Made by a program: the position numbers and the translations under genes
Shown: one piece after another, positions 1 through 64,000 of the stretch
Layout: each line of letters begins with the position of its first letter
How positions within the stretch are numbered: the first letter of the stretch is position 1
The notes under the pieces: generated by a model
Database searches by the model: none
Told to the model about the DNA's origin: nothing
Seen by the model: only the letters and a program-made list of their open reading frames with translations
From: Tatumella morbirosei
GTDB lineage: Bacteria > Pseudomonadota > Gammaproteobacteria > Enterobacterales > Enterobacteriaceae
Assembly: GCF_000757425.2 (NCBI RefSeq)
Contig: NZ_JPKR02000003.1
Span: 248,001 to 312,000, forward strand
Length of the DNA: 64,000 bases
Direction of reading: 5' to 3'

Positions 1-2
1 TT

Positions 3-71
3 GATGATGTGGTGAATAGTTACCTCACCGAACCTTATGAAGAACATCATTACAAAGAGATTGAACAGTAA
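3..71 (+). CDS. 3' end of an unidentified gene
   Basis: An open frame enters from the left edge and ends at TAA (69-71), giving a 22-residue tail DDVVNSYLTEPYEEHHYKEI then EQ. It is followed directly by a strong hairpin, as expected of a real gene end. The fragment is too short to identify. Confidence 0.4.
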   Translation, partial: DDVVNSYLTEPYEEHHYKEIEQ

Positions 72-76
72 TTTTT

Positions 77-100
77 TGCAGGGAGCTCTGGCTCCCTGCA
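77..100 (+). terminator. Rho-independent terminator-like hairpin
   Basis: A perfect 10-bp stem (TGCAGGGAGC / GCTCCCTGCA) with a 4-base loop lies 5 bases after the stop of the left-edge gene. It is followed on the plus strand by a T-rich stretch (GTTATTCTCTTATTTT). It sits between convergent genes, but the minus-strand side is followed by A residues, so it is better suited to the plus-strand gene. Confidence 0.65.
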
Positions 101-127
101 GTTATTCTCTTATTTTCTGTACAACGG

Positions 128-1402
128 TTAATTTCTGAATCTGATAAATTGTGAGCAAACCAGATACACTGCGGCACAGACGGCATAATAAACTAACATA
201 GCTTGATAGCCGTAATGTTGCACAATGATTCCTGAGGCAATACCTACTGTCGCTCCACCTATTTGTCCTGCAAAATTCAGAACGCCACCTACAAAACCAA
301 GGTTCTTATGTGAAGTTATCATTCCCGGTATCAACCAGTAAAGTCCGCCAAACATTTCAAAATAAAATCCCAGGCAGATTATAGCTACGGCCAGGGTTAC
401 ACTGTGTATATAACCGATAGAGGCCAGAGAGGCGAGGGAGACAACGCCCGATACCAGAAATAAGATTCTAAGTACCCGCGGGAAGATTAATTTTCCCCGA
501 AATTTATCGGAAATAAATCCACCGCTTATTTCTCCCAGAGTGCCAGCCAGGAAAATGCAGAAGGTTGCTAGTCCGGAATACTGCAGACTCAGTCCTCTTT
601 CATGTACCAGGTAACTCGGTCCCCATGTTACCAGGCCAAAGAAAACCATAGCGAAACCTATGCGGCCAAAAAACATAAATACCAATGAAACAGTATCCAG
701 TTTTCTGTCAGTATCTGCCTGTTGATTCACTGAAACACTCACAGGGCTTAGCGGGGCGGAGATAACATGCAGCTCATGTTCCGTAATATTAGGGTGCTGA
801 TAAGGGAACTCTTTGACTTTGCGAAAGACGATATAGGCAACAATCATACTGACTATGCCAGTAACAAGGAATGCGGCACGCCATGAGCCAAACCAGACGA
901 TTAATGAAGACACTATGATTGCGCCGACAGCGGACCCGAGTGCAGCACCGCTATCTATTAAAGTGATACCCCGGCTTTTCTCCTTATCGGGTAACCATTG
1001 GCTAACAATCTTGTTGGCGGCGGGCATAAACGGGGCTTCAAAAGCCCCCAGTCCAAGCCGGCTTAAGATAAGTGTAAATCCTCCCATGGCCAGACCCCCA
1101 ATAGCTGCAAATACTCCCCAAAATATAGAGGTCACTCCCAGAACTTTTTTGGCTCCAATCTTATCAACCAGATAGCCGCCAGGTAACTGAAATGCACAAT
1201 ATGCCCAAAAAAATGAGCTTAATATGATCCCCTGAACCTCCGGAGATAAATTAAATTCTTTAGTGACATCCGGCATTGCAAGAGACAGAGAGATCCTGTC
1301 AATACAGTTAATAGTGTACAGGATGAAAATTAATGAAATCATTCTCCAGCGGATACTGTACTTTAGGGCACTCCTGGTGCTGCTTTCATAAGTTAGTGAC
1401 AT
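128..1402 (-). CDS. MFS transporter, anion:cation symporter (ACS)-like
   Basis: A 424-residue membrane protein with about 12 hydrophobic segments, of usual MFS length. The N-terminal part carries DRISLSLAMP after TM1 and GGYLVDKIGAKKVLG in the loop after TM2, the pattern of ACS-family porters for sugar acids and other organic anions (hexuronate/glucarate type). The ATG is preceded by GAGG about 8 bases upstream. It is the last gene of a minus-strand group (MOSC, reductase, RidA, MFS), so it likely imports the substrate handled by those enzymes. The substrate itself cannot be read from the sequence. Confidence 0.85.
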   Translation of the reverse strand: MSLTYESSTRSALKYSIRWRMISLIFILYTINCIDRISLSLAMPDVTKEFNLSPEVQGIILSSFFWAYCAFQLPGGYLVDKIGAKKVLGVTSIFWGVFAAIGGLAMGGFTLILSRLGLGAFEAPFMPAANKIVSQWLPDKEKSRGITLIDSGAALGSAVGAIIVSSLIVWFGSWRAAFLVTGIVSMIVAYIVFRKVKEFPYQHPNITEHELHVISAPLSPVSVSVNQQADTDRKLDTVSLVFMFFGRIGFAMVFFGLVTWGPSYLVHERGLSLQYSGLATFCIFLAGTLGEISGGFISDKFRGKLIFPRVLRILFLVSGVVSLASLASIGYIHSVTLAVAIICLGFYFEMFGGLYWLIPGMITSHKNLGFVGGVLNFAGQIGGATVGIASGIIVQHYGYQAMLVYYAVCAAVYLVCSQFIRFRN

Positions 1403-1461
1403 AATTCAGGCCTCACATTAATGAATTACCTGGTAGAGAGGTTTGATTTGTTATAATTTAT

Positions 1462-1863
1462 TTAAAGATCGATTAAGGCGAAGGCTTCTGCTTCAAATAA
1501 TAAATCAGGATGCGCAAGAGCAGAAACCTCGACGAATGTATTTGATGCTCTCATTGTTGGTGGCATAATTTCTTCGCGAATCCTTCTCATTAGTGGAAGT
1601 GCGATTGTAATATCAGTTGCGTAATACGTTATTTTAGCCACATGCTGCCAGTCAGTATTAAGATATTTGAGGCAAAGCTCAAGGTTGTGATAGACCTGGC
1701 GAATTTGTGCTTCCATATCACCAATGCCAATAACTGAGCCTTGCTGATCGACAGATACCTGACCCGATATAAATGCTGGTATGCCATTTCCTGAAACAAT
1801 ATGAGACCAGCCATTTCCTGCAACCAGTCCATCCGGTTGAATAATATGGTTAATGTTTTTCAA
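1462..1863 (-). CDS. RidA (YjgF/YER057c/UK114) family protein
   Basis: 133 residues, the usual RidA size. Family features visible are FISGQVSVDQQGSVIG near residue 32, KITYYATD near 97 and a C-terminal acidic strand (FEAEAFAL), with an Arg in PPTMRAS at the position where RidA binds the substrate carboxylate. Known members hydrolyse reactive enamine/imine intermediates to keto acids and ammonia. The start is TTG, chosen because GGAGG lies 4-5 bases upstream and no better ATG exists. It lies 29 bp after the reductase gene. Context suggests it clears an imine made by the neighbouring oxidoreductases; that is inference. Confidence 0.85.
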   Translation of the reverse strand: MKNINHIIQPDGLVAGNGWSHIVSGNGIPAFISGQVSVDQQGSVIGIGDMEAQIRQVYHNLELCLKYLNTDWQHVAKITYYATDITIALPLMRRIREEIMPPTMRASNTFVEVSALAHPDLLFEAEAFALIDL

Positions 1864-1892
1864 GTTTCCTCCACGGTAGTTAACGTAATTAA

Positions 1893-2837
1893 TCAGAGTG
1901 AGTTTATAACTATTATCCCTTTACCACGTGAGACGCAGGGAGTCATTAATGTTTTCCTTTCTTCTTCTGTCAGACAATGATCCTTGTGCTGAATTTCTCC
2001 GGAAATGATATCAATAATACAACTCCGGCAGGTGCCCGCTTCACACGAATAATCAATATCGACGCCATCATCGAGTAATACCTGTAACAATGTTTTTTCC
2101 GCAGTGACTTGTAATGTATGCCCACTGCGAGGAATTTCAGCAATAAAGGGGTCACCCATAACCCCCTCCGGAGCAGGAGGTGCTGAAAAGTTCTCGGAAA
2201 ATGTTGTGCCAGAAGGCCAGTGGTGACAAGCCTCAGATACAGACTGATTAAACCGTACTGAACCACAGTAATAAAGTGCAGTATCTTTGGGGCGCACACT
2301 TAATAAATGATTAATGTCCAGTCGTTCACCTTCCTCAGAGCAGTGCATTATTACATTGACGGGTAATCTACTGAGCTCATCCAGAAAAATAGCCTCTCGC
2401 TGATGACGGACACAATAATGAAGTGTCATTTTCTTATCTTTGTCTGCGAGTTCATAGATAAAACTAAGTATTGGAGTAATGCCAATCCCACCAGCAATAA
2501 ATATATACTCTGAAAACAATGAGCTGAGACTAAAGTCTGGCTGTGGATACGAGATAAAATAGTGTTCATTTTCCCGAACATACTCATGCGCGAATTGAGA
2601 ACCGCCTCGACCTGATGGCTCTAATTTTACAGCAATACGATAACGTCGCGGATCACGGTGATTACATAAAGAATATTGGCGACTAAGACCTTTTTTCATT
2701 CTGAATATGATATTTGAACCTGCGGTACAGGCAGGGAAGAATTCCCGATCTGCCGGGGTGAATTCAATTGCTTTAATATCAGGTGAAAGAGTGGATATTT
2801 TATCGACTCTGACTTTCATTAGCAGTCGCACTGTCAT
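1893..2837 (-). CDS. VanB-type flavin/[2Fe-2S] oxidoreductase (phthalate dioxygenase reductase family)
   Basis: 314 residues in family order: flavin-binding beta barrel (RQYSLCNH near 53), NAD-binding domain (IAGGIGITPILS near 112), then a C-terminal plant-type ferredoxin with CEAGTCRSC near 265 and a fourth Cys in TPCVSRG near 300. Such proteins carry electrons from NAD(P)H to a partner, usually a Rieske oxygenase. No oxygenase gene is present here. Instead the start codon overlaps the MOSC gene stop by one base (TAATG), implying coupled translation and pointing to the MOSC protein as the electron acceptor. Substrate unknown. Confidence 0.88.
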   Translation of the reverse strand: MTVRLLMKVRVDKISTLSPDIKAIEFTPADREFFPACTAGSNIIFRMKKGLSRQYSLCNHRDPRRYRIAVKLEPSGRGGSQFAHEYVRENEHYFISYPQPDFSLSSLFSEYIFIAGGIGITPILSFIYELADKDKKMTLHYCVRHQREAIFLDELSRLPVNVIMHCSEEGERLDINHLLSVRPKDTALYYCGSVRFNQSVSEACHHWPSGTTFSENFSAPPAPEGVMGDPFIAEIPRSGHTLQVTAEKTLLQVLLDDGVDIDYSCEAGTCRSCIIDIISGEIQHKDHCLTEEERKTLMTPCVSRGKGIIVINSL

Positions 2838-3358
2838 TATCTGGCCTCTTTTATCTCATCACCAGGGTAAATAATCCCACCGGTTAAAATTTCACAATTT
2901 AAACCTGAGCGGCCAAGCAGAGGCTCCATGACAGGCTTATCGATCAATCTTTCCAGGTATCGACAGGGGTGGTTTAGTTTAGTGGCGAGAATAATCACGG
3001 TACTTCCGATTGAAATTCTTTTGCCGACGAGCAGGTTAAGATCTATGCCTTCGGTAATAATGTTTCTCCGGCATTCCCGGGCACTAAAATTTATCCCTAA
3101 CGTCTGACTAATATCGGTAAGAACTTCGTCAGCAATCAGTGTGAGTTGATGTTCAGGTTTCGGTCTGTCTGACCAGCGTCCTTCTTGTTTTGCATATCTG
3201 TCTCCCTCGATTCCTGTGCCTTTTATTAGTCTTACCGATGCTTGCTGCTGCATTTCATGTGCTGCAACTTCTGCGGTAAATAAACTCAATACTCTGCCCG
3301 CGAGTAATGTCATTTTTCCTGATTCAGTTGGTTGATCAGTAAGTCCGACTGCAGTCAT
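2837..3358 (-). CDS. MOSC-domain protein, possible molybdenum N-hydroxy reductase
   Basis: 173 residues covering one MOSC domain. Visible family features are GIEGDRY near 49, HQLTLIADEVL near 70, ECRRNIITEGIDLN near 95 and HPCRYLERL near 130; Cys132 is where the family binds the Mo cofactor. In E. coli the MOSC proteins YcbX and YiiM, and mARC in eukaryotes, reduce N-hydroxylated compounds and need a separate or fused electron carrier. Here the next gene encodes a flavin/[2Fe-2S] reductase, coupled by a one-base overlap. The ATG has GGGAG 5 bases upstream. N-hydroxy reductase activity is inference. Confidence 0.8.
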   Translation of the reverse strand: MTAVGLTDQPTESGKMTLLAGRVLSLFTAEVAAHEMQQQASVRLIKGTGIEGDRYAKQEGRWSDRPKPEHQLTLIADEVLTDISQTLGINFSARECRRNIITEGIDLNLLVGKRISIGSTVIILATKLNHPCRYLERLIDKPVMEPLLGRSGLNCEILTGGIIYPGDEIKEAR

Positions 3359-3507
3359 TGATTACTCCCTATATAACTAATGATTTTCACTAAACATCGT
3401 GCTGAGTGCTGCAAAAATTATATCGACGCTGGTTCCATATGTGGTTTATAGTTCCAAATGCTGTACTAAGCAATCGTTCATTTAGCCATCGGTAAGAGGA
3501 AATAATT

Positions 3508-4443
3508 ATGGATAGTGCAACAACACAGGTTATTACTGTGCCGGATAAGTCTTTGGCTGAAGTACTTCAGAGGGATGATGGGAGGGTCAATATCGTATTT
3601 TGGCCTGATGGAAACGAACTGTCTGAAGATATCAGGCAGGTAGTGACAGGGGTGGTATTACCCTATCAACACGATAGCCATACTCTGCATGTTTTAAATA
3701 ATTTGCCCGCATTGAAATGGGTACAGACACAAAGTACAGGTTACGATAATGTGCTGAACTGCCTTCCTACAGGAGTAAAATTATCAAATGCAGCAGGTGT
3801 CCATGCTGCGTCAACAGCGGAGCTGGCTATTGGCCTGGTTATTGCCTCACTCAGGAATATCGATATCGCAGCAAAGGATATGTTGCAAGGAGTCTGGCGT
3901 GAACAACGGCATAAATCATTGCAACACCGTAAGGTTCTGGTCTTAGGGGCCGGAAACATTGGTGACGCTATTGCCAGTAGGTTAATGCCTTTTGAAGTGA
4001 TTTTGTCACGGATCAGCAGGACGGCAAGAACAGATGAAATCGGTGAAATCATGGGGTTTGAAAAGTTAACTGACTGTCTGCCTCACGCGGAAATCGTCAT
4101 ACTTGCTCTTCCTCTGACCGGGGAAACGAAGAGCCTGGTAGACCATAAATTTTTATCCCTGCTACCTGATGATGCTTTGTTGGTCAATGTTGGAAGAGGA
4201 GGAGTCGTGGTTACAGACGATTTGATCAATGAACTGAATACAGGGAGACTGCATGCCGCGCTGGATGTGGTAGATCCGGAACCCTTACATCCTGATCATT
4301 CTCTCTGGGAATGCCCGAACCTGTTAATCACTCCCCACCTTGGCGGCAATACCACAGCATTTGTTCCCGGAATACGAAAGCTTCTGACAGATCAAATTGC
4401 CCGATTGAACAACAGCCAATGCCCATTAAATCTGGTTAACTGA
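3508..4443 (+). CDS. D-isomer-specific 2-hydroxyacid dehydrogenase
   Basis: 311 residues. The NAD-binding motif VLGAGNIGDAIASRL lies near residue 147. Catalytic Arg (NVGRGGVVV near 228), Glu (DVVDPEPLHP near 258) and His (TPHLGGN near 276) are all present, so the enzyme should interconvert a 2-keto acid and a D-2-hydroxy acid using NAD(P)H. It is divergent from the MOSC/reductase/RidA/MFS group across a 149-bp gap and may act on a keto acid released by RidA. Its TGA stop is the first unit of the 8-bp tandem repeat that follows. The exact substrate is unknown. Confidence 0.88.
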   Translation: MDSATTQVITVPDKSLAEVLQRDDGRVNIVFWPDGNELSEDIRQVVTGVVLPYQHDSHTLHVLNNLPALKWVQTQSTGYDNVLNCLPTGVKLSNAAGVHAASTAELAIGLVIASLRNIDIAAKDMLQGVWREQRHKSLQHRKVLVLGAGNIGDAIASRLMPFEVILSRISRTARTDEIGEIMGFEKLTDCLPHAEIVILALPLTGETKSLVDHKFLSLLPDDALLVNVGRGGVVVTDDLINELNTGRLHAALDVVDPEPLHPDHSLWECPNLLITPHLGGNTTAFVPGIRKLLTDQIARLNNSQCPLNLVN

Positions 4444-4576
4444 CTAACTGACTAACTGACTAACTGACTAACTGACTAACTGACTAACTGACTAACTGAC
4501 TAACTGACTAACTGACTAACTGACTAACTGACTAACTGACTAACTGACTAACTGACTAACTGACTAACTGACTAAC
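4441..4576 (+). repeat. Perfect tandem array, 17 copies of 8-bp TGACTAAC
   Basis: The unit TGACTAAC is repeated 17 times without a mismatch over 136 bp. It begins with the stop codon of the hydroxyacid dehydrogenase and ends just before a hairpin that precedes the end of the convergent iclR-type gene. Because 8 is not a multiple of 3, stop codons fall in all six frames. Copy number can vary without changing either protein. Confidence 0.98.
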
Positions 4577-4582
4577 TGGCTT

Positions 4583-4601
4583 CTGTTCCTTGATGGAACA
4601 G
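4583..4601. terminator. Intergenic hairpin between convergent genes
   Basis: CTGTTCC / GGAACAG form a 7-bp stem with a 5-base loop, placed between the tandem repeat and the end of the IclR gene. No clear T-run follows on either strand, so it is a weak terminator candidate. Confidence 0.35.
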
Positions 4602-4605
4602 GGGC

Positions 4606-5415
4606 TCAACTATTCTGCTGTATGTCAATTCTGGTATGCAGAGGATTACCCAGCAATGCCGCCAGAGTATCCAGCTCGGATAACAAACTATTTTTTCGTT
4701 TGTCATCAAAAGTAACGGTTACTGAACTGACTGATACCCCGAGTTTAGGACCATTGATTCCGCGGGAGGGTACAGCAATACCCAGGCATACCACCCCCAA
4801 AGCACTTTCCTGATTTTCCAGCGCAAATCCCTGTTGCCTGATGACAGGAAGTTGTTGCTTTAAATCAGTGACCGTTTGTATCGAGAATTCAGTCAGTACC
4901 GGGAGCTGTTTGACTCCGGTATACAGGAGGTCAACATCCTGAGTATCGAGTTTAGCCAGCATGGCCTTACCTACGGCACAAAGTGATGCAGGCATACGAT
5001 CGCCAATACTCGGAGTCAGGTGGTTTGCAGCATGTCCTTCAAAACGGGCAAGATAGATAACATCTGTTTTATCGAGTAACGCAATTCTCACCGTTTCAGT
5101 GCTGAGTACCGGAGAAGCTTTACAGAAACGATAAAATTCCTGAACAGTATCCAAACGGTTCAGATATGAGCTTGCCAGACCGACAAGTTTACGGCCCAGC
5201 ATATACCCTTCCGCGGTTCGGTGAACCAGGTCAGCATCTTCCAGACTACTTAACAGATGTGCCGTCGATGACTTTGCCAGGTCGAGGGCCACAGATATTT
5301 CGGTCTGGGTCAGACAACCTGTTTTAGATGATGCAAGCAAATCAAGGATTTTCACTGCCCGGGTAATCGCCGGAGAACGGGAGTTTGATTCTTTTTTGTC
5401 AATATAATCAGTCAT
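4606..5415 (-). CDS. IclR-family transcriptional regulator
   Basis: 269 residues. An N-terminal winged helix-turn-helix (AVKILDLLASSKTGCLTQTEISVALDLAKSS, residues about 21-51, given here only as a range marker by AVKILDLL and LDLAKSS) is followed by an IclR effector domain with LCAVGKAMLA near 150 and a Cys-containing segment (GVVCLGIAVPSRG near 217). IclR proteins usually bind small organic acids. It is convergent with the hydroxyacid dehydrogenase and most likely controls the 128-4443 cluster; no operator was identified. Confidence 0.88.
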   Translation of the reverse strand: MTDYIDKKESNSRSPAITRAVKILDLLASSKTGCLTQTEISVALDLAKSSTAHLLSSLEDADLVHRTAEGYMLGRKLVGLASSYLNRLDTVQEFYRFCKASPVLSTETVRIALLDKTDVIYLARFEGHAANHLTPSIGDRMPASLCAVGKAMLAKLDTQDVDLLYTGVKQLPVLTEFSIQTVTDLKQQLPVIRQQGFALENQESALGVVCLGIAVPSRGINGPKLGVSVSSVTVTFDDKRKNSLLSELDTLAALLGNPLHTRIDIQQNS

Positions 5416-5771
5416 ATATGCATAGCCTGCCTCTCAGACTGCTGCCATTACAGGTGAGAGCATTGTGAAAGTAATTATATAACGCATGCTAACATAACCT
5501 GCTGAGTCCGAAACTGTTTTCATAGCAATGGCTGATGTTTTTTGATAGCCAGTCAGAGTAAATTCCCGGATAACCTGAATCCGGGCTTATTGTTCTGCTT
5601 TTTCGCTGAGAGTCGCGGTCAGTATTGGTTTGTTAAACAGTACGAAGACATTACATTACTCCGCCTGGTTAACAAAAATATAGGGGCTGTATATATATAC
5701 AGTGTCGTGCATTTTGCATATTTTATGCTATTTACCTGGCGCAACAGGCGATTTATTCAACAGTTTTTGCC
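5416..5771. other. Intergenic region, nothing identified
   Basis: About 356 bp between the IclR gene start and the DUF4865 remnant. It should hold the IclR promoter. A 77-codon frame (5542-5775, plus strand) lacks a ribosome site and recognisable sequence, so no gene is called. Confidence 0.5.
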
Positions 5772-6233
5772 TTAAATCTCACCATTGACCAGTGCGCCTT
5801 GTGAAATATAACCAATACAGTAGTTTTCAGCCTGTGGCTGAGGTGAATCCGTAAAAGCCACATTCAATAATTCACGACGACTGATATCCCATCCGGCAAG
5901 CTGCCCGCTAAGCGGCAGTTGCGAGAGGTCGCTGTCGTGGGCGAGGGGACGGGTCGTCACCGACAGATATTTTGCTGAACCGAGCAGGGAGGTCTGCGGG
6001 ACTCGCAGGGAAAGCCAGTAGCGGATATCGGGCCAGCCAAAACTGTTGACTGCGGCGGCGAACAGCGGCCCGGTCAGAAATGCATTCATCGCCTCGCTGT
6101 TTTCCCAGGCATAGAGCGGGGCGTAACAATTGTGGGCCCCGGGTTGTAACGGCTGGTTAAGGCAGCGGTATAACCAGCTTTTGAATAGTAAGACTGGAAG
6201 GGATTCGCGCGGCAGTTCAGCCAGGCCCGGGAA
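5772..6233 (-). pseudogene. DUF4865 family protein, N-terminally truncated remnant
   Basis: The open frame starts right after a stop codon (6234-6236) and reads FPGLAELP...LLFKSWLY...CYAPLYAWENSEAMNAFL...AAAVNSFGWPDIRYW. This matches my recollection of DUF4865 proteins, whose N-terminal part has FPGL, FKAYL, NLYAPFYLW and SEGMNRFL in the same order. The first 25 or so residues expected upstream of FPGL are missing and the frame has no good start with a ribosome site. It therefore looks like a decaying gene; a start at the internal Met (6089) would delete conserved sequence. Function of the family is unknown to me. Confidence 0.6.
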
Positions 6234-6236
6234 TTA

Positions 6237-6783
6237 CCCTCCGCAGTTGTCCGGGAATGCCTGATTCATTAAAGTTCGGCCATCCGCATCTGCCGTCACC
6301 CGAAAAATTGGGGATAAGCCTCCGGAGAAATGTGAATACCAGGGAAAATCAGGCGGCCTGTGATCTCCTCAGTACACTGATCGTGAACTCGTTGTCTGAC
6401 CTTCATTAACGGACGTATTGCTAAAGAAGTGATTAGCCAGTCTGCATCATCACGGCAGTGAATATTTTGGTCGTGCGCAAATAGATCACAGAGTGTTGAA
6501 TACGGCCTCTGTGAAAGTGAGTTATCACATAAGCGGTCATGTTGTGGGCCGTATTTTTTATGTTGATGCTCACGGTCACGTAACTACTTCAGTCTGAACA
6601 CTGTTACCCGTAACCTTATTTTCACAACCCTCCAGTTTATTTAACCATAAAGTGTAATTATCTCTATGCATTTGTAAATTTTTAGTTACTTTTTGAGATT
6701 TCCGCTGTCGTTGAACGTTAGTATAAAGTTGCGTGAGCACTGTCGTCGCGGACAGACAATAACATAACGCATTAAGGAAATTT
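6237..6783. other. Upstream region of the 2-ketogluconate dehydrogenase-like operon
   Basis: About 547 bp with no convincing gene. It contains an imperfect GntR-type palindrome (6602-6615) and, close to the start codon, the ribosome site AAGGAAATTT. The promoter is expected here. The first 200 bp may be leftover sequence of the decayed DUF4865 locus. Confidence 0.5.
6602..6615. promoter_or_regulatory. Putative GntR/IdnR-type operator (imperfect)
   Basis: TGTTACCCGTAACC matches the gluconate-repressor operator core TGTTACCSGTAACA at 13 of 14 positions. It lies about 170 bp upstream of the small-subunit gene. A second, perfect copy lies at 7429-7446. Regulation by a GntR/IdnR-like repressor is inference. 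Confidence 0.5.
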
Positions 6784-7371
6784 ATGAATAACCCAAATAC
6801 ACATCAAACACAGCCTGAGCTGAGTGAAGAGGGGTTGCGTCGCCGGAAGCTATTCGGACAGACGGGAGGGCTGGTGGCTTCCTTTGCTATCGGCTCGGCG
6901 ATTGCAGGCAGCACACTCAGTAATGGTGCCAGTGCGGCAACTACTGTTGCCGGGCCAGATACTCAGACTCTGAATCAGTTTATGAAAACCTCCCGTCTTC
7001 TTACCGGACACCAGAACCTGGATATGACCCTCGGCCAGCGTCTTTATGCGGCATTCAGCGAGAAAGATCCACAGTTCACTACGCAACTGGCGGCGCTTAA
7101 TCAGTGGATTGCCGATAAACAACCGGCAGATGTAGAAGCGCTGGACACTCAGCTGGCAGGACAACCGTTACATGACCTGATGATGTCGGTGATTAAAGGC
7201 TGGTACCTCGGGGTGATTGATGACAGTCACCATGCCAAAGTTTATGCCTATCAGAATGCGCTGATGTATCAGGTACCACGCGATGGCATGGTCATTCCCA
7301 CCTATGCGCATAACGGACCGGATTACTGGACTGCAGATCCGCCGCCGGTTGACCGACTTCTGAATTTTTAA
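6784..7371 (+). CDS. Sugar dehydrogenase complex small subunit (FAD-SLDH/2-ketogluconate dehydrogenase type)
   Basis: 195 residues. The N-terminus has a Tat-like signal (LRRRKLFGQTGG near residue 18, then a hydrophobic stretch and ASAA cleavage region), as expected of a subunit exported folded with its flavoprotein partner. The mature part resembles the small subunits of membrane sorbitol and 2-ketogluconate dehydrogenases: MKTSRLLTGHQNLD near 67 and GWYLGVIDD near 138, ending in a conserved YQVPRDGM..PTYAHNGPDYW region. It is the first gene of an operon with the cytochrome c and GMC subunits. It is a different family from the small subunit encoded at 13708-14457. Confidence 0.82.
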   Translation: MNNPNTHQTQPELSEEGLRRRKLFGQTGGLVASFAIGSAIAGSTLSNGASAATTVAGPDTQTLNQFMKTSRLLTGHQNLDMTLGQRLYAAFSEKDPQFTTQLAALNQWIADKQPADVEALDTQLAGQPLHDLMMSVIKGWYLGVIDDSHHAKVYAYQNALMYQVPRDGMVIPTYAHNGPDYWTADPPPVDRLLNF

Positions 7372-7428
7372 AAGGAAAACAGCGGGTTAATTATTATTTA
7401 ACTAATTCTATGGCATTTTTTGTCTGCT

Positions 7429-7446
7429 ATTGTTACCGGTAACAAT
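7429..7446. promoter_or_regulatory. Perfect GntR-type palindrome between subunit genes
   Basis: ATTGTTACCGGTAACAAT is a perfect 18-bp inverted repeat 30 bp upstream of the cytochrome gene start. The core TGTTACCGGTAACA equals the classical enterobacterial gluconate repressor operator. Its place inside the operon suggests either an internal promoter or roadblock-type control of the cytochrome and large subunit. Confidence 0.65.
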
Positions 7447-7476
7447 ATGGGGTAGCAGAATTTTTCCGGAGTTAAT

Positions 7477-8964
7477 GTGAAACAACAACAAAAGCTATTC
7501 ACAGGTAAAACGGCTGGTTTCCGCCGAAAGCTTCTGAGCCTTTGTCTTGGGCTGAGTGCATTAAGTGCAGTGCCGGCGATGGCCGCAGAACAGGTACCGG
7601 TCAGCCAGCCCTCAGTGGATCACAGTGATGATGCACTGCTAAAACAAGGGCATTATCTGGCCATTGCTGCTGACTGTGCTGCCTGTCATACCGATCCTGA
7701 AACCAAAAAGACCTTTGCCGGCGGTTACGCTATCCACTCCCCGATGGGGGTCATTTATTCCACCAACATTACTCCTTCGCGACAGTATGGTATTGGTTCC
7801 TACAGCGAGGCGCAGTTTGAACAGGCGGTTCGTCATGGTATCCGCGGTGATGGAAGCCATCTCTATCCGGCCATGCCCTATACCTCCTATTCAGGGCTAA
7901 CGGATCAGGATATTCATGCGCTGTATTACTACTTCACCCACGGGGTTAAACCGGTAGAACAGGCCAATCGCCCGACCCAACTGAGCTTTCCGTTTAATAT
8001 CCGTGAAGCCATGTGGGGCTGGAACCTGCTGTTTCTGAAACAGAAACCGTACCAAAATGATCCATCACAAAGCCCTGAATGGAACCGCGGCAAGTACCTG
8101 GTGGCTAATCTGGAACACTGCGGGGAGTGTCACACCCCACGTAATACGCTGATGGGTAGCGAAACCGGGTCTGCGCAGTACAGCGGGGCGGCCCTGGGGA
8201 GTTGGTTTGCCCCGAACCTGACTTCTGACCGCCTGAGCGGGCTGGGTAGCTGGCAGCGTGATCAGCTGATTACCTATCTGAAAACTGGTCACGTAGCTGG
8301 TAAAGCTCAGGCCGCCGGACCGATGGCGGAAGCCATCACCAACAGTCTGCAATATCTGAGTGATGACGATATCGGCGCCATTGTGACTTACCTGCAAAGC
8401 CTGCCACCGGTCAGTGAGCCAGACCAGGCAAAAGCCACCGGTGATTTTGGCAGTCCCGCAGGCAGCAGCTCAGATTCAGAAGTTCGTGGTACTCAGCCCC
8501 TGGGTTCTGCATTACCGGACGACATGACCGGTAAAGCGCTTTATGACACCACCTGTGCCAGTTGTCATCAGTCTTCAGGAGCAGGTACCGCGGATAATTT
8601 TTATCCATCGCTGTTCCACAATACGGCCACCGGCGGGAATACCCCAAATAATCTGGTCTCCGCCATTCTGTTTGGTGTGCAACGTGAAGTGAATGGTAAA
8701 CAGGTGCTGATGCCGGCTTTTGGGCCTGGCTCAGACGTACAGTCACTGAATGATGAACAGGTTGCAAAACTCAGTAATTACATCTTCAGACAATTCGGCA
8801 ATCCACAGTTATCGGTGACCGCTGATCAGGTGAAAACGTTGCGTGAAGGTGGTACGCAGCCGTTCCTCGCCAAATACGCTGCCGCAGGATCGGCAGTGGG
8901 TGGAGTGATCCTGTTACTGATTATTGTGCTGATTATTGTCCGCATTTCGCGCAAACGTCGCTGA
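7477..8964 (+). CDS. Triheme cytochrome c subunit of 2-ketogluconate dehydrogenase-like complex
   Basis: 495 residues with a signal peptide (about 1-37, ending AMAA), three c-type heme sites (CAACH at 67-71, CGECH near 215, CASCH near 360) and a C-terminal membrane anchor (VGGVILLLIIVLIIV) followed by basic residues. It passes electrons from the FAD subunit to ubiquinone at the outer face of the inner membrane. The start is GTG, supported by CCGGAG 5 bases upstream; the nearby ATG at 7475 is out of frame. It lies 105 bp after the small-subunit gene, with a perfect operator-like palindrome in the gap. The C-terminal anchor is absent from the second complex's cytochrome. Confidence 0.9.
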   Translation: MKQQQKLFTGKTAGFRRKLLSLCLGLSALSAVPAMAAEQVPVSQPSVDHSDDALLKQGHYLAIAADCAACHTDPETKKTFAGGYAIHSPMGVIYSTNITPSRQYGIGSYSEAQFEQAVRHGIRGDGSHLYPAMPYTSYSGLTDQDIHALYYYFTHGVKPVEQANRPTQLSFPFNIREAMWGWNLLFLKQKPYQNDPSQSPEWNRGKYLVANLEHCGECHTPRNTLMGSETGSAQYSGAALGSWFAPNLTSDRLSGLGSWQRDQLITYLKTGHVAGKAQAAGPMAEAITNSLQYLSDDDIGAIVTYLQSLPPVSEPDQAKATGDFGSPAGSSSDSEVRGTQPLGSALPDDMTGKALYDTTCASCHQSSGAGTADNFYPSLFHNTATGGNTPNNLVSAILFGVQREVNGKQVLMPAFGPGSDVQSLNDEQVAKLSNYIFRQFGNPQLSVTADQVKTLREGGTQPFLAKYAAAGSAVGGVILLLIIVLIIVRISRKRR

Positions 8965-9005
8965 AATTGCCGGGATTTTTGAATTTGTAGTCTTTAGAGG
9001 TGGTT

Positions 9006-10637
9006 ATGTCTGAACAATATAGCGCAGATGTGGTAGTCGTTGGTGGCGGCATTTGTGGTGGGACGGTTGCAAAAGAACTGGCAGAAGCCGGGTTATCCGT
9101 ACTGGTGCTGGATGCAGGCCCTCGTTGGGAAAGGGGCGAAGTGGTAGAGAACTGGCGAAATCTGCCGCCGGTGAATAAATCTGAATCTGATTACGCGACG
9201 CCATATCCGGCGGAACCCTGGGCAGTTCACCCGCAACTTTATCCGTATAACAATTATCCGGAAGTTTCGGGCCCGGATGCATCGGCATTTCGTCAGGGTA
9301 TGGTCAAAGGCGTCGGTGGTACCACCTGGCACTGGGCCGCTTCATGCTGGCGTTTCCTGCCGGCAGATATGCAGCTACACACCACCTATGGCGTAGGCCG
9401 TGACTGGGTAGTGAATTACGATGAACTGGAAGATTATTACTATCGGGCAGAGGTGTTGATTGGCGTTAATGGTCCTAACGATACGTCACTGAAGTACGTT
9501 GCACCGCGCAAAAAACCGTTCCCGATGGAGCCTATGCCTTATGGTCCTGCCGACCGCAGGTTCACTGAAGTGGTGGCAACCGCCGGTTATGAAAATACTC
9601 CGGTTCCCCAGGGGCGTAACAGTCGACCGTATGACGGACGTCCGCAGTGCTGTGGTAACAATAACTGTATGCCTATCTGCCCGATCGGCGCGATGTTCAA
9701 TGGTATTCACAGTATTATTAAAGCCGAAAAAGCGGGCGCTAAGGTTCTGCCGAATGCGGTAGTGTATAAGTTTGATACCGATGAAAACAACAACATCACG
9801 GCGTTGTACTACTACGATCCGGACAAGAATTCTCACCGCGTAACGGCACGAACCTTTGTACTGGCAGGTAACGGAATAGAAACCCCTAAATTGCTGCTGC
9901 TGGCGGCTAATGACCGTAACCCAAACGGTATCGCGAACAGTTCAGGCATGGTGGGGCGTAATATGATGGACCACCCGGGAATTCTGATGAGTTTCCAGTC
10001 GGCAGAACCCATCTGGACCGGGGGTGGTTCAGTACAGATGAGTTCCATTACTAACTACCGTGACGGTGATTTCCGCCGTGAACATGCGGCAATCCAGATT
10101 GGGATGAACAATACATCCCAGAACCATAAAGCGGGTGTGAAAGCGTTGCAAATGGGGCTGGTGGGTAAAAAGCTGGATGAGGAGATTCGTCGACGGGCTG
10201 CCTGTGGGATGGATATCTATGTGAACCATGATGTGCTGGCAAATCCGGACAACCGGCTGACCCTCAGTACGGTTCACAAAGATAAACTGGGCATTCCGTA
10301 TCCTCATGTCACTTATGACGTGGGGGATTATGTACGTAAGGCGGCGGTCTCTTCCCGTGAGCATCTGATGACTATCGCCAAACTGTTTGGTGCGACAGAA
10401 ATCGAGATGACTCCGTACTTCAACCCAAACAACCATATTATGGGCGGGACTATCGGCGGGCATGATCCTAAAGATTCGGTGGTGGATAAATGGATGCGTA
10501 CCCATGATCACCAGAACCTGTATATCGCCTCTGGTGGCGTGATGGCTGCGGCAGGGACGGTTAACTCAACCCTGAGTATGGTGGCCTTATCATTGCGGGC
10601 TACTGACAGTATCAAACGCGACCTGCAACACGGTTAA
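9006..10637 (+). CDS. FAD-dependent GMC large subunit, 2-ketogluconate dehydrogenase-like
   Basis: 543 residues. The dinucleotide-binding fold VVVGGGICGGTVAKEL lies near residue 9, followed by GVGGTTWHWAASCWRF near 102, a cysteine cluster CCGNNNCMPICPIGAM near 216 and the C-terminal GGTIGGHDP..SVVD and SGGVMAAAGTVNSTLS of GMC sugar-acid dehydrogenases. It oxidises the substrate in the periplasm and hands electrons to the cytochrome. I place the start at ATG 9006, 5 bases after AGAGG, rather than the GTG at 9000. Assignment to 2-ketogluconate rather than another polyol or sugar acid rests on its partner small subunit and on the neighbouring gluconate dehydrogenase. Confidence 0.87.
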   Translation: MSEQYSADVVVVGGGICGGTVAKELAEAGLSVLVLDAGPRWERGEVVENWRNLPPVNKSESDYATPYPAEPWAVHPQLYPYNNYPEVSGPDASAFRQGMVKGVGGTTWHWAASCWRFLPADMQLHTTYGVGRDWVVNYDELEDYYYRAEVLIGVNGPNDTSLKYVAPRKKPFPMEPMPYGPADRRFTEVVATAGYENTPVPQGRNSRPYDGRPQCCGNNNCMPICPIGAMFNGIHSIIKAEKAGAKVLPNAVVYKFDTDENNNITALYYYDPDKNSHRVTARTFVLAGNGIETPKLLLLAANDRNPNGIANSSGMVGRNMMDHPGILMSFQSAEPIWTGGGSVQMSSITNYRDGDFRREHAAIQIGMNNTSQNHKAGVKALQMGLVGKKLDEEIRRRAACGMDIYVNHDVLANPDNRLTLSTVHKDKLGIPYPHVTYDVGDYVRKAAVSSREHLMTIAKLFGATEIEMTPYFNPNNHIMGGTIGGHDPKDSVVDKWMRTHDHQNLYIASGGVMAAAGTVNSTLSMVALSLRATDSIKRDLQHG

Positions 10638-10652
10638 GACAATACCTATAAC

Positions 10653-10675
10653 AAAGGCCCCGTTTCGGGGCCTTT
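10653..10675. terminator. Bidirectional Rho-independent terminator
   Basis: AAAGGCCCC / GGGGCCTTT stem of 9 bp with a GTTTC loop, between the convergent large-subunit gene and the second complex's cytochrome gene. A-run and T-run on the two sides suit termination on both strands. Confidence 0.85.
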
Positions 10676-10719
10676 TGGTGGTCATGGGTAGCACTCTTTC
10701 CGGGAAAGAGGCTGACTGA

Positions 10720-11946
10720 TTACTTCTCTAAAGTACTGCGCATATTTTTCACATCGCTGGCGGTCACAGACGGCGCTGCATTGCCCCAGCTGTTGCGGAT
10801 ATAGGTCAGCACGTCGGCGACATTCTGATCAGTCAGGTTCCAGCCAAATGCCGGCATGGCCGGAGCGGTTGGCGCCGCTGCGGTCCCCCCGGCACGGCTG
10901 CCCGCCAGCACCACATGAATCAGTGAAGCAGGATCAGCGGCATTAACCAGTGGTGCATTCGCCAGTTGCGGGAACAGATGCGAAACACCCTGGCCCTGTG
11001 ACACATGGCAGGCACTGCAACGATCGGCGTAAATCGCTTTACCATTTACCATCTGGCCATTATCCGCAGCCAGCGGTTGGGGTTTAGTGCTGTCATTTTT
11101 AAGCGATTTCAGATACACCGCCGCGGCATTAAGATCATCATCTTTCCAGTACTGGGTCGAATTCTCTACCGCTTCAGCCATTGGCCCTGAGGCTATATCG
11201 TATTTGTTGGCACCGGTTTTCAGGTATTCGACAATTTCCTGTTGGGTCCACTTTCCAATACCACTATGAGTATTGGCGGTAATATCTGGCGCGAACCAGA
11301 CACCCAGTGAGCCACCTTGCAGGAACTGACTGTCTTTATCGCCACCCAGCATGTTTTTAGGGGTGTGGCAGGTGCTGCAATGCCCCAGTCCCTGAACCAG
11401 GTAGGCACCCCGGTTCCATTCGGCTGATTGCTTAGGATCCGGCTGGTATTCACCTTCGGTGAAGTTCAGCATATTCCAGACATGCAGCGAGGTACGAATA
11501 TTGAACGGGAATGGCAGCTGATTGGTATTAACTACCCGGCTCACTGGCTCGACCGTCTGCAGATAGGCCCACAGTGCGCGGTTATCGTCGGTAGTGACTT
11601 TGGTATAGGCAGTGAACGGCATCGCCCCATAGAGTAAGTGGCCGTCGCGGCTGTGGCCCTGACGCATTGCATTCTGGAAATCTTCGAAGGTCCATTTTCC
11701 AATGCCAGTTTCCGGGTCAGGGGTAATATTGGCACCTAGCAGCTTACCAAAGGGGGTATCAATCGCAACCCCGCCGGAGAATAAAGGATGCCCTGGTTCT
11801 GTATGACAGGCGGTACAGTCACCCAGCTGGGCAATATAACGGCCTTTACTCACTAAATCCCAGGAATCAGCACCACTCTCGGCCTGTGCGTAACCCGCGG
11901 TCAGCAACAGTAAACTGCCGGCGGTCAGCATTAATTTTTTCATCAT
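10720..11946 (-). CDS. Triheme cytochrome c subunit of gluconate 2-dehydrogenase
   Basis: 408 residues. A signal peptide (about 1-22, GYAQA) is followed by three heme sites: CTACH at 44-48, CSTCH near 193 and CSACH near 312. Length and layout match cytochrome subunits of membrane gluconate dehydrogenases. There is no C-terminal membrane helix, unlike the cytochrome at 7477-8964. The ATG overlaps the large-subunit stop by 4 bases (ATGA), so the two are translationally coupled. It should transfer electrons from the FAD subunit to ubiquinone. Confidence 0.92.
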   Translation of the reverse strand: MMKKLMLTAGSLLLLTAGYAQAESGADSWDLVSKGRYIAQLGDCTACHTEPGHPLFSGGVAIDTPFGKLLGANITPDPETGIGKWTFEDFQNAMRQGHSRDGHLLYGAMPFTAYTKVTTDDNRALWAYLQTVEPVSRVVNTNQLPFPFNIRTSLHVWNMLNFTEGEYQPDPKQSAEWNRGAYLVQGLGHCSTCHTPKNMLGGDKDSQFLQGGSLGVWFAPDITANTHSGIGKWTQQEIVEYLKTGANKYDIASGPMAEAVENSTQYWKDDDLNAAAVYLKSLKNDSTKPQPLAADNGQMVNGKAIYADRCSACHVSQGQGVSHLFPQLANAPLVNAADPASLIHVVLAGSRAGGTAAAPTAPAMPAFGWNLTDQNVADVLTYIRNSWGNAAPSVTASDVKNMRSTLEK

Positions 11947-13703
11947 ACCATCATCTCCCCGGGCTGTTTCAGGTACTGGGTACGGATATAGTGAGCGGTA
12001 CGGAAGGCAAGGGCGCCGACTGTCCCGGTCGGGTTATACCCGGGGTTGTTAGGAACCGCAGAAGCTCCTACCACAAACAGGTTGGGGATATCCCAGACCT
12101 GACAGAATTTATTGACAGCACTGGTGGAGGGGTCAGCTCCCATGACAAAGCCACCGACCACATGAGATGACTGGTAGTCATTATTGGCCCACGGAGCGGT
12201 ACGCGGTTGCTTCTGGATCTGTACCGGGTTCATACGTAACGCAATTTCACCGACCTTATCAGTAACGTATTGCGCCATGCGCATATCGTTGTCCGGGAAG
12301 TCGAAGGTAATGCGTAACAATGGACGGCCATGTGGGTCGGTATAATTTGGGTCGAGGGACAGGTAGTTAGTGCGTTGCGGGTAACTGCTCGCCTCACAGC
12401 CAATGCTCATATTGGTCAGATAGTGCTCCGCGGTCGCTTTCTTCCATGCCGATCCCCAGCGTGGGGTACCCGGCGGGACCGGACGTGAGGCAATAGGTGC
12501 GGCGCCAATCGGTGTCACGCGGGTCGAACCGCCGCCGACAAAGCCTAATCCTGAGTGGTCGAAGTTATCGTTGTTAAATTCGTCGATACCCATCCCGATG
12601 GCACCGCCACCGATAAACGGGTTAAAGATCTGATCTTTGAAGAATAAACGGACACCATTCGCCGTCTGATAGCAGTAATTACGTCCGGTGGTCCCTTTAC
12701 CGGTGACCGGGTCATAAGGCACACCCACATTCGACAGCAGCATCAGACGCACATTTTCAAAGGTAAAGGCGGCCACAATCACTATGGAAGCGGGCTGTTC
12801 ATAACGTTCGCCGTTACTGTCGATATACACCACCCCGGTGGCTTTTTTACCGCTACTGTCTTTCAGAACTTCCAGCACTTCACAGTTGGTGCGTGCTTCA
12901 AAGTTTGGCATGTTAACCACCGCCGGTAACACATTGACGATAGCACTGGCTTTCGAATAGTTCGCACAGCCATAGTTAGTACAGAAGCCACAATAGGTAC
13001 AAGGCCCCATGGTCACACCATACTGGTTGGTATAGCTCTGAGAGGCGAGGGCAGAAGGGACGTTAAAGGGTTTATAGCCCATCTCAGTGGCAGTTTTGGC
13101 AAATAAAGTCTGCGCGATGGTCTGAATATTGGGCGGGTTAGGATAATCACGGGTGCGTGGTCCTTCGAACGGATTCCCCCCTTCTATAATCTTACCCTGA
13201 ATATTCCCGGCTTTACCGGAAATGCCGGCCACCTGTTCAAAGGCGTCATAAAAGGGTTCCATCTCTTCCCAGGTGATACCCCAGTCCTGCAGAGTCAGGG
13301 CCGGGTCTACTTCCTTGCCATAGCGTTCGCGCAGATGACTGGCCAGCCGGAAATCAGCAGGCTGATAGCGGAAGGTGAGGCCCGCCCAGTGGTTACCGGC
13401 GCCGCCGGTACCGTTGCCGGGGTGGAATGAACCCCAGAAACGCATCGGCAGTGCTGTTTCAGAAGGATTATTACGCATGGTACAGGTGTTCTGTGCAGGC
13501 CGTAGCATCAGCTCTTCACGGGCGTTGTAGCGCAGTTCATCAGGCGCTGTAGCGACGTTAAAATCTCTGGCGGTATCCCGCCACGGGCCGCGTTCCAGCC
13601 CAATAACATTCAGGCCCTGATCACAGAGTTCTTTGGCTAAAATCGAACCGGCCCAGCCGAGGCCAACAATTACCACATCGGTGGCAGGTAATTTTTTTGT
13701 CAT
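11943..13703 (-). CDS. Gluconate 2-dehydrogenase flavoprotein (GMC) subunit
   Basis: 586 residues. FAD fold VIVGLGWAGSILAKEL near residue 11, then GTGGAGNHWAGLTFRY near 107, a cysteine cluster CTYCGFCTNYGCANY near 226, and the GMC end region HVVGGFVMGAD..NKFCQV and NPGYNPTGTVGALAFR. This is the catalytic subunit oxidising D-gluconate to 2-ketogluconate in the periplasm. It has no signal of its own and is expected to be exported with the Tat-targeted small subunit, encoded 4 bp upstream. Assignment is stronger than for the first complex because subunit 3 is of the gluconate 2-dehydrogenase family. Confidence 0.92.
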   Translation of the reverse strand: MTKKLPATDVVIVGLGWAGSILAKELCDQGLNVIGLERGPWRDTARDFNVATAPDELRYNAREELMLRPAQNTCTMRNNPSETALPMRFWGSFHPGNGTGGAGNHWAGLTFRYQPADFRLASHLRERYGKEVDPALTLQDWGITWEEMEPFYDAFEQVAGISGKAGNIQGKIIEGGNPFEGPRTRDYPNPPNIQTIAQTLFAKTATEMGYKPFNVPSALASQSYTNQYGVTMGPCTYCGFCTNYGCANYSKASAIVNVLPAVVNMPNFEARTNCEVLEVLKDSSGKKATGVVYIDSNGERYEQPASIVIVAAFTFENVRLMLLSNVGVPYDPVTGKGTTGRNYCYQTANGVRLFFKDQIFNPFIGGGAIGMGIDEFNNDNFDHSGLGFVGGGSTRVTPIGAAPIASRPVPPGTPRWGSAWKKATAEHYLTNMSIGCEASSYPQRTNYLSLDPNYTDPHGRPLLRITFDFPDNDMRMAQYVTDKVGEIALRMNPVQIQKQPRTAPWANNDYQSSHVVGGFVMGADPSTSAVNKFCQVWDIPNLFVVGASAVPNNPGYNPTGTVGALAFRTAHYIRTQYLKQPGEMMV

Positions 13704-13707
13704 TGTC

Positions 13708-14457
13708 TTATACCTTAGCGTTCCAGGCGGCGCTGCCCATGATGGAAATCGGGACTAAATCCAGTTTCTGGTCGGTTTTGGTCAGATAGTCACGGTAGTC
13801 ATAACGGGCGCCAGGGAAACCAATCATTTTCCAGCTCACCATATTGCGGTTTCCGCCATACACCGGATCGGAAAAGAAACCTTCCATGGTATTGGTCAGC
13901 ACCTGATCGAAAAACATCTTGCCACTAATGCCGGTGAGATTGATTTCTCCCTGTTCCAGACCCGTCAGCACTTCATCCCGGGTGGCGCTATCCAGTTGGC
14001 TAAACGGTTTCTGGTATTTTTTCTGACAATACTCTGTGAGTCCGGCCAGTCCGAGACGGTAACGTTCCCGTGGTACTAATGGAGACTGATCGCCCTGAGC
14101 CGGAGTTCCTTGCTGAAACGGGCCCCGCATATAGTTGCGGCTGGCATCGCCGTAACTGCCTGCCAGTTGCCGGTCAATAAATACCGTGCAGCCGGCATCT
14201 TTGCCGCTCACTGACAGTTCATCGGCAGGGATCAGTTGGCTGACAATGGCATCCACTTCGGTGGCTTCTTCCTGAGTGAGGAATTTAAGGCCCGGAGTAG
14301 CATCAGTGACAGGGCTGTTATGATCAAACAGCATCCAGCGGGGGATACCAGTGATAGTCGTGGCATTGGCACCACCGACCGCGGCTACGGTCAGGCCTGC
14401 AGCAGAACCAGAGAGCAGCCGTCGCCGGCTAATCCCTTTTGATGAAGGGTCAGACAT
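13708..14457 (-). CDS. Gluconate 2-dehydrogenase subunit 3 (small, Tat-exported)
   Basis: 249 residues from the chosen start. A twin-arginine signal (GISRRRLLSGSAAG) opens the protein. The rest matches the Gluconate_2-dh3 family: FLTQEEATEVDAIVSQLIP near 47, FIDRQLAGSYG near 80 and GFFSDPVYGGNRNMVSWKMIGFPG near 200. I start at ATG 14457 because AGGAG lies 6-7 bases upstream; an ATG 21 bases earlier (14478) has no ribosome site. First gene of a three-gene operon running to 10720. Just upstream (around 14512-14527) lies a palindromic TGGTTTGTAAACCA that might be an operator. Confidence 0.9.
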   Translation of the reverse strand: MSDPSSKGISRRRLLSGSAAGLTVAAVGGANATTITGIPRWMLFDHNSPVTDATPGLKFLTQEEATEVDAIVSQLIPADELSVSGKDAGCTVFIDRQLAGSYGDASRNYMRGPFQQGTPAQGDQSPLVPRERYRLGLAGLTEYCQKKYQKPFSQLDSATRDEVLTGLEQGEINLTGISGKMFFDQVLTNTMEGFFSDPVYGGNRNMVSWKMIGFPGARYDYRDYLTKTDQKLDLVPISIMGSAAWNAKV

Positions 14458-14733
14458 TTGATACTCCTGTGTCGACATTGCACAAATCCGGAAATATCCG
14501 GAACGAAATAAAACGTGGTTTGTAAACCATCTTCAGTAAATGTTAATTTATATTTATCTGTTTGTGTAATTTATTTGTGCAAACGAACGGAATAACCCTC
14601 TGTTCCATTGAAGGCAGTGGCAATGATAGCCCGGGGACCGGTGGAAAAATAAAGACCAGGCCGCGATTAACAGCGGTGAAGGGAGGAAGGTTACGGAGAA
14701 AATCAGGCGGTTGGGAAAGATGCAGAACAAAGC

Positions 14734-14758
14734 AGGCACAGCAATTGCTGCTGTGCCT
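14734..14758 (-). terminator. Rho-independent terminator after the EamA gene
   Basis: A perfect 10-bp stem AGGCACAGCA / TGCTGTGCCT with a 5-base loop, 8 bp beyond the stop of the minus-strand EamA gene, followed on that strand by a moderately T-rich GCTTTGTTCTG. Confidence 0.7.
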
Positions 14759-14765
14759 TGTCAGC

Positions 14766-15659
14766 TCAGTCAGGCTGAGGCACCGGCTGAGGAGAAGAGG
14801 AAGAGCGTGGCCGTGTTGGGTGGCGGTAATTAATGCCAATGGCGATGGCGATTAAACAGCAACCCGCGACCAGCCGTAGCAGCGGCACATCGTTCCCCCA
14901 TAGCAACATATTAATAATCAAGCCGACCGGTACATGCAGTTCGTTAAACACCGACAAAGTCGCTACCGATACCAGGGTACTGCCTTTTGCCAGCCAGTAG
15001 CTACCCAGCGCGGTAGCGACCACACTCAGGTAGATCAGCACTGACCATTGCGCGGTGGTGTGTGGCAGATGGCCTTGCTGACCAAAGAAATAATAAAGCG
15101 GTCCGGTAATACAGATGGCACCAAGGAAAAAATGACCAAACAGCCTGGGTAATGCGACTTCCGGCTTGTATTTCAACAGCAGGCGACGACATAGTACCTG
15201 ACCGGCAGCAAAGGTCAGATTAGCCAGCTGTAATAACCAGAATCCCTTCCAGAAATGACCGGTCAGTGGGTGATAGTGGATGACAATCCCTCCGGAAACA
15301 GCAAACATTGCCGCCAGCAGTGTCCACGGGTTAAAACGTCGTTCCAGTGCATTATTAATCAGGCTGATATACAGCGGGGTCTGGGTGGTAAACAGTAACA
15401 TCTCTGGTACCGTCAGCATGGTATAGCTCTGATATGACAGAGCATAAGTCACCCCAAACTGGAGTGCTCCGGCAATCCACAGACCTGCCACCAGTCGTGT
15501 CGGGAGATTGCGCCAGACCATAAATGGCAGGAAAATCAGGGTGCCTGCCAGGGTCCGGATAAACACGGCAAAATAACTGTCGACCTGGCCCGCCAGGAAA
15601 TGGCCGGTCAGACTGAAAGAAGATCCCCAGAGGAAGGTAACGATCGCAAGATACCACAC
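14766..15659 (-). CDS. EamA/DMT-superfamily transporter
   Basis: 297 residues with about 10 hydrophobic segments in two repeated halves, the EamA (drug/metabolite transporter) layout. It opens with WYLAIVTFLWGSSFSLTGHFL, a common first helix with the WG-S motif, and ends in a basic, Ser/Pro-rich cytoplasmic tail. The start is GTG; an in-frame stop upstream excludes a longer form and the ribosome site is weak. It is divergent from the nitroreductase operon and could export that operon's product, but nothing in the sequence proves it. Confidence 0.8.
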   Translation of the reverse strand: MWYLAIVTFLWGSSFSLTGHFLAGQVDSYFAVFIRTLAGTLIFLPFMVWRNLPTRLVAGLWIAGALQFGVTYALSYQSYTMLTVPEMLLFTTQTPLYISLINNALERRFNPWTLLAAMFAVSGGIVIHYHPLTGHFWKGFWLLQLANLTFAAGQVLCRRLLLKYKPEVALPRLFGHFFLGAICITGPLYYFFGQQGHLPHTTAQWSVLIYLSVVATALGSYWLAKGSTLVSVATLSVFNELHVPVGLIINMLLWGNDVPLLRLVAGCCLIAIAIGINYRHPTRPRSSSSPQPVPQPD

Positions 15660-15780
15660 AGACTTGTAAACCTATAAGCATGAATTTAGTTTACGATTAT
15701 AATGAGACTCTTCACTCCTGTGCAAGTGTCCGGTATTCTTTGCTGCTTATTGTTATGTTCCTGGTCCAGGTTGTCCTTTG

Positions 15781-16482
15781 ATGCAAAACTCAGATAATTC
15801 ACTGCCGGCGTTTCTGGCTAACCGCTCTTCCTGCCGCGCGTTTTTACCCGATCCTGTGAAGCTGTCTGATGTGCAGATAATGTTGAACGCGGCACGCAGT
15901 GCCCCCAGCGGTGCCAATCTGCAACCTGGCGCGTTTCATGTCTACACCGGCCAGCCGCTGGCATCACTGACTCAGCAACTCTCCCACATTGCACAGACAA
16001 CGCCGGTAGAAAAAGAACTCTACAGCTACTTTCCGCAACCGATGTCCGCAATACTGAAACAAAGACAGCGTGATGCAGGTTACGCGCTCTATCAGGCGCT
16101 TGGTATCGAAAAACGCGATATTGCCGGACGTCGTCGTCAGTTTGACGCCAATTATCGCTTTTTTGACGCACCGGTAGGTATTGTGGTCACTATTCAGCGT
16201 GATATGGGGGCCGGTTGTTTTATGGATCTTGGTATGGCGCTGATGAACTTTTTCCTGACTGCCGGTCATCTCGGTTATGGCTGTTGCGGTATTGGCGCAC
16301 TGGCAAATTACGGTCGGCATATTCATCAGTGGCTACAGTTACCTGATGAGCAACTGGTGGTATGCGGGATTGCACTGGGTAAGGCCGATCCTGAGGCACC
16401 GGTTAATCAATTTCGTACCGGACGGGCAGAGTTAGAAGAATTTAGTACCCTGCACGGATTTTCCGCTCAGGAGGCAGAGTGA
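15781..16482 (+). CDS. Nitroreductase-family flavoprotein
   Basis: 233 residues. The N-terminal RSSCRAFLPDPV and MLNAARSAPSGANLQPG (from about residue 13) are the FMN-binding signature of the family, and GYGCCGIGAL near 165 is the second conserved segment. Members transfer hydride from NAD(P)H to nitro groups, quinones, enoates or flavin. First gene of a tightly overlapping operon with an acyl-adenylating enzyme and a thiolase-like protein, so it probably tailors a CoA-bound or free acyl product. A TTG three bases earlier is possible; the ATG is preferred. Confidence 0.8.
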   Translation: MQNSDNSLPAFLANRSSCRAFLPDPVKLSDVQIMLNAARSAPSGANLQPGAFHVYTGQPLASLTQQLSHIAQTTPVEKELYSYFPQPMSAILKQRQRDAGYALYQALGIEKRDIAGRRRQFDANYRFFDAPVGIVVTIQRDMGAGCFMDLGMALMNFFLTAGHLGYGCCGIGALANYGRHIHQWLQLPDEQLVVCGIALGKADPEAPVNQFRTGRAELEEFSTLHGFSAQEAE

Positions 16483-17636
16483 CAGTTATTTCACCGAACA
16501 GTATTAGTTTCCATGGTCAGCCGTTGGCAGCGAGTCAGGGAGAACAACCTGATGCTCTGCGTCGTTTGCTGGCCGCCTGGCAGCAGGGAACCACCTTCCG
16601 TGCCATCAGCCAGGCTCCGTGGATTGAAGCAGGTGACGGCGAGCAACATATTGAATGTACCACCTGTGGCAGCAGCGGATTACCCAAAGTCATTCGTCGT
16701 CACCGCCTCTCCTGGCAACGTACCTTTGAGATCAACCGGCAACTTTTTAATCTGAGTCCGGTAGATCGCAGTGCTGTGTTTGGCGGGCTAAATCACTCAT
16801 TGTCACTGTACGGGGTGTGTGAATCGCTGGGACTGGGAATAACCGTCGAGGTGATGGCGGGTATGCGGCCGCGTAATCAGGTCAGATTACTGGCTGAAGC
16901 TGGAGTCACGGTGCTCTATATGACCCCGACACAACTACGTCTGCTGACCAGCCGTGGTGATGTCCTGCCGAAGATCCGTTTGATTCTGTGTGGCGGTGGA
17001 AAGCTGGACAGTAAAACGCGGCAGCGGGCAACAGAATGCTTCCCGGAAGCGGCAATACATGAATTTTATGGAGCTTCTGAAACCAGCTTCATTACACTCG
17101 CGGACCAGCAGACACCGGAAGGGTCGGTAGGCAAAGCTTATCCCGGGGTGACGATTGAAATCCGCCATGCCCATCAGGGTATTGGTGAGGTGTGGGTCAG
17201 CAGCCCTTATCTGTTCCGTGGTTATTCGCTGGGTGGCAGCAGTGAAACCCGCTGTGACGGTGACTTTATGACGGTCGGCGAGCTGGGTTGGCTGGATGAA
17301 CAGGGCTATCTCTGGCTGGCTGGTCGCCGCAGTCGAATGGTGACGATTGCCGATCAGAATGTGTTTCCTGAAGCGGTCGAAACCCTAATTAGCCAGAGGC
17401 TGGAACAGGGCGCTGTCGCGGTGATTGCCTGCCCGGATGCACAACGTGGCCATTTGCTGCACGCATTTATTCAGGGAGAAAGTGATCCGCAACTGGAAAA
17501 GCAGTTACGCAGTGATATCACCCGGCAACTTGGCAGTGCGATGGTGCCACGACATTTTCATTTTCTGGCGGAGTTTCCGTTACTGAATGGCGGTAAAGCT
17601 GACCTGCAACGTTTAACGGCGCTGCTGAATTTATGA
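16479..17636 (+). CDS. Short AMP-binding acyl-CoA synthetase/ligase-like protein
   Basis: 385 residues, well below the usual 500 or more. The adenylation core is present: TTCGSSGLPK phosphate loop at 61-70, FYGASETSFI near 196, GELGWLDEQGYLWLAGRRSRMV near 265 and a C-terminal NGGKADL with the catalytic Lys. What is missing is most of the N-terminal subdomain usually found before the phosphate loop. GTG start overlapping the nitroreductase stop by 4 bases with CAGGAGG upstream. It should activate a carboxylic acid as the adenylate and possibly the CoA ester for the following thiolase-like protein. Substrate unknown. Confidence 0.75.
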   Translation: MTVISPNSISFHGQPLAASQGEQPDALRRLLAAWQQGTTFRAISQAPWIEAGDGEQHIECTTCGSSGLPKVIRRHRLSWQRTFEINRQLFNLSPVDRSAVFGGLNHSLSLYGVCESLGLGITVEVMAGMRPRNQVRLLAEAGVTVLYMTPTQLRLLTSRGDVLPKIRLILCGGGKLDSKTRQRATECFPEAAIHEFYGASETSFITLADQQTPEGSVGKAYPGVTIEIRHAHQGIGEVWVSSPYLFRGYSLGGSSETRCDGDFMTVGELGWLDEQGYLWLAGRRSRMVTIADQNVFPEAVETLISQRLEQGAVAVIACPDAQRGHLLHAFIQGESDPQLEKQLRSDITRQLGSAMVPRHFHFLAEFPLLNGGKADLQRLTALLNL

Positions 17637-18751
17637 GCGTCATTATCGCGTCATTACGAACTGCAGTGGTTCCGCGTGGCGGAGCATTCAACGAATTAAT
17701 GCCCCATCAACTGGCAGAACCGGTGATCCGGGCTCTGTTGCAACAGACCGGGATTGCCCCGGAAGACGTATCGCAGTTGATTATGGCTAATTCATTGGGG
17801 GCCGGGGGAAACCCTGCACGGGTCGCCGCCCTGGCTGCTGGTCTGGACCAGCTTTCAGGGCTCAGTATTGATACTCAGTGTGCCGGTGGGCTGGACGCGA
17901 TAGCGCTGGCGGCGGCTCTGGTTGACAGCGGGGCAGCAGAGATTGTGATTGCCGGTGGCGCAGAAAGTTACTCACGCCGCCCATTACGGGCCAAAACTTA
18001 TGCCGACCAGCGCCCCGCAGAATTCTATACCCGGCCGCCATTCGCGCCGGATCCTGACCAGGATCCGGATATGACCGTGGCTGCCGCTGAACTGGCCCAA
18101 CGTTATCAGTTGACCCGGCCTGATCAGGATGACTATGCGGTCAACAGCCACCGTAAAGCGTTAGCTGCAGCAGAATGCTTAACCAAAGAGATTGTGCCAC
18201 TGGCCGGGGTGAGGGGGGATATCTACCCCCGGAATCTCAGCCTGCGTCTGGCACAACGCACACCGGCATTATCCGGCACGGTCAGCTTAGCCTCCACCGC
18301 GGTGGAAGCCGACGGGGCGGCTTTTTGTCTGGTCGTGTCTGACAGAACAGCCGCCAGTCTGGGTTGTCGGTATGGCTTGTCGGTCACCGGTTATCAGACA
18401 CTGGGGGCGGATCCGCGGTTACCGGGCTATGCCCCGGTGGAAGCTATTCGACGGTTGTTGGAACGTTATCCGCAGTATCAGCCACAACATTGTCTGACTG
18501 AAATGATGGAAGCCTATGCGGCACAGGCGATGGTATGTATTACGCAGACCGGTTTGTCGATGGATAACGTCAATGTCGGGGGCGGGGCGCTGGCCAGGGG
18601 ACACCCGATAGGTGCCTCAGGAGCCATTCTGGTGTGCAGAATGTTTCATGAACTCCGCCGTCGTGACCAACGGAGTGGTTTATGTGCTATCGCTGCGGCC
18701 GGGGGACTGGGCTCAGCTATGCTGTTGACCCCGCGGGCAACGGTGGGTTAG
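17633..18751 (+). CDS. Atypical thiolase-family acyltransferase
   Basis: 372 residues in the thiolase fold. The nucleophile region DTQCAGGLDAIALA (near residue 83) and the GHPIGASGA histidine motif (near 323) are intact. Two usual catalytic positions are not: the NEAF motif reads MEAY (EMMEAYAAQ near 286), and the final CxG-type Cys appears to be Ala (CAIAAAGGLG near 351, with a Cys three places earlier). It may thus be a biosynthetic condensing or transacylating enzyme rather than a degradative thiolase. ATG overlaps the upstream stop by 4 bases (ATGA). Confidence 0.75.
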   Translation: MSVIIASLRTAVVPRGGAFNELMPHQLAEPVIRALLQQTGIAPEDVSQLIMANSLGAGGNPARVAALAAGLDQLSGLSIDTQCAGGLDAIALAAALVDSGAAEIVIAGGAESYSRRPLRAKTYADQRPAEFYTRPPFAPDPDQDPDMTVAAAELAQRYQLTRPDQDDYAVNSHRKALAAAECLTKEIVPLAGVRGDIYPRNLSLRLAQRTPALSGTVSLASTAVEADGAAFCLVVSDRTAASLGCRYGLSVTGYQTLGADPRLPGYAPVEAIRRLLERYPQYQPQHCLTEMMEAYAAQAMVCITQTGLSMDNVNVGGGALARGHPIGASGAILVCRMFHELRRRDQRSGLCAIAAAGGLGSAMLLTPRATVG

Positions 18752-19168
18752 CCGGTATTGTTGCCGGTTACCCCACGCAGGTTCGTCCGGGTCAGGTGCT
18801 GACGTAATAATCAATCAGTGCGATAACTGTTTTCACTGGCCCCCCTAATAAATACAACTTTCTGTGATCAGACCCAGGTTTTTTTAGTTCAGGGTGATTG
18901 CTTTGTGGTTGTTAATTAAAAGTTATGCGCGGAATCACATAATAGGTGTGCAGAGTTTTACCGGCAGTGCTTTCAACCGTTATTGTTCATATGAACAATA
19001 AATAAACTTATGTTCATCTGAGTTTGGCGGTTTAGCAGGTTACCTGTGGGGGTGGAGCTCTGTCGATGCCACGGGAACGGAAAAAAACCGCCTCTCAGAT
19101 GAGTGCTCAATGGTGCGGTCCCGGCTTGAAGGTTGTGAGTGGGGACCGGTAAGCAGAAGGAAACCCTG
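18752..19168. other. Intergenic region with a perfect palindrome
   Basis: About 417 bp between the thiolase-like gene and the hyi-like gene. It holds a 20-bp perfect palindrome (18981-19000) and presumably the hyi-like promoter. No convincing gene is seen. Confidence 0.5.
18981..19000. promoter_or_regulatory. 20-bp perfect palindrome, candidate operator
   Basis: TATTGTTCATATGAACAATA is a perfect inverted repeat about 170 bp upstream of the hyi-like gene; a further TGTTCAT half-site lies at 19011-19017. Spacing suits a dimeric repressor at the promoter. The cognate regulator is not known. Confidence 0.5.
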
Positions 19169-19948
19169 ATGATCCGCATCGCAGCAAACCTGACCATGCT
19201 GTATAACGAATATGATTTTTTTGACCGTTTTGCAGTGGCCGCCGAAGATGGTTTTCAGGCGGTAGAGTTCTTTTTCCCCTATCCCTGGCCGGCTGAAAAA
19301 ATCCGACAGGCACTGGAAAAGCATGATCAGCAACTGGTGTTATTTAATATGCCACTGGGCGACTGGGATGCCGGTGATCGTGGCTTCGCCGGGCAGGCAG
19401 GGCGGGTCGATGAATATCAGCAGGGAGTCAGTCTGGCCACAGATTATGGACGGCAGTTACATCCCCCGAGGATCAATTGTCCTTCCGGTCCGGCAGAAGA
19501 TACCCCTGAATCCTGGAGTACCCTGAAACAAAACTTTGAACATGCCGCAGAAAGCCTGAAAGCGGAAGGGATCCGCATGGTGGTGGAACCGATAAATCAT
19601 AATGACGTTCCCGGGGCTCTACTGTCAGGTACCGGACAGACGGTGCGTTTTCTGGATAGCCTGAATACTGACAATCTGTGGGTTCAGTATGACCTCTATC
19701 ATTCTCTGCGCGCCGGTGAAGACCCGTTTAAAGTGTTACCGGCGTTTATCGACAGGATTGACCATATCCAGATTGCCGATGTGCCAGGCCGTCATCAGCC
19801 AGGTACCGGGGATGTGGATTTTGAGAAACTCTTCTCACTGCTGGAACAGCTCAACTATCAGGGCTGGACCAGTATGGAATATCATCCGCAGGGCGATACC
19901 CGACAGAGTTTTTCCCGTCTCCGGGAGATGGGATTACTGCCACGCTGA
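19169..19948 (+). CDS. hyi: Hydroxypyruvate isomerase-like TIM-barrel protein
   Basis: 259 residues, equal to the usual Hyi length. Family segments are IRIAANLTMLYNEYDFFDRF at the N-terminus, GFQAVEFFFPYPW near 29, a metal-ligand Glu in MVVEPINHNDVPG near 137, QYDLYHSLRAGED near 170 and IQIADVPGRHQPGTGDV near 201. Hyi enzymes interconvert hydroxypyruvate and tartronate semialdehyde. I chose ATG 19169 because AGAAGG lies about 7 bases upstream; an earlier in-frame ATG (19139) has none. It stands alone, without glyoxylate-carboligase genes, so the substrate could differ. Confidence 0.8.
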   Translation: MIRIAANLTMLYNEYDFFDRFAVAAEDGFQAVEFFFPYPWPAEKIRQALEKHDQQLVLFNMPLGDWDAGDRGFAGQAGRVDEYQQGVSLATDYGRQLHPPRINCPSGPAEDTPESWSTLKQNFEHAAESLKAEGIRMVVEPINHNDVPGALLSGTGQTVRFLDSLNTDNLWVQYDLYHSLRAGEDPFKVLPAFIDRIDHIQIADVPGRHQPGTGDVDFEKLFSLLEQLNYQGWTSMEYHPQGDTRQSFSRLREMGLLPR

Positions 19949-20004
19949 CTGCCAGGGGCATTCCGGTCTGCTGACCTGAAGTCTGCGGTCGCCGGGCGCA
20001 TGCG

Positions 20005-20910
20005 TCAGCGCGGAAAGCCCGGTTTACCGGTGATGGCTTGCGCCGGGTCTGAAGCCATCACCTCCAGCAGAAAGTCAGCCACTGCCCGCACCCGTGCGGA
20101 TTCCAGCAATTCGCCGTAACTCACCATCCATAATGTTTCACGATAAATCTGCTGTCTGTCGCCAGCGGCCTGCAGTTGTGGGTAGTGGCGGGTGACAAAA
20201 TCCGGGAGTACCGCCACGCCCAGTCCGGCATTTACGGCAGATAACTGGTGGTTCAGGCTGGTGGTGACCAGAGCAGATTCAGCCTGTGGAAAATGTTCAC
20301 TGACCCAGCGGGCCGATGGCAGATGCTGCCAGGCGCTGTCCCAGCAGACAAACTGCCACTGTGTCTCTGACGGAGAACGATGCAGGTAATCCTGATGACC
20401 CAGTACCGACCAGCAGATTTCTCCGGCACGTCTCACCTTCAGGGTATTTTGTTGTGGCCGTACCATCCGTAATGCCAAATCAGCATCATGACGTGACATG
20501 GATACCTCAGCAATGCCGGTGATTATCTCCAGCCTGATTCGGGGATACTGGCGTTTGAATTCGGGTAATGCCGGAATAATCAGCTGGCTTGCCAGTAAAT
20601 CGGTGGTGGCCAGCCGGACGTTACCTTCGGGGCGCCGGTCAGTACCGGTCAGATGATTCTCCAGCCGCAGAATACTCTCTTCGGTCTGCTCCGCGTACTG
20701 TAACAGTTCACGGCCGGACTCAGTCAGGTAATAGCCGGACTGATGGCGGGTAAACAGGCTGACCTGTAAACGCTGTTCAAGCGACTGGATGCGCCTGGAC
20801 ACCGTAGACTGACTGACATGAAGTTGGGCAGAACTTTTGGTCAGGCTCTGGCTGCGGGCTACATTAAGAAAAAAGCGGATATCATCCCAGTCGGGAGCGG
20901 AAGCCGGCAT
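20005..20910 (-). CDS. LysR-family transcriptional regulator
   Basis: 301 residues. N-terminal helix-turn-helix (FFLNVARSQSLTKSSAQLHV, SQSTVSRRIQSLEQRL) in residues about 12-50, followed by a substrate-binding domain. It is divergent from the NTF2-hydrolase fusion gene (117-bp gap), the classic arrangement for LysR control of the neighbour. The effector is unknown. Confidence 0.9.
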   Translation of the reverse strand: MPASAPDWDDIRFFLNVARSQSLTKSSAQLHVSQSTVSRRIQSLEQRLQVSLFTRHQSGYYLTESGRELLQYAEQTEESILRLENHLTGTDRRPEGNVRLATTDLLASQLIIPALPEFKRQYPRIRLEIITGIAEVSMSRHDADLALRMVRPQQNTLKVRRAGEICWSVLGHQDYLHRSPSETQWQFVCWDSAWQHLPSARWVSEHFPQAESALVTTSLNHQLSAVNAGLGVAVLPDFVTRHYPQLQAAGDRQQIYRETLWMVSYGELLESARVRAVADFLLEVMASDPAQAITGKPGFPR

Positions 20911-21027
20911 GCTGTTTTCCTTTTATGGAAAATGATTTGCTGATAGTAGTGGTTTTTCTCCGTAAATAGCAAACATATACTTTTCGTCATCCACTGATGG
21001 CAGATTCGACAACGAAAGGGGTTATGT

Positions 21028-22275
21028 ATGCAGGCAACAATTACCGGGAAATTTACCGACAGCCGGCAGGTGGCCGAGAACTGGTTCAGTGCTTTTGCCG
21101 CAGGAGACATCAGCAGGCTGACAGGGTTGCTGAGCGATGATGTGGTATGGCATGTGGATGGCGACCCCGGGGTGAGCACTGTCGGATTATTACAGGGCAG
21201 GGAGAAGGTTGTCACCTGGCTGAAGAGTTTCCCGCAGAACTTCCACGCCAGGGAGTTTGTTATCAGCCATTATTATGGTGATCAGGAAAACGTACTGGCT
21301 ATTGGTCGTTTCCGCCATACTATTTTATCCACCGGCCAGACCGTTGGCAGCGATATGGTGATCCATTTTACGGTCAGAGATCAGCAGATTTGCCGTTATC
21401 AGATTTATGAAGATTCACTGCTACTGAAACAGGCATTTACTGTGCAGCAACAACCTGTCCATCAGCAGGTTCGGTTAAACGGTACGGTTTACCGTTATCT
21501 GGATATCGGAGAAGGGCCGATACTGTTGTTTGCGCACGGGTTGTTCCTGGACGGCCAGGCTTTCCGCGCACAGTATAAAGTTCTGAGCCAGAGCTACCGT
21601 TGCATAGTGATGGATATGCCGGGCCACGGACAGAGTAGCCATTCTCCTTCCGGCTGGACGCTCAATACTATTGCCGAAGATTTGGCGCTGATGATTCAGG
21701 AACTGTTTCATCGCCCGGTGACCTTTATTGGTCAGAGCCAGGGAGGAATGGTGGGAATCCGGCTGGCGGCACGATTTCCGGAACTGGTGGAACGGATGGT
21801 TCTGATAGGTACCAGTGCCCGGGAAGAGCCTGAATTCAGAATAACAGACTGGCAGTTACGCTGCGAAATTCTGCAAAACGGGACACAACAGCAACGCAGT
21901 CAGCTGTTTGACCGGATACAGCCGTTGCTCAACAGTCGCCGCTGGCTGGAACAGTTTCCACAGCAGGCTGCAGATGATCGCCAACGGATGTTGCACCAGG
22001 ACCCGCAGGCGATGGCATTGGCACTCACCGCAGCGGTGTTTACCCGGGGAGATATACGTTCACTGTTACCAGATATCACCGTGCCGGTACTGGTTATCTG
22101 TGGTGAGGATGATCCTGCGACACCGCCTGAACTCAGTATGGAGATCGCTCACTCGCTGGTTTCATCTGAGCTGGCACTGCTGCCTGAGACCGGACATCAT
22201 CCGATGCTGGAATCCGCAGGACAGGTGACGAGCCTTATCCGGCAGTTTTTGGAAGGCCCCCCCCGTTCAGCCTGA
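21028..22275 (+). CDS. Fusion of an NTF2/SnoaL-like domain and an alpha/beta hydrolase
   Basis: 415 residues in two parts. Residues about 10-140 form an NTF2-like cone (VAENWFSAFAAGDISRLTGLL, DDVVWHVDGDPG, GREKVVTWLKSF). Residues about 155-415 are an alpha/beta hydrolase with HGLFLDGQAF oxyanion region, nucleophile GQSQGGMVG near 233, acid in CGEDDPATPPE near 356 and base in ETGHHPMLE near 388. Both units look complete, so this is a natural fusion, not a read-through. ATG with GAAAGGGG 6 bases upstream. The NTF2 part may bind the same ligand that the hydrolase cleaves; activity is unknown. Confidence 0.82.
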   Translation: MQATITGKFTDSRQVAENWFSAFAAGDISRLTGLLSDDVVWHVDGDPGVSTVGLLQGREKVVTWLKSFPQNFHAREFVISHYYGDQENVLAIGRFRHTILSTGQTVGSDMVIHFTVRDQQICRYQIYEDSLLLKQAFTVQQQPVHQQVRLNGTVYRYLDIGEGPILLFAHGLFLDGQAFRAQYKVLSQSYRCIVMDMPGHGQSSHSPSGWTLNTIAEDLALMIQELFHRPVTFIGQSQGGMVGIRLAARFPELVERMVLIGTSAREEPEFRITDWQLRCEILQNGTQQQRSQLFDRIQPLLNSRRWLEQFPQQAADDRQRMLHQDPQAMALALTAAVFTRGDIRSLLPDITVPVLVICGEDDPATPPELSMEIAHSLVSSELALLPETGHHPMLESAGQVTSLIRQFLEGPPRSA

Positions 22276-22452
22276 ACCCCGGAGACATAAAGTGCGCCAG
22301 CTTAAATCGGTTATTGATAGCAACGCTGTAGCGCATTACAATTCATGTACGGAGTTTATCCGTACATTTCTGGGCGGTTTGTGATGCGACGACTAATGCA
22401 CATAGTAAGTCATGTCAGCCAAACCTCAACAGCGTAAACCTCCGGAGTGCTT

Positions 22453-22743
22453 ATGACCGCCGTAAAAAAAGAAAGAATCGATTTAAGATTAAACACCGAG
22501 ACCAGAAGTATGATCGAGGAAGCTGCGGCAATGAATAACCAAAGTATTACCCAGTTTATGGTTGAAAGCGCCGCAGAAAGAGCCGAACTGGTTATGGAAA
22601 GACATCGCAGACTGATTCTTAGCGAAGAATCATGGAATCTGGTGATGGAGGCCATTTCCCACCCAACAGCACCTAATGAGCGTCTGAAACGAGCTGCTGA
22701 ACGCCTCGCATCTATGGAGCAGCAAGGTGACAGTAAATTATAA
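22453..22743 (+). CDS. DUF1778 antitoxin (TacA-like)
   Basis: 96 residues. The N-terminal RIDLRLNTETRSMIEEAAAMNNQSITQFMVESA is a ribbon-helix-helix DNA-binding region (cited here by RIDLRLNTET and TQFMVESA), followed by a helical toxin-binding tail. ATG 22453 has CCGGAG 5 bases upstream. The gene overlaps the acetyltransferase toxin gene by 17 bp. Such antitoxins neutralise the toxin and repress the operon promoter. Confidence 0.88.
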   Translation: MTAVKKERIDLRLNTETRSMIEEAAAMNNQSITQFMVESAAERAELVMERHRRLILSEESWNLVMEAISHPTAPNERLKRAAERLASMEQQGDSKL

Positions 22744-23248
22744 AATAGAGATGATCAATGAGGCTTTTGAGTACGACCTGAATACCTTCAGCTGCGGCGA
22801 ACAAAGCCTCGATATTTTTGTCAGACAACACCTGTTAAGACAGCATCAAAGAAACATTCTTCGCGGGTATGTTCTTATCGCCGACGACCATAAGCCAAAG
22901 ATAGTGGGGTACTATACGCTTTCAGGCAGTAGTTTTGAGAGAGAGTCTTTGCCTTCTAAAAGCCAGCAGAAGAAAATCCCTTATTCTAATGCTCCGGCGA
23001 TAACTCTGGGCAGACTTGCGATAGACACTTCGCTTCAGGGCAATGGCTATGGTGCAATACTGGTGGCGCATGCAATGAAAGTCGTGTCAAAAGCTTCTGA
23101 CGCGGTCGGGATACACGGTATGTTTGTTGATGCCCTGAATGAGGGGGCCAGAAAATTTTACCGCCAACTGGGCTTTACCGAACTTAAATCGCCTAATGAA
23201 AATTCATTGTTTATCTCAACTTCGTCGATAAAACTCCTCTATCCTTAA
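22727..23248 (+). CDS. GNAT acetyltransferase toxin (TacT-like)
   Basis: 173 residues. The acetyl-CoA-binding motif LGRLAIDTSLQGNGYG (near 88) and the C-terminal FYRQLGFTEL (near 144) are those of TacT/AtaT-type toxins, which acetylate charged tRNAs and stop translation. GTG start inside the antitoxin gene with a GGAG-like site upstream, typical of coupled toxin-antitoxin operons. A hairpin (CCGCCA / TGGCGG, 23268-23285) follows but has no T-run. No frame damage is visible, so the pair looks functional. Confidence 0.87.
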   Translation: MTVNYKIEMINEAFEYDLNTFSCGEQSLDIFVRQHLLRQHQRNILRGYVLIADDHKPKIVGYYTLSGSSFERESLPSKSQQKKIPYSNAPAITLGRLAIDTSLQGNGYGAILVAHAMKVVSKASDAVGIHGMFVDALNEGARKFYRQLGFTELKSPNENSLFISTSSIKLLYP

Positions 23249-23327
23249 TGACTCCTTATCTGAAGAACCGCCAGCCGGATGGCGGGCATTGGGTGGATTT
23301 ATTGACTAGCATCATCTCAGAATAAAC

Positions 23328-23500
23328 TCAACGCAGTGTTTTTTGGTTAATCACAGTATTGTAATCAAACAATTGGGTCTTCCACTGACCCTTACCTGTA
23401 TTCAGGATGATAACCTTTTGGCTAAAACCCCATGTGCCACCGGTCAGGCCCAGTCCAATTGAAAAACACTGACCGCTAAAGTCTTCAGGAGGTGGTAAGG
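23328..23500 (-). pseudogene. C-terminal remnant of an unidentified gene
   Basis: A minus-strand frame open across the intergenic region ends at TGA (23328-23330). It reads ...HTLPPPEDFSGQCFSIGLGL, then TGGTWGFSQKVIILNTGKG and QWKTQLFDYNTVINQKTLR, which looks like real protein sequence. It has no start of its own and runs into the end of the monooxygenase gene in another frame. It is probably the tail of a deleted gene; I do not recognise the family. Confidence 0.35.
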
Positions 23501-23508
23501 TGTGTTTA

Positions 23509-24834
23509 TTAAGACGGGAAAAATGGATTTTCAGGCACGCTCAGTCCCAGCGTATCGCGTAAGGTTTTCCCCGGATATTCATTGCGGAAAACGCCTGCCC
23601 GTTGCAGCCTGGGGACCACCTCGTCCAGAAACAGGTTTCTGTCAGTTTCCAGATAGGCCGGCAGTATCACAAATCCGTCACAGGCTCCGGCCTGGTACCA
23701 TTCGGCCATCATTGCTGCGATATCATCGGCAGTGCCGGCCGGAGAAGGAAATGACAGGCTTTCTGCATAACGCAATGCCATCTGCCCTAAGGTCAGTTGC
23801 TGTTCAATTGCCTGACTAATCACAAAATTAAACCGGCCTTTGCTGCCGGTGATAACTTCACGAATATCCGGCACCGGCTCATCAACCGGATACCGGCCTA
23901 AATCATGATTCATGCTGGCTGACATAAAGCTTAACGCAGAATCCACCGTAATCAGCGAATCAAGGTGACGTTTTTTCTCCTCTGCCGCCGCGCGTGTTTC
24001 AGCTATCACCGGTACAATGCCGGGTAAGATGCGCGCATGTTGTGGCTGCCTCCCGGCCAATGCCACTTTCTGCTTAATCCGCTGACAGAAGGCGGCAGCG
24101 CGTTGCTGATCCGGTTGCACGACGAACATCACCTCGGCATAGCGTGCGGCAAGATCGATAAATTCCTCAGACACGCCAGCCTGAAGGGTGACCGGGTAGC
24201 CCTGTGGCGGCCGCGGGATATTTAAAGGTCCACGAACACTAAACCACTCACTGTGATGATTCAGATAACGGAAGCGCTCCGGGCGTGCAAACAGCGCATT
24301 TTGCTGGTCGTTGACGACGGCATCACCGGCAAAGCTATCCCACAGTTGCCGTACCAGCGGGATAAATTCGGCGGCGCGGCGATAACGTTCGCTGTGAGAA
24401 TAGTGTTGTGGTCGTCCGTAATTACGTGCCTCGGCATCACTGACCGAAGTCACTACATTCCAGGCCGCACGGCCTTCACTGATATGGTCGATATTTGCCA
24501 GCTGCCGCGCCACGGTATAGGGGAGCGAGTAGGAGGAAGAGACTGTGCCTCCCAGACCGATGTGTGTGGTGACTGCCGCAAGAGCCGCCAACAAGGTCAG
24601 CGGTTCTGACCAACCCTGGGGTCGACTTCTGACAGTAGCTGTCAGTTCGCCACCGTAGATATCATCGATAGCCAGCTTATCGGCAATAAACACCATATCC
24701 AGCTTTGCCGCTTCTGCACGTAACGCAATACTGCGCAGTAACGGCCAGCGACTGCCGTTATCCCTGGCTGCCTGAGGATAACGCCATCCGCCCTGATGAA
24801 TACCCGCATCGAGATATAACGCAAGATTCATCAT
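23509..24834 (-). CDS. FMN-dependent monooxygenase (NtaA/SnaA/DszA type)
   Basis: 441 residues, the usual length of this luciferase-like subgroup. Markers are LALYLDAGIHQGGWRYP at the N-terminus, AKLDMVFIADKLA near 44, GRAAWNVVTSVSDAEARNYG near 139 and RPPQGYPVTLQAGVSEEF near 208. These enzymes use reduced FMN from a separate reductase to oxygenate amines, sulfur heterocycles or sulfonates. The ATG overlaps the stop of the upstream substrate-binding protein by 4 bases, so uptake and oxidation are coupled. No flavin reductase is in the operon; one must come from elsewhere. Confidence 0.87.
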   Translation of the reverse strand: MMNLALYLDAGIHQGGWRYPQAARDNGSRWPLLRSIALRAEAAKLDMVFIADKLAIDDIYGGELTATVRSRPQGWSEPLTLLAALAAVTTHIGLGGTVSSSYSLPYTVARQLANIDHISEGRAAWNVVTSVSDAEARNYGRPQHYSHSERYRRAAEFIPLVRQLWDSFAGDAVVNDQQNALFARPERFRYLNHHSEWFSVRGPLNIPRPPQGYPVTLQAGVSEEFIDLAARYAEVMFVVQPDQQRAAAFCQRIKQKVALAGRQPQHARILPGIVPVIAETRAAAEEKKRHLDSLITVDSALSFMSASMNHDLGRYPVDEPVPDIREVITGSKGRFNFVISQAIEQQLTLGQMALRYAESLSFPSPAGTADDIAAMMAEWYQAGACDGFVILPAYLETDRNLFLDEVVPRLQRAGVFRNEYPGKTLRDTLGLSVPENPFFPS

Positions 24835-25748
24835 GGCTGCGGCTCCTTAGGTGCAGAGAAAAAGTCGCGGCTAAGCAAACTCCCGGCCTTCAGGCCTGGT
24901 TTAATCAGTCCGGTTTGGGTAAAGGTATCGATTGCTGCCTGCTGACGGACAAGCAACAGACTGAGATCGTTGACAGGTGAGTTATCTTCACGTTTAACCT
25001 TACTTAATGTCACGTTTTCAGGGATCCCCAGAATCCGGCTGATGGTCCGCGCATAAGCCTCGGGATGATGTAGCCCCCAGGTCCTTGCCCGCGAGAGTCG
25101 TTGGCTAAAATCCAGTAACGTAGCGTGTTTACCGGCAATAGCCTTATCGGTAGCCACCAGGTAATTGGACACAGGGAAATTCTTTCCATCTACCAGCAGA
25201 CGGTCGCCAGACTGGTATAAACCAAATGACACATAGGGTTCCCAACTGGCAACGGCATCTACCGAACCATTATCGAGAGCCGGGGAAGCATCCGCCGGGG
25301 AAAGGAACACAAACCGGACACTGTCCGCTGGCATACCGGCTTTGGCCAGTGCTGCCAGCACCAGATTCTGACCCGCAGAGCCTTTCACCGTAGCAACCGT
25401 TTTGCCCTGAAGCTGGTGGATGTTATGCAACGGGCTGTTCTGTTTAACGATAATGCCATTGCCCAGGTACTGTGATGCCTGCACAGCCTTGACGGTTGCC
25501 CCGGCAGCGACGGCAAAAGCCAGCGGACCGTCACCGACCATACCCGCATCAAGATGACCGGAGTTCAGAGATTCCAGCAGCGGGGCTGCATTTGGAAATT
25601 CCACCCACCTGACGGTATAAGGTAAATGACTGAGTTCACCGGCAGCTTCCATCACTGCCCTGGCATTGCCTTTCTGATCACCAATGGTCAGTTGGGCTGC
25701 CTGTACCGTTACACTGCAAAGCAACAACGCACAGATTAATAATTTCAT
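24831..25748 (-). CDS. ABC transporter substrate-binding protein (SsuA/TauA/NMT1 type)
   Basis: 305 residues with a signal peptide (LLICALLLCSVTVQAAQ). The mature protein has the SsuA/NMT1-like fold: GDQKGNARAVMEAAG near 22, LNSGHLDAGMVGDGPLAFA near 58, VATVKGSAGQNLVLAAL near 116. It would deliver a sulfonate-, sulfate-ester- or amine-like ligand to a permease. No permease or ATPase gene lies in this operon; the ABC genes at 27899-29502 are the nearest, on the other strand. First gene with the monooxygenase. Confidence 0.82.
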   Translation of the reverse strand: MKLLICALLLCSVTVQAAQLTIGDQKGNARAVMEAAGELSHLPYTVRWVEFPNAAPLLESLNSGHLDAGMVGDGPLAFAVAAGATVKAVQASQYLGNGIIVKQNSPLHNIHQLQGKTVATVKGSAGQNLVLAALAKAGMPADSVRFVFLSPADASPALDNGSVDAVASWEPYVSFGLYQSGDRLLVDGKNFPVSNYLVATDKAIAGKHATLLDFSQRLSRARTWGLHHPEAYARTISRILGIPENVTLSKVKREDNSPVNDLSLLLVRQQAAIDTFTQTGLIKPGLKAGSLLSRDFFSAPKEPQP

Positions 25749-25871
25749 TGACTATTTCCCCGCTAAATTCACAGCTTAACCAGCGGCATCACGGTGGCGA
25801 AATAACGATATCTGACAAGCTTTCCCGCCAGATGACAAAACCCCTGTATCAGTATGACTGAAGTGAGAACA

Positions 25872-26576
25872 ATGACTTTTATTCAACCTTTACCTGTCGT
25901 ATTACTGCCCGGCTTTATGCTGGATGAAACCCTGTGGGATGATTACCTGAAAAACGTCGCCACGGGGCGAAGTTATCTGCGTCTGCCACTGTCGCCAGGA
26001 GAAACTCTGCAGGATATTGCTGCCGGATTTGCAGACCGTCTGCCTGAACGCTTTGTGATTGTGGGTTTTTCTTTGGGAGGGTATGTCGCCAGGACTGTGG
26101 CCGCGCAATACGGGCAACGGGTGGCTGGAATGATACTGATAGCGACATCACTGCGTGACGATACACCGCAACAGAAACAGAGGAAACAGGAGGCTGTTGC
26201 CGCGACACTGGGCGGAAGTTTTCAGGGGTTAAGTCCGTCTGCGATTAAAAATTCACTGCATCCGGATCATGCTGGTGATCCGCAACAGGTAGAGCGAATC
26301 AGAGCGATGGGCAGAACGCTGGGTGCACAGGTGTTCCGGACGCAGTCATTACTTGACCGGACCGATATTCCACAGGCCGATATTAGTTGCCCTGTGCTGG
26401 TGATCAGCGCCCGACAGGATAACCTGAGATTGCCGGAGGAAGCTACGGAGTTGGCAGAAAGGTTTCCTCAGGCTGAATCGGTGGTGGTGGAACATAGCGG
26501 GCATATAATCCCCCTGGAACAACCGGAAAAACTGGCGGATATTACCGACCACTGGCTGAAGAAACACCGTCTGTAA
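25872..26576 (+). CDS. Alpha/beta hydrolase
   Basis: 234 residues from the chosen start. Oxyanion region LLPGFMLDETLWDDYL, nucleophile elbow VGFSLGGYVAR (near 68), acid in VISARQDNLRLPEE and base in EHSGHIIPLEQPE form a complete catalytic set of the family. The start is uncertain: ATG 25872 follows a weak GAG site, and an in-frame ATG lies at 25854. Divergent from the binding-protein/monooxygenase pair. Substrate unknown. Confidence 0.75.
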   Translation: MTFIQPLPVVLLPGFMLDETLWDDYLKNVATGRSYLRLPLSPGETLQDIAAGFADRLPERFVIVGFSLGGYVARTVAAQYGQRVAGMILIATSLRDDTPQQKQRKQEAVAATLGGSFQGLSPSAIKNSLHPDHAGDPQQVERIRAMGRTLGAQVFRTQSLLDRTDIPQADISCPVLVISARQDNLRLPEEATELAERFPQAESVVVEHSGHIIPLEQPEKLADITDHWLKKHRL

Positions 26577-26681
26577 ATAACCCGGGTTCTGACAACAGCC
26601 GCGTAATGTTGTTTCTCTACTGCTGGCAACTCTGCCATTCTCCTTCCTGAACGATTAACCCGGCTCCGATGCCCGATCCTG

Positions 26682-26707
26682 ATAGTGCAATGCACTATAC
26701 AGGAGCA
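26682..26707 (+). promoter_or_regulatory. Putative NtrC-type enhancer site with overlapping palindrome
   Basis: TGCACTATACAGGAGCA (26691-26707) matches the NtrC pattern TGCAC-N7-GTGCA except for one base in the right arm. It overlaps a perfect 8-bp-arm palindrome ATAGTGCA-A-TGCACTAT (26682-26698). The centre lies about 97 bp upstream of the start point predicted from the sigma-54 promoter at 26769-26785, a normal enhancer distance. Confidence 0.5.
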
Positions 26708-26768
26708 TTTGTTGCGCTCAGATTCTGCCTGATACTGGCCGGTCACCTACGCAGGCAGGCTGTAAGAT

Positions 26769-26785
26769 TTGGCATCCTGCTTGCA
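26769..26785 (+). promoter_or_regulatory. Putative sigma-54 promoter
   Basis: TTGGCATCCTGCTTGCA fits TTGGCACG-N4-TTGCW with both invariant dinucleotides (GG 26771-26772, GC 26783-26784) at the required 10-base separation. The start point would be near 26796, 56 bp upstream of the binding-protein gene. This predicts control by an enhancer-binding activator and, with the NtrC-like site, by nitrogen supply. Confidence 0.6.
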
Positions 26786-26790
26786 TGGGA

Positions 26791-26802
26791 TTGTCTATAC
26801 AT
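26791..26802. promoter_or_regulatory. Putative HutC/GntR-type operator at the operon start
   Basis: TTGTCTATACAT covers the predicted transcription start of the ABC operon. It matches, at 10 of 12 positions, the site TTGTCTACACAA (minus-strand reading of 35198-35209) upstream of the HutC-type regulator, and resembles the TTGTCTAGACAA style of HutC-subfamily operators. Confidence 0.5.
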
Positions 26803-26851
26803 GGCCGGATAACTTCCGGCCTTCTGCTGACTCTGACGGAAGGGTACCTTA

Positions 26852-27838
26852 ATGTTTTCAGTGCGTAATTTAACAAAGACAGTGGCTTTTCTGTGTTGGG
26901 CTGGGGCAATGGGGATGTCGGCCACAGTAGCGCAGGCAGAGGATACCACTGAAGTTAAAATGGGTATCGAACCCTGGCTCGGTTACGGGCAATGGTATGT
27001 GGCTGCCGGTCAGAACATATTTGAGAAACAAGGCCTGAAAAAGGTCAACATCATTAATTTTACTGAAGATAAAGATATTAACGCCGCCCTGGCCAGCGGG
27101 CAGATTGATGTGGCAAACATTGCCACCCATACTGCAATGGGGATGATTTCCGCCGGGCTACCGGTCAAAATCGTGATGATGCTCGATCAGAGTAATACCG
27201 CAGATGCCATGCTGGCAGGTAAAGGCGTGGCAGGAATCAAAGACCTGAAAGGGAAGCAGGTGGCCTATGAAGAAGGTAGTACCAGCGATATTCTGTTACG
27301 CAGCGCACTGGCTGCTGCCGGCCTGAAATATTCAGATATTAAACCGGTGCCGATGCCAGCCGCTTCCGCCGGGGATTCTATTATTGCCGGACGCGTCCCG
27401 GTCGCTGTCACCTATGAACCTTATCTGACGGTTGCCCGCAAAGGTAATCCTGATCTGAAAGTGATCTATAGTGGAGCATCGGATCCAGGTCTAATCAGTG
27501 ACGTGCTGGTGGTGCGTGATGACTATATTAAGGCTCATCCGCAGGAGATTAAGGCGCTGATAAAGTCTTGGGGCGAGGCGCTGGATTACTATAATGCGCA
27601 TACCAGTGAAGGACGGGCGGTGATTTCTAAAGCCGTAGGCGCCTCTCCGGATGATCTGAAAACGGCGTTTGACGGAATTCATTACTATTCACTGGCGGAT
27701 AATAAAAAAATACTGTCACATGATTTCACTACCACAACCTTCCCGCACATCCTGAAAGCGGCAACCGAAGCCGGTATTGTCAGTGCTCCGGTCACTCCGG
27801 CGCAAAGTATTGATGCCAGTTTTGTCGATGCACCCTAG
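26852..27838 (+). CDS. ABC transporter substrate-binding protein (NMT1/TauA type)
   Basis: 328 residues with a signal peptide (about 1-30, ending AQA). The mature protein has EPWLGYGQWYVAAGQNIFEK near 40, ALASGQIDVANIATHTAMG near 80 and VAYEEGSTSDILLRSALAAAG near 138, the pattern of periplasmic proteins for taurine, sulfonates, pyrimidine precursors and other small organics. First gene of the 26852-33868 operon, preceded by a sigma-54-type promoter. A strong hairpin separates it from the permease gene, which would keep the binding protein in excess. Confidence 0.88.
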   Translation: MFSVRNLTKTVAFLCWAGAMGMSATVAQAEDTTEVKMGIEPWLGYGQWYVAAGQNIFEKQGLKKVNIINFTEDKDINAALASGQIDVANIATHTAMGMISAGLPVKIVMMLDQSNTADAMLAGKGVAGIKDLKGKQVAYEEGSTSDILLRSALAAAGLKYSDIKPVPMPAASAGDSIIAGRVPVAVTYEPYLTVARKGNPDLKVIYSGASDPGLISDVLVVRDDYIKAHPQEIKALIKSWGEALDYYNAHTSEGRAVISKAVGASPDDLKTAFDGIHYYSLADNKKILSHDFTTTTFPHILKAATEAGIVSAPVTPAQSIDASFVDAP

Positions 27839-27852
27839 TCATTTTTTTCTGT

Positions 27853-27877
27853 AACTCTGTCGGCAGCCGACAGAGTT
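27853..27877 (+). terminator. Attenuating hairpin between binding-protein and permease genes
   Basis: AACTCTGTCGGC / GCCGACAGAGTT are perfectly complementary 12-base arms separated by one base, followed by TTG. Located 15 bp after the binding-protein stop. Such hairpins commonly stabilise or partly terminate the upstream message. Confidence 0.65.
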
Positions 27878-27898
27878 TTGCCTTTGTGTGGAGTCTTT

Positions 27899-28741
27899 AT
27901 GAGCACCCCTAAACCGCAGCTATCGCGGCGCCCGCCAGTGCGTAAAAAACGCGGTAATTTGCTGACTATCGGAAAAACCCCCTCCCGGGCTCAATTTTTG
28001 TCAATTTCGGTGGCAGTGTTCGTTTTCCTGTTGCTGGCCTGGTGGCTGGCGACTTCCGGGGGTTATGTTAAGCCAATTTTCCTGCCGGGTATCGACCGGG
28101 TCTGGGACAGGATGGTTGCCCTGGCTCTGAATGGGACCTTATTGAGTGATATTGGCAGCAGTCTGTACCGGATTGTTATCGCCTTTGCTATTTCTTCGGT
28201 AATGGCGATTATCATCGGGGTACTGGCGGGTTGTTATGGATTATTTAAGGCGATTTTTGAGCCACTGGTCGATTTTATTCGTTATATGCCGGTGGTGGCC
28301 TTTGTCCCGTTAACTATTCTCTGGACCGGGACCGACGACAGCCAGAAATTTCTGGTGATTTGGATTGGTACCTTTTTCCAGCAGGTACTGATGATGATGG
28401 ATGCGGTGAAACGCGTTCCGGGAGATTTTGTCGGTTTGGGCAGAACACTGGGTATGCCAGACCATAAGATCCTGTTGCGGATAGTGATTCCTTCTGCACT
28501 CCCGGCTATCTGGGATGCGTTACGTATCAGTCTTGGCTGGGCATGGACATGGCTGGTGCTTGCTGAGCTGGTGGCTTCCACTTCAGGACTGGGTTACCGG
28601 ATTGTGGTCTCTCAGCGTTATTTCCAGACCGATACCATTATCGGCTACATCCTGTTGCTTGGCATTCTGGGACTGATTACCGATCAGTTGATGCGTGGTG
28701 CCGAGCGAATTCTGTTTCGCTACAACCGGAGGCGTTCTTAA
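27899..28741 (+). CDS. ABC transporter permease (SsuC/TauC type)
   Basis: 280 residues from ATG 27899, which has GTGTGGAG 5 bases upstream; a TTG 21 bases earlier is less likely. After a basic cytoplasmic N-terminus there are about six membrane helices and the ATPase-docking EAA-type loop (GRTLGMPDHKILLRIVIPSALPAI, near 180, shown by its edges). It forms the channel of the importer with the ATPase that follows at a one-base overlap (TAATG). Confidence 0.9.
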   Translation: MSTPKPQLSRRPPVRKKRGNLLTIGKTPSRAQFLSISVAVFVFLLLAWWLATSGGYVKPIFLPGIDRVWDRMVALALNGTLLSDIGSSLYRIVIAFAISSVMAIIIGVLAGCYGLFKAIFEPLVDFIRYMPVVAFVPLTILWTGTDDSQKFLVIWIGTFFQQVLMMMDAVKRVPGDFVGLGRTLGMPDHKILLRIVIPSALPAIWDALRISLGWAWTWLVLAELVASTSGLGYRIVVSQRYFQTDTIIGYILLLGILGLITDQLMRGAERILFRYNRRRS

Positions 28742-29502
28742 TGGCCACCCTCGAACTTCATCAGCTTGAAAAGAGCTTTCCTGTGGGTAAAACCCGTCGT
28801 CGGGTACTGAAAGAAATCAATCTGACGCTGAATGACAATGAGTTTGTCTCTGTGGTAGGCGCCTCCGGCTGCGGTAAAAGTACCTTGTTATCAATTGCTG
28901 CAGGACTGGAAGAGTTTGACAGCGGCGACGTGCGGGTTGACGGTCAATCGATTACCGGACCGGGGCTCGATCGCGGGGTGGTTTTTCAGTCGTATACGCT
29001 GCTTCCCTGGCTGACCGCTCGCGGCAATATCGAATTTGCCCTGAAAGCCGCGGGTACCCCGGCCCGTGACTGTCGTGAGATTGCTCAGCAGCATCTGGAA
29101 CTGGTGAAACTCGGCGCTGCCGCCGACCGTTGGCCGGGTGAACTTTCCGGTGGGATGAAACAGCGCGTTGCCATCGCCAGAGCGCTGTCTTACCGGCCGA
29201 AAATCTTGCTGATGGATGAACCCTTCGGTGCACTGGATGCGATGACCCGTCATCAGATGCAACAGTTGCTGATCGAAATCTGGGAGAAGCACCGCCTGAC
29301 AGTGATGTTTGTCACTCATGATATTGAAGAGGCGGTCTGGCTGTCTGACCGGATAGTGGTTATGGGCCAGGGCCATATTGATACCACTTTTGAAGTAGGG
29401 CTACAGCGGCCTCGTCATGAGGGGATTAACCGCACCGCTGAATTTACCGATCTGCAGCACGAAGTCCTGCAACGTATCCATCAGCACTCTACCGTTTATT
29501 GA
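28741..29502 (+). CDS. ABC transporter ATP-binding protein (SsuB/TauB type)
   Basis: 253 residues with Walker A GASGCGKSTLL near 39, Q-loop FQSYTLLPW near 81, signature LSGGMKQRVAIARAL near 138, Walker B ILLMDEPFGALD near 158 and switch His THDIEEAV near 196. It powers import of the operon's substrate. Start overlaps the permease stop by one base. Complete and typical of the nitrate/sulfonate/taurine importer group. Confidence 0.93.
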   Translation: MATLELHQLEKSFPVGKTRRRVLKEINLTLNDNEFVSVVGASGCGKSTLLSIAAGLEEFDSGDVRVDGQSITGPGLDRGVVFQSYTLLPWLTARGNIEFALKAAGTPARDCREIAQQHLELVKLGAAADRWPGELSGGMKQRVAIARALSYRPKILLMDEPFGALDAMTRHQMQQLLIEIWEKHRLTVMFVTHDIEEAVWLSDRIVVMGQGHIDTTFEVGLQRPRHEGINRTAEFTDLQHEVLQRIHQHSTVY

Positions 29503-29518
29503 TAATTAAGGATGGGTT

Positions 29519-30847
29519 ATGACTGTTTCTTTTCACGATCTCTCACTGGCCGATGAATTACCGGCGCACCTGTTTCGCCGTACTGAATCTGATTTGTCGT
29601 TTTTTACCGAAAAGGTTAAGCCGATTATCGAAGCGGTTCGAACCGAAGGAGATGAAGCCTTAATCCGCTTTGGCCGTGAATTTGATGGTGTGGTGCCGGA
29701 ACATTTTTCTCTGAAAGCCACCGAAGAAGAGTTTGAACAAGCATTCGCCCGTATGGACCCTGAGGTTGTCGAAACTCTGCGGCTGTCGGTGGCTAATGTT
29801 CGCGCTTTTCATGAAGCGCAAAAACCCGAAGAGATGTGGTTTAAAGAGATGTTACCCGGCGCATTTGCCGGTGACCGCCATGTACCGATCGATTCCGTCG
29901 CCTGTTATGTTCCGCGGGGTAAGGGGTCGTTTCCCAGTGTGCTTATCATGACGGCCGTTCCGGCGGTAGTCGCCGGGGTTCCACTGCCGGTAGTGATTAC
30001 CCCTCCGGGGCCGGATGGGCGGGTTGATGATGCTACGCTGGTGGCCGCACGGCTGGTGGGGATTAAAGATATCTATAAGTGCGGCGGTGCCCAGGGAGTT
30101 GCAGCAGTGGCTTACGGTACAGATACCGTGCCTAAATGTCTGAAAATTGTTGGCCCCGGCAGCCCGTGGGTAGTGGCAGCAAAACGCCAGTTGTCAGGGC
30201 TTATCGATCCCGGCGTTCCTGCCGGCCCGAGTGAAAGTATTATCCTGGCCGATGATTCGGTAAATGGAGCGCTGGCAGCACTGGATCTGTTGATTGAATC
30301 GGAACACGGACCGGACTCTTCCGCTTATCTGGTAACGTCCAGCCCGAGGGTTGCCCGTGAAGCGATCGAAGCACTGCCGGGTTACTGGCAGACTATTGGC
30401 GAGAAGCGCGCCGGTTTTTCGCAGGCGGTACTGGGCGGTACTCACGGTGGGGTGGTGTTGACTAAAGATTTCGCCACCGCAATAGAATTCGTCAATGGCT
30501 ACGCGCCGGAACATCTCGAGATTCTGGCCAGTGAACCGATGGAAGTGATGATGCGTATTCGCAATGCCGGTGAGATTTTACTTGGCCCGCATACGCCAAT
30601 CACCCTGGGTAATTTTATGTTAGGCCCGAATGCGGTACTGCCGACTAATGGCGCGGCGAAAACGGCAGGGCCGTTGTCGGTGTTTGATTATATGAAACGG
30701 ATATCGGTAGCCTGGGTGACCCCGACGGGTTATCAGACTCTGGCCCCGAATGCCAAACGTTTTGCTGAATATGAGGGATTCCCGGGTCATGCACTGGCGG
30801 TATCTGATATCCGTCAGGGTTTACTGAAGGGCAGTCATGATGAGTGA
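29519..30847 (+). CDS. Histidinol dehydrogenase-family oxidoreductase, catabolic
   Basis: 442 residues with the HisD fold: CYVPRGKGSFPSVLIMTAVPA near 128, KCGGAQGVAAVAYGTDTVP near 180, DPGVPAGPSES near 233 and ESEHGPDSSAYLV near 259. Relative to biosynthetic HisD, the zinc ligand region differs: Gln of QAEHGPDS is Glu (ESEH), and the Asp in the GDY region is Asn (LGNFMLGPNAVLPT). His in GFPGHALAV is kept. HisD-like enzymes in catabolic clusters (for example sulfopropanediol dehydrogenase HpsN) oxidise alcohols to acids in two NAD-dependent steps. Here it probably oxidises an imported hydroxylated compound. It is not in a histidine operon. Confidence 0.87.
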   Translation: MTVSFHDLSLADELPAHLFRRTESDLSFFTEKVKPIIEAVRTEGDEALIRFGREFDGVVPEHFSLKATEEEFEQAFARMDPEVVETLRLSVANVRAFHEAQKPEEMWFKEMLPGAFAGDRHVPIDSVACYVPRGKGSFPSVLIMTAVPAVVAGVPLPVVITPPGPDGRVDDATLVAARLVGIKDIYKCGGAQGVAAVAYGTDTVPKCLKIVGPGSPWVVAAKRQLSGLIDPGVPAGPSESIILADDSVNGALAALDLLIESEHGPDSSAYLVTSSPRVAREAIEALPGYWQTIGEKRAGFSQAVLGGTHGGVVLTKDFATAIEFVNGYAPEHLEILASEPMEVMMRIRNAGEILLGPHTPITLGNFMLGPNAVLPTNGAAKTAGPLSVFDYMKRISVAWVTPTGYQTLAPNAKRFAEYEGFPGHALAVSDIRQGLLKGSHDE

Positions 30848-32123
30848 GCTGCAACGACCGCCGCTGGCTGCCGAAGCCCGGCGATTAACCCGACAGGGGG
30901 AGTGGCAGGCGGCAGCAGAAAAGCTAAAACAACTGATCAGCGAAGTGACCGGCCGTAAGGCGCTATCGCTGACGATAAACCGTGATCAGTACAGTCTTAA
31001 TTCGCTGAATGGCCGGGTCACCCTGGATGATGAAAAGACCTTCTTTTTTAAATATCACCACGAAGAAGGTGAGGAGAGCACGGTTGAGGAATATTACCGT
31101 GCAGAATTATTAAGGGAGCATGGGTTTGCGGTCGATGTACCACTGTTTACCTGCGGCGAGCCAGGCCGTCAAATTCTGTTGTATAGCCTGCGCAACGACC
31201 GGCGACTGGCCGATGTCTGCCGCGACATTGAAACCCGGCATGACTGGCAGGCGATAGCACCGATAGTGATCGCACAGCGTGAAGCGGATGAACATCTGTT
31301 GAGGCAAACTCTGCCGACATTGCGCCAGGCCACAGCAGAAGAAATCGCCGGTGAAGCCATTCATCAGTTATTTTATCACCGGCTGATCTCTGACGGAGTC
31401 ACGCCGGGGCTGGGGGGCAGGGTCGCCACATTCTATATCGACAAAACTTTTCTGCTCGGAGACCAGCAGATTGAGTGGCAGCACCTGAAAGATATGCAGT
31501 GGTGTATTAACGGCGTGTTATATCCCCATACCCTGGAATCCCTGTTTCTTGAATCCGGCCGGCGACTGAATCCTGATTACCTTAACGGGCAGGGAGTAGT
31601 GGTCGCTCATGGTGATGCTCATAACGCCAATATCTGGTATGAGGAGGGGGAACCACCCCGTCTGGTCAGTTTTGATCCGGCCTTTGCCGGGAGTGCGATT
31701 CCGTCACTACTGGCTGAGATTAAAGCGACGTTTCATAATATTTTTGCCCACCCATGCTGGCTGTATGAGCCACAGGATGCGGCAAAACGTTACAGTGTCA
31801 CGGTATCAGTGCAAAACAATCAGATTAACGTGACTCACAACTGGCAACTCACCCCGTTGCGCGAAGCGTTTCTGGTCAGCAAAGGCGATTTGTACTGGAA
31901 ACCGCTATTGGCGGCGCTTAAAGCAAAGGGTTGGCTGCCGGAGGACTGGCAACGGATTATCCGGCTGGCTTTATTCTGTTGCCCGACGCTGGTAATGGAT
32001 TTACGTGCCGGAGCGGCGGCCCAACACAATCCGGTCAGCTCTGCGATCGGTTTGTCAGTGGCTGTCATGTTAGGCAGTGAAGGCGATGATGATTTCAGTG
32101 AATGGCTTAACAACCTGATTTGA
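30840..32123 (+). CDS. APH/choline kinase-fold small-molecule kinase
   Basis: 427 residues from ATG 30840 (a second ATG sits 3 bases earlier). The catalytic loop VVAHGDAHNANIWYEEG (near 255) carries Asp and Asn of the APH fold, followed by a metal-binding VSFDPAFAG (near 278) replacing the usual DxD. The N-lobe has FFFKYHHEE, with a Lys that could contact ATP. The family phosphorylates hydroxyls of aminoglycosides, choline, homoserine and sugars. Placed between two dehydrogenases, it is more likely a pathway kinase than a resistance gene. Overlaps the HisD-like gene by 8 bp. Confidence 0.78.
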   Translation: MSELQRPPLAAEARRLTRQGEWQAAAEKLKQLISEVTGRKALSLTINRDQYSLNSLNGRVTLDDEKTFFFKYHHEEGEESTVEEYYRAELLREHGFAVDVPLFTCGEPGRQILLYSLRNDRRLADVCRDIETRHDWQAIAPIVIAQREADEHLLRQTLPTLRQATAEEIAGEAIHQLFYHRLISDGVTPGLGGRVATFYIDKTFLLGDQQIEWQHLKDMQWCINGVLYPHTLESLFLESGRRLNPDYLNGQGVVVAHGDAHNANIWYEEGEPPRLVSFDPAFAGSAIPSLLAEIKATFHNIFAHPCWLYEPQDAAKRYSVTVSVQNNQINVTHNWQLTPLREAFLVSKGDLYWKPLLAALKAKGWLPEDWQRIIRLALFCCPTLVMDLRAGAAAQHNPVSSAIGLSVAVMLGSEGDDDFSEWLNNLI

Positions 32124-32147
32124 AATTCTTTACCCGGGGAGTAGCAA

Positions 32148-33110
32148 ATGAAAGCCGTGGTTCTTTATTCACCAGGAGATCTGAGGGTTGAACGGAAAAC
32201 TGTGTGCACTCCGCCCGCTGGCTGGGTGCAGGTAAAGGTATTACGTGCCGGAATTTGCGGCTCTGATCTGCATAATTTCAGGACAGGAAAGTGGATGGCG
32301 GGTCAGCCTGTCACCCCCGGCCACGAATTATTCGGAGTGGTTACCGCTCGGCAGAGTACTCACGTATTCCCCCCGGGGTGTCGGGTCGTTGCCGACTCAC
32401 GAGTGTGGTGTGACAAGTGCGATGCCTGCCAGCGCCAGGATTACCAGCTCTGCGAAAAGCTTGGCTTTGTCGGGGAAGTCTTCGACGGCGGATTTGCCGA
32501 ACAGGTCTGGTTACCTGAACGAAACCTTGTACGGGTTCCTGATGAGGTTCCGGACGATATTGCTGTGCTCAGTGAGCCACTGGGCGTGGCATTGCGGGTT
32601 GTCAGACAGCTGAATCCACCCGAGGGTGCAAGTGTAAAAGTTGCCGGTGGTGGCACTATTGGTGGTCTGGTCGCCTTATTGTTACATCGGCTGAAAGGCT
32701 GCCAGATACAGCTTGCAGAGCCTAATGATGAGCGTTATCAGCGGCTGGCAGCGGTGATTCCGTTGCAACCCGCAGCTCGCTTCAGTTATGCCGTGGAAGC
32801 TACCGGTATTTCTTCGGTGCTGCGGCAGCTGAGTGAGCAAATATCAGCAGGAGGAAAGATAGCCCTGGTGGGTATTTTCCATGATTCCGCCGGGCTGGAT
32901 ATTAACTACTGGGTCGAGAAGGAAATCAGCCTGGTGGGCTGTAGCGTATTTCGCAATGAGCAGCGGGAGGCACTGGGTGTGATGGCGGGGCTGACCAGGG
33001 AGTTACGACAGCTGACCGCGCCGGCGATTCCACTGGATGACGTACCGGCAGCTTATCAGCGCTTGCTGGCTGGACAGTCCGGCTATCTTAAAACGGTGAT
33101 TCAACCATGA
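32148..33110 (+). CDS. Zinc-dependent alcohol dehydrogenase (MDR family)
   Basis: 320 residues, short for the family. GICGSDLHNF (near 36) gives the catalytic Cys, TPGHELFGV (near 57) the His-Glu pair, and the structural zinc lobe CDKCDACQRQDYQLC (near 89) is complete. The cofactor region KVAGGGTIGGLVALLL (near 164) is present, but the fold after it is abbreviated. It oxidises a secondary alcohol with NAD(P). ATG with GGGGAG upstream; stop overlaps the SDR start by 4 bases. Confidence 0.85.
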   Translation: MKAVVLYSPGDLRVERKTVCTPPAGWVQVKVLRAGICGSDLHNFRTGKWMAGQPVTPGHELFGVVTARQSTHVFPPGCRVVADSRVWCDKCDACQRQDYQLCEKLGFVGEVFDGGFAEQVWLPERNLVRVPDEVPDDIAVLSEPLGVALRVVRQLNPPEGASVKVAGGGTIGGLVALLLHRLKGCQIQLAEPNDERYQRLAAVIPLQPAARFSYAVEATGISSVLRQLSEQISAGGKIALVGIFHDSAGLDINYWVEKEISLVGCSVFRNEQREALGVMAGLTRELRQLTAPAIPLDDVPAAYQRLLAGQSGYLKTVIQP

Positions 33111-33868
33111 ACAGAATTAACGCTTTCTCACTGAATGGCCAACGTGCATTGATTACCGGTGCAACGCGGGGGATTGGCCTGGCTATTGCCACGGGCCTGG
33201 CAGAGGCTGGCGCTGCGGTAGTGATTAGTGGTCGGAGGCAGAAGAGTGTCGATCAGGTTGTAAACCAGCTACGCAGTCAGGGATTTCACGCCGATGGCAT
33301 CGTGCTGGATGTGACGGATACTCCGGCTATCGAAAGCGCGATTGCTGCTGCCGGGGTGATTGATATTTTGATAAATAATGCCGGTACAGAACAGATTTGT
33401 GCCTCTGAAAATGTCACCGAACAACTGTGGGACACAATTGTCGGGACCAACCTGAAAGGCGCCTTTTTTTGTGCTCAGGCTGCTGCAAAATCGATGCTGG
33501 CAGCGGGACGCGGGGGCAGCATCATCAATATCTGTTCACTGACCAGCCTGGTGGGTGTCGCCGGTGCAGCAGCCTACGGCAGCTCCAAATCCGGGCTGGC
33601 AGGTTTGACCCGTGCACTGAGCACCGAATGGGCCGGACGAGGCATTCGTGTTAATGGCATTGGACCCGGTTATTTCGAAACTGAACTGACCGAGGTGTTC
33701 TACCGTGACAGCCAATGGCGCGAAACCATGCAACAGAAAATTCCGTTGCAGCGATTTGGTGAAACTGAAGATTTGCAGGGGGCCGCCGTGTTTTTAAGTT
33801 CAGCGGCGGCACGCTATATCACTGGCCAGATACTTTATGTCGATGGTGGTTATCTGGCGGCACTCTGA
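33107..33868 (+). CDS. Short-chain dehydrogenase/reductase (SDR)
   Basis: 253 residues, classical SDR. Cofactor motif TGATRGIGLAIA near 16, NNAG near 89, catalytic Ser in ICSLTSL and Tyr-Lys in YGSSKSG near 156, and the tail GQILYVDGGYLA. Acts on a hydroxyl or keto group together with the MDR enzyme encoded just upstream (ATGA overlap). Last gene of the operon; its 3' end overlaps the convergent FMN dehydrogenase gene by 19 bp. Confidence 0.9.
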   Translation: MNRINAFSLNGQRALITGATRGIGLAIATGLAEAGAAVVISGRRQKSVDQVVNQLRSQGFHADGIVLDVTDTPAIESAIAAAGVIDILINNAGTEQICASENVTEQLWDTIVGTNLKGAFFCAQAAAKSMLAAGRGGSIINICSLTSLVGVAGAAAYGSSKSGLAGLTRALSTEWAGRGIRVNGIGPGYFETELTEVFYRDSQWRETMQQKIPLQRFGETEDLQGAAVFLSSAAARYITGQILYVDGGYLAAL

Positions 33869-35007
33869 CCCGAAGGCGTATAGAGTAGTTCAGGACCCAG
33901 TTCTCGCAGCGACGTACAGCCCAACTGCGCGAGTGTCAGAGAAGTCTCATCAATCAGTGCTGTAAGGGTCCGGTCAAGTTGCGCCCTGCCGCCAACAGCA
34001 AGTGCATAGAGTAATGGCCGCCCGAGTAATACCGCATCAGCGCCCAGCGCCAGTGCCTTGACGATATCGGTACCCCGGCGAAAGCCGCTGTCGATAAGCA
34101 GGGTGAAATCCGGACCTGTCTGGCGTCGGATTTCAGGAAGCACGGTCAGTGGGCTGAGTGTGCCATCGAGCTGGCGGCCGCCGTGGTTTGAAATAACAAT
34201 ACCGCTGGCACCGATGCTTTTTGCCAGCAGGGCATCCTGCGGGGTCATTAATCCTTTAATGTATAAATCGCCCTGCCACAGTGAGCGTATCCATTTCAGG
34301 GTTTCCCAGTCCAGCGTGGTATCCATCTGACTGGCAAAATATCCTGCTCCTCCAGCGCCTTTACGGTATTGCGGGGGCAGATAAGGCAGCAGATTACCAA
34401 ATCCGGGCATCCCGGCAGGGAGCAGCGTTGTACAGAACCAGCGGGGTTTCAGGACGATACCTGCCATAGCGCGGTATGACAGCTTCATTGGCCGCCGGTA
34501 ATGGCGTTTATCCCTTTCACGGTTGCCAAAATGAACAGCATCAACTGAGACCACCAGTGCGGAACAGCCGGCCCGGCTTGCACGCTCTATCAGATCCCGG
34601 GTGACCTGACGGTCTTTCAGAACATATAACTGAAACCAGCGATCCCCCGACGAAGCTTTCGCGACCGACTCCATCGCGGCAGTGGACACGGTACTTTGTA
34701 TATAGCCGATATCCGCCTGTGCAGCTGCCTGAGCCAGCATCAGGTCGGCATTATGGCGCAGCATCCCGTTATAACCCGTGGGGGCCACCAGCAGTGGAGC
34801 GGATAAACGACTACGGCCGAGAGTAACAAAAAGGTCCCTCTGGCTGGCATCACGTAACACCGACGGTGCAAACAGCCATTGGTCGAAGGTGCGACGGTTA
34901 ATTTGCAGGGTTTTCTCATCCCCGGCGCCGCCATCAACGTAATCAAAAACAAATCCTGGCAGTACGCGTTTTGCTTCGCTACGCAGATCGTCAGTATTAA
35001 GAATCAT
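33850..35007 (-). CDS. FMN-dependent alpha-hydroxy acid dehydrogenase/oxidase
   Basis: 385 residues, full length for the lactate/mandelate/glycolate oxidase family. LVAPTGYNGMLR near 75, RWFQLYVLKDRQ near 127, DALLAKSIGASG followed by SNHGGRQLDG near 268 (active-site His and Arg) and DSGFRRGTDIVKALALGADAV near 307 are visible. It oxidises an alpha-hydroxy acid to the keto acid. Convergent with the SDR gene and divergent from the HutC-type regulator, so it likely works late in the same pathway. Confidence 0.9.
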   Translation of the reverse strand: MILNTDDLRSEAKRVLPGFVFDYVDGGAGDEKTLQINRRTFDQWLFAPSVLRDASQRDLFVTLGRSRLSAPLLVAPTGYNGMLRHNADLMLAQAAAQADIGYIQSTVSTAAMESVAKASSGDRWFQLYVLKDRQVTRDLIERASRAGCSALVVSVDAVHFGNRERDKRHYRRPMKLSYRAMAGIVLKPRWFCTTLLPAGMPGFGNLLPYLPPQYRKGAGGAGYFASQMDTTLDWETLKWIRSLWQGDLYIKGLMTPQDALLAKSIGASGIVISNHGGRQLDGTLSPLTVLPEIRRQTGPDFTLLIDSGFRRGTDIVKALALGADAVLLGRPLLYALAVGGRAQLDRTLTALIDETSLTLAQLGCTSLRELGPELLYTPSGQSAAR

Positions 35008-35432
35008 AGTAATTATATTCAGCCTCTGTTTGTCGGGGGTTCCTGAGAGACGACGGGGTCTGGATTCAGGATATTAAGTGGTGATGAGTGGCTGATAACC
35101 AGCAGATGCGTAATGCAATCCCCTGAATTCCTCCGGGAACGGTATCCGTTTTGCATAAACATCCACAGCGTTACTCGTTGGCCGTCATTGTCTGGACTTG
35201 TGTAGACAACCAGCTCACTGCTATGCAAGAGATGCGCCATGATGATTCAGGAGTCTCTTGCTTCAGTGCGGTGAACTTTATCTCAGCGGCGGGGCACTTT
35301 GGCTGAAAAACGCCCCACGACAGTGCAGTGTGCGGTAAAGCGGGGCAGGACAAGCTGACATCCTGGAAAGATTATTGGCCTGGCCTCCGCAGACAGAAAA
35401 TAGCAATAGAAACGCGACACAGGAAAAATACT
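35008..35432. other. Divergent regulatory region of the hydroxyacid dehydrogenase and HutC-type genes
   Basis: About 425 bp carrying the two opposed promoters and the operator-like sites at 35188-35209. No gene is seen. Confidence 0.5.
35188..35209. promoter_or_regulatory. Putative HutC-type operator upstream of its regulator
   Basis: TTGTCT and AGACAA half-sites in inverted order, 10 bases apart, with TTGTGTAGACAA (35198-35209) forming a near-palindrome of the HutC style. The minus-strand reading TTGTCTACACAA closely matches 26791-26802 at the start of the ABC operon. Confidence 0.5.
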
Positions 35433-36191
35433 ATGACCGGGAAAAATGCTATTACACAGCTGACCGAAGCGATGAGTGATCTGCCGGCACCGATTTATCA
35501 GCGGGTAAAACAGGCTATCATCAGTCAGATCGCTGAGGGTATCTGGAAACCCAACCTTAAAATACCGTCCGAAAATGAGCTGGTCAGCAGTCTGGGGGTC
35601 AGCAGAATGACCATCAATCGTGCGCTACGTGAACTGACCAGCGAAGGTTTTCTGATAAGAATGCAGGGGGTCGGAACCTTTGTTGCCGAAAGCAAAGGCT
35701 ATACTGAGATGCTGGAAGTGCACAATATTGCCGATGAGATCAAAATGCGCGGCCATCAGCATACCAGCCGGACCATCTGGCTTGCGGAGGTGAGGGCCAG
35801 TGCTGAACAGGCAGCTTTGCTGGGACTTCGGGCAGGGCAAAACGTGTTTAGCTCACGGATTATCCATTATGAGAATGGTGTTCCGGTGCAACTGGAAGAC
35901 CGGCTGGTGAATCCACAGGGCGCACCAGACTACCTCAACCATGATTACCAGACGCAAACGCCCTATACCTATCTGATGAATGTGGCACCGCTGTCGGCGG
36001 GAGAACATATCGTTGAGGCAGTCATGGCAGATGGTGAACAGCAGCAATTGCTGGAAATTGATGACCGGGAACCTTGTTTACTGATTCGTCGTCAGACCTG
36101 GAGTCAGTCTACGGTGGTGACTTATTCGAAATTTCTCTATCCCGGGACACGCTATAAATTATTGGGTAAATTTAACGGCCGGGGCCAGTGA
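35433..36191 (+). CDS. GntR-family regulator, HutC subfamily (UTRA domain)
   Basis: 252 residues from ATG 35433, which has AGGA 8 bases upstream; longer frames lack a site. N-terminal winged helix (PIYQRVKQAIISQIAEG, KIPSENELVSSLGVSRMT) in about 15-75, then GVGTFVAES and a UTRA effector domain with FSSRIIHYENGVPVQLEDR near 140. HutC-type proteins are mostly repressors of catabolic operons, released by a pathway intermediate. Shared operator-like sites link it to the 26852-33868 operon. Confidence 0.88.
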   Translation: MTGKNAITQLTEAMSDLPAPIYQRVKQAIISQIAEGIWKPNLKIPSENELVSSLGVSRMTINRALRELTSEGFLIRMQGVGTFVAESKGYTEMLEVHNIADEIKMRGHQHTSRTIWLAEVRASAEQAALLGLRAGQNVFSSRIIHYENGVPVQLEDRLVNPQGAPDYLNHDYQTQTPYTYLMNVAPLSAGEHIVEAVMADGEQQQLLEIDDREPCLLIRRQTWSQSTVVTYSKFLYPGTRYKLLGKFNGRGQ

Positions 36192-36652
36192 GAGTGAGCT
36201 ATAGCCCGCACCCACTCCGGTCAGTTTCATTATTTCCAGCCAACCTGTCAGCTAACTGCCTAAAATAATTGTTTATCCTGGCTGTTAAGTCATCAGTCCC
36301 GATTGTTTAGCGAAGGGTAATATCCTGCCCGAAAATTAAGGGAAGAAAGGTTCCCGGTGTGGGATCATTAGTTTAAACAGCGGGGGTGTTCCGCCGTTTT
36401 TGTATGCTGTTTCGCACGGAATGTACAACTGAATCACTCCTGAACACGATTAGTTACAAAGCAACAAAATATTCATATTGGGCCAGTAAAGCTTTTGTCA
36501 TTGATTTATATAAATATGTTTTGATTATCTACGAAAATTAACTATTGAGCCCGGGGGTAAAAAAAACTATATTAGCCGCGTTTTATACACATACTTTTTT
36601 AACCTATTATCCAATCCGGCCAATACGCGGTCCGGGTTGTAGGAGAGATATG
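36192..36652. other. Upstream region of dat-ddc
   Basis: About 461 bp, AT-rich towards the right. It should contain the dat promoter; a possible weak GC-rich hairpin before TTTTT near 36378-36401 could end the regulator transcript. No gene is called, although the dat frame is open upstream of its ribosome site. Confidence 0.45.
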
Positions 36653-38035
36653 ATGACGGATAAAGTCCGTATTAATACTTTGAGCGCTAATTCATTACCG
36701 CAAAGCAATGAAAGCCTTCTGTCCAGACAAGCCGGTTTCGAATCAAATGTCAGAAGTTATCCACGTAAGTTACCTTTAGCCATTACCAGGGCGCAGGGAG
36801 TGTGGATTACTGATGCAGATAATAAACAGTACCTGGACTGTCTGGCCGGAGCCGGAACGCTGGCTCTGGGCCATAATCATCCGGAAGTGCTTCAGGCTAT
36901 CCAAAGTGTCATTACCAGTGGCTTACCGTTACATACCCTCGATCTGACGACTCCGTTAAAAGATGAGTTTTCAGCCTATCTGCTTTCGCTGTTACCAGGC
37001 GAAGGTAAAGACTATTGCCTGCAGTTCACCGGACCTTCCGGTGCAGATGCGGTAGAAGCGGCACTTAAACTGGCTAAAAAAGCCACCGGTCGTAGCGGTG
37101 TGATCAGCTTCTCCGGTGGTTACCACGGCATGACTCATGGTGCCTTATCAGTGACCGGTAACCTGTCACCGAAAGAAGCGGTTGATGGCCTGATGCCGGA
37201 AGTTCAGTTTATGCCTTACCCAAGCCTGTACCGCTGTCCGCTGGGCATTGGTGGTGAAGCCGGTGTTAAAGCGCTCAGCTACTATTTCGAAAACCTGATC
37301 AACGATGTTGAAAGTGGTGTGCGTAAACCTGCGGCTGTCATCCTTGAAGCCGTTCAGGGTGAGGGCGGCGTTAATCCTGCTCCGGTAGAGTGGCTGCAAC
37401 GTATCCGTAAAGTGACCCGTGAACACGGTATTGTGCTGATTGTTGATGAAGTGCAGGCAGGTTTTGCCCGTACCGGTAAATTGTTCGCCTTCGAGCACGC
37501 AGGGATCGAACCTGATATTATTGTGATGTCCAAAGCCGTCGGTGGCAGCCTGCCACTGGCAGTTCTCGGGATCAAAAAAGAGATCGATGTCTGGTCACCG
37601 GGCCATCATACCGGGACTTTCCGTGGAAACCAGATGGCGATGGCGACCGGTCTGACGACGCTGAAGATCCTGAAAGAAGAGAAGATTGCCGACAAAGTTG
37701 CCGCTCAGGGCGAATGGCTGACCGGTAAACTGAAATCTTTACAGCAGCGTTATCCGGTGATTGGTCAGGTCCGTGGACCAGGCCTGATGATCGGTATTGA
37801 AATCGTTAAGCCACATGAAGCTGCCGATCATATGGGAAGTTATCCTGCAGATGGTGAACTGTCTGCATTACTGCAGAAGAAATGCTTTGAACAGGGACTG
37901 ATCCTGGAGCGTGGTGGCCGTCATGGCGCTGTGTTGCGTCTTCTGCCATCACTGCTGATCACTAATGATGAGCTGGCCATTTTCCTGGATAAATTTGAGC
38001 AGGCGCTGTTAAGTGCCGGTGTTCAGCCTGCTTAA
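36653..38035 (+). CDS. dat: Diaminobutyrate--2-oxoglutarate aminotransferase
   Basis: 460 residues. Class III aminotransferase with [12 protein letters not shown] near 80, [23 protein letters not shown] near 125 (shown by its start [11 protein letters not shown]), PLP-contact [12 protein letters not shown] near 264 and catalytic Lys in [15 protein letters not shown] near 290. It makes L-2,4-diaminobutyrate from aspartate semialdehyde and glutamate. AGGAGA lies 7 bases before ATG 36653; an ATG 3 bases earlier is possible. Operon with ddc 13 bp downstream. Confidence 0.93.
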
Positions 38036-38048
38036 GCGGAGCCGCTGT

Positions 38049-39515
38049 ATGTCAGAGTTAAACCCGATCCTCAGTGGATCGGCTGAAAGTGTTGCCGCCT
38101 ACCAGGCGGCCATTGAACAAAGTTCAAAGGCCGTCGCACAGTGGTTGCAACAACCAGAGATGTATCAGGGGAAAACCGTTGCTGAACTGCGCGAGCGCAT
38201 TCAGTTGCAGTTCACCGCGCAAGGACTGGGTAATGAGTCTGCTATTGCGCGTGCGGTAGATTTATTCCTGCATGACAGTCTGTCAGTACACAACCCACAA
38301 TGTGTGGCACATCTGCATTGTCCCAGCCTGGTGATTAGCCAGGCGGCCGAAGTGTTGATCAATGCGACCAACCAGAGTATGGACTCCTGGGATCAAAGCC
38401 CGTCAGCCACCATTATTGAAGTCAAACTGATAGAGTGGCTACGCGACCGTGTGGGATACCCGGCGGGAGATGCCGGTGTATTCACCAGCGGTGGGACACA
38501 GAGTAATCTGATGGGCTTAATGCTGGCCCGTGATGCTCACTTTGCCCGCCAGGGGCACTCTGTTCAGCAGGAGGGGCTGCCCGGCGACCTGAGTAAAATC
38601 AAAGTATTTTGTTCAGAACATGCCCATTTTTCGGTGCAAAAAAATATGGCTCTGATGGGACTGGGCTATCGTTCGGTTACTCAGATAAAAACCGATGCTT
38701 TTTCCCGCATGGATATTCATGACCTGCAGGAGAAACTGGCTGAAGCTAAAAGCCGTGGTGAGCAGGTGCTGGCGATTGTCGCGACCGCCGGAACCACCGA
38801 TGCCGGATCCATCGATCCTTTACCTGAAATCACGGCGCTGGCGGCCCGTGAAGGTATCTGGGTTCATGTAGATGCGGCATGGGGTGGGGCATTACTGCTC
38901 TCTGAACAGTATCGTCACTATCTGAAAGGTCTGGAAGCGGCTGATTCAGTCACTCTGGATTTCCATAAGCAGTTTTTCCAGACTATCAGCTGTGGTGCTT
39001 TCCTGCTAAAAGATGCCCGTCACTATGAGTTGATGCGTTATCAGGCAGCCTATCTGAACTCAGATTTTGATGAAGAGCAGGGCGTGCCTAACCTGGTGTC
39101 TAAATCATTGCAGACTACCCGTCGTTTCGATGCACTGAAACTATGGATGGGACTGGAAGCGCTGGGTCAGACGAAATATGCGGAAATTATCGATGGCGGT
39201 GTGACTCTGGCACAGCAGGTTGCTGAATACATCAGCACTGAGCCGTCTCTGCAACTGGTGATGAAGCCACAACTGGCCAGTGTATTGTTCCGTTTTGTAC
39301 CTGCCACACCGGTGGATGACGCAGCTCTGGGCTTACTGAATCAGCGGATTGGTGACACATTGCTGGCATCAGGAAGCGCTAACGTTGGGGTAACAGAAGC
39401 AGACGGGATTACCTGCCTGAAAATGACGTTACTGAACCCGATTGTGACGCTGGATGATGTGAAGAAGTTACTGGATAGCGTACAGCAATCTGCAACACAA
39501 CTTCTAAATCAATAA
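38049..39515 (+). CDS. ddc: L-2,4-diaminobutyrate decarboxylase
   Basis: 488 residues, group II PLP decarboxylase. FTSGGTQSNLMGLMLARD near 144, HVDAAWGGALLLSEQYRHY near 275 and PLP-Lys in TLDFHKQFFQTISCGAF near 305. It converts 2,4-diaminobutyrate to 1,3-diaminopropane, the product of the dat-ddc pair. ATG 38049 has GGAG 6 bases upstream. Followed by a strong terminator. Confidence 0.93.
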   Translation: MSELNPILSGSAESVAAYQAAIEQSSKAVAQWLQQPEMYQGKTVAELRERIQLQFTAQGLGNESAIARAVDLFLHDSLSVHNPQCVAHLHCPSLVISQAAEVLINATNQSMDSWDQSPSATIIEVKLIEWLRDRVGYPAGDAGVFTSGGTQSNLMGLMLARDAHFARQGHSVQQEGLPGDLSKIKVFCSEHAHFSVQKNMALMGLGYRSVTQIKTDAFSRMDIHDLQEKLAEAKSRGEQVLAIVATAGTTDAGSIDPLPEITALAAREGIWVHVDAAWGGALLLSEQYRHYLKGLEAADSVTLDFHKQFFQTISCGAFLLKDARHYELMRYQAAYLNSDFDEEQGVPNLVSKSLQTTRRFDALKLWMGLEALGQTKYAEIIDGGVTLAQQVAEYISTEPSLQLVMKPQLASVLFRFVPATPVDDAALGLLNQRIGDTLLASGSANVGVTEADGITCLKMTLLNPIVTLDDVKKLLDSVQQSATQLLNQ

Positions 39516-39530
39516 TCACTCAGTGAATAA

Positions 39531-39561
39531 AGCCGGTGACAGACGTTGCCGGTTTTTTTTT
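39531..39561 (+). terminator. Rho-independent terminator after ddc
   Basis: GCCGG / CCGGT stem (one G-U pair, with further wobble pairing inside) followed by nine T residues, 16 bp after the ddc stop. Confidence 0.75.
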
Positions 39562-39669
39562 GGCTGCAGGCTGGGCAGGTGTACCAATGATACAAAATAC
39601 GACATTGGTATTCGACATACCTGGCAGTTAATACCACCAGGTTTCCACATCAGGGCTGTCATTGCGTTA

Positions 39670-41157
39670 TTACTGTGTCACGGACATCGGAGTCAGTCCC
39701 CGTCCCGGAAGAGTTTGACAGGCCGCACCAGCAGAAGGTGGGGCAGTTTCCGGATATTTTTCGTCAGGCGTAATATACACCTGTGTTGTGGCGATATATC
39801 CGTCACTGAAGGTGGCTTCAATAAAAGTAGCCTGCCATCCATTGTCGGGGGTGACCAGCGGAATATTGACGGTATCATCTCCGCCAGTCAGCCTGACGGG
39901 AACTGAGTTGTATTTAATATTGCAGGCATAACGAAAATCTCTCGCTGCCGGGTTGGTGGCTGTCCATTGTAAAACGCTTGCCGGTCGCTCCGTGAAGCTG
40001 ACCGCCAGCGTTTTTTTTCCATCCCGGCTATTCTGTACTGTTTCTGTCATTTCAGGAATCTTTTGCTTTTCCTGAAAACGGTTAACAAAGGTGATAAGTG
40101 ACTGCTCTGTCACGGACAGGATTCCATTATGCGTGGAGTTGGGTACAACCCTCAAAGATTTTACGCTGGGTAACTGGTCGTAATAAAATTGAGTGTTGTC
40201 AGGGACATAGAAATCATCACCGCTGGCATTAATAATATATTTATCAATATTCAGACGGTCTTCCAGGTCAGTATTCAGATAAGTGAGCGGGTCTTCCAGA
40301 GTCATCAGACTTGCAAATTCATTCGTACCAATTTGCTGGTCAACGCCCTGTTTATAATACGGATAAAAGGCGACAGGCCAGTTTTTCCCATATGACAGAT
40401 ACATGTGCTCAAGAGCCTTTTTAGTCCCCAGCAGATCGATCACAAAAGGAATCACGGCATCAACGTCCGGGTCTGACAATGCTGTCAGCCACGCGGCCCA
40501 GCCCCGTTTGGAGGCGCCCGTGACCATAAATTTAGTGATGCCATTGGATGTCAGTTCTTTCTTCGCCAGCCTGAAAACTTGTGATGCCGATGCAGCCATA
40601 GGGATGTGCAGGGATGCATTCTGATATTTCTGAACATCTCCCATAAACAGTTTCCAGGAATACGCCACGCTATCGTCTTCAGCCAGAGGTGTCGTGACTC
40701 CCTGATAACTGAGCACCTGATTAGGGACGTTACTGACAGATATCACAATGGTGCGTGTGGCTACCGCAATTCGGGAAAGCTCTTCCTCACTGAAGTTGTC
40801 CGGCATGACAGGACTCCCTGAACCATTATTGTTGCTACCATCATTGATGACCACGAGTGCATTTTTCTTTCTGGCGGAATCAGGGATATAGATATCCACC
40901 CCATTCTGCCAGCGCTGCGGAGAGACGACGCTTTGTGGGGACCATTGCTGTGAATTCAGCTTATATCTCTGTATGAGAACACCCGGTCGCTGTTCTTTTT
41001 CCAGTTGTGAGTAATCCAACGGGAGTGATGCAAGTGAAATCCGGTAATCTGAAATGACGTGTGTCAGACTGGGATTTTTATTGTTTTCATCAGCAGACAA
41101 CGCCAGACATGCCGGTGAAATAAAGATCAAGGCCAGATATAAGCTTCTGGTTTTCAT
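39670..41157 (-). CDS. pqaA: PhoPQ-activated pathogenicity-related protein family (PqaA-like)
   Basis: 495 residues with an N-terminal signal (SLYLALIFISPACLALSA). The mature part matches the PhoPQ-regulated family: YKLNSQQWSP near 67, WQNGVDIYIPD, VTGASKRGWAAWLTALSDPDVDAVIPFVIDLL (marked by VTGASKRGWAAW near 220) and an alpha/beta-hydrolase-like Ser in that motif. In Salmonella pqaA is activated by PhoPQ and linked to peptide resistance; the molecular activity is not settled. I start at 41157, where AAGGAA precedes the ATG and the signal peptide begins; a longer frame exists. Confidence 0.85.
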   Translation of the reverse strand: MKTRSLYLALIFISPACLALSADENNKNPSLTHVISDYRISLASLPLDYSQLEKEQRPGVLIQRYKLNSQQWSPQSVVSPQRWQNGVDIYIPDSARKKNALVVINDGSNNNGSGSPVMPDNFSEEELSRIAVATRTIVISVSNVPNQVLSYQGVTTPLAEDDSVAYSWKLFMGDVQKYQNASLHIPMAASASQVFRLAKKELTSNGITKFMVTGASKRGWAAWLTALSDPDVDAVIPFVIDLLGTKKALEHMYLSYGKNWPVAFYPYYKQGVDQQIGTNEFASLMTLEDPLTYLNTDLEDRLNIDKYIINASGDDFYVPDNTQFYYDQLPSVKSLRVVPNSTHNGILSVTEQSLITFVNRFQEKQKIPEMTETVQNSRDGKKTLAVSFTERPASVLQWTATNPAARDFRYACNIKYNSVPVRLTGGDDTVNIPLVTPDNGWQATFIEATFSDGYIATTQVYITPDEKYPETAPPSAGAACQTLPGRGLTPMSVTQ

Positions 41158-41599
41158 CAGGTAATTCCTTTTAATGAGTGAATAAAACATTCATATCAGT
41201 TATGCCGGAGAGTCTGACATTCGGTTTGTGCCCAATATATTGTCAGTGAGGCTGAGCCTGCCTTCCCGGCAATTGATCGTTGTCAGTAGGGTAATAGCGC
41301 GGGCAACCATGTCACACCTGAGTTTTTTTTACTCCGATCCTGCTCAAAAAAGTCAGTTGTCCTGTCTTATAACTTCCCTTAAGTTAATATAGTTACAACA
41401 TACATTGATGTATAATTAACGGTGCAATCTGCGATTAAGGTGCAGGACGCCGGCTGAATAACTCATTCTTTGGCCAGACGCTGGGATCGGTGTAACAGCC
41501 CGGAGAGTCTCCGGGTGTATGAATAACGCTGGTCACTCTTTTATCGTTGTATGTTATGCTGATCAGCACCGGATTAACTGACAGCGAGTAGAGCAGGTA
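41158..41599. other. Intergenic region between divergent pqaA-like and yjbD-like genes
   Basis: About 442 bp holding both promoters. A perfect 7-bp hairpin CCCGGAG / CTCCGGG lies at 41499-41515 without a T-run, and TACAT/ATGTA inverted repeats near 41400-41412. No gene is supported. Confidence 0.45.
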
Positions 41600-41908
41600 A
41601 TGAACGAGAAAAAAATGATATCGATCGACCAGTTTACTACGCAGGAACGTGAGGAAATCGACGTGATTTATCACTCTTTGCTCGAAAAATACCGGCAGCG
41701 AACCGCTAAAGAACCAGACAGTAAGAAGGAAAAAGAATTCACGCTCGATGCCAGACAGCAAGTGATGAGCCTGAAACTCATCAAGCAAAAAGCTTTGGCT
41801 GATAAGGCCAAAAAACCAGTGCGCAGAAAAAAACCGGAATCTTTGTCAGCCAGCGAAGTGTCGGATTTTAACTGGTCCGCATCCGTGGCCAAAGGGCGTC
41901 GACGGTAA
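41600..41908 (+). CDS. DUF3811 (YjbD-like) small basic protein
   Basis: 102 residues, highly charged, probably alpha-helical through the middle. The C-terminus FNWSASVAKGRRR parallels E. coli YjbD, which ends FSWSANTPTRGRR as I recall it, and the N-terminal TTQEREEIDVIY parallels YjbD's MTEREQRELKTL. Start ATG with AGCAGGT just upstream. Function unknown; the basic tail suggests nucleic-acid or ribosome contact. Confidence 0.72.
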   Translation: MNEKKMISIDQFTTQEREEIDVIYHSLLEKYRQRTAKEPDSKKEKEFTLDARQQVMSLKLIKQKALADKAKKPVRRKKPESLSASEVSDFNWSASVAKGRRR

Positions 41909-42112
41909 ATCGTGAACTGGGCAGCAGGTGGTTGCCTGTCCTGAGTTTTGTATGGCTGCATTAAGGCAGGGCACTTCTTATTATATCCGCCTGACAGTGA
42001 TTTAGTTTATTTTGCCAAGGTGTTATTTCGACAGCCAATCGGTTATGCTCTATCTTTTAAGTGATACACGTGGATATTGAACTTATTTTCGTCCGCTGGC
42101 ATGAGGTTAATG

Positions 42113-42700
42113 ATGAACAGTGAACAAAAGATTCTGCAAGCGGCGGAACGTTGCATGCGTGAAAAAGGATTCCATCAGACCTCGGTCCAAAATATCGCTG
42201 CCAGTGCTAATGTGAGTGTCGGCTTGATTTATAAATATTTCAAAAATAAAGATGCCATCATTGAGGCGCTGGTGCTGAATGTCGTAAAGCGTATGAAACA
42301 GTTATTAAATTCTGACTTCGAAAAGATATCTCATACTTTCCCGGAAATCTATTCCGCAGATGATCTTCTGCCGACAGAAGTTGAACAAAGTATTGTTCTT
42401 TTAATGGAGGTGTCGGCTGAGTCAACCAGAAATGAGCGGATAAGCCATATTATGGACGAAGCATGGATTGATCTTAAACAAAATTATATTGCACAAACTC
42501 AGGGCCGTTATCCCGGGGTCGACGCCAGTATTATTAATACACGGCTTTATATGATGTCATTGATCATCGACGGAATTATCATTCACCGTTGTATGAAGCA
42601 GAGGAGTGTACCGGATGAGTTTATGCACCTGTTCAATGCTATTGCCAGGGAAGTTAATCAGACGCCTTGTCACGTAAAAGGCTATTCATTTGATGGGTAA
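42113..42700 (+). CDS. TetR-family transcriptional regulator
   Basis: 195 residues. N-terminal helix-turn-helix with ILQAAERCMREKGFHQTSVQ (near 6) and SVGLIYKYFKNKDAI (near 39). The C-terminal ligand domain is typical in length. GAGG lies 6 bases before ATG 42113; two earlier in-frame starts (42101, 42110) are possible. Its end overlaps the convergent TetR gene by 47 bp. It may govern the nearby RND efflux operon or its own promoter. Confidence 0.87.
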   Translation: MNSEQKILQAAERCMREKGFHQTSVQNIAASANVSVGLIYKYFKNKDAIIEALVLNVVKRMKQLLNSDFEKISHTFPEIYSADDLLPTEVEQSIVLLMEVSAESTRNERISHIMDEAWIDLKQNYIAQTQGRYPGVDASIINTRLYMMSLIIDGIIIHRCMKQRSVPDEFMHLFNAIAREVNQTPCHVKGYSFDG

Positions 42701-43256
42701 ATATGCTGTTAATTCTGTTTATTTCTTTTTCATTCAGTGAGTTATCCGTAAAGCTTCGACAGATAACGCCATCTGTTAACAGCAACAACAACAGTATTTT
42801 CTGACGGCGTGTTGGAGGGGAACTTTCCGGAAAAATGACTGTAAATTTCTCATCCAGCTCAGATATTAGTTTTTGTTCTGCGCTGTTCACAATCTGCCGT
42901 ACGTTGCTGTTACGGGAAGCTTCTGAATAAGTTTCAATTAATAACCGGCGTTGCTCCTCTGGCCATTCATTCCAGAATGCTGAATTAATATCAATTATGT
43001 TATCTGTCCTGGTTTCTTTCGGAAGTTTTCTTAATAAAAACGCACACCAACGTTCTGTAATACCACGAACAGATTCATTTACAATAAACGATTTACCGGA
43101 GTAATAACGGTATATCTGTCCGGCACTCAGTCCGGACTGCTGAATAATATCTGCCATGCTGGTACCATGAAACCCTGTACGGCTAAAACACAGACTGGCG
43201 GAAAGGATTATCTGTTCCCTGCGGCGTTTAATTAAATGGTTATCAGGGTTATTCAA
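42654..43256 (-). CDS. TetR-family transcriptional regulator
   Basis: 200 residues with the TetR DNA-binding unit IILSASLCFSRTGFHGTSMA (near 16) and QQSGLSAGQIYRYYSGKS (near 43). Same orientation as, and just downstream of, the efflux operon start region on the map (it lies between that operon's 3' end and the other TetR gene). Two different TetR genes converge here; the protein sequences are only distantly similar, so this is not a recent duplication. Confidence 0.87.
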   Translation of the reverse strand: MNNPDNHLIKRRREQIILSASLCFSRTGFHGTSMADIIQQSGLSAGQIYRYYSGKSFIVNESVRGITERWCAFLLRKLPKETRTDNIIDINSAFWNEWPEEQRRLLIETYSEASRNSNVRQIVNSAEQKLISELDEKFTVIFPESSPPTRRQKILLLLLLTDGVICRSFTDNSLNEKEINRINSIFTHQMNSLLRDKASD

Positions 43257-43417
43257 GGGATTACCTGCATTATGTTGAACTCCGATGTTAATGGTTTTTT
43301 ATCTGCCGGACTAAACATTACACAGTAGGTATAGTTAGTTTTCTGGTGAATGTCTTATTCTTTTTGTGAGAAAAAGTCACAGCAGGATGAGTTTTTTTTC
43401 ATCCCGCTGTCTTTCAT

Positions 43418-44845
43418 TTACTGCTTAATTTGCGACTCTTTTAGATCAGAACCACCACCCATTACTTTATATAAAGTCATCAGGTTAACGTAATAGGCCT
43501 CCTGAGTGGTGACCAGACTGGTCCGTGCCGTATACAGCGTACGCTGTGCGGTTAATGCATTCAGGTAAGTATCAATCCCGTTACGATAACGTAAATCGGC
43601 AAGGTGATAATAGGTCTGAGAGGCGGACACATTTTTCCGTTGACGATCTAACTGCTCATCAATGGTTCCGCGTCGGGCCAGAGCATCAGCCACTTCTGAA
43701 AATGCAGTCTGAATAGTTTTCTCATAGGTGGCCACGTACAACTCTTTTTCAGCCTTGGTATATTTCAGGTAAGAGACATTATACCCGCCACTGAAGATGG
43801 GCAGAGATACCGAGGGGGCAAATGACCAGATCCCTGCGCCATTTTTAAACAATGAACTCAGTTCAGAACTACCAACACCTCCACTGGCGGTAAGAGAGAT
43901 GGAAGGGAAGAAGTTCGCCCTGGCCGCACCGATACTGGCATTTGCGGATCTAAGGTTATGTTCTGCTTCCAGAACATCCGGACGATTCTCCAGTACTTCA
44001 GAGGTAATTCCACCGGCAACGTCCCGCAATGCCTGACCTATCGACTCAATATCCTTAGGCAACAGTGTTTCCGGTACGCTTTGTCCCACCACCAGGTCCA
44101 GGGCATTTTTGTCCTGAGCCACCTCTGTGGTGTAACTGGCCACATCGGCCGCTGCAGACTGGTAGGTGGTTTCTGCGGCAGAAACATCCACCATCGATGC
44201 GGTACCGTGCTCCAGCTGTTTTTTCGTCACTTCCCATGACTGACGGGCACTTTCGGCAGTTTGTCTGGCAATCTCAAGATTACTACGATCTGCTGCCAGC
44301 ACCAGCCAGTAGTAGACGGTGTTATACAAAACCGTCAGTCGTGTACTGCGGGCGCCTTCCAGGGTACCTAAATACGTCTCATACTGTTCACGGGTCAGGC
44401 TCTGGTTTTTACCAAACAGATCCAGTTCAAAGGAACTTATGCTTCCTTCAGCACTATAACTGTTGGTGAGGGCAGTCTGGTTGCCTTCACCGGTTAATGC
44501 CCGTGATCTTGTGCCGCTTAGGCCGGCCGTCACTGTCGGGAACAGATAAGAACGTTCTTCACCGTACTGTGCGTGGGCTGCTTTTACACTCGCGACCGCT
44601 TCCCGTAAGTCACGGCTGCTGTTAAGAGACATAGCAACCACCTGGCGCAACTGATCATTCAGTATATAATCTCGCCAGGCCAGGGAGCGGTAGTTATTGG
44701 TACTGGTATCCTGCAGTGTTTTATACGCATCACCGGCCGGCATTTTGTTGCTGACTGCTCCGGCAGGACGATCATAGTGCGGATCCAGAGAAACACACCC
44801 AACCAGAAAGCAGGGTAAAAATAGCATTAAGGCTTTTGCTGACAT
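43418..44845 (-). CDS. Outer-membrane efflux channel, OprM/NodT type lipoprotein
   Basis: 475 residues. Signal with lipobox LPCFLVGC (Cys17), then two repeated coiled-coil halves of the TolC family (LSGTRSRALTGEG near 105, ENRPDVLEAEHNLRSANASIGAARANFFPSISLTASGG near 285, marked by ENRPDVLEAEHNLRSANASI). Forms the trimeric outer-membrane duct for the RND pump. AGGAG lies 6 bases before ATG 44845, and the pump's stop ends one base upstream. A longer frame beginning inside the pump gene is not supported. Confidence 0.92.
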   Translation of the reverse strand: MSAKALMLFLPCFLVGCVSLDPHYDRPAGAVSNKMPAGDAYKTLQDTSTNNYRSLAWRDYILNDQLRQVVAMSLNSSRDLREAVASVKAAHAQYGEERSYLFPTVTAGLSGTRSRALTGEGNQTALTNSYSAEGSISSFELDLFGKNQSLTREQYETYLGTLEGARSTRLTVLYNTVYYWLVLAADRSNLEIARQTAESARQSWEVTKKQLEHGTASMVDVSAAETTYQSAAADVASYTTEVAQDKNALDLVVGQSVPETLLPKDIESIGQALRDVAGGITSEVLENRPDVLEAEHNLRSANASIGAARANFFPSISLTASGGVGSSELSSLFKNGAGIWSFAPSVSLPIFSGGYNVSYLKYTKAEKELYVATYEKTIQTAFSEVADALARRGTIDEQLDRQRKNVSASQTYYHLADLRYRNGIDTYLNALTAQRTLYTARTSLVTTQEAYYVNLMTLYKVMGGGSDLKESQIKQ

Positions 44846-44846
44846 G

Positions 44847-47800
44847 TCATTCTCCTGCCTTATCAACAGCGGCTTGTGGTTCGTCATCATGCGGAAGGCC
44901 CGGAAAACGGCGACGCACTAAAACAAAGAACAGTGGCACAAAAAAGATGGCCAGTAATGTTGCCGTAATGGTTCCGCCGATGATGCCAGTACCAATTTCG
45001 ATTCGGCTGTTAGCGCCAGCTCCGGAAGAAATCGCCAGTGGGAATACCCCGGCGGTAAATGCCAGCGATGTCATAATGATCGGTCGCAGACGCATCACAG
45101 CGGCATGAACAGCGGCTTTTACCAGTCCTTCGCCTTTCTGGTAATTCTCTTCGGCAAACTCGACGATCAGAATGGCGTTTTTGGCAGACAGTCCGATGAT
45201 AGTCAGTAACGCAACCTGGAAGTAAACGTCATTTTCCAGACCACGAAGGGTTACCGACAGTAACGAGCCAAGTACTCCCAACGGGACAACCAACATGACT
45301 GAGAAGGAAATCGCCCAGCTTTCATACAGTGCTGCCAGGCACAGAAACACCACAATCAGTGAAATGGCATACAATGACATCGCCTGACCACCGGAAAGTT
45401 TCTCCTGATAGGACAATCCGCTCCATGAGAAAGTCGCGCCGGAAGGCAGTTTCGCCGCAAGTTTTTCCATGGCATTCATTGCTTCGCCGGAGCTTTGACC
45501 TGCAGCCGCAGACCCATCAATTTCATAAGAGGAGAGGCCGTTATAGCGAGACAGAACATCCGGACCATAGGTCCAGCGAGAACTGGAGAAGGCTGAGAAT
45601 GGCACCATAGTGGAATTGCCGGAACTATCTTCACCCCGTACGTACCAGCTGTCGATATCTTCAGGTTTGCTCCGGTACTGTTCATCGCCCTGCATATAGA
45701 CTTTCTTAACACGGCCTCGGTCAACGAAGTCATTGACATAAGCACCACCGATAGCATCGCCCAGCGTGGTATTGATATCACTAATTGTCAGCCCCAGTGC
45801 CTGTGCTTTCTGGTCATCAATATCTACCTGTAACTGAGGTAAGTCGGGCAGGGTGTTAGCACGTACCGAGCTCATTGCAGGATCTTTATTGGCTTCAGCA
45901 ATCAGCTGATTACGCCAGGCCAGTAACTGTTCACGGCTGGTTGCTCCGCGTCCCTGGAGTTCGAAAGTAAAGCCGTCAGACTGGCCAAGGCCCGATACAG
46001 ACGGCGGTGTCAGAACGAAAATCTGTGCATCACGAATAGAAGAGAGGTTTGCCATAGCCCTGGCAGCAATGGCATTCGCGGTATTCGCGGCACCCGGGCG
46101 ATCGCTCCAGTTTTTAAGAGCGATAAATCCGATACCGGCATTCTGACCACTGCCTGCGAAACTGAAACCATTGACCAGCATGCTGACGTTAACGTTATTT
46201 TTTTCCTTGGTGGCGAAGTACTGCTGCACCTGGCGACGAACTTCAGAGGTACGGTTATCCGTGGCTCCCGGTGCCAGCTGGTACTGCACCATAATATAAC
46301 CCTGATCTTCGGTCGGCAGAAAGCTGGTTGGCAGACGGGTATATAAGACAGCACATCCAATCACCAGTACGCCATAGACCAGCATATAACGCCATTTACC
46401 GGCGATGACACGACCAACACCATTCTGATAGCGCGCCTGAACCTTATCGTAACTCCGGTTAAACCAGCCAAAAAAGCCTTTCGAGCTGCTTTCATGGTTA
46501 TGAGGTTTAAGAATAGTGGCACACAGCGCAGGGGTCAGGGTCAGAGCCACAATGACCGAAAGCACCATTGAAGAGACGATAGTGATAGAAAACTGACGGT
46601 AAATAACTCCGGTAGAACCACTGAAGAAGGTCATTGGCAGGAATACCGCCGACAATACCATCGCAATCCCTATCAATGCGCCGGTGATTTCTTTCATCGA
46701 TTTTTGGGTAGCTTTCCGGGGGGACAGTCCTTCTTCGCGCATCACACGCTCAACGTTTTCGACTACCACGATGGCATCATCCACCAACAGCCCGATGGCC
46801 AGAACTACCCCGAACATCGTCAAGGTATTGATGGAATAGCCAAATACGGCTAATACGCCAAACGTGCCGAGTAAAACAACCGGTACCGCGATAGCAGGGA
46901 TTAAGGTGGTGCGGATGTTTTGCAGGAAAACAAACATCACGATAATCACCAGAATAATCGCCTCAACCAGGGTTTTGACCACTTCTTCGATGGAGATTTT
47001 GACGAAATCGGTACTGTCCATCGGATAAGCGACTTCATATCCTGCCGGCATGCTACTGCGGAAGGTTTCAACTGCCGCTTTAACTTTCTCTGCGGTGGTC
47101 AGGGCATTGGCTCCGGACGCAAGCTGAACCGCCATCCCTGAGGCCGGATGGCCGTTAGCCAGTACATTGGCACTGTAATCTTCATCGCCCATTTCGACGC
47201 GAGCCACATCACTCAGATGAACCAGAGACCCGTCAGTCTTGCTTTTCAGCACAATGTTACGGAACTGCTCCGGGGTTTGTAACCGGGAACGCGACTGAAC
47301 AGTAGCCACTAATTGCTGCTCTTTACTGGCAGGGAGTGAACCCAACTGCCCGGAAGAGACCTGAGTGTTCTGAGCTTCCAGCGCAGTCGCCACATCTGAG
47401 GGCATCAGAGAATATGAAGCCAGTTTGACCGGGTCGAGCCAGATGCGCATGGCATATTCACCACCAAACACCTGCACCGTTCCCACACCAGGTACACGGG
47501 CCAGTGTATCTTCCATATTACTGACCAGATAATCGGAAATATCAGAAGAGGTGCTTTTATCGGTTTTATCGTACAGAGCAAGAACCAACAGGAAGTCACT
47601 CTGGGCTTTTTCAACGGTCACACCCTGGTCGGTTACTGCAGTTGGCAGGCGGCTTTCAGCTTGCTGTACTTTGTTCTGTACCTGAACCTGGGCGATATCC
47701 GGGTCTGTTCCCTGCTGGAAAGTGACCTGAATTTCAACCTGCCCGGTTGAGGCTGTACTGGTGGAGCTAAAATAGAGCAACCCATCCAGCCCGGTTAATT

Positions 47801-48005
47801 GTTGTTCAATGACCTGAGTCACACTGCTTTCCAGTGTTGCAGCGGAGGCACCGGTATAGGTTGCCTGAATTCTGATCTGAGGTGGAGCAACATCCGGATA
47901 CTGGGCAATCGGCAGATTATTGATGCTCATTACCCCGAACATCATAATGCAGACTGCGATGACCCACGCAAAAACGGGGCGGCGAATAAAAAACTGAGCC
48001 AGCAT
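44847..48005 (-). CDS. RND efflux pump inner-membrane subunit (AcrB/MexB, HAE1 family)
   Basis: 1052 residues, standard HAE1 length. [20 protein letters not shown] opens TM1; [18 protein letters not shown] near 403 carries the paired Asp of the proton relay in TM4; [16 protein letters not shown] near 940 holds the relay Lys in TM10. A complete drug/proton antiporter that exports toxic organics. Middle gene of adaptor-pump-channel operon, 2 bp after the adaptor gene. Confidence 0.96.
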
Positions 48006-48007
48006 AA

Positions 48008-49156
48008 TCAGTGGTCTCCGCTTGTCGCAGTGGTGGTATCTGGGTTCACTTCAACCGGTTTTACGGTCATTCCTGCCTGAACCTTTGCCGTACCCTGTAC
48101 GATCAACCGATCCCCGTTCTGCAGTCCGCTGTTAATCAGCCACTTATTGCCAATGACCTGAGTGGTTGAAACAGTGCGGTTCTCCACTTTATTGTCTGCA
48201 TCTACGACCAGCGCGGTGGCATCACCTTTGGCATCCCGGGTGATACCTTGCTGTGGCGCCAGGATGGCGTCCGTTTTAACGCCATTAGTCACACTGGCTC
48301 GCACATACATACCAGGTAACAGGATATGCTGAGGGTTGGGGAAAATAGCCCGCATGGTGACACTACCGGTGGATTCATCAACCGCAATCTCGGTCAGTTC
48401 CAGCTTTCCGGTCTGATTATAGGTCGAACCATCTTCCAGCTTCAGGGTGACCGGAACCGTATCTGTTTCCTGCTTGAGAGAACTTTTCTGTTGACGTAAT
48501 TTCAGCAATTGCATGCTGGACTGGGTCAGGTCGACATAAACCGGGTCGAGGGTACGGATGGTCGCCAACGCAGTGGACTGGCTGGCAGTCACCAGAGCCC
48601 CTGGTGTTACCGATGAGATACCAATCCGGCCGCTGATTGGCGCGGTAACCCGCGTATAGTTCAGATTAATACGGGCACTTTCTACCGCCGCCCGGTACTG
48701 CTCAACGGAAGCCACATTTTGCAGGTAAGTGGCCTCGGCGTCATCAGCATCCTGTTTCGAAACACCGTTTTCTTTCACCAGTGCGGCATAGCGTTGCGCT
48801 TTTAATTTGCTACTTTTGACCACGGCCTGTGCATATTTTAATTCGGCCACGGCCTGATCATAAGTGGCCTGATAGGTTGCCGGGTCAATCTGGTAAAGCA
48901 CCTGACCGGCCTTAACATCATCACCTTCGGTAAACAGCCGCTTTTGGATTATCCCTCCGACCTGAGGGATAACGGCTGAAACCATGGTACCAGTCACCCG
49001 GCCGGTAACATCACTATTAATATCCACAGGTTGCGTATGCAAAGTAGTTACGCCGACTTCAGTAATAGCTGCGGTATTCTGAGTAGTGCTACTCTGGTCG
49101 CAACCGGCACACAATAATACCAGCCCTGCGATAACACTGCGCTGAATTGACTTCAT
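48008..49156 (-). CDS. RND efflux periplasmic adaptor lipoprotein (AcrA/MexA type)
   Basis: 382 residues with lipobox LVLLCAGC (Cys19). Order of parts is lipoyl half-motif ([26 protein letters not shown] near 66, marked by [17 protein letters not shown]), alpha-helical hairpin, second lipoyl half ([20 protein letters not shown] near 163) and beta-barrel/membrane-proximal domains. Bridges the pump and the outer-membrane channel. A TGAACGTTCA palindrome 15 bp before the start is a possible TetR operator. Confidence 0.94.
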
Positions 49157-49170
49157 GATTAATCCTGTAG

Positions 49171-49180
49171 TGAACGTTCA
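49171..49180. promoter_or_regulatory. Palindrome upstream of the efflux operon, candidate TetR operator
   Basis: TGAACGTTCA is a perfect 10-bp inverted repeat, extendable to AGTGAACGTTCATT with one mismatch, 15 bp upstream of the adaptor gene. Two TetR regulators are encoded at the other end of the operon. Confidence 0.4.
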
Positions 49181-49448
49181 TTCCCACTGGGCAGATTAAC
49201 AAATCAACACATCTCTGTATGTCAGGAATATGAAAAAGAACCCATAAAATTCAGCGAATAGTGCAAAGAACAGAGTGACCCATCGTCCCGAAAGTGCCAG
49301 CAGACCGGCAATAAACACTAAGCTATCAGTGCAGGTATTGGCTATGAAATAAAATAAATCAATGATAACTATAGGTTTTAATTGGTGTTTTTGGTGGGCA
49401 GTAGAGGGGGATCTGCCCCCACCCGGGCAAACGTGATGGTAATAATGA

Positions 49449-50561
49449 TCAGTTGGTTGTCCAGTAGGTACCGTTTTCGGGTAGCGCTAAAAATTGCTGA
49501 TTCATCTCCTGTAAGGTGTGGGTGGGAGAAACATCCTGAAATAATGACGGATGAAAGGTGACGGCAAACTGTTCAACGGCCAGCAAATGCCAGGGGCTCA
49601 TATAGAAGTTCTGCCACAATGCCAGGGCATGATGGTTCTGAACTGCAGGCAGCAGGGCGAGTGTGGTGTTTTTGCTCAGCGCCACAGCAAAGGAAGCTTG
49701 TGCCTGTTGGGGCGTTACATCGGGCCCCAGTTGTAGCTGATCCGGATGATCCGGTCCGGACGAACCTGTCGCTATATAGATGTCTGGTTTTTCCACCAGC
49801 AAAGTTTCCGGGCTGATTTTTCCAAATACCGACGGGAAATGGCCGGCGGCGATATTGTCTCCCCCCGCGAAGGCCATCATATCCGCCAGGTTACCCTGAG
49901 CTACAGTGGTACAACAGTCTCTGTTACGATCCAGATGCAGTTGCAAAAACACCCGGGGTTTATGGCCGTGCCAGCCGGCCAGACGGTCATGAATCAGCTG
50001 CATATGCTGCTGATAAAACTTAATAAAACGTTCTGCTTTTGGCTGGTCATCCAGTGCCTCTCCCAGAGTTTGCAGGCTGTTGACAGTATTTGCCAAGGGT
50101 TTAACACGGAAGTCGAGAAAAATCACAGGGATATGTGCCGCAGTCAGTTGTGCTAATAACGATGAACTGTCCGGGGGCATTCGTGCATACACAGGCAGAA
50201 TGACCAGATCAGGTTTGAGTGAAATGATCTTTTCACTGTTAAGCTGTGAAAAATTAGAATTTCCAATCAGCGGAATATCTGCGATTTCCGGCCAGGCCTG
50301 CACATAGCGCTGCCAGGTCTGATGGTCAAGATTACGTAAATCTACCGGCCAGCCAACCACCCGTTTTGCCGGATTTCCTTCTTCAACCAGAGCCAGGGTA
50401 TAGAGCATACGGCTCTCACCCAGCACAATTCGTTGTGGGTTATCGGGGATAGTCACCTGCCGCTGCAGACTATCGGTGACAACCTTGCTCTGCGCGATAA
50501 AGGGCGTAATCAGCAGCACCGTGGCGGCAAGCAGATTTTTTCTGAAAACTGACATCAGCAT
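49449..50561 (-). CDS. Periplasmic iron/cobalamin-type substrate-binding protein (TroA/FepB fold)
   Basis: 370 residues. After a signal (LLAATVLLITPFIAQS) the protein begins with VVTDSLQRQVTIPDNPQRIVLG, typical of class III binding proteins, followed by EKIISLKPDLVILP near 123 and ETLLVEKPDIYIATGSSG near 265. Ligands of the class are ferric siderophores, heme, cobalamin or metal. No permease or ATPase gene is adjacent, so it must use transporter genes elsewhere or be an orphan. I start at 50561, where GGAA precedes the ATG by about 7-9 bases; a longer frame lacks signal-like sequence. Confidence 0.8.
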   Translation of the reverse strand: MLMSVFRKNLLAATVLLITPFIAQSKVVTDSLQRQVTIPDNPQRIVLGESRMLYTLALVEEGNPAKRVVGWPVDLRNLDHQTWQRYVQAWPEIADIPLIGNSNFSQLNSEKIISLKPDLVILPVYARMPPDSSSLLAQLTAAHIPVIFLDFRVKPLANTVNSLQTLGEALDDQPKAERFIKFYQQHMQLIHDRLAGWHGHKPRVFLQLHLDRNRDCCTTVAQGNLADMMAFAGGDNIAAGHFPSVFGKISPETLLVEKPDIYIATGSSGPDHPDQLQLGPDVTPQQAQASFAVALSKNTTLALLPAVQNHHALALWQNFYMSPWHLLAVEQFAVTFHPSLFQDVSPTHTLQEMNQQFLALPENGTYWTTN

Positions 50562-50828
50562 AATGGATTCCGGAATAACGGGGGCAACAGTATCAGGAAT
50601 AACATGGATGAAAACAATAGAGAAATGCGTCCCATTCTCCTTTGTATTGCCATCGGCATCTGCTATGTCCTCAGTTTTAGCAGCATAAAGAGCAATGACC
50701 TGGTATCTTGCAGGTCTGAGATGCATGTGGTAAGAAAAATGCTTTACGCGTAAAACACGTAACTAGTTATTATTTTCCGAAAATTCAAACAACAAACAAA
50801 GACTCATCTCCTCAAAGGACCCTGAAAA

Positions 50829-51746
50829 GTGCAGCCATCGACGCTTAACTGGAATGATTTACGGATTTTTTTAGAAGTCTATCGTGCTGGAAGTTTATCC
50901 GGAGCAGCCAGGCATTTAAGGATCGATGTTTCTACCGTAAGTCGCCGGATTGCAGGTCTGGAGAGGTCACTATCCGCGCCGGTATTTGAACGCCATCCAT
51001 CCGGATTAAAACTAACATTCAAAGGAAAGGAAATACTAACCAGTGTCGAAGCGATGGAATCACAGCTTCTGGCAACCGCCAGTTCCGGAGTGGCATCCTT
51101 AAATCAGCACCTAAAGGGGGAAGTCAGGATTGGTACTATGGAAGGTATAGCTTCTTTTTACCTGGCAAAAAAGCTCGCTGACTTTAGTCATCAATATCCT
51201 GAGTTGCATGTTGAGCTGATTACTTCGCCTCATCAGGTTCATGTTAATCGACGTGAAGCAGATGTATTTTTAAGTTTTTATCCTTATGAAGCGAAAGGGC
51301 TGGATATCATGCCTGTGGGTAAATTCAGATTGTATTTATATGCCTCTGGTGAATACATCCGCAATCACGGTATTCCTGCAAATAAAGAACAACTAAAACT
51401 GCATAAATTTGTCAGTTATATTGATGATTTAATTGAACTTGATACTGTACGCTGGCTGGATGAAATCATTACTGATCCACAAGTAGTATTCAGTTCAAGT
51501 AGCATGATTGCTCAGATGTTTGCTGCCAGCGGAGGATGTGGCCTGGTAATGTTACCTGACTTTATGCATGCAGAACGTTATGGCATGCAGAAAGTATTGG
51601 ATCAAACGCTATTTAGTGAACGTGTCATCTGGCTTTCTGTACATAAAGAGTTGCGTTTTTTGCCTAAAATTAAAACCGTTATCCATTTTCTGGTGGAATC
51701 TTTCAGGCAGGACTACCCAAATCCGCCAGGTATTACTATCGTCTGA
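50829..51746 (+). CDS. LysR-family transcriptional regulator
   Basis: 305 residues; the N-terminal FLEVYRAGSLSGAARHLRID and VSTVSRRIAGLERSL form the helix-turn-helix. GTG start with AAAGGACC upstream. It precedes, in the same direction, the DUF485/symporter/nitrilase genes, separated by 249 bp with palindromes, so it probably controls them. Confidence 0.88.
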   Translation: MQPSTLNWNDLRIFLEVYRAGSLSGAARHLRIDVSTVSRRIAGLERSLSAPVFERHPSGLKLTFKGKEILTSVEAMESQLLATASSGVASLNQHLKGEVRIGTMEGIASFYLAKKLADFSHQYPELHVELITSPHQVHVNRREADVFLSFYPYEAKGLDIMPVGKFRLYLYASGEYIRNHGIPANKEQLKLHKFVSYIDDLIELDTVRWLDEIITDPQVVFSSSSMIAQMFAASGGCGLVMLPDFMHAERYGMQKVLDQTLFSERVIWLSVHKELRFLPKIKTVIHFLVESFRQDYPNPPGITIV

Positions 51747-51907
51747 TTCTCTTATGCACCTCCGGGGTGCATATATATGTTGTCCTTATCGGTAAGTAGC
51801 TGTTCAATTAGCTTATCATTTCAGACCATCTTCCCCTCGTGTTCACTATTCATTTCTCCCACTGCCTCCTTTAATCATTTATTCACCAAAATAGTGCGAA
51901 TTTTCCT

Positions 51908-51940
51908 TTGCAAAAATGCAATGCCTTATGCGAAATCGCA
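51908..51940. promoter_or_regulatory. Paired palindromes upstream of the nitrilase operon
   Basis: TTGCA-N4-TGCAA (51908-51921) has the T-N11-A form of LysR sites; TGCGA-AA-TCGCA (51929-51940) is a second perfect inverted repeat. Both lie 56-88 bp before the DUF485 start and are likely binding sites of the adjacent LysR protein. Confidence 0.45.
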
Positions 51941-51995
51941 ACTTTTTAGCCCTAAAAAGCTCTGTTAATGTTCAAAAATTACCAAAGGGGGGGAT

Positions 51996-52316
51996 ATGAA
52001 TGACGTCATGGGCAGCAAAAAATTATCAGTGAATGATATCTATAACAGCCAACAATACCGACGGTATTCACGGCATAAACTCATCGTTATCTGGACATTA
52101 ATTGGAATTACTTTGGGGTTCTACTTTTCTGTCCCGGTACTTAATTTTCTGGCTCCCGGGATGATGAACTACCGGGTTACAGGTTCCCTAAATATCGGTC
52201 TGATTTGGGTAATTATGCAATATCCACTAGGCGGATTGATTGCCTGTTATTACGTAAAAAAAATGAGGCTACTGGATAATCACCAGTGGCCTGAATCACT
52301 CACTGACAGGTCGTGA
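51996..52316 (+). CDS. DUF485 membrane protein (YjcH-like)
   Basis: 106 residues with two membrane helices (LIVIWTLIGITLGFYFSV and LNIGLIWVIMQYPLGGLIACYYV, near 29 and 66; the latter marked by VIMQYPLGGLIACYY). DUF485 proteins accompany sodium:solute symporters such as acetate permease ActP, and the next gene is such a symporter, 6 bp downstream. A GGGGGGG run serves as ribosome site. Probably an accessory subunit of the porter. Confidence 0.85.
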   Translation: MNDVMGSKKLSVNDIYNSQQYRRYSRHKLIVIWTLIGITLGFYFSVPVLNFLAPGMMNYRVTGSLNIGLIWVIMQYPLGGLIACYYVKKMRLLDNHQWPESLTDRS

Positions 52317-52322
52317 TTTTAA

Positions 52323-54164
52323 ATGAAAGCTAAAACTATTTTATTGTCAGTTCTGCCTGCGGTCATTGCCTTTCCGGCATATGCAGCAGATAACGCTCTG
52401 GTGGATAACAGTCATAAAGGAATAACTTTTACTATATTCGCTGTTTTATTTCTTTTTTCACTGTCGGTGACCTGGTTGGCGTCCAAAAAGAATGCCACTG
52501 CCGGGGATTTTTATACTGCCGGTGGTGGTATCGGACCTGTTCAGAACGGGCTGGCTATTGCCGGAGATTACCTCTCGGCCGCCGCATTTCTTGGTGTTTC
52601 CGGATTGATAGCGCTGTATGGTTTTGACGGAGTCAGTTATATCGTCGGCTTTTTTATTGCTTTTATTCCGGTACTTATTCTTGTCGCAGAACCCTGCCGA
52701 CATCTTGGGAAGTTTACACTTGGTGATGTGCTGGCCTGGAGAAATTCGTTCAGATCCACCAAGACAGTCGCTGCGTTTTCCAGCGTGATTGTTGCTTTGT
52801 TTTATATGGTTCCTCAGATTGCCGGCGGAGCAGTGATAGTCAGGGCTCTCATTGGGATTCCCTATGAAATTTCCGTCGTCGCAGTTGGATTACTGATGAT
52901 GATTTACGTTGCGTTTGGGGGCATGCGCGCTACCACCACCGTGCAGGTGACTAAAGCAATATTACTTATCAGCTGTTGCTTTGTATTAGTGATACTGTCA
53001 TGGCTACCATTTGGTTTTAATGGTGTCAGCTTTATTAACCATATCACCAGCGATCCCCGAATTCAGCATTACGTTTTATCCTTGTTTCATAATTCATCAA
53101 TGACCCCGCAACAGGCCGGACAGCGTTTTCTGGAGCCGGGCTTATACCTGAAAAAACCGGTAGAGCAAATCTCACTGGGGTTAGCATTAGTACTGGGTAC
53201 TGCTGCAATGCCACATGTACTAATGCGATTTTTTGCAGTGCGCAGTGCGAATGATGCCAGAAAGTCGGTGCTATGGAGCATGTTATTTATTGGTGTTTGC
53301 CATCTGTTTATTGTGATTATTGGTTTTGCCTGTGCGCATTTTCTGGGCGCAGAAGCTATAAGGCACGCGGAAAAAGGTGGAAATCTCGCGGCACCTTTAC
53401 TTGCACAATATCTCGGCGGAGGGCCCGACAGTCTGGGCGGAAACTTCCTGTTAGCGCTGGTTTCAGCAATTTCATTCGCGACAATTGTTGCAGTCGTTGC
53501 AGGTTTGACTTTGGCTGCCGCATCGGCAATGGCACATGATGTTTATGTGGGAGTCATCAGGAATGAAAAAGCATCAGAAAAGGAGCAGGTTATCGCTGCC
53601 AGAATAGCCACGCTAATTATGGCTGTAGTCGCGGTTATCGCCGGCATTGCAGCCAAAGGTCAAAATGTGGCTTATCTTGTGGGGCTGGGATATGCCGTTG
53701 CAGCCTCTGCTAATTTACCGGCACTGATCCTGTCACTCTACTGGCGACGTTGTAATACCGCAGGCGTGGTAGCTGGCGTTGTGGGTGGCACTATATTGTC
53801 AATCGCCCTGGTGTTGGTGTCTCCAGGAATGAATTATCCACAGTTACAAAAACAACAATTGGTGAGTCAGCTCAGTTTGCTTGATAACCAGCAGAATCCT
53901 CCTGCAAAAAATCTGCAATTGCGTACTGAGTTGCAACATAAAATTGACGAAATTCCTGAAAACGCTACCAGCATTATTGGCCTGAAGAAACCACTTACTT
54001 CGTTAATTAATCCGGGAATTATCACCATACCTGCCGGATTTTTACTGGTAATCGTTTTTTCTCTGCTGTTCCGGGATGAACGTGCTCTTAACTTATGGCC
54101 TGAGCTCGCTGTTCGCAGGGACTTAGGAAGTCACATCCCGTCAGTCACTATTAATAATCGTTAA
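52323..54164 (+). CDS. Sodium:solute symporter, acetate permease (ActP)-like
   Basis: 613 residues, longer than E. coli ActP (about 549). It has a signal-like N-terminus (LPAVIAFPAYAAD), the SSS motif DFYTAGGGIGPVQNGLAIAGDYLSAAAFLG near 62 (marked by DFYTAGGGIGPVQNGLA), and about 13 membrane helices. Two insertions, near 255-285 and near 510-560, account for the extra length. It likely imports a short carboxylate for the downstream nitrilase, perhaps a cyano-acid. Preceded by its DUF485 partner. Confidence 0.88.
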   Translation: MKAKTILLSVLPAVIAFPAYAADNALVDNSHKGITFTIFAVLFLFSLSVTWLASKKNATAGDFYTAGGGIGPVQNGLAIAGDYLSAAAFLGVSGLIALYGFDGVSYIVGFFIAFIPVLILVAEPCRHLGKFTLGDVLAWRNSFRSTKTVAAFSSVIVALFYMVPQIAGGAVIVRALIGIPYEISVVAVGLLMMIYVAFGGMRATTTVQVTKAILLISCCFVLVILSWLPFGFNGVSFINHITSDPRIQHYVLSLFHNSSMTPQQAGQRFLEPGLYLKKPVEQISLGLALVLGTAAMPHVLMRFFAVRSANDARKSVLWSMLFIGVCHLFIVIIGFACAHFLGAEAIRHAEKGGNLAAPLLAQYLGGGPDSLGGNFLLALVSAISFATIVAVVAGLTLAAASAMAHDVYVGVIRNEKASEKEQVIAARIATLIMAVVAVIAGIAAKGQNVAYLVGLGYAVAASANLPALILSLYWRRCNTAGVVAGVVGGTILSIALVLVSPGMNYPQLQKQQLVSQLSLLDNQQNPPAKNLQLRTELQHKIDEIPENATSIIGLKKPLTSLINPGIITIPAGFLLVIVFSLLFRDERALNLWPELAVRRDLGSHIPSVTINNR

Positions 54165-54180
54165 TATCCTTGAGGAAAAA

Positions 54181-55218
54181 ATGCAATTACCTACTGTTAA
54201 AGTTGCGTCTGTTCATGCCGCTCCCGTTTACATGAACGCCCGGGCCACACTTGAAAAAGCATTAACTCTGATAGCGGAAGCCAAAGCAAATGGTGCTGAA
54301 CTGGTGGTTTTTCCGGAATCATTTATCCCTGGATTTCCAGTGTGGGCTGCGCTTTGGGGACCAATTTATAACCATCAATGGTTTCGGATGATGGCAGAAA
54401 ATAGTTTGCTGATCGATGGCCCTGAAATTCAGGCGTTGTGCAGTGCGGCAGCCCGCCATGAGTTACTCGTGTGTGTCGGGTTTAGTGAGCGTAGCCCCGT
54501 TAGTGTCGGATGTTTATGGAACTCATCGGTGCTGATCGATCAGACCGGAAAAATCATTAACCATCACCGTAAACTGGTTCCTACTTTCTACGAGAAGATG
54601 GTGTGGTCATCTGGAGATGGTGCGGGACTCAACGTGTGTGATACACAAATAGGTAAGATAGGGGGGCTAATTTGTGGTGAGAACACCAACCCGTTGGCTC
54701 GTTATTCTTTGATGGCTCAGGGCGAACAAATTCACATATCGCAATGGCCTTCTGTCTGGCCAACAAGGAAGCCAACCGCAGGAGGAAATTTTGATAATCT
54801 GGCGGCTAACCGTATTCGTGCCGGCGCACATTCCTTTGAAGCTAAATGCTTTGGTATTATGAGTGCTTCATTAATGGACGAAGGAATGATAAGGATGCTG
54901 ACAGATTTCGACAGCACTGTTAATGAAATTCTGGAGAATACCCCCCAGGCGGTAACAATGTTTGTCGACCCGACAGGCACCCAAATCGGAGACATGTTAC
55001 AGCATGATGAAGGTATAGCTTATGCGACTTTTGAGCTGGCTCAAATCATTGAACTTAAACAACTGCATGATGTTGTTGGCTATTATAATCGGTTTGATGT
55101 ATTCAGCCTGAACGTTGACAGGCGACGTCTGGTTCCGGCAACCTTTACAGAACCCACGTCATTCGACAATAGTCATTCGGTCATTGTCAGTAATAGCATT
55201 GAAGAAAACGGAGTTTAA
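54181..55218 (+). CDS. Nitrilase
   Basis: 345 residues. The catalytic triad is complete: Glu46 (VVFPESFIPGFP), Lys131 (HHRKLVPTFYEKMVW) and Cys165 (GLICGENTNP). WPSVWP near 192 and the length place it with true aliphatic/aryl-aliphatic nitrilases rather than amidases; it hydrolyses a nitrile to acid and ammonia. Starts 17 bp after the symporter with AGGAAAA upstream. Substrate probably a plant-type or carboxylated nitrile taken up by the symporter, which is inference. Confidence 0.88.
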   Translation: MQLPTVKVASVHAAPVYMNARATLEKALTLIAEAKANGAELVVFPESFIPGFPVWAALWGPIYNHQWFRMMAENSLLIDGPEIQALCSAAARHELLVCVGFSERSPVSVGCLWNSSVLIDQTGKIINHHRKLVPTFYEKMVWSSGDGAGLNVCDTQIGKIGGLICGENTNPLARYSLMAQGEQIHISQWPSVWPTRKPTAGGNFDNLAANRIRAGAHSFEAKCFGIMSASLMDEGMIRMLTDFDSTVNEILENTPQAVTMFVDPTGTQIGDMLQHDEGIAYATFELAQIIELKQLHDVVGYYNRFDVFSLNVDRRRLVPATFTEPTSFDNSHSVIVSNSIEENGV

Positions 55219-55728
55219 CCTGTCTTTCTGCTAACTTGTTGTCTGATTAGTGGCTGCACAGTCGAAATGCAGTCACTATCACTGACTCTGGTAGCAGTTA
55301 GTCTTACTGCCATTATCGCCTTCCATTGAGACAAAGTTTTTCAACCCTCTCACCAGAAAACTGACCGGTTCATCGGGATGATTTAGATCCCGGCACAAAC
55401 GATATGTCACGTCGTGACCTGATGACGCCATAAAGGATAGGTAGCTTTAAATTTAAAGGGGAGGGGTAACGATAACTATGGCGCGTGTTTTATTCATATG
55501 ATTAACCTGCTAACGGATACAATACTGTAGTTAACTCAGAAAATTACAGTGTGATTTTCGCTTCAGAGAAAATCATTACAGACCTTATCTCATATCACTG
55601 GTACGATATAAGTCTCTTTGATGGCACCGTTTACGTACCTATTTTTGACTGAAATAAAGTGCTATAACAACTCTGGGTATTAGGTGACAAAAAAGGACAT
55701 AAAGTTTTTTTAATCAGGAGATTACAGT
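55219..55728. other. Boundary between the nitrilase operon and the cassette island
   Basis: About 510 bp. The last 73 bp (from 55656) are nearly identical to 61099-61173, so they belong to the cassette. A short open stretch without a start (VNSENYSVIFASEKIITDLI..., ending in TGA near 55651) could be the tail of a lost gene. The rest shows no recognisable feature. Confidence 0.45.
55656..55728 (+). repeat. Cassette 5' repeat, copy 1
   Basis: AAAGTGCTATAACAACTCTG, then GGTATTAGGTG and AAAAAAGGACATAA, then TAATCAGGAG before the start codon. The same blocks, in order and spacing, occur at 61099-61173. Identity continues into about 130 bp of the coding sequence, after which the two genes diverge. 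Confidence 0.85.
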
Positions 55729-56187
55729 ATGGATACTGTCGAGGAACTTAATAACACGTATTTTTATGCAGGTCGTTCAAACCTGACTGCCAGTCAGTTG
55801 CTGTTTATGATTTTCTGCGAAAACACAGCCAATCAGCTGGGTGTGCAGGATTTTGGGGCGATAGCGTCTATCGTGGCTGGTCTGAATATATTGCCTACAC
55901 GCACAAAACCACGCGATGCCATTGAGGGTACTTCATTAGCATCCCGAGGCTCTCGTAAAATCTTTGGTACGACTAAATTTCCCGGGGGAATTCGGTTGCC
56001 ATCGGTGATAGGTGGATATCCACCATCAACATTGAAAATAAAAATGGTGGCAAAAATTAGCGCGTTTACAGGTCGTGCTATACCTGTTGTTGGATGGATT
56101 ATTTTGGCTTCTGATGTGCAGCAGATTGCATATCGTACAGTCAGAGATTACAACCGCATTGCCAGGGGAAGTGACAAAATATGGTAA
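55729..56187 (+). CDS. Hydrophobic 152-residue cassette protein A, copy 1
   Basis: Unidentified family. Residues 1-45 (VEELNNTYFYAGRSNLTASQ, LLFMIFCENTA) are almost identical to the paralogue at 61174, the centre diverges, and the end (GRAIPVVGWIILASDVQQIA, YRTVRDYNRIARGSDKIW) is again conserved. Two hydrophobic stretches, near 39-52 and 119-133, suggest membrane association. AGGAG lies 8 bases before the ATG. The stop overlaps the DUF1493 start by 7 bp, a coupling kept in all three copies. Coupled pairs with conserved ends and variable middles suggest a toxin/immunity-like cassette, but no toxin motif is recognised. Confidence 0.75.
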   Translation: MDTVEELNNTYFYAGRSNLTASQLLFMIFCENTANQLGVQDFGAIASIVAGLNILPTRTKPRDAIEGTSLASRGSRKIFGTTKFPGGIRLPSVIGGYPPSTLKIKMVAKISAFTGRAIPVVGWIILASDVQQIAYRTVRDYNRIARGSDKIW

Positions 56188-56513
56188 TTAATACTCTTGA
56201 ACAGAGAATTTATGAACTGGTGAGAAGTCATGATGGCATTTATCTTTTTAAGAAAAAAAACCTGACACCGACAACGGATTTGGATTCAGATCTACGGCTG
56301 GAAGATGATGAAGCACTGGCGCTGATGGATGAATTTTTCATGACGTTTAAGGTAGACAGAGGAAACTTCTCCATATCAACATACTATCCGCCAGAACCAG
56401 CGCTCAGGGATCTGCTCAATCCGTTCTGTAAAAGCAATATTCCTCAGGTACCAGATTTTACTATCGGTATGCTTATTGAATCTGCCATCGCTGGCCGCTG
56501 GTTGTATGACTGA
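56181..56513 (+). CDS. DUF1493 protein, copy 1
   Basis: 110 residues. Its central part (TDLDSDLRLEDDEALALMDEFF) resembles acyl-carrier-protein helix I-II, but the phosphopantetheine Ser of the usual DSL is replaced (LEDDEA). It ends FTIGMLIESAIAGRWLYD, the shared C-terminus of the three DUF1493 copies. Translationally coupled to cassette protein A. A 10-15 residue insertion (PEPALRDLLNPFCKSN) distinguishes this copy. DUF1493 has no settled function; a partner or immunity role is inference. Confidence 0.78.
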   Translation: MVINTLEQRIYELVRSHDGIYLFKKKNLTPTTDLDSDLRLEDDEALALMDEFFMTFKVDRGNFSISTYYPPEPALRDLLNPFCKSNIPQVPDFTIGMLIESAIAGRWLYD

Positions 56514-56570
56514 TAAACACCGGGCGCTGATTTTGGCTCTCCGGCTTGTCAAGGCTAAGTTCATATGTCC
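56491..56570 (+). repeat. Cassette 3' repeat, copy 1
   Basis: Starts CTGGCCGCTGGTTGTATGAC (end of DUF1493), then GCTGATTTTGGCTCTCCGG and CTTGTCAAGGCTAAGTTCAT with ATGTCC. Related copies lie at 57004-57088, 61896-61950 and 63324-63385. Confidence 0.75.
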
Positions 56571-56610
56571 GGGGCAGGGCAAAGTATAAATGTCCTCTAA
56601 TACTCTGTAG

Positions 56611-56730
56611 TTTGCAGGAGTGATACCTGTATTAGGCTGGGTTATTCTGGCTGCTGATATTTCAGAGATCGCTTATCGTACTGTCAGGGATTACAACCGT
56701 ATAGCAAGAGGAAACGATAAAATATGGTAG
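56611..56730 (+). pseudogene. Truncated cassette protein A (C-terminal 39 residues)
   Basis: The frame reads FAGVIPVLGWVILAADISEI, then AYRTVRDYNRIARGNDKIW and TAG, matching the last part of the proteins at 55729 and 61174. Everything before FAG is gone; upstream is the 3' repeat of the preceding cassette. It shows that an A gene was deleted while its DUF1493 partner, whose start still overlaps the remnant's stop, was kept. Confidence 0.85.
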
Positions 56731-57026
56731 ATGTAGATGCTGTCGAAAAGCGAGTTTACGAATTAGTCCAGCCCTGGAATGGCCGTTCGTGGCTGACATT
56801 TAAAATGCCTCATTTAAATCGTGACACCTCGCTGAACCATACAATGAACATGGACGAAGAAGAAGCTCAGGATTTGCTTGATGAGATTTTTACTGAGTTC
56901 AAGCTCAGGCATACCGATCTCAATTTCAGTATCTATTTTCCTGTGAAAAACCGCAAAGATGCAAAACCTCTAACCATCAATATGCTCATTGAATCTGCCA
57001 TCGCTGGCCGCTGGTTGTTTGACTGA
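56724..57026 (+). CDS. DUF1493 protein, copy 2 (orphaned)
   Basis: 100 residues, intact: VEKRVYELVQPWNGRSWLTF, then TSLNHTMNMDEEEAQDLLDE (acyl-carrier-like helix without the Ser), ending PLTINMLIESAIAGRWLFD. Its partner gene survives only as the 39-residue remnant just upstream. Retention of the second gene of a pair after loss of the first is the pattern of immunity genes kept for protection; alternatively it is neutral debris. Confidence 0.78.
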   Translation: MVDVDAVEKRVYELVQPWNGRSWLTFKMPHLNRDTSLNHTMNMDEEEAQDLLDEIFTEFKLRHTDLNFSIYFPVKNRKDAKPLTINMLIESAIAGRWLFD

Positions 57027-57088
57027 CACACACCGGAGGGCTGATTTTGGCTCTTCGTCAAAATTGTCAAAGCTAAGTTCAAATGTCC
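57004..57088 (+). repeat. Cassette 3' repeat, copy 2
   Basis: CTGGCCGCTGGTTGTTTGAC, then GAGGGCTGATTTTGGCTCTT and ATTGTCAAAGCTAAGTTCAA with ATGTCC; matches copies 1, 3 and 4 with scattered changes. Confidence 0.72.
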
Positions 57089-57151
57089 TTCTGTCAGCAA
57101 GGCAGCTCATTGCTTCCATATTGGCAGCCATAAGCCCGTTAGTGGTTTCCT

Positions 57152-57837
57152 TTAACAGTACAGGACGGTCACTAACCAGCTTTTGCTTTGTTCATAGTAA
57201 CCTGACAGGCGAGCAGCCAACTTATCACCGAGGGGAATGTTTAAATCGCCATAGGGATTGATAGTGGAATCGCTTCCGGTGCGCACGACGAGCATGCCTT
57301 TCATATCGGGGTTAGGTTGTTTAGATACCACGTTAATCAGGCTACCCAACGGTGCACCGATACCACCACCATACAATGCTGTAGTCCGGCCTTTCAAAAT
57401 CTCAACACGTTCCGCACCAATAATACTATCGGGACCAATAGCCGCAGCGGTGCCACCAAATGCAGGGATACCATCGAGGTAGATTTCAGCAGAAAATCCA
57501 CGTACCCACGGCTGAGCAAAAAGGACTTCGTCAGAATGTGTGGGCCTGACACCTGAAACGTTTTCCAGTACATCAATGTATGACTGGCTTGCTCATCCAT
57601 CATTTTCCGGTTAATGACCTGAACTGACTGAGGGTTTTCAGTGATGGGAGTACTGGTTTTCGTAGCAGAAACACTCTCAGTTTCACCATAAGCACCTGGA
57701 GTGGCCACTACGGTGAGTGTCTGTTGTGAGTCATCGTTACTACTTTGTGTTGATTCACCAGCCAGGGCAGAACCGGTTAGCAGGCTGCTGATGGTGATTG
57801 CGAGTTGGCAACGCTTTAAAAATTCGTAGCCAGACAT
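57152..57837 (-). pseudogene. TonB-dependent siderophore receptor, frameshifted and truncated
   Basis: The first 76 or so codons encode a signal and the start of a plug domain (TLTVVATPG, ATKTSTPITENPQSVQVINR, MMDEQAS). The frame then breaks near 57585, apparently by loss of one base; the plug continues in another frame as DVLENVSGVRPTHSDE, WVRGFSAEIYLDGIPAFGG, VEILKGRTTALYGGGIGAPL and GSLINVVSKQPNPD. It stops after about 220 residues, without the beta barrel. The sequence is of the ferrichrome/catecholate siderophore receptor type (FhuA/FoxA-like plug). Non-functional. Confidence 0.85.
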
Positions 57838-57898
57838 ATTCTATTTCCTTATAACCCAGGAACATTCAACCGGCCCGATCGCTCAGGCCGGGAACTTA

Positions 57899-59959
57899 TC
57901 AGAACGTCACGTTGACCTTCGCCCACCAGGTTCTGCCAGGTTCATTAACAACTGTATTGGCGGAATATCCAAAACTGCTGTTTCCAGCGAGATTAAGATG
58001 TTCGCTGTAGGCGGTATCAAAAAGGTTGTCCACACCGGCACTCACTTTTAGTTGTTTAGTCATCTGATAAGCCATGTTGGCGGAGAAGATGGCAAAGCCC
58101 TTGCTACTGCCAAAGTCTTTACCGACAACATTGCCTTCATTTTCAGCCAGGCGATGTTGTGCGCTGACCAGTCTGAGGAGGCCACCACTGCTCCAGTTAC
58201 CTGATTCCCAGTTCAGCCCAAGACGAGCTTCGAGAGGAGGTATTTGCGGCAGGGGTTGGTGATTTGTGGTGTTCTGAGCCCATGAATAAGCAAGACTTGC
58301 ATCAGTTTTCCAATGGTCACTAAGTTGAAAACTATACCCGGCTTCACCGCCCATTATCGTGGCATCCACATTATCGGCTTGGCTGATACTGATATCTGAA
58401 GGGTTGTAACGAAAGAGGATAAAATCGTTCACCCGGCCCAGATACGCAGAGACCCAGCCGGTAAAACGTTTATTGTTGTACTGTGCCCCAATATCCAGTT
58501 GAGTGGTTTTCTCCGTTTTAACGTTATCAAAGGCACTGCCACCGCCCGGGCCATAAGTGGGTGAAAACAGCTCCCAGTAATCCGGGAAACGTTCTGTGTA
58601 ACCAACACCTGCATACAACATAAGCGGTAAATCACTCAGCGTGTGTTCGAACCGAATAAATCCTGCAGGCAGTGTGTCGCTACGGCTGCCTGCTCCGGTA
58701 CTGGTATAATTGTCAACCAGAGTGCGATCCAGCCTCGCGCCACCAATGACCTTGCTTTTATCGCTGGCATACCAGGTCAGCTCAGTGAACAGGCCATAGT
58801 CATGAAAACGGGCATCTTTCACCCATTCCCTGTCATCTTTACTACGGTGGGTATTAAGCTGCGTATCGACACCACTCTGTAACTGGTAATCCTGCCACAA
58901 CCAGGTTCCCATCATCCGACCACCTACCGTGCGGCGATCGAGCTGCATTGCCATCGGGGTGTCCATGTCCATGGAACTCCCTGACATATCCATTGATGAA
59001 CTCATATCCATGCTACCTGATGCGGTACCCGGCGAACGCAGGCTGTAATTATCCATAATATGATTGGCATAGTTGTAGTAGGCGCTGGCTTCGAATTTGT
59101 CGAACACATCACCAATATTAGACTTTTCAAATCGCATACCAAGACTTTCGCGTTTGAACTGCGATCCGTCCATACTCCGCCCAGCGTAGCGTGCCTCTCC
59201 ATTGCCTTTTCCCGCAGTTATTTCCAACAGCGTGTCCTTGTCCGGAGTCCAGCCCACGGCAACATCGTTATTCCACTTATTCCATTTCGACGGAACGCGA
59301 TCACCATTACCGTCTTTATAATCGCTGGACCGGGACTTATTACCTGTGAAACGAATATAACCGTCCTCACTGCCCAGGCTGAGATCGGCATTTTCATCAA
59401 AGCGGTTGTTTGAAGCCGCCAGAATGCTTGCATTCCCTTTGATACCTGGCTCCTCAAACCGGGGAGGTTCCCGGTCAAAACGTAATGTGCCTGCAGAGTT
59501 ACCGGGCCCCCATAACACAGTTTCCGGTCCTTTCACTAAAGTGAGTACGTCAAAATTTTCAGGTGAAATATACGAGGTGGGAGCATCCATTCGAGCCGGG
59601 CAGGCACCCAGCATCTCACTGTTGTTGGTCAGAATACGAAGGCGTGAACCAAACATGCCACGGAATACCGGATCGCCGTTAGTACCACCATTACGAATCT
59701 GCGAGAACCCGGGGATGGTCTTAAGGTAGTCAGAACCATCACTGGCTGGCACAGGTTGACGTGGCGTTTTGAGGTTAGTGAATATGGTTAGCGGTGATAC
59801 TACAGGTGCGGTAACCGTCATTACGGGTTCTGACCCCTGCGTATTTTCCTGAACTTTATGTGGGGCAGATACTTCATCTGCCGATACTAATGCGGGTAAA
59901 GCACAGCCCAAAAAACCTGTCAGACTTATAGCCTGGAGAGGAAAGTATTTTATAGACAT
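57899..59959 (-). CDS. TonB-dependent copper receptor (OprC/NosA-like)
   Basis: 686 residues. Signal (ALPALVSADE), plug with DYLKTIPGFSQIRNGGTNGD, FRGMFGSRLRILTNN and the motif GACPARMDAPTSYI near 121, which is the hallmark of copper receptors, then a 22-strand-type barrel ending in an aromatic-rich KVNVTF. An extracellular loop near 320-345 is Met/Asp-rich (SMDMSSSMDMSGSSMDMD), suited to copper binding. Neighbour of a Met/His-rich DUF2946 gene. Predicted to take up copper or a copper complex; energised by TonB. No TonB box could be assigned with certainty. Confidence 0.9.
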   Translation of the reverse strand: MSIKYFPLQAISLTGFLGCALPALVSADEVSAPHKVQENTQGSEPVMTVTAPVVSPLTIFTNLKTPRQPVPASDGSDYLKTIPGFSQIRNGGTNGDPVFRGMFGSRLRILTNNSEMLGACPARMDAPTSYISPENFDVLTLVKGPETVLWGPGNSAGTLRFDREPPRFEEPGIKGNASILAASNNRFDENADLSLGSEDGYIRFTGNKSRSSDYKDGNGDRVPSKWNKWNNDVAVGWTPDKDTLLEITAGKGNGEARYAGRSMDGSQFKRESLGMRFEKSNIGDVFDKFEASAYYNYANHIMDNYSLRSPGTASGSMDMSSSMDMSGSSMDMDTPMAMQLDRRTVGGRMMGTWLWQDYQLQSGVDTQLNTHRSKDDREWVKDARFHDYGLFTELTWYASDKSKVIGGARLDRTLVDNYTSTGAGSRSDTLPAGFIRFEHTLSDLPLMLYAGVGYTERFPDYWELFSPTYGPGGGSAFDNVKTEKTTQLDIGAQYNNKRFTGWVSAYLGRVNDFILFRYNPSDISISQADNVDATIMGGEAGYSFQLSDHWKTDASLAYSWAQNTTNHQPLPQIPPLEARLGLNWESGNWSSGGLLRLVSAQHRLAENEGNVVGKDFGSSKGFAIFSANMAYQMTKQLKVSAGVDNLFDTAYSEHLNLAGNSSFGYSANTVVNEPGRTWWAKVNVTF

Positions 59960-60138
59960 AAATTGTCCTGAATTAAATATAATAAGCCTATCCTCCGCGT
60001 ATAGCAGAAGATAAAAAGGCTCTCACAGCTATTACTGCCTGTATTTTAAACCGGAGTATTTCACAGTTTATTTAGGGCAATAAAAGTCCTGCGCTGAACG
60101 CATTATAATTACGGAATTATTGTTGCTAAACGCTGATA

Positions 60139-60666
60139 TTAAATAACAGTGGATGAGCAAAGAAAAAAGCAGCGGGGTGGTGCACGGGGCTGGGCAATAC
60201 CCGGGAAAAACAGGATGAAAAATCGGATAACAAGAGGAGGAGGCGGTGCCAGTGAAACCTTAAACGTGAGCCAGACAATCGCAACGAATACCCACAGCAT
60301 AAGGGGAAGGTGGATCAGCATGACACAATAACCGCAAGCCATATCATCCATCATGCCACCATCATGCATCATCATAGGCAGACCAGACGTAGTGTCTGAA
60401 GACTGTGACGATATGTGGGGTGTGTCTGCATCCGTGTGCATGCCATGCATGTCCATGTCGTCCATCACAGAATCATCGCTCATTGCCATCATGTGCATCT
60501 GATGTGAGTTTTCGGACGATGTGTGTTCTGCCTGTTCTTCTCGATTATCAATTCTACGATATTCCAGACTCTTCGATATAACCGGTGCAATAAACAGCAA
60601 CAAAATCGCAAAAATAGCGAGCACTGCTGGTAGCTTATTTCGGGAAAATCGGATAAGTGAGAACAA
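60139..60666 (-). CDS. DUF2946 Met/His-rich membrane protein
   Basis: 175 residues. N-terminal membrane helix (VLAIFAILLLFIAPVIS), then a Met/His/Asp-rich stretch (HQMHMMAMSDDSVMDDMDMH, GLPMMMHDGGMMDDM), a CGYCVMLIHLP motif near 120, a second helix and a proline-rich end. DUF2946 proteins often sit beside copper receptor genes, as here (180 bp upstream of the TonB receptor, same strand). The motifs suggest periplasmic copper handling; activity unproven. Confidence 0.82.
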   Translation of the reverse strand: MFSLIRFSRNKLPAVLAIFAILLLFIAPVISKSLEYRRIDNREEQAEHTSSENSHQMHMMAMSDDSVMDDMDMHGMHTDADTPHISSQSSDTTSGLPMMMHDGGMMDDMACGYCVMLIHLPLMLWVFVAIVWLTFKVSLAPPPPLVIRFFILFFPGIAQPRAPPRCFFLCSSTVI

Positions 60667-60803
60667 ATCTGAACATCCAGAACAGGTTAATCGAAGGACG
60701 TATTATAAATAAATTGAAATTAATTGTAATCAGATTTTTAAATTCGGACTAGAGAAATAAAACAATTGCCCACTAAATTAACAAATACTGACCTTTACAG
60801 TAT

Positions 60804-60914
60804 TTGGTGGATGCTTTTAACCGTGAGGGAATGTTCATAGAAGTTGACCTGAATATTCCGGCTGAGCGAGTTATCAACGACTTGCTGCCAGCTCTGCATC
60901 CGGACATAAGATAG
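60804..60914 (+). pseudogene. IS3-family transposase (OrfB) remnant
   Basis: The frame reads LVDAFNREGMFIEVDLNIPA, then ERVINDL, the integrase-core segment of IS3-group transposases (compare VDDFNREGLxIEVDxSLPAERV). It departs from the family after ERVIND and stops at TAG (60912-60914). Only about 25 residues remain, with no terminal repeats. Confidence 0.7.
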
Positions 60915-61098
60915 CAGGGGGCTTTAATACTTCGGCGTTGGGTAGGGCATTGTCGACGGCGGGCGGCTTTTGGCCTTCGCTTTGCGTACGGTACAGAGTA
61001 ACTCCCGCTCCAGGATGATTTCGACGTTCCGAATTCTTACCGGTCACGCCAGATTCTGCCATCCTTACCTATGGTACAAATAATGAACGATTCCTAAA

Positions 61099-61173
61099 AA
61101 AGTGTTATAACAACTCTGGGTATTAGGTGCTCAAAAAAGGACATAACTCTGTTTCTAATCAGGAGATGACAGT
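61099..61173 (+). repeat. Cassette 5' repeat, copy 2
   Basis: AAAGTGTTATAACAACTCTG, GGTATTAGGTG, AAAAAAGGACATAA and TAATCAGGAG, as at 55656-55728. It includes the ribosome site of the second cassette. Confidence 0.85.
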
Positions 61174-61632
61174 ATGGATACAGTCGAGGAACTTAATAAC
61201 ACGTATTTTTATGCAGGTCGTTCAAACCTGACTGCCAGTCAGTTGCTGTTTATGATTTTCTGCGAAAACACAGCCATTCAGCTGGGCGTGCAGGATTTTG
61301 GGGCGATTGTTTCTATCGTGGCTGGGTTGAATGTTTTGCCAGTAAGTGGAAAACTTGCTGGAGCAATACCTGATACATCTATTGCCTCAAAAGGGGCGCG
61401 TAGATTTTTTGGCAATGCTCGTTTCCCCAGACCTATCAGGCTTCCTTCCGTCATAGGTGGTTATCCACCGTCAATACTTAGAATCAAAATGGTAAACAGA
61501 ATTGGCACTTTCGCTGGGAGAGCTGTTCCTGTAATAGGCTGGGTTATTCTGGCGTCAGATGTTTCACAAATCTCTTACAGAACGGTAAGAGATTACAACC
61601 GTATTGCCAGGGGAAGTGACAAAATATGGTAG
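61174..61632 (+). CDS. Hydrophobic 152-residue cassette protein A, copy 2
   Basis: Same length and layout as the protein at 55729. Conserved start (VEELNNTYFYAGRSNLTASQ) and end (GRAVPVIGWVILASDVSQIS, YRTVRDYNRIARGSDKIW) frame a variable middle (PVSGKLAGAIPDTSIASKGA against PTRTKPRDAIEGTSLASRGS). DNA identity is near complete for the first 130 bp and then falls, indicating gene conversion or recombination at the 5' end. The stop overlaps the DUF1493 start by 7 bp. Confidence 0.75.
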   Translation: MDTVEELNNTYFYAGRSNLTASQLLFMIFCENTAIQLGVQDFGAIVSIVAGLNVLPVSGKLAGAIPDTSIASKGARRFFGNARFPRPIRLPSVIGGYPPSILRIKMVNRIGTFAGRAVPVIGWVILASDVSQISYRTVRDYNRIARGSDKIW

Positions 61633-61919
61633 ATGCTACTGAAAAGCGAATTTATGAGCTTATTGAGCCATGGAATGGCATTACATGGTCAGCCTTGAGG
61701 GTAAAACCTTTAACCGGCGAAACATCATTGAATCATTCGATGAATATGGATCCCATGGAAGCAGCGGAGCTGTTGCTGGAAATATTTGAGATATTCAATC
61801 TTAACTTTGAAGACTTAAGCTTCCAGTCTTATTTCTCGAAACACCGTAAAGACGAAAAACCGTTAACCATCAACATGATTATCGAATCAGCTAAAGCTGG
61901 CCGCTGGTTGTATGACTGA
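61626..61919 (+). CDS. DUF1493 protein, copy 3
   Basis: 97 residues: EKRIYELIEPWNGITWSALR, TSLNHSMNMDPMEAAELLLE (acyl-carrier-like, modified around the Ser position), ending PLTINMIIESAKAGRWLYD. Closest to copy 2. Partner of cassette protein A copy 2. Confidence 0.78.
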   Translation: MVDATEKRIYELIEPWNGITWSALRVKPLTGETSLNHSMNMDPMEAAELLLEIFEIFNLNFEDLSFQSYFSKHRKDEKPLTINMIIESAKAGRWLYD

Positions 61920-61950
61920 CACACACCTGAGGGCTGATTTTGGCTCTCCG
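61896..61950 (+). repeat. Cassette 3' repeat, copy 3
   Basis: GCTGGCCGCTGGTTGTATGA, then GAGGGCTGATTTTGGCTCTC with CG; after this it differs. In this copy a TTG start inside the repeat opens a 30-codon frame (ALRYIIDGNKEIVFDSRVSG) ending at 62033, perhaps the remnant of a further cassette gene. Confidence 0.65.
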
Positions 61951-62211
61951 CTACATTATTGATGGTAATAAAGAAATTGTGTTTGATTCGCGTGTGTCAG
62001 GTACAGATTTACCAACGATAAAGGGCGAGTGATGGGGTGATGAAGTCAGGCTGTTCATTTACTGCATTTGATTCTGGTTTGTCTGGAGAAACGGGTAACG
62101 TAGAATCATCGTCGATAGTAGCCAGTTGACGGTCAGTGTTAATGGTGATGTAGTGCTGAAAAAAGTGTTATATGATCCCTGCACATCTGATTGACCAGAA
62201 GGAATCTTTTT

Positions 62212-62886
62212 ATGACAACAGGACTTGCAGCCAGAGAAGAACCCGGCCGTTATTATACCTTTCCGTCACGGTTGCCTCGGGGGGAATTTTTTGAAATCCG
62301 ACCCCAAATCTTACCCCACAATGCAAAACCAATAACTGATGACGAAAGCGGAATGTGCATTGGTTATTCTGTTTCACAGGCTCCCGGTCTGTGGCGAATT
62401 TATGATACTGATGGCACTTTTGTCAGACTGGAAGAAGCCCCACTGGAATCGCCGCTGATTGATCCACTTGATATTGCTTTACTCGCAGCCGGTGTTTTTC
62501 GCATTTTTCTGGCAGGCAGGGCATTATTGCAAAGTGGGATCAGATCGGCTGTCACGGTAAAACTTAGTCAAAGTACCGTCTTTTTCTTACGAGGTCGGTT
62601 AAAAATGGGTTTGTCAGCCCGTAATCTTAAAATGACAGAAACCGCAGCAAAGCATATGTATAACCCTGGGCGCTATGTGCCTTTGCAGCTTCAGGAAAAA
62701 GCCATTCGCTATGGTAGACGTATGCCAGATCCACAGAAAAAACAGGGGGTTTTTCGCTATGAAACTGAAATGTATAGGCTTGTTGAGAACAAGCAGGCAA
62801 AAGGAACCTATTATTACAAAAAATATACTCTTGAAGTCCTTGTTCGGGAAAAGGATTGGACAATCAGCCATTTCAAATATTTTTAG
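62212..62886 (+). CDS. Toxin-like protein with hydrophobic segment, polymorphic-toxin C-terminal type
   Basis: 224 residues. A hydrophobic segment (DPLDIALLAAGVFRIFLAGR, 84-103) separates an N-terminal half from a basic C-terminal domain (KHMYNPGRYVPLQLQEKAIR, YRLVENKQAKG, YTLEVLVREKDWTISHFKYF). The C-terminal part, with an early His and a final hydrophobic-His-aromatic strand, recalls RNase-type C-terminal toxins of CdiA/Rhs proteins (BECR-like fold); that is pattern recognition only. AAGGAA lies 7 bases before ATG 62212. The immunity-like gene follows 8 bp downstream. No signal peptide or trafficking domain, so it could be an orphan toxin tip. Confidence 0.6.
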   Translation: MTTGLAAREEPGRYYTFPSRLPRGEFFEIRPQILPHNAKPITDDESGMCIGYSVSQAPGLWRIYDTDGTFVRLEEAPLESPLIDPLDIALLAAGVFRIFLAGRALLQSGIRSAVTVKLSQSTVFFLRGRLKMGLSARNLKMTETAAKHMYNPGRYVPLQLQEKAIRYGRRMPDPQKKQGVFRYETEMYRLVENKQAKGTYYYKKYTLEVLVREKDWTISHFKYF

Positions 62887-62894
62887 GGGTAATC

Positions 62895-63323
62895 ATGATT
62901 GATATAAGCGTTGGGACATTGAAATTTCAGTTATCGCCTTATGAAAGAGAATTTGCAGAAGATGAACTATCAGACGACTGGATAAAAACGTTTGTGGAAT
63001 ATAAGTTACCTGTATTAACGGCACAGTATAGTACTGCTTTCACTGTGACTGAACTCATTGATTTAAGGAGAAAATTTCAATCTTTTTATGATAGTTTAGT
63101 TAAACAAAAAACTCATTCTGATATATCTTTTGACAGCTTAGAACGTCATTTTAGTTTACAGGTCAGCCAGGTTGGTCATCATGATACTGCGGAAATAACT
63201 ATCATGATGAAACCTGAAGATAATGCGGACAGCGTTAAAATCATCGACACGTTCTACCTTGACCAGAGCTATTTTCATGCATTGCTTTCCGGTCTTGATG
63301 AGATGATTAACTGGCAGAACTGA
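62895..63323 (+). CDS. WapI-type immunity-like protein
   Basis: 142 residues, acidic. FQLSPYEREFAEDELSDDWI, FTVTELIDLRRKFQSFYDSL, ERHFSLQVSQVGHHDTAEIT and TFYLDQSYFHALLSGLDEMI follow the layout I associate with the WapI immunity family (short strand-rich protein with a Leu-rich helix and a final helix after a DQxY motif). Placed 8 bp after the toxin-like gene, with AGGGG 5 bases upstream. Expected to bind and block that toxin. Confidence 0.6.
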   Translation: MIDISVGTLKFQLSPYEREFAEDELSDDWIKTFVEYKLPVLTAQYSTAFTVTELIDLRRKFQSFYDSLVKQKTHSDISFDSLERHFSLQVSQVGHHDTAEITIMMKPEDNADSVKIIDTFYLDQSYFHALLSGLDEMINWQN

Positions 63324-63624
63324 CCAGTTTTCGTTCTCCGCCACACTTGTCAAGGCTAAGTTCAGATGTCCGCCTTTCAGCAAAGTTGCAGTGTCCGTTT
63401 AGAACCTTCAAATCCAGTTCAGATAGCATCTGCTGCCACTGGCTTAGAGACCTGAGCTAATACAGCTAGATAACGCACAACTAATTTCAATCTAGGTAAC
63501 TGATCATGTGGCAACGAAGTATGAAAATGCTTTATGATTCGAGTGCCAATTTGAAACTGAAATTTAAACACGCATATCAAGGTTAGACCTTTAAAGACTG
63601 AAAGAAACAGGACCTATTCCCGGA
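63324..63624 (+). repeat. Cassette 3' repeat, copy 4, and adjoining spacer
   Basis: 63324-63385 carries TTTTCGTTCTCCGCC, CTTGTCAAGGCTAAGTTCAG and ATGTCC, the same 3' repeat that follows the DUF1493 genes, now after the immunity-like gene. The rest, to 63624, is AT-rich without a gene and probably ends at the boundary of the ISNCY-type element. Confidence 0.65.
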
Positions 63625-64000
63625 CTATATGGTCATTCTAAAGGAGAATCTTTCTGTAGATCTTGATTGTAATTCCGTTAGTGCATTCAGCATGTCATTT
63701 CCGTTGAGTGAACGCTGTGATTTCTTAGTCTTTGCCGCGTTTTTCCGACGGGAAGGACCATTTCCGGAGGGGGCCGACTGAGAGCGGTTATTATCACGAT
63801 TGTTTTGCACCAGTTGAATAAATTCAAGAGTCTGTCCAAGCCGTTTATTATCAACAATAGCACCTTGATCAATCTTTGAAAGGTGATCATAAGTGGAGTA
63901 GGGAAGTGAAACCCCGTTAAGGCGAAGCTCTTTTCTTTCATCTGGATAGTGCCATACTTCAATGTATCTCCCGATAGCTCTGCGACTTAGCTCATTATCT
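63625..64000 (-). CDS. ISNCY-type transposase, C-terminal part (runs off the window)
   Basis: The frame is open from the window edge to TAA-type stop at 63625. It reads SRRAIGRYIEVWHYPDERKE, LRLNGVSLPYSTYDHL and KIDQGAIVDNKRLGQTLEFI, then a low-complexity basic tail (NNRSQSAPSGNGPSRRKNAA). The order matches the C-terminal domain of ISNCY/IS1202-like transposases (RYxxVxxYPDGRxEIRxNGxSLPY...GAIVENKRLG). Whether the element is intact cannot be told from the visible 125 residues. It flanks the cassette island. Confidence 0.75.
   Translation of the reverse strand, partial: DNELSRRAIGRYIEVWHYPDERKELRLNGVSLPYSTYDHLSKIDQGAIVDNKRLGQTLEFIQLVQNNRDNNRSQSAPSGNGPSRRKNAAKTKKSQRSLNGNDMLNALTELQSRSTERFSFRMTI

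Follow-up and report, generated by a model that had tools for sequence, protein, structure and literature searches.

What is the function of three overlapping genes for a nitroreductase-family protein, an AMP-forming ligase and a thiolase in Tatumella morbirosei, and how does the gene that diverges from them bear on it? We addressed this question in a 64,000-nt stretch of contig NZ_JPKR02000003.1, hereafter referred to as the window, and in related loci from other genomes.

The three-gene unit and its proteins

The nitroreductase-family flavoprotein is encoded on the plus strand from 15781 (ATG) or 15778 (TTG) to 16482 (Pfam Nitroreductase, E 1.2e-24, over the cut-off). Its closest solved sequence is 3gr3 (E 5.3e-39), and no NCBIfam equivalog scored over its cut-off. 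The N-terminally short AMP-forming ligase (16479, GTG, to 17636) and the thiolase with an altered active site (17633, ATG, to 18751) follow on the same strand. The open reading frames overlap by 4 bp at both junctions, GTGA between nitroreductase and ligase and ATGA between ligase and thiolase, in agreement with the first-pass annotation, which took the three genes for one unit. The triad was present in 6/6 Tatumella genomes examined, and the ligase adjoins the thiolase in 80/80 of the loci described below (the best 80 of 256), suggesting that the arrangement is due to more than chance.

The ligase matches the Pfam AMP-binding profile (E 6.7e-25) over positions 170-383 of 384 only, together with AMP-binding_C (E 2.1e-7). 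Because the match starts at position 170, the complete N-terminal subdomain of ANL acid-CoA ligases is missing, and the P-loop motif begins 63 residues past the N-terminus, which likewise indicates that the protein is short, as the first-pass annotation had proposed. The P-loop (GSSGLPK) and a C-terminal Lys373 are both present in the Tatumella ligase; across 44 ligase rows, Lys373 is invariant, and the P-loop Lys is not among the columns conserved at ≥90%. The predicted structure (pLDDT 93.8) is best matched by the MenE structure 5bur_A (Z 30.5, rmsd 3.0, 364 aligned), with other MenE entries tied; PDB matches of the ligase include malonyl-CoA synthetases among others. Compared to MenE-type acyl-CoA ligases, the Tatumella protein shares the P-loop and the C-terminal Lys but is missing the beginning of the AMP-binding domain.

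The thiolase matches Thiolase_N (E 1e-37) and Thiolase_C (E 9.9e-27) and passes the subfamily model TIGR01930 (277.6 bits against a cut-off of 240.55); among the 25 models listed of 44, no specific (equivalog) thiolase model scored over its cut-off. Its structure is predicted with very high confidence (pLDDT 96.9) and matches 4n45_A (Z 56.4, rmsd 1.6, 364 aligned), with the listed structures nearly tied. Zoogloea/PhaA-type thiolases align with it end to end. In this alignment, using what we take to be the Zoogloea numbering (Cys89, Asn316, His348, Cys378), the nucleophile Cys83 (codon 17879..17881, plus strand, as for the following codons) corresponds to Cys89 and His324 (18602..18604) to His348. 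Met292 (18506..18508) stands in the place of Asn316 of the NEAF motif and Ala354 (18692..18694) in the place of the second Cys, Cys378. The first-pass annotation had named both replacements and the retained Cys and His, and the register of the alignment, in which a catalytic Asn or second Cys could have appeared, bears it out. Asn316 and Cys378 serve the acid/base chemistry of Claisen condensation in thiolases, and its loss argues against an ordinary condensation. The Tatumella thiolase thus has the whole fold, the Cys and the His in common with T1 thiolases (Zoogloea, PhaA), whereas Asn316 and Cys378 are both replaced.

The same residues recur in related proteins. Thiolase sequences could be read for the window and for 79 loci (one locus, L097, was left out as a fragment). 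Cys83, Met292 and His324 occur in all 80, and position 354 is Ala in 78 and Ser in 2, a count that is biased because the scan patterns included motifs around 292 and 354. These four residues also appear in a 13-row alignment that includes seven plasmid proteins reachable by plain tblastn. Three of four further gammaproteobacterial members, recovered by profile search, also keep the family's four residues, while in the fourth the Asn position reads HDAF and residue 354 is Ala. With the caveat of biased sampling, the altered active site would be a family trait. A thiolase family that keeps the nucleophile without Asn316 and Cys378 would provide a test case for this fold without Claisen chemistry.

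The divergent gene and the shared intergenic region

Divergent from the triad lies a gene for an EamA-family protein (14766..15659, minus strand), a BioP (YigM)-like putative biotin importer by its similarity to Escherichia coli BioP, itself an EamA-family protein (39% identity over 292 residues, E 1.35e-64). We searched for BioP homologues in 20 of the 40 genomes of the triad survey. This gene is the sole BioP homologue in each of 6/6 Tatumella genomes (E up to 1e-20), and 10/10 genomes from other genera of the same family hold a closer BioP (best match 64-96%). Against TIGR00950 the protein scored 193.7 bits, below the cut-off of 230.2, so the compound that it carries is not proven by this model. 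From its sequence, we consider the EamA protein a likely biotin importer. The earlier proposal of an exporter does not find support in its identity to BioP or in its standing as the only such homologue in the genome.

The two divergent genes share a 33-bp BirA-box-like inverted repeat (15664..15696, not assigned to a strand), which begins 4 bp before the start codon of the BioP-like gene and has 2 mismatches to the symmetric BirA-box consensus. A sigma-70-like promoter for the BioP-like gene (15696..15724, minus strand; 10/12 matches) has a -10 element that abuts this site; promoter-like sites in the region were not above chance (3 observed vs 2.4 in shuffles). Both the box-like site and the similarity to BioP had been missed in the first-pass annotation. 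Our first search pattern was written after the repeat had been seen, so its exact match means little. With up to 3 mismatches allowed, shuffled sequence yielded 0.17 matches per window. The 2 matches observed are a single site counted once on each strand, and 6/100 shuffles reached that number.

At ≤2 mismatches to the symmetric consensus, the genome of T. morbirosei contains two sites only, one at the triad locus and one at bioA/bioB. This threshold finds both the bio operon and the triad locus in 4/6 Tatumella genomes (T. morbirosei included), the triad locus only in T. saanichensis, and the bio operon only in one further Tatumella (G003), whose triad-locus site has 3 mismatches; all six carry a box-like site in this position of the triad locus. 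When 3 mismatches are allowed, further sites appear, with 0-3 per genome and strand in a reversed control. Cedecea has a box-like site at the same place with 3 mismatches, the sole site with ≤4 in its 21-kb locus, and five more sites with 3 mismatches elsewhere in its genome. BirA with a repressor-type DNA-binding domain (TIGR00122) scored over the cut-off in 7/7 genomes tested. The triad and the importer appear to belong to the biotin regulon, and from the box-like sites we infer control by BirA.

Relatives and biotin genes in other genomes

Among the 34 surveyed from other genera, none carried the family at E up to 1e-60, and the E. coli genomes gave no match. Ligase, thiolase, nitroreductase and BioY do occur together on six plasmids, from Paracoccus yeei, P. 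alcaliphilus, Alloyangia, Marivivens, Thioclava and Pseudosulfitobacter. A scan of a genome collection returned at least 593 stretches, at least 256 of them with a relative, and we analyzed the best 80 of 256. These are mostly Rhodobacterales; the others are two Tatumella, Cedecea, Breoghania, two Granulosicoccaceae, a Hyphomicrobiales bacterium, two Flavobacteriaceae and one Alphaproteobacteria locus. Near the ligase-thiolase pair in these best 80 of 256 loci we found BioY in 61, BioN in 61 and BioM in 60, and a nitroreductase in 44 and none in 36; ATGA or GTGA is present at the ligase stop in 63. BioY is missing from the stretch in 19 loci, of which 2 are Tatumella with BioP and 4 end near a contig end. 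The biotin ECF transporter BioMNY adjoins the pair in the majority of alphaproteobacterial loci. It is also the neighbor in Cedecea, where it takes the place of the BioP-like gene found in Tatumella.

Upstream of the alphaproteobacterial operons, BioR sites with one mismatch were found in 5/77 loci and exact sites in none. The Rhizobium pair consists of a full-length ligase and a NEAF thiolase, with no BioY within its 15-kb stretch. In a sample of 369 Gammaproteobacteria, in which at most 5 candidates were scored per genome and carriers may be undercounted, at least 5 match at E up to 1e-90, T. morbirosei included. Two of the four others have BioMNY beside the pair, and one of these two also has a nitroreductase. 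GABA transaminase, AroQ, DprA and TopA recur as neighbors and look like ordinary synteny, so we do not count them as parts of the module; the gene labeled BioA at two loci (L065, L066) is this GABA transaminase. Two Flavobacteriaceae loci contain a gene with a putative BioF label.

Five canonical thiolases separate from the family in the thiolase tree (support 100/100). Tatumella and Cedecea (100/99) group with Breoghania, Paracoccus shanxieyensis and Poseidonocella inside a nine-row set (100/99). The row of the window's own thiolase was disregarded in both trees owing to a faulty translation, and a one-clade test that included this faulty row gave a p-AU of 0.137. The topology suggests that the Tatumella/Cedecea module was acquired by transfer from alphaproteobacteria.

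A ligase-thiolase pair in a biotin regulon has a precedent in Firmicutes. BirA represses bioO, bioY and yhfS-yhfT in Staphylococcus aureus (PMC6391492, PMC7235819), and a review gives the same BirA regulation for Bacillus subtilis and S. aureus (PMC11089781); in excerpts of these papers, yhfT-yhfS is assigned no more than a putative function (PMC6391492, PMC7235819, PMC11089781). In one open-licence library, no description of the triad was found, and no paper combined BioY, thiolase, nitroreductase and biotin. The best specific models for the Tatumella proteins were PRK07638 for the ligase (209.9 bits, below the cut-off of 518) and, as best equivalog for the thiolase, PRK06690 (248.2 bits, below the cut-off of 498), which we take to represent Firmicute YhfT and YhfS, respectively. 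The other family members tested and the canonical Rhizobium pair have the same best models, well below the cut-offs. PRK06690 alone is not specific, since the FadA of T. morbirosei scores 245 bits and the canonical Rhizobium thiolase 375 bits. Compared to yhfT-yhfS of S. aureus and B. subtilis, the triad likewise has a ligase and a thiolase in a biotin regulon, but its ligase is N-terminally short, a nitroreductase is added and the thiolase departs at two residues from the Zoogloea type. The module may be a divergent proteobacterial version of a BirA-regulated yhfT-yhfS-type pair, with a link to biotin importers across many genomes.

The biotin synthesis genes of the carriers bear on what the module could do. 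bioB scored over the cut-off in 12/54 carrier genomes (5/6 Tatumella and 7/48 others, the completeness of these 48 not being stated), leaving 42/54 without it. This indicates that the module works without de novo biotin synthesis and speaks against its taking part in that synthesis. T. saanichensis, with no bioB over the cut-off and no bioF at E up to 1e-60, keeps the triad, the importer and the box-like site. Outside Tatumella the bioF marker is uninformative, because genes directly beside bioB in three alphaproteobacteria score below its cut-off. Enrichment of carriers among bioB-less genomes was not shown in a sample of Roseobacteraceae (n = 120), in which 17/18 carriers and 85/102 others lack bioB; at most 16 candidates were scored per genome, so carriers may be undercounted, and the weakest carrier (G186) reached 306 bits, near the 292 bits of the canonical Rhizobium thiolase. 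The absence of bioB is thus common in this family with or without the thiolase, which counts against the biotin-starvation module proposed below.

Proposed role and alternatives

The importer link and the box-like site suggest a role for the module in acquiring biotin or in coping with its shortage, and a ligase next to an acyl-accepting Cys-His protein points to the thioester of an acid. The best reading, to which we assign a probability of about one half, is a biotin-starvation module whose substrate would be biotin or a vitamer altered in its side chain. Under biotin shortage, BirA would dissociate from the box between the divergent genes, allowing expression of the triad and of the BioP-like importer. 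What the importer takes up would be biotin itself or, with greater likelihood, a side-chain-altered vitamer. The ligase would adenylate the carboxylate of this compound and make a thioester, probably with CoA. Cys83 of the thiolase would accept the acyl group, and the altered enzyme would most likely transfer, release or cleave the acyl chain rather than condense two acyl-CoAs. Where a nitroreductase is present, it could carry out a redox step with flavin on this acyl chain, and the pathway would end in biotin that is usable or retained. We infer the substrate, the control by BirA, the order of steps and all catalysis of the module.

A narrower version, vitamer salvage, is put forward tentatively: the short ligase would activate side-chain-modified biotin, and the non-Claisen thiolase and the optional flavin reductase would restore or release biotin. 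If this were true, cells without BioB could live on biotin breakdown products. The loci without BioY, those without a nearby nitroreductase, the lack of exact BioR sites and the five further 3-mismatch sites in Cedecea count against the broader starvation module.

The strongest alternative is an acyl-CoA pathway that spares biotin: when biotin is short and acetyl-CoA carboxylase fails, the module would provide acyl chains, or CoA thioesters of the acyl or malonyl type, by a route independent of biotin. Cofactor-sparing isozymes are known for other vitamins, the ligase and thiolase are of generic types, malonyl-CoA synthetases are among the PDB matches of the ligase, and the BirA-box-like site fits either role. 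We nevertheless consider it unlikely, since the pair is repeatedly linked to biotin importers and not to lipid genes, and the lost Claisen acid/base residues speak against acetyl-CoA condensation. The link to biotin import in many genomes, most of those checked being without bioB, leaves as candidates a substrate that is biotin or a close compound, or else a biotin-sparing role. Biotin antimetabolites, such as those of the dehydro-biotin type, exist and might enter through a biotin importer, and their detoxification would agree with the importer linkage and with the reductase in many loci; nothing ties the genes to resistance, however, and expression under biotin shortage would not obviously be needed, which makes this reading improbable.

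Supply of a pimelate-type precursor for de novo biotin synthesis could be argued from T. morbirosei itself, which has bioA, bioB, bioF, bioC and bioD and carries BirA-box-like sites at both the triad and bioA/bioB. As a common role it is ruled out by the many carriers without bioB, and we regard it as very improbable overall. We give the lowest probability of all to the proposal of the first-pass annotation, a secreted metabolite made by the triad, exported by the EamA protein and unrelated to biotin. The gene types of the triad are common in natural-product pathways and the EamA protein stays below the TIGR00950 cut-off, but a pathway unrelated to cofactors is difficult to reconcile with the BirA-box-like site in the shared intergenic region, the similarity to BioP, and relatives that lie beside BioY or BioMNY in distant genera. 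The observation behind that proposal was confirmed and its interpretation holds in part: the exporter and the non-cofactor pathway fall away, and the unit, the altered thiolase residues and the short ligase stand.

Related loci in other genomes

In Cedecea, the locus (L035:6058-11119) has the gene order nitroreductase-ligase-thiolase, as in Tatumella, but a divergent BioY gene with BioM and BioN stands where Tatumella has the BioP-like gene for an EamA-family putative biotin importer. In T. saanichensis (G001, L034), both bioB and bioF appear to have been lost, yet the BirA-box-like site is still there, with the BioP-like gene and the triad on either side of it.

In Rhizobium johnstonii pRL12, a full-length ligase is paired with a canonical thiolase bearing the NEAF motif (L027:6515-9227), with a thioesterase adjoining and panB approximately 6 kb away. 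BioY was not found in the L027 stretch around this pair, which is perhaps an ancestral form without the biotin link.

A second box-like sequence

A weaker BirA-box-like sequence stands at window 14517-14550, in front of a gene on the minus strand whose end is at 14478 and thus on its upstream side. Its counterpart in the related Tatumella stretch L020 (L020:3753) has 4 mismatches, and the sequence may be a chance occurrence.

Other genes in the window

The protein encoded at 19139-19948 resembles hydroxypyruvate or 2-oxo-tetronate isomerase and scores under both model cut-offs; among the Tatumella stretches compared, the downstream position of its gene is kept only in L020. At 7477-14478, genes for a GMC-type dehydrogenase and cytochrome c occur in two sets, which are related to each other by blastp and resemble gluconate or ketogluconate dehydrogenases. 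At 22447-23248, the translations place a gene for a small protein, which we take to be of the DUF1778 type, in overlap with that of its partner, presumably a GNAT acetyltransferase, an arrangement that looks like a toxin-antitoxin pair.
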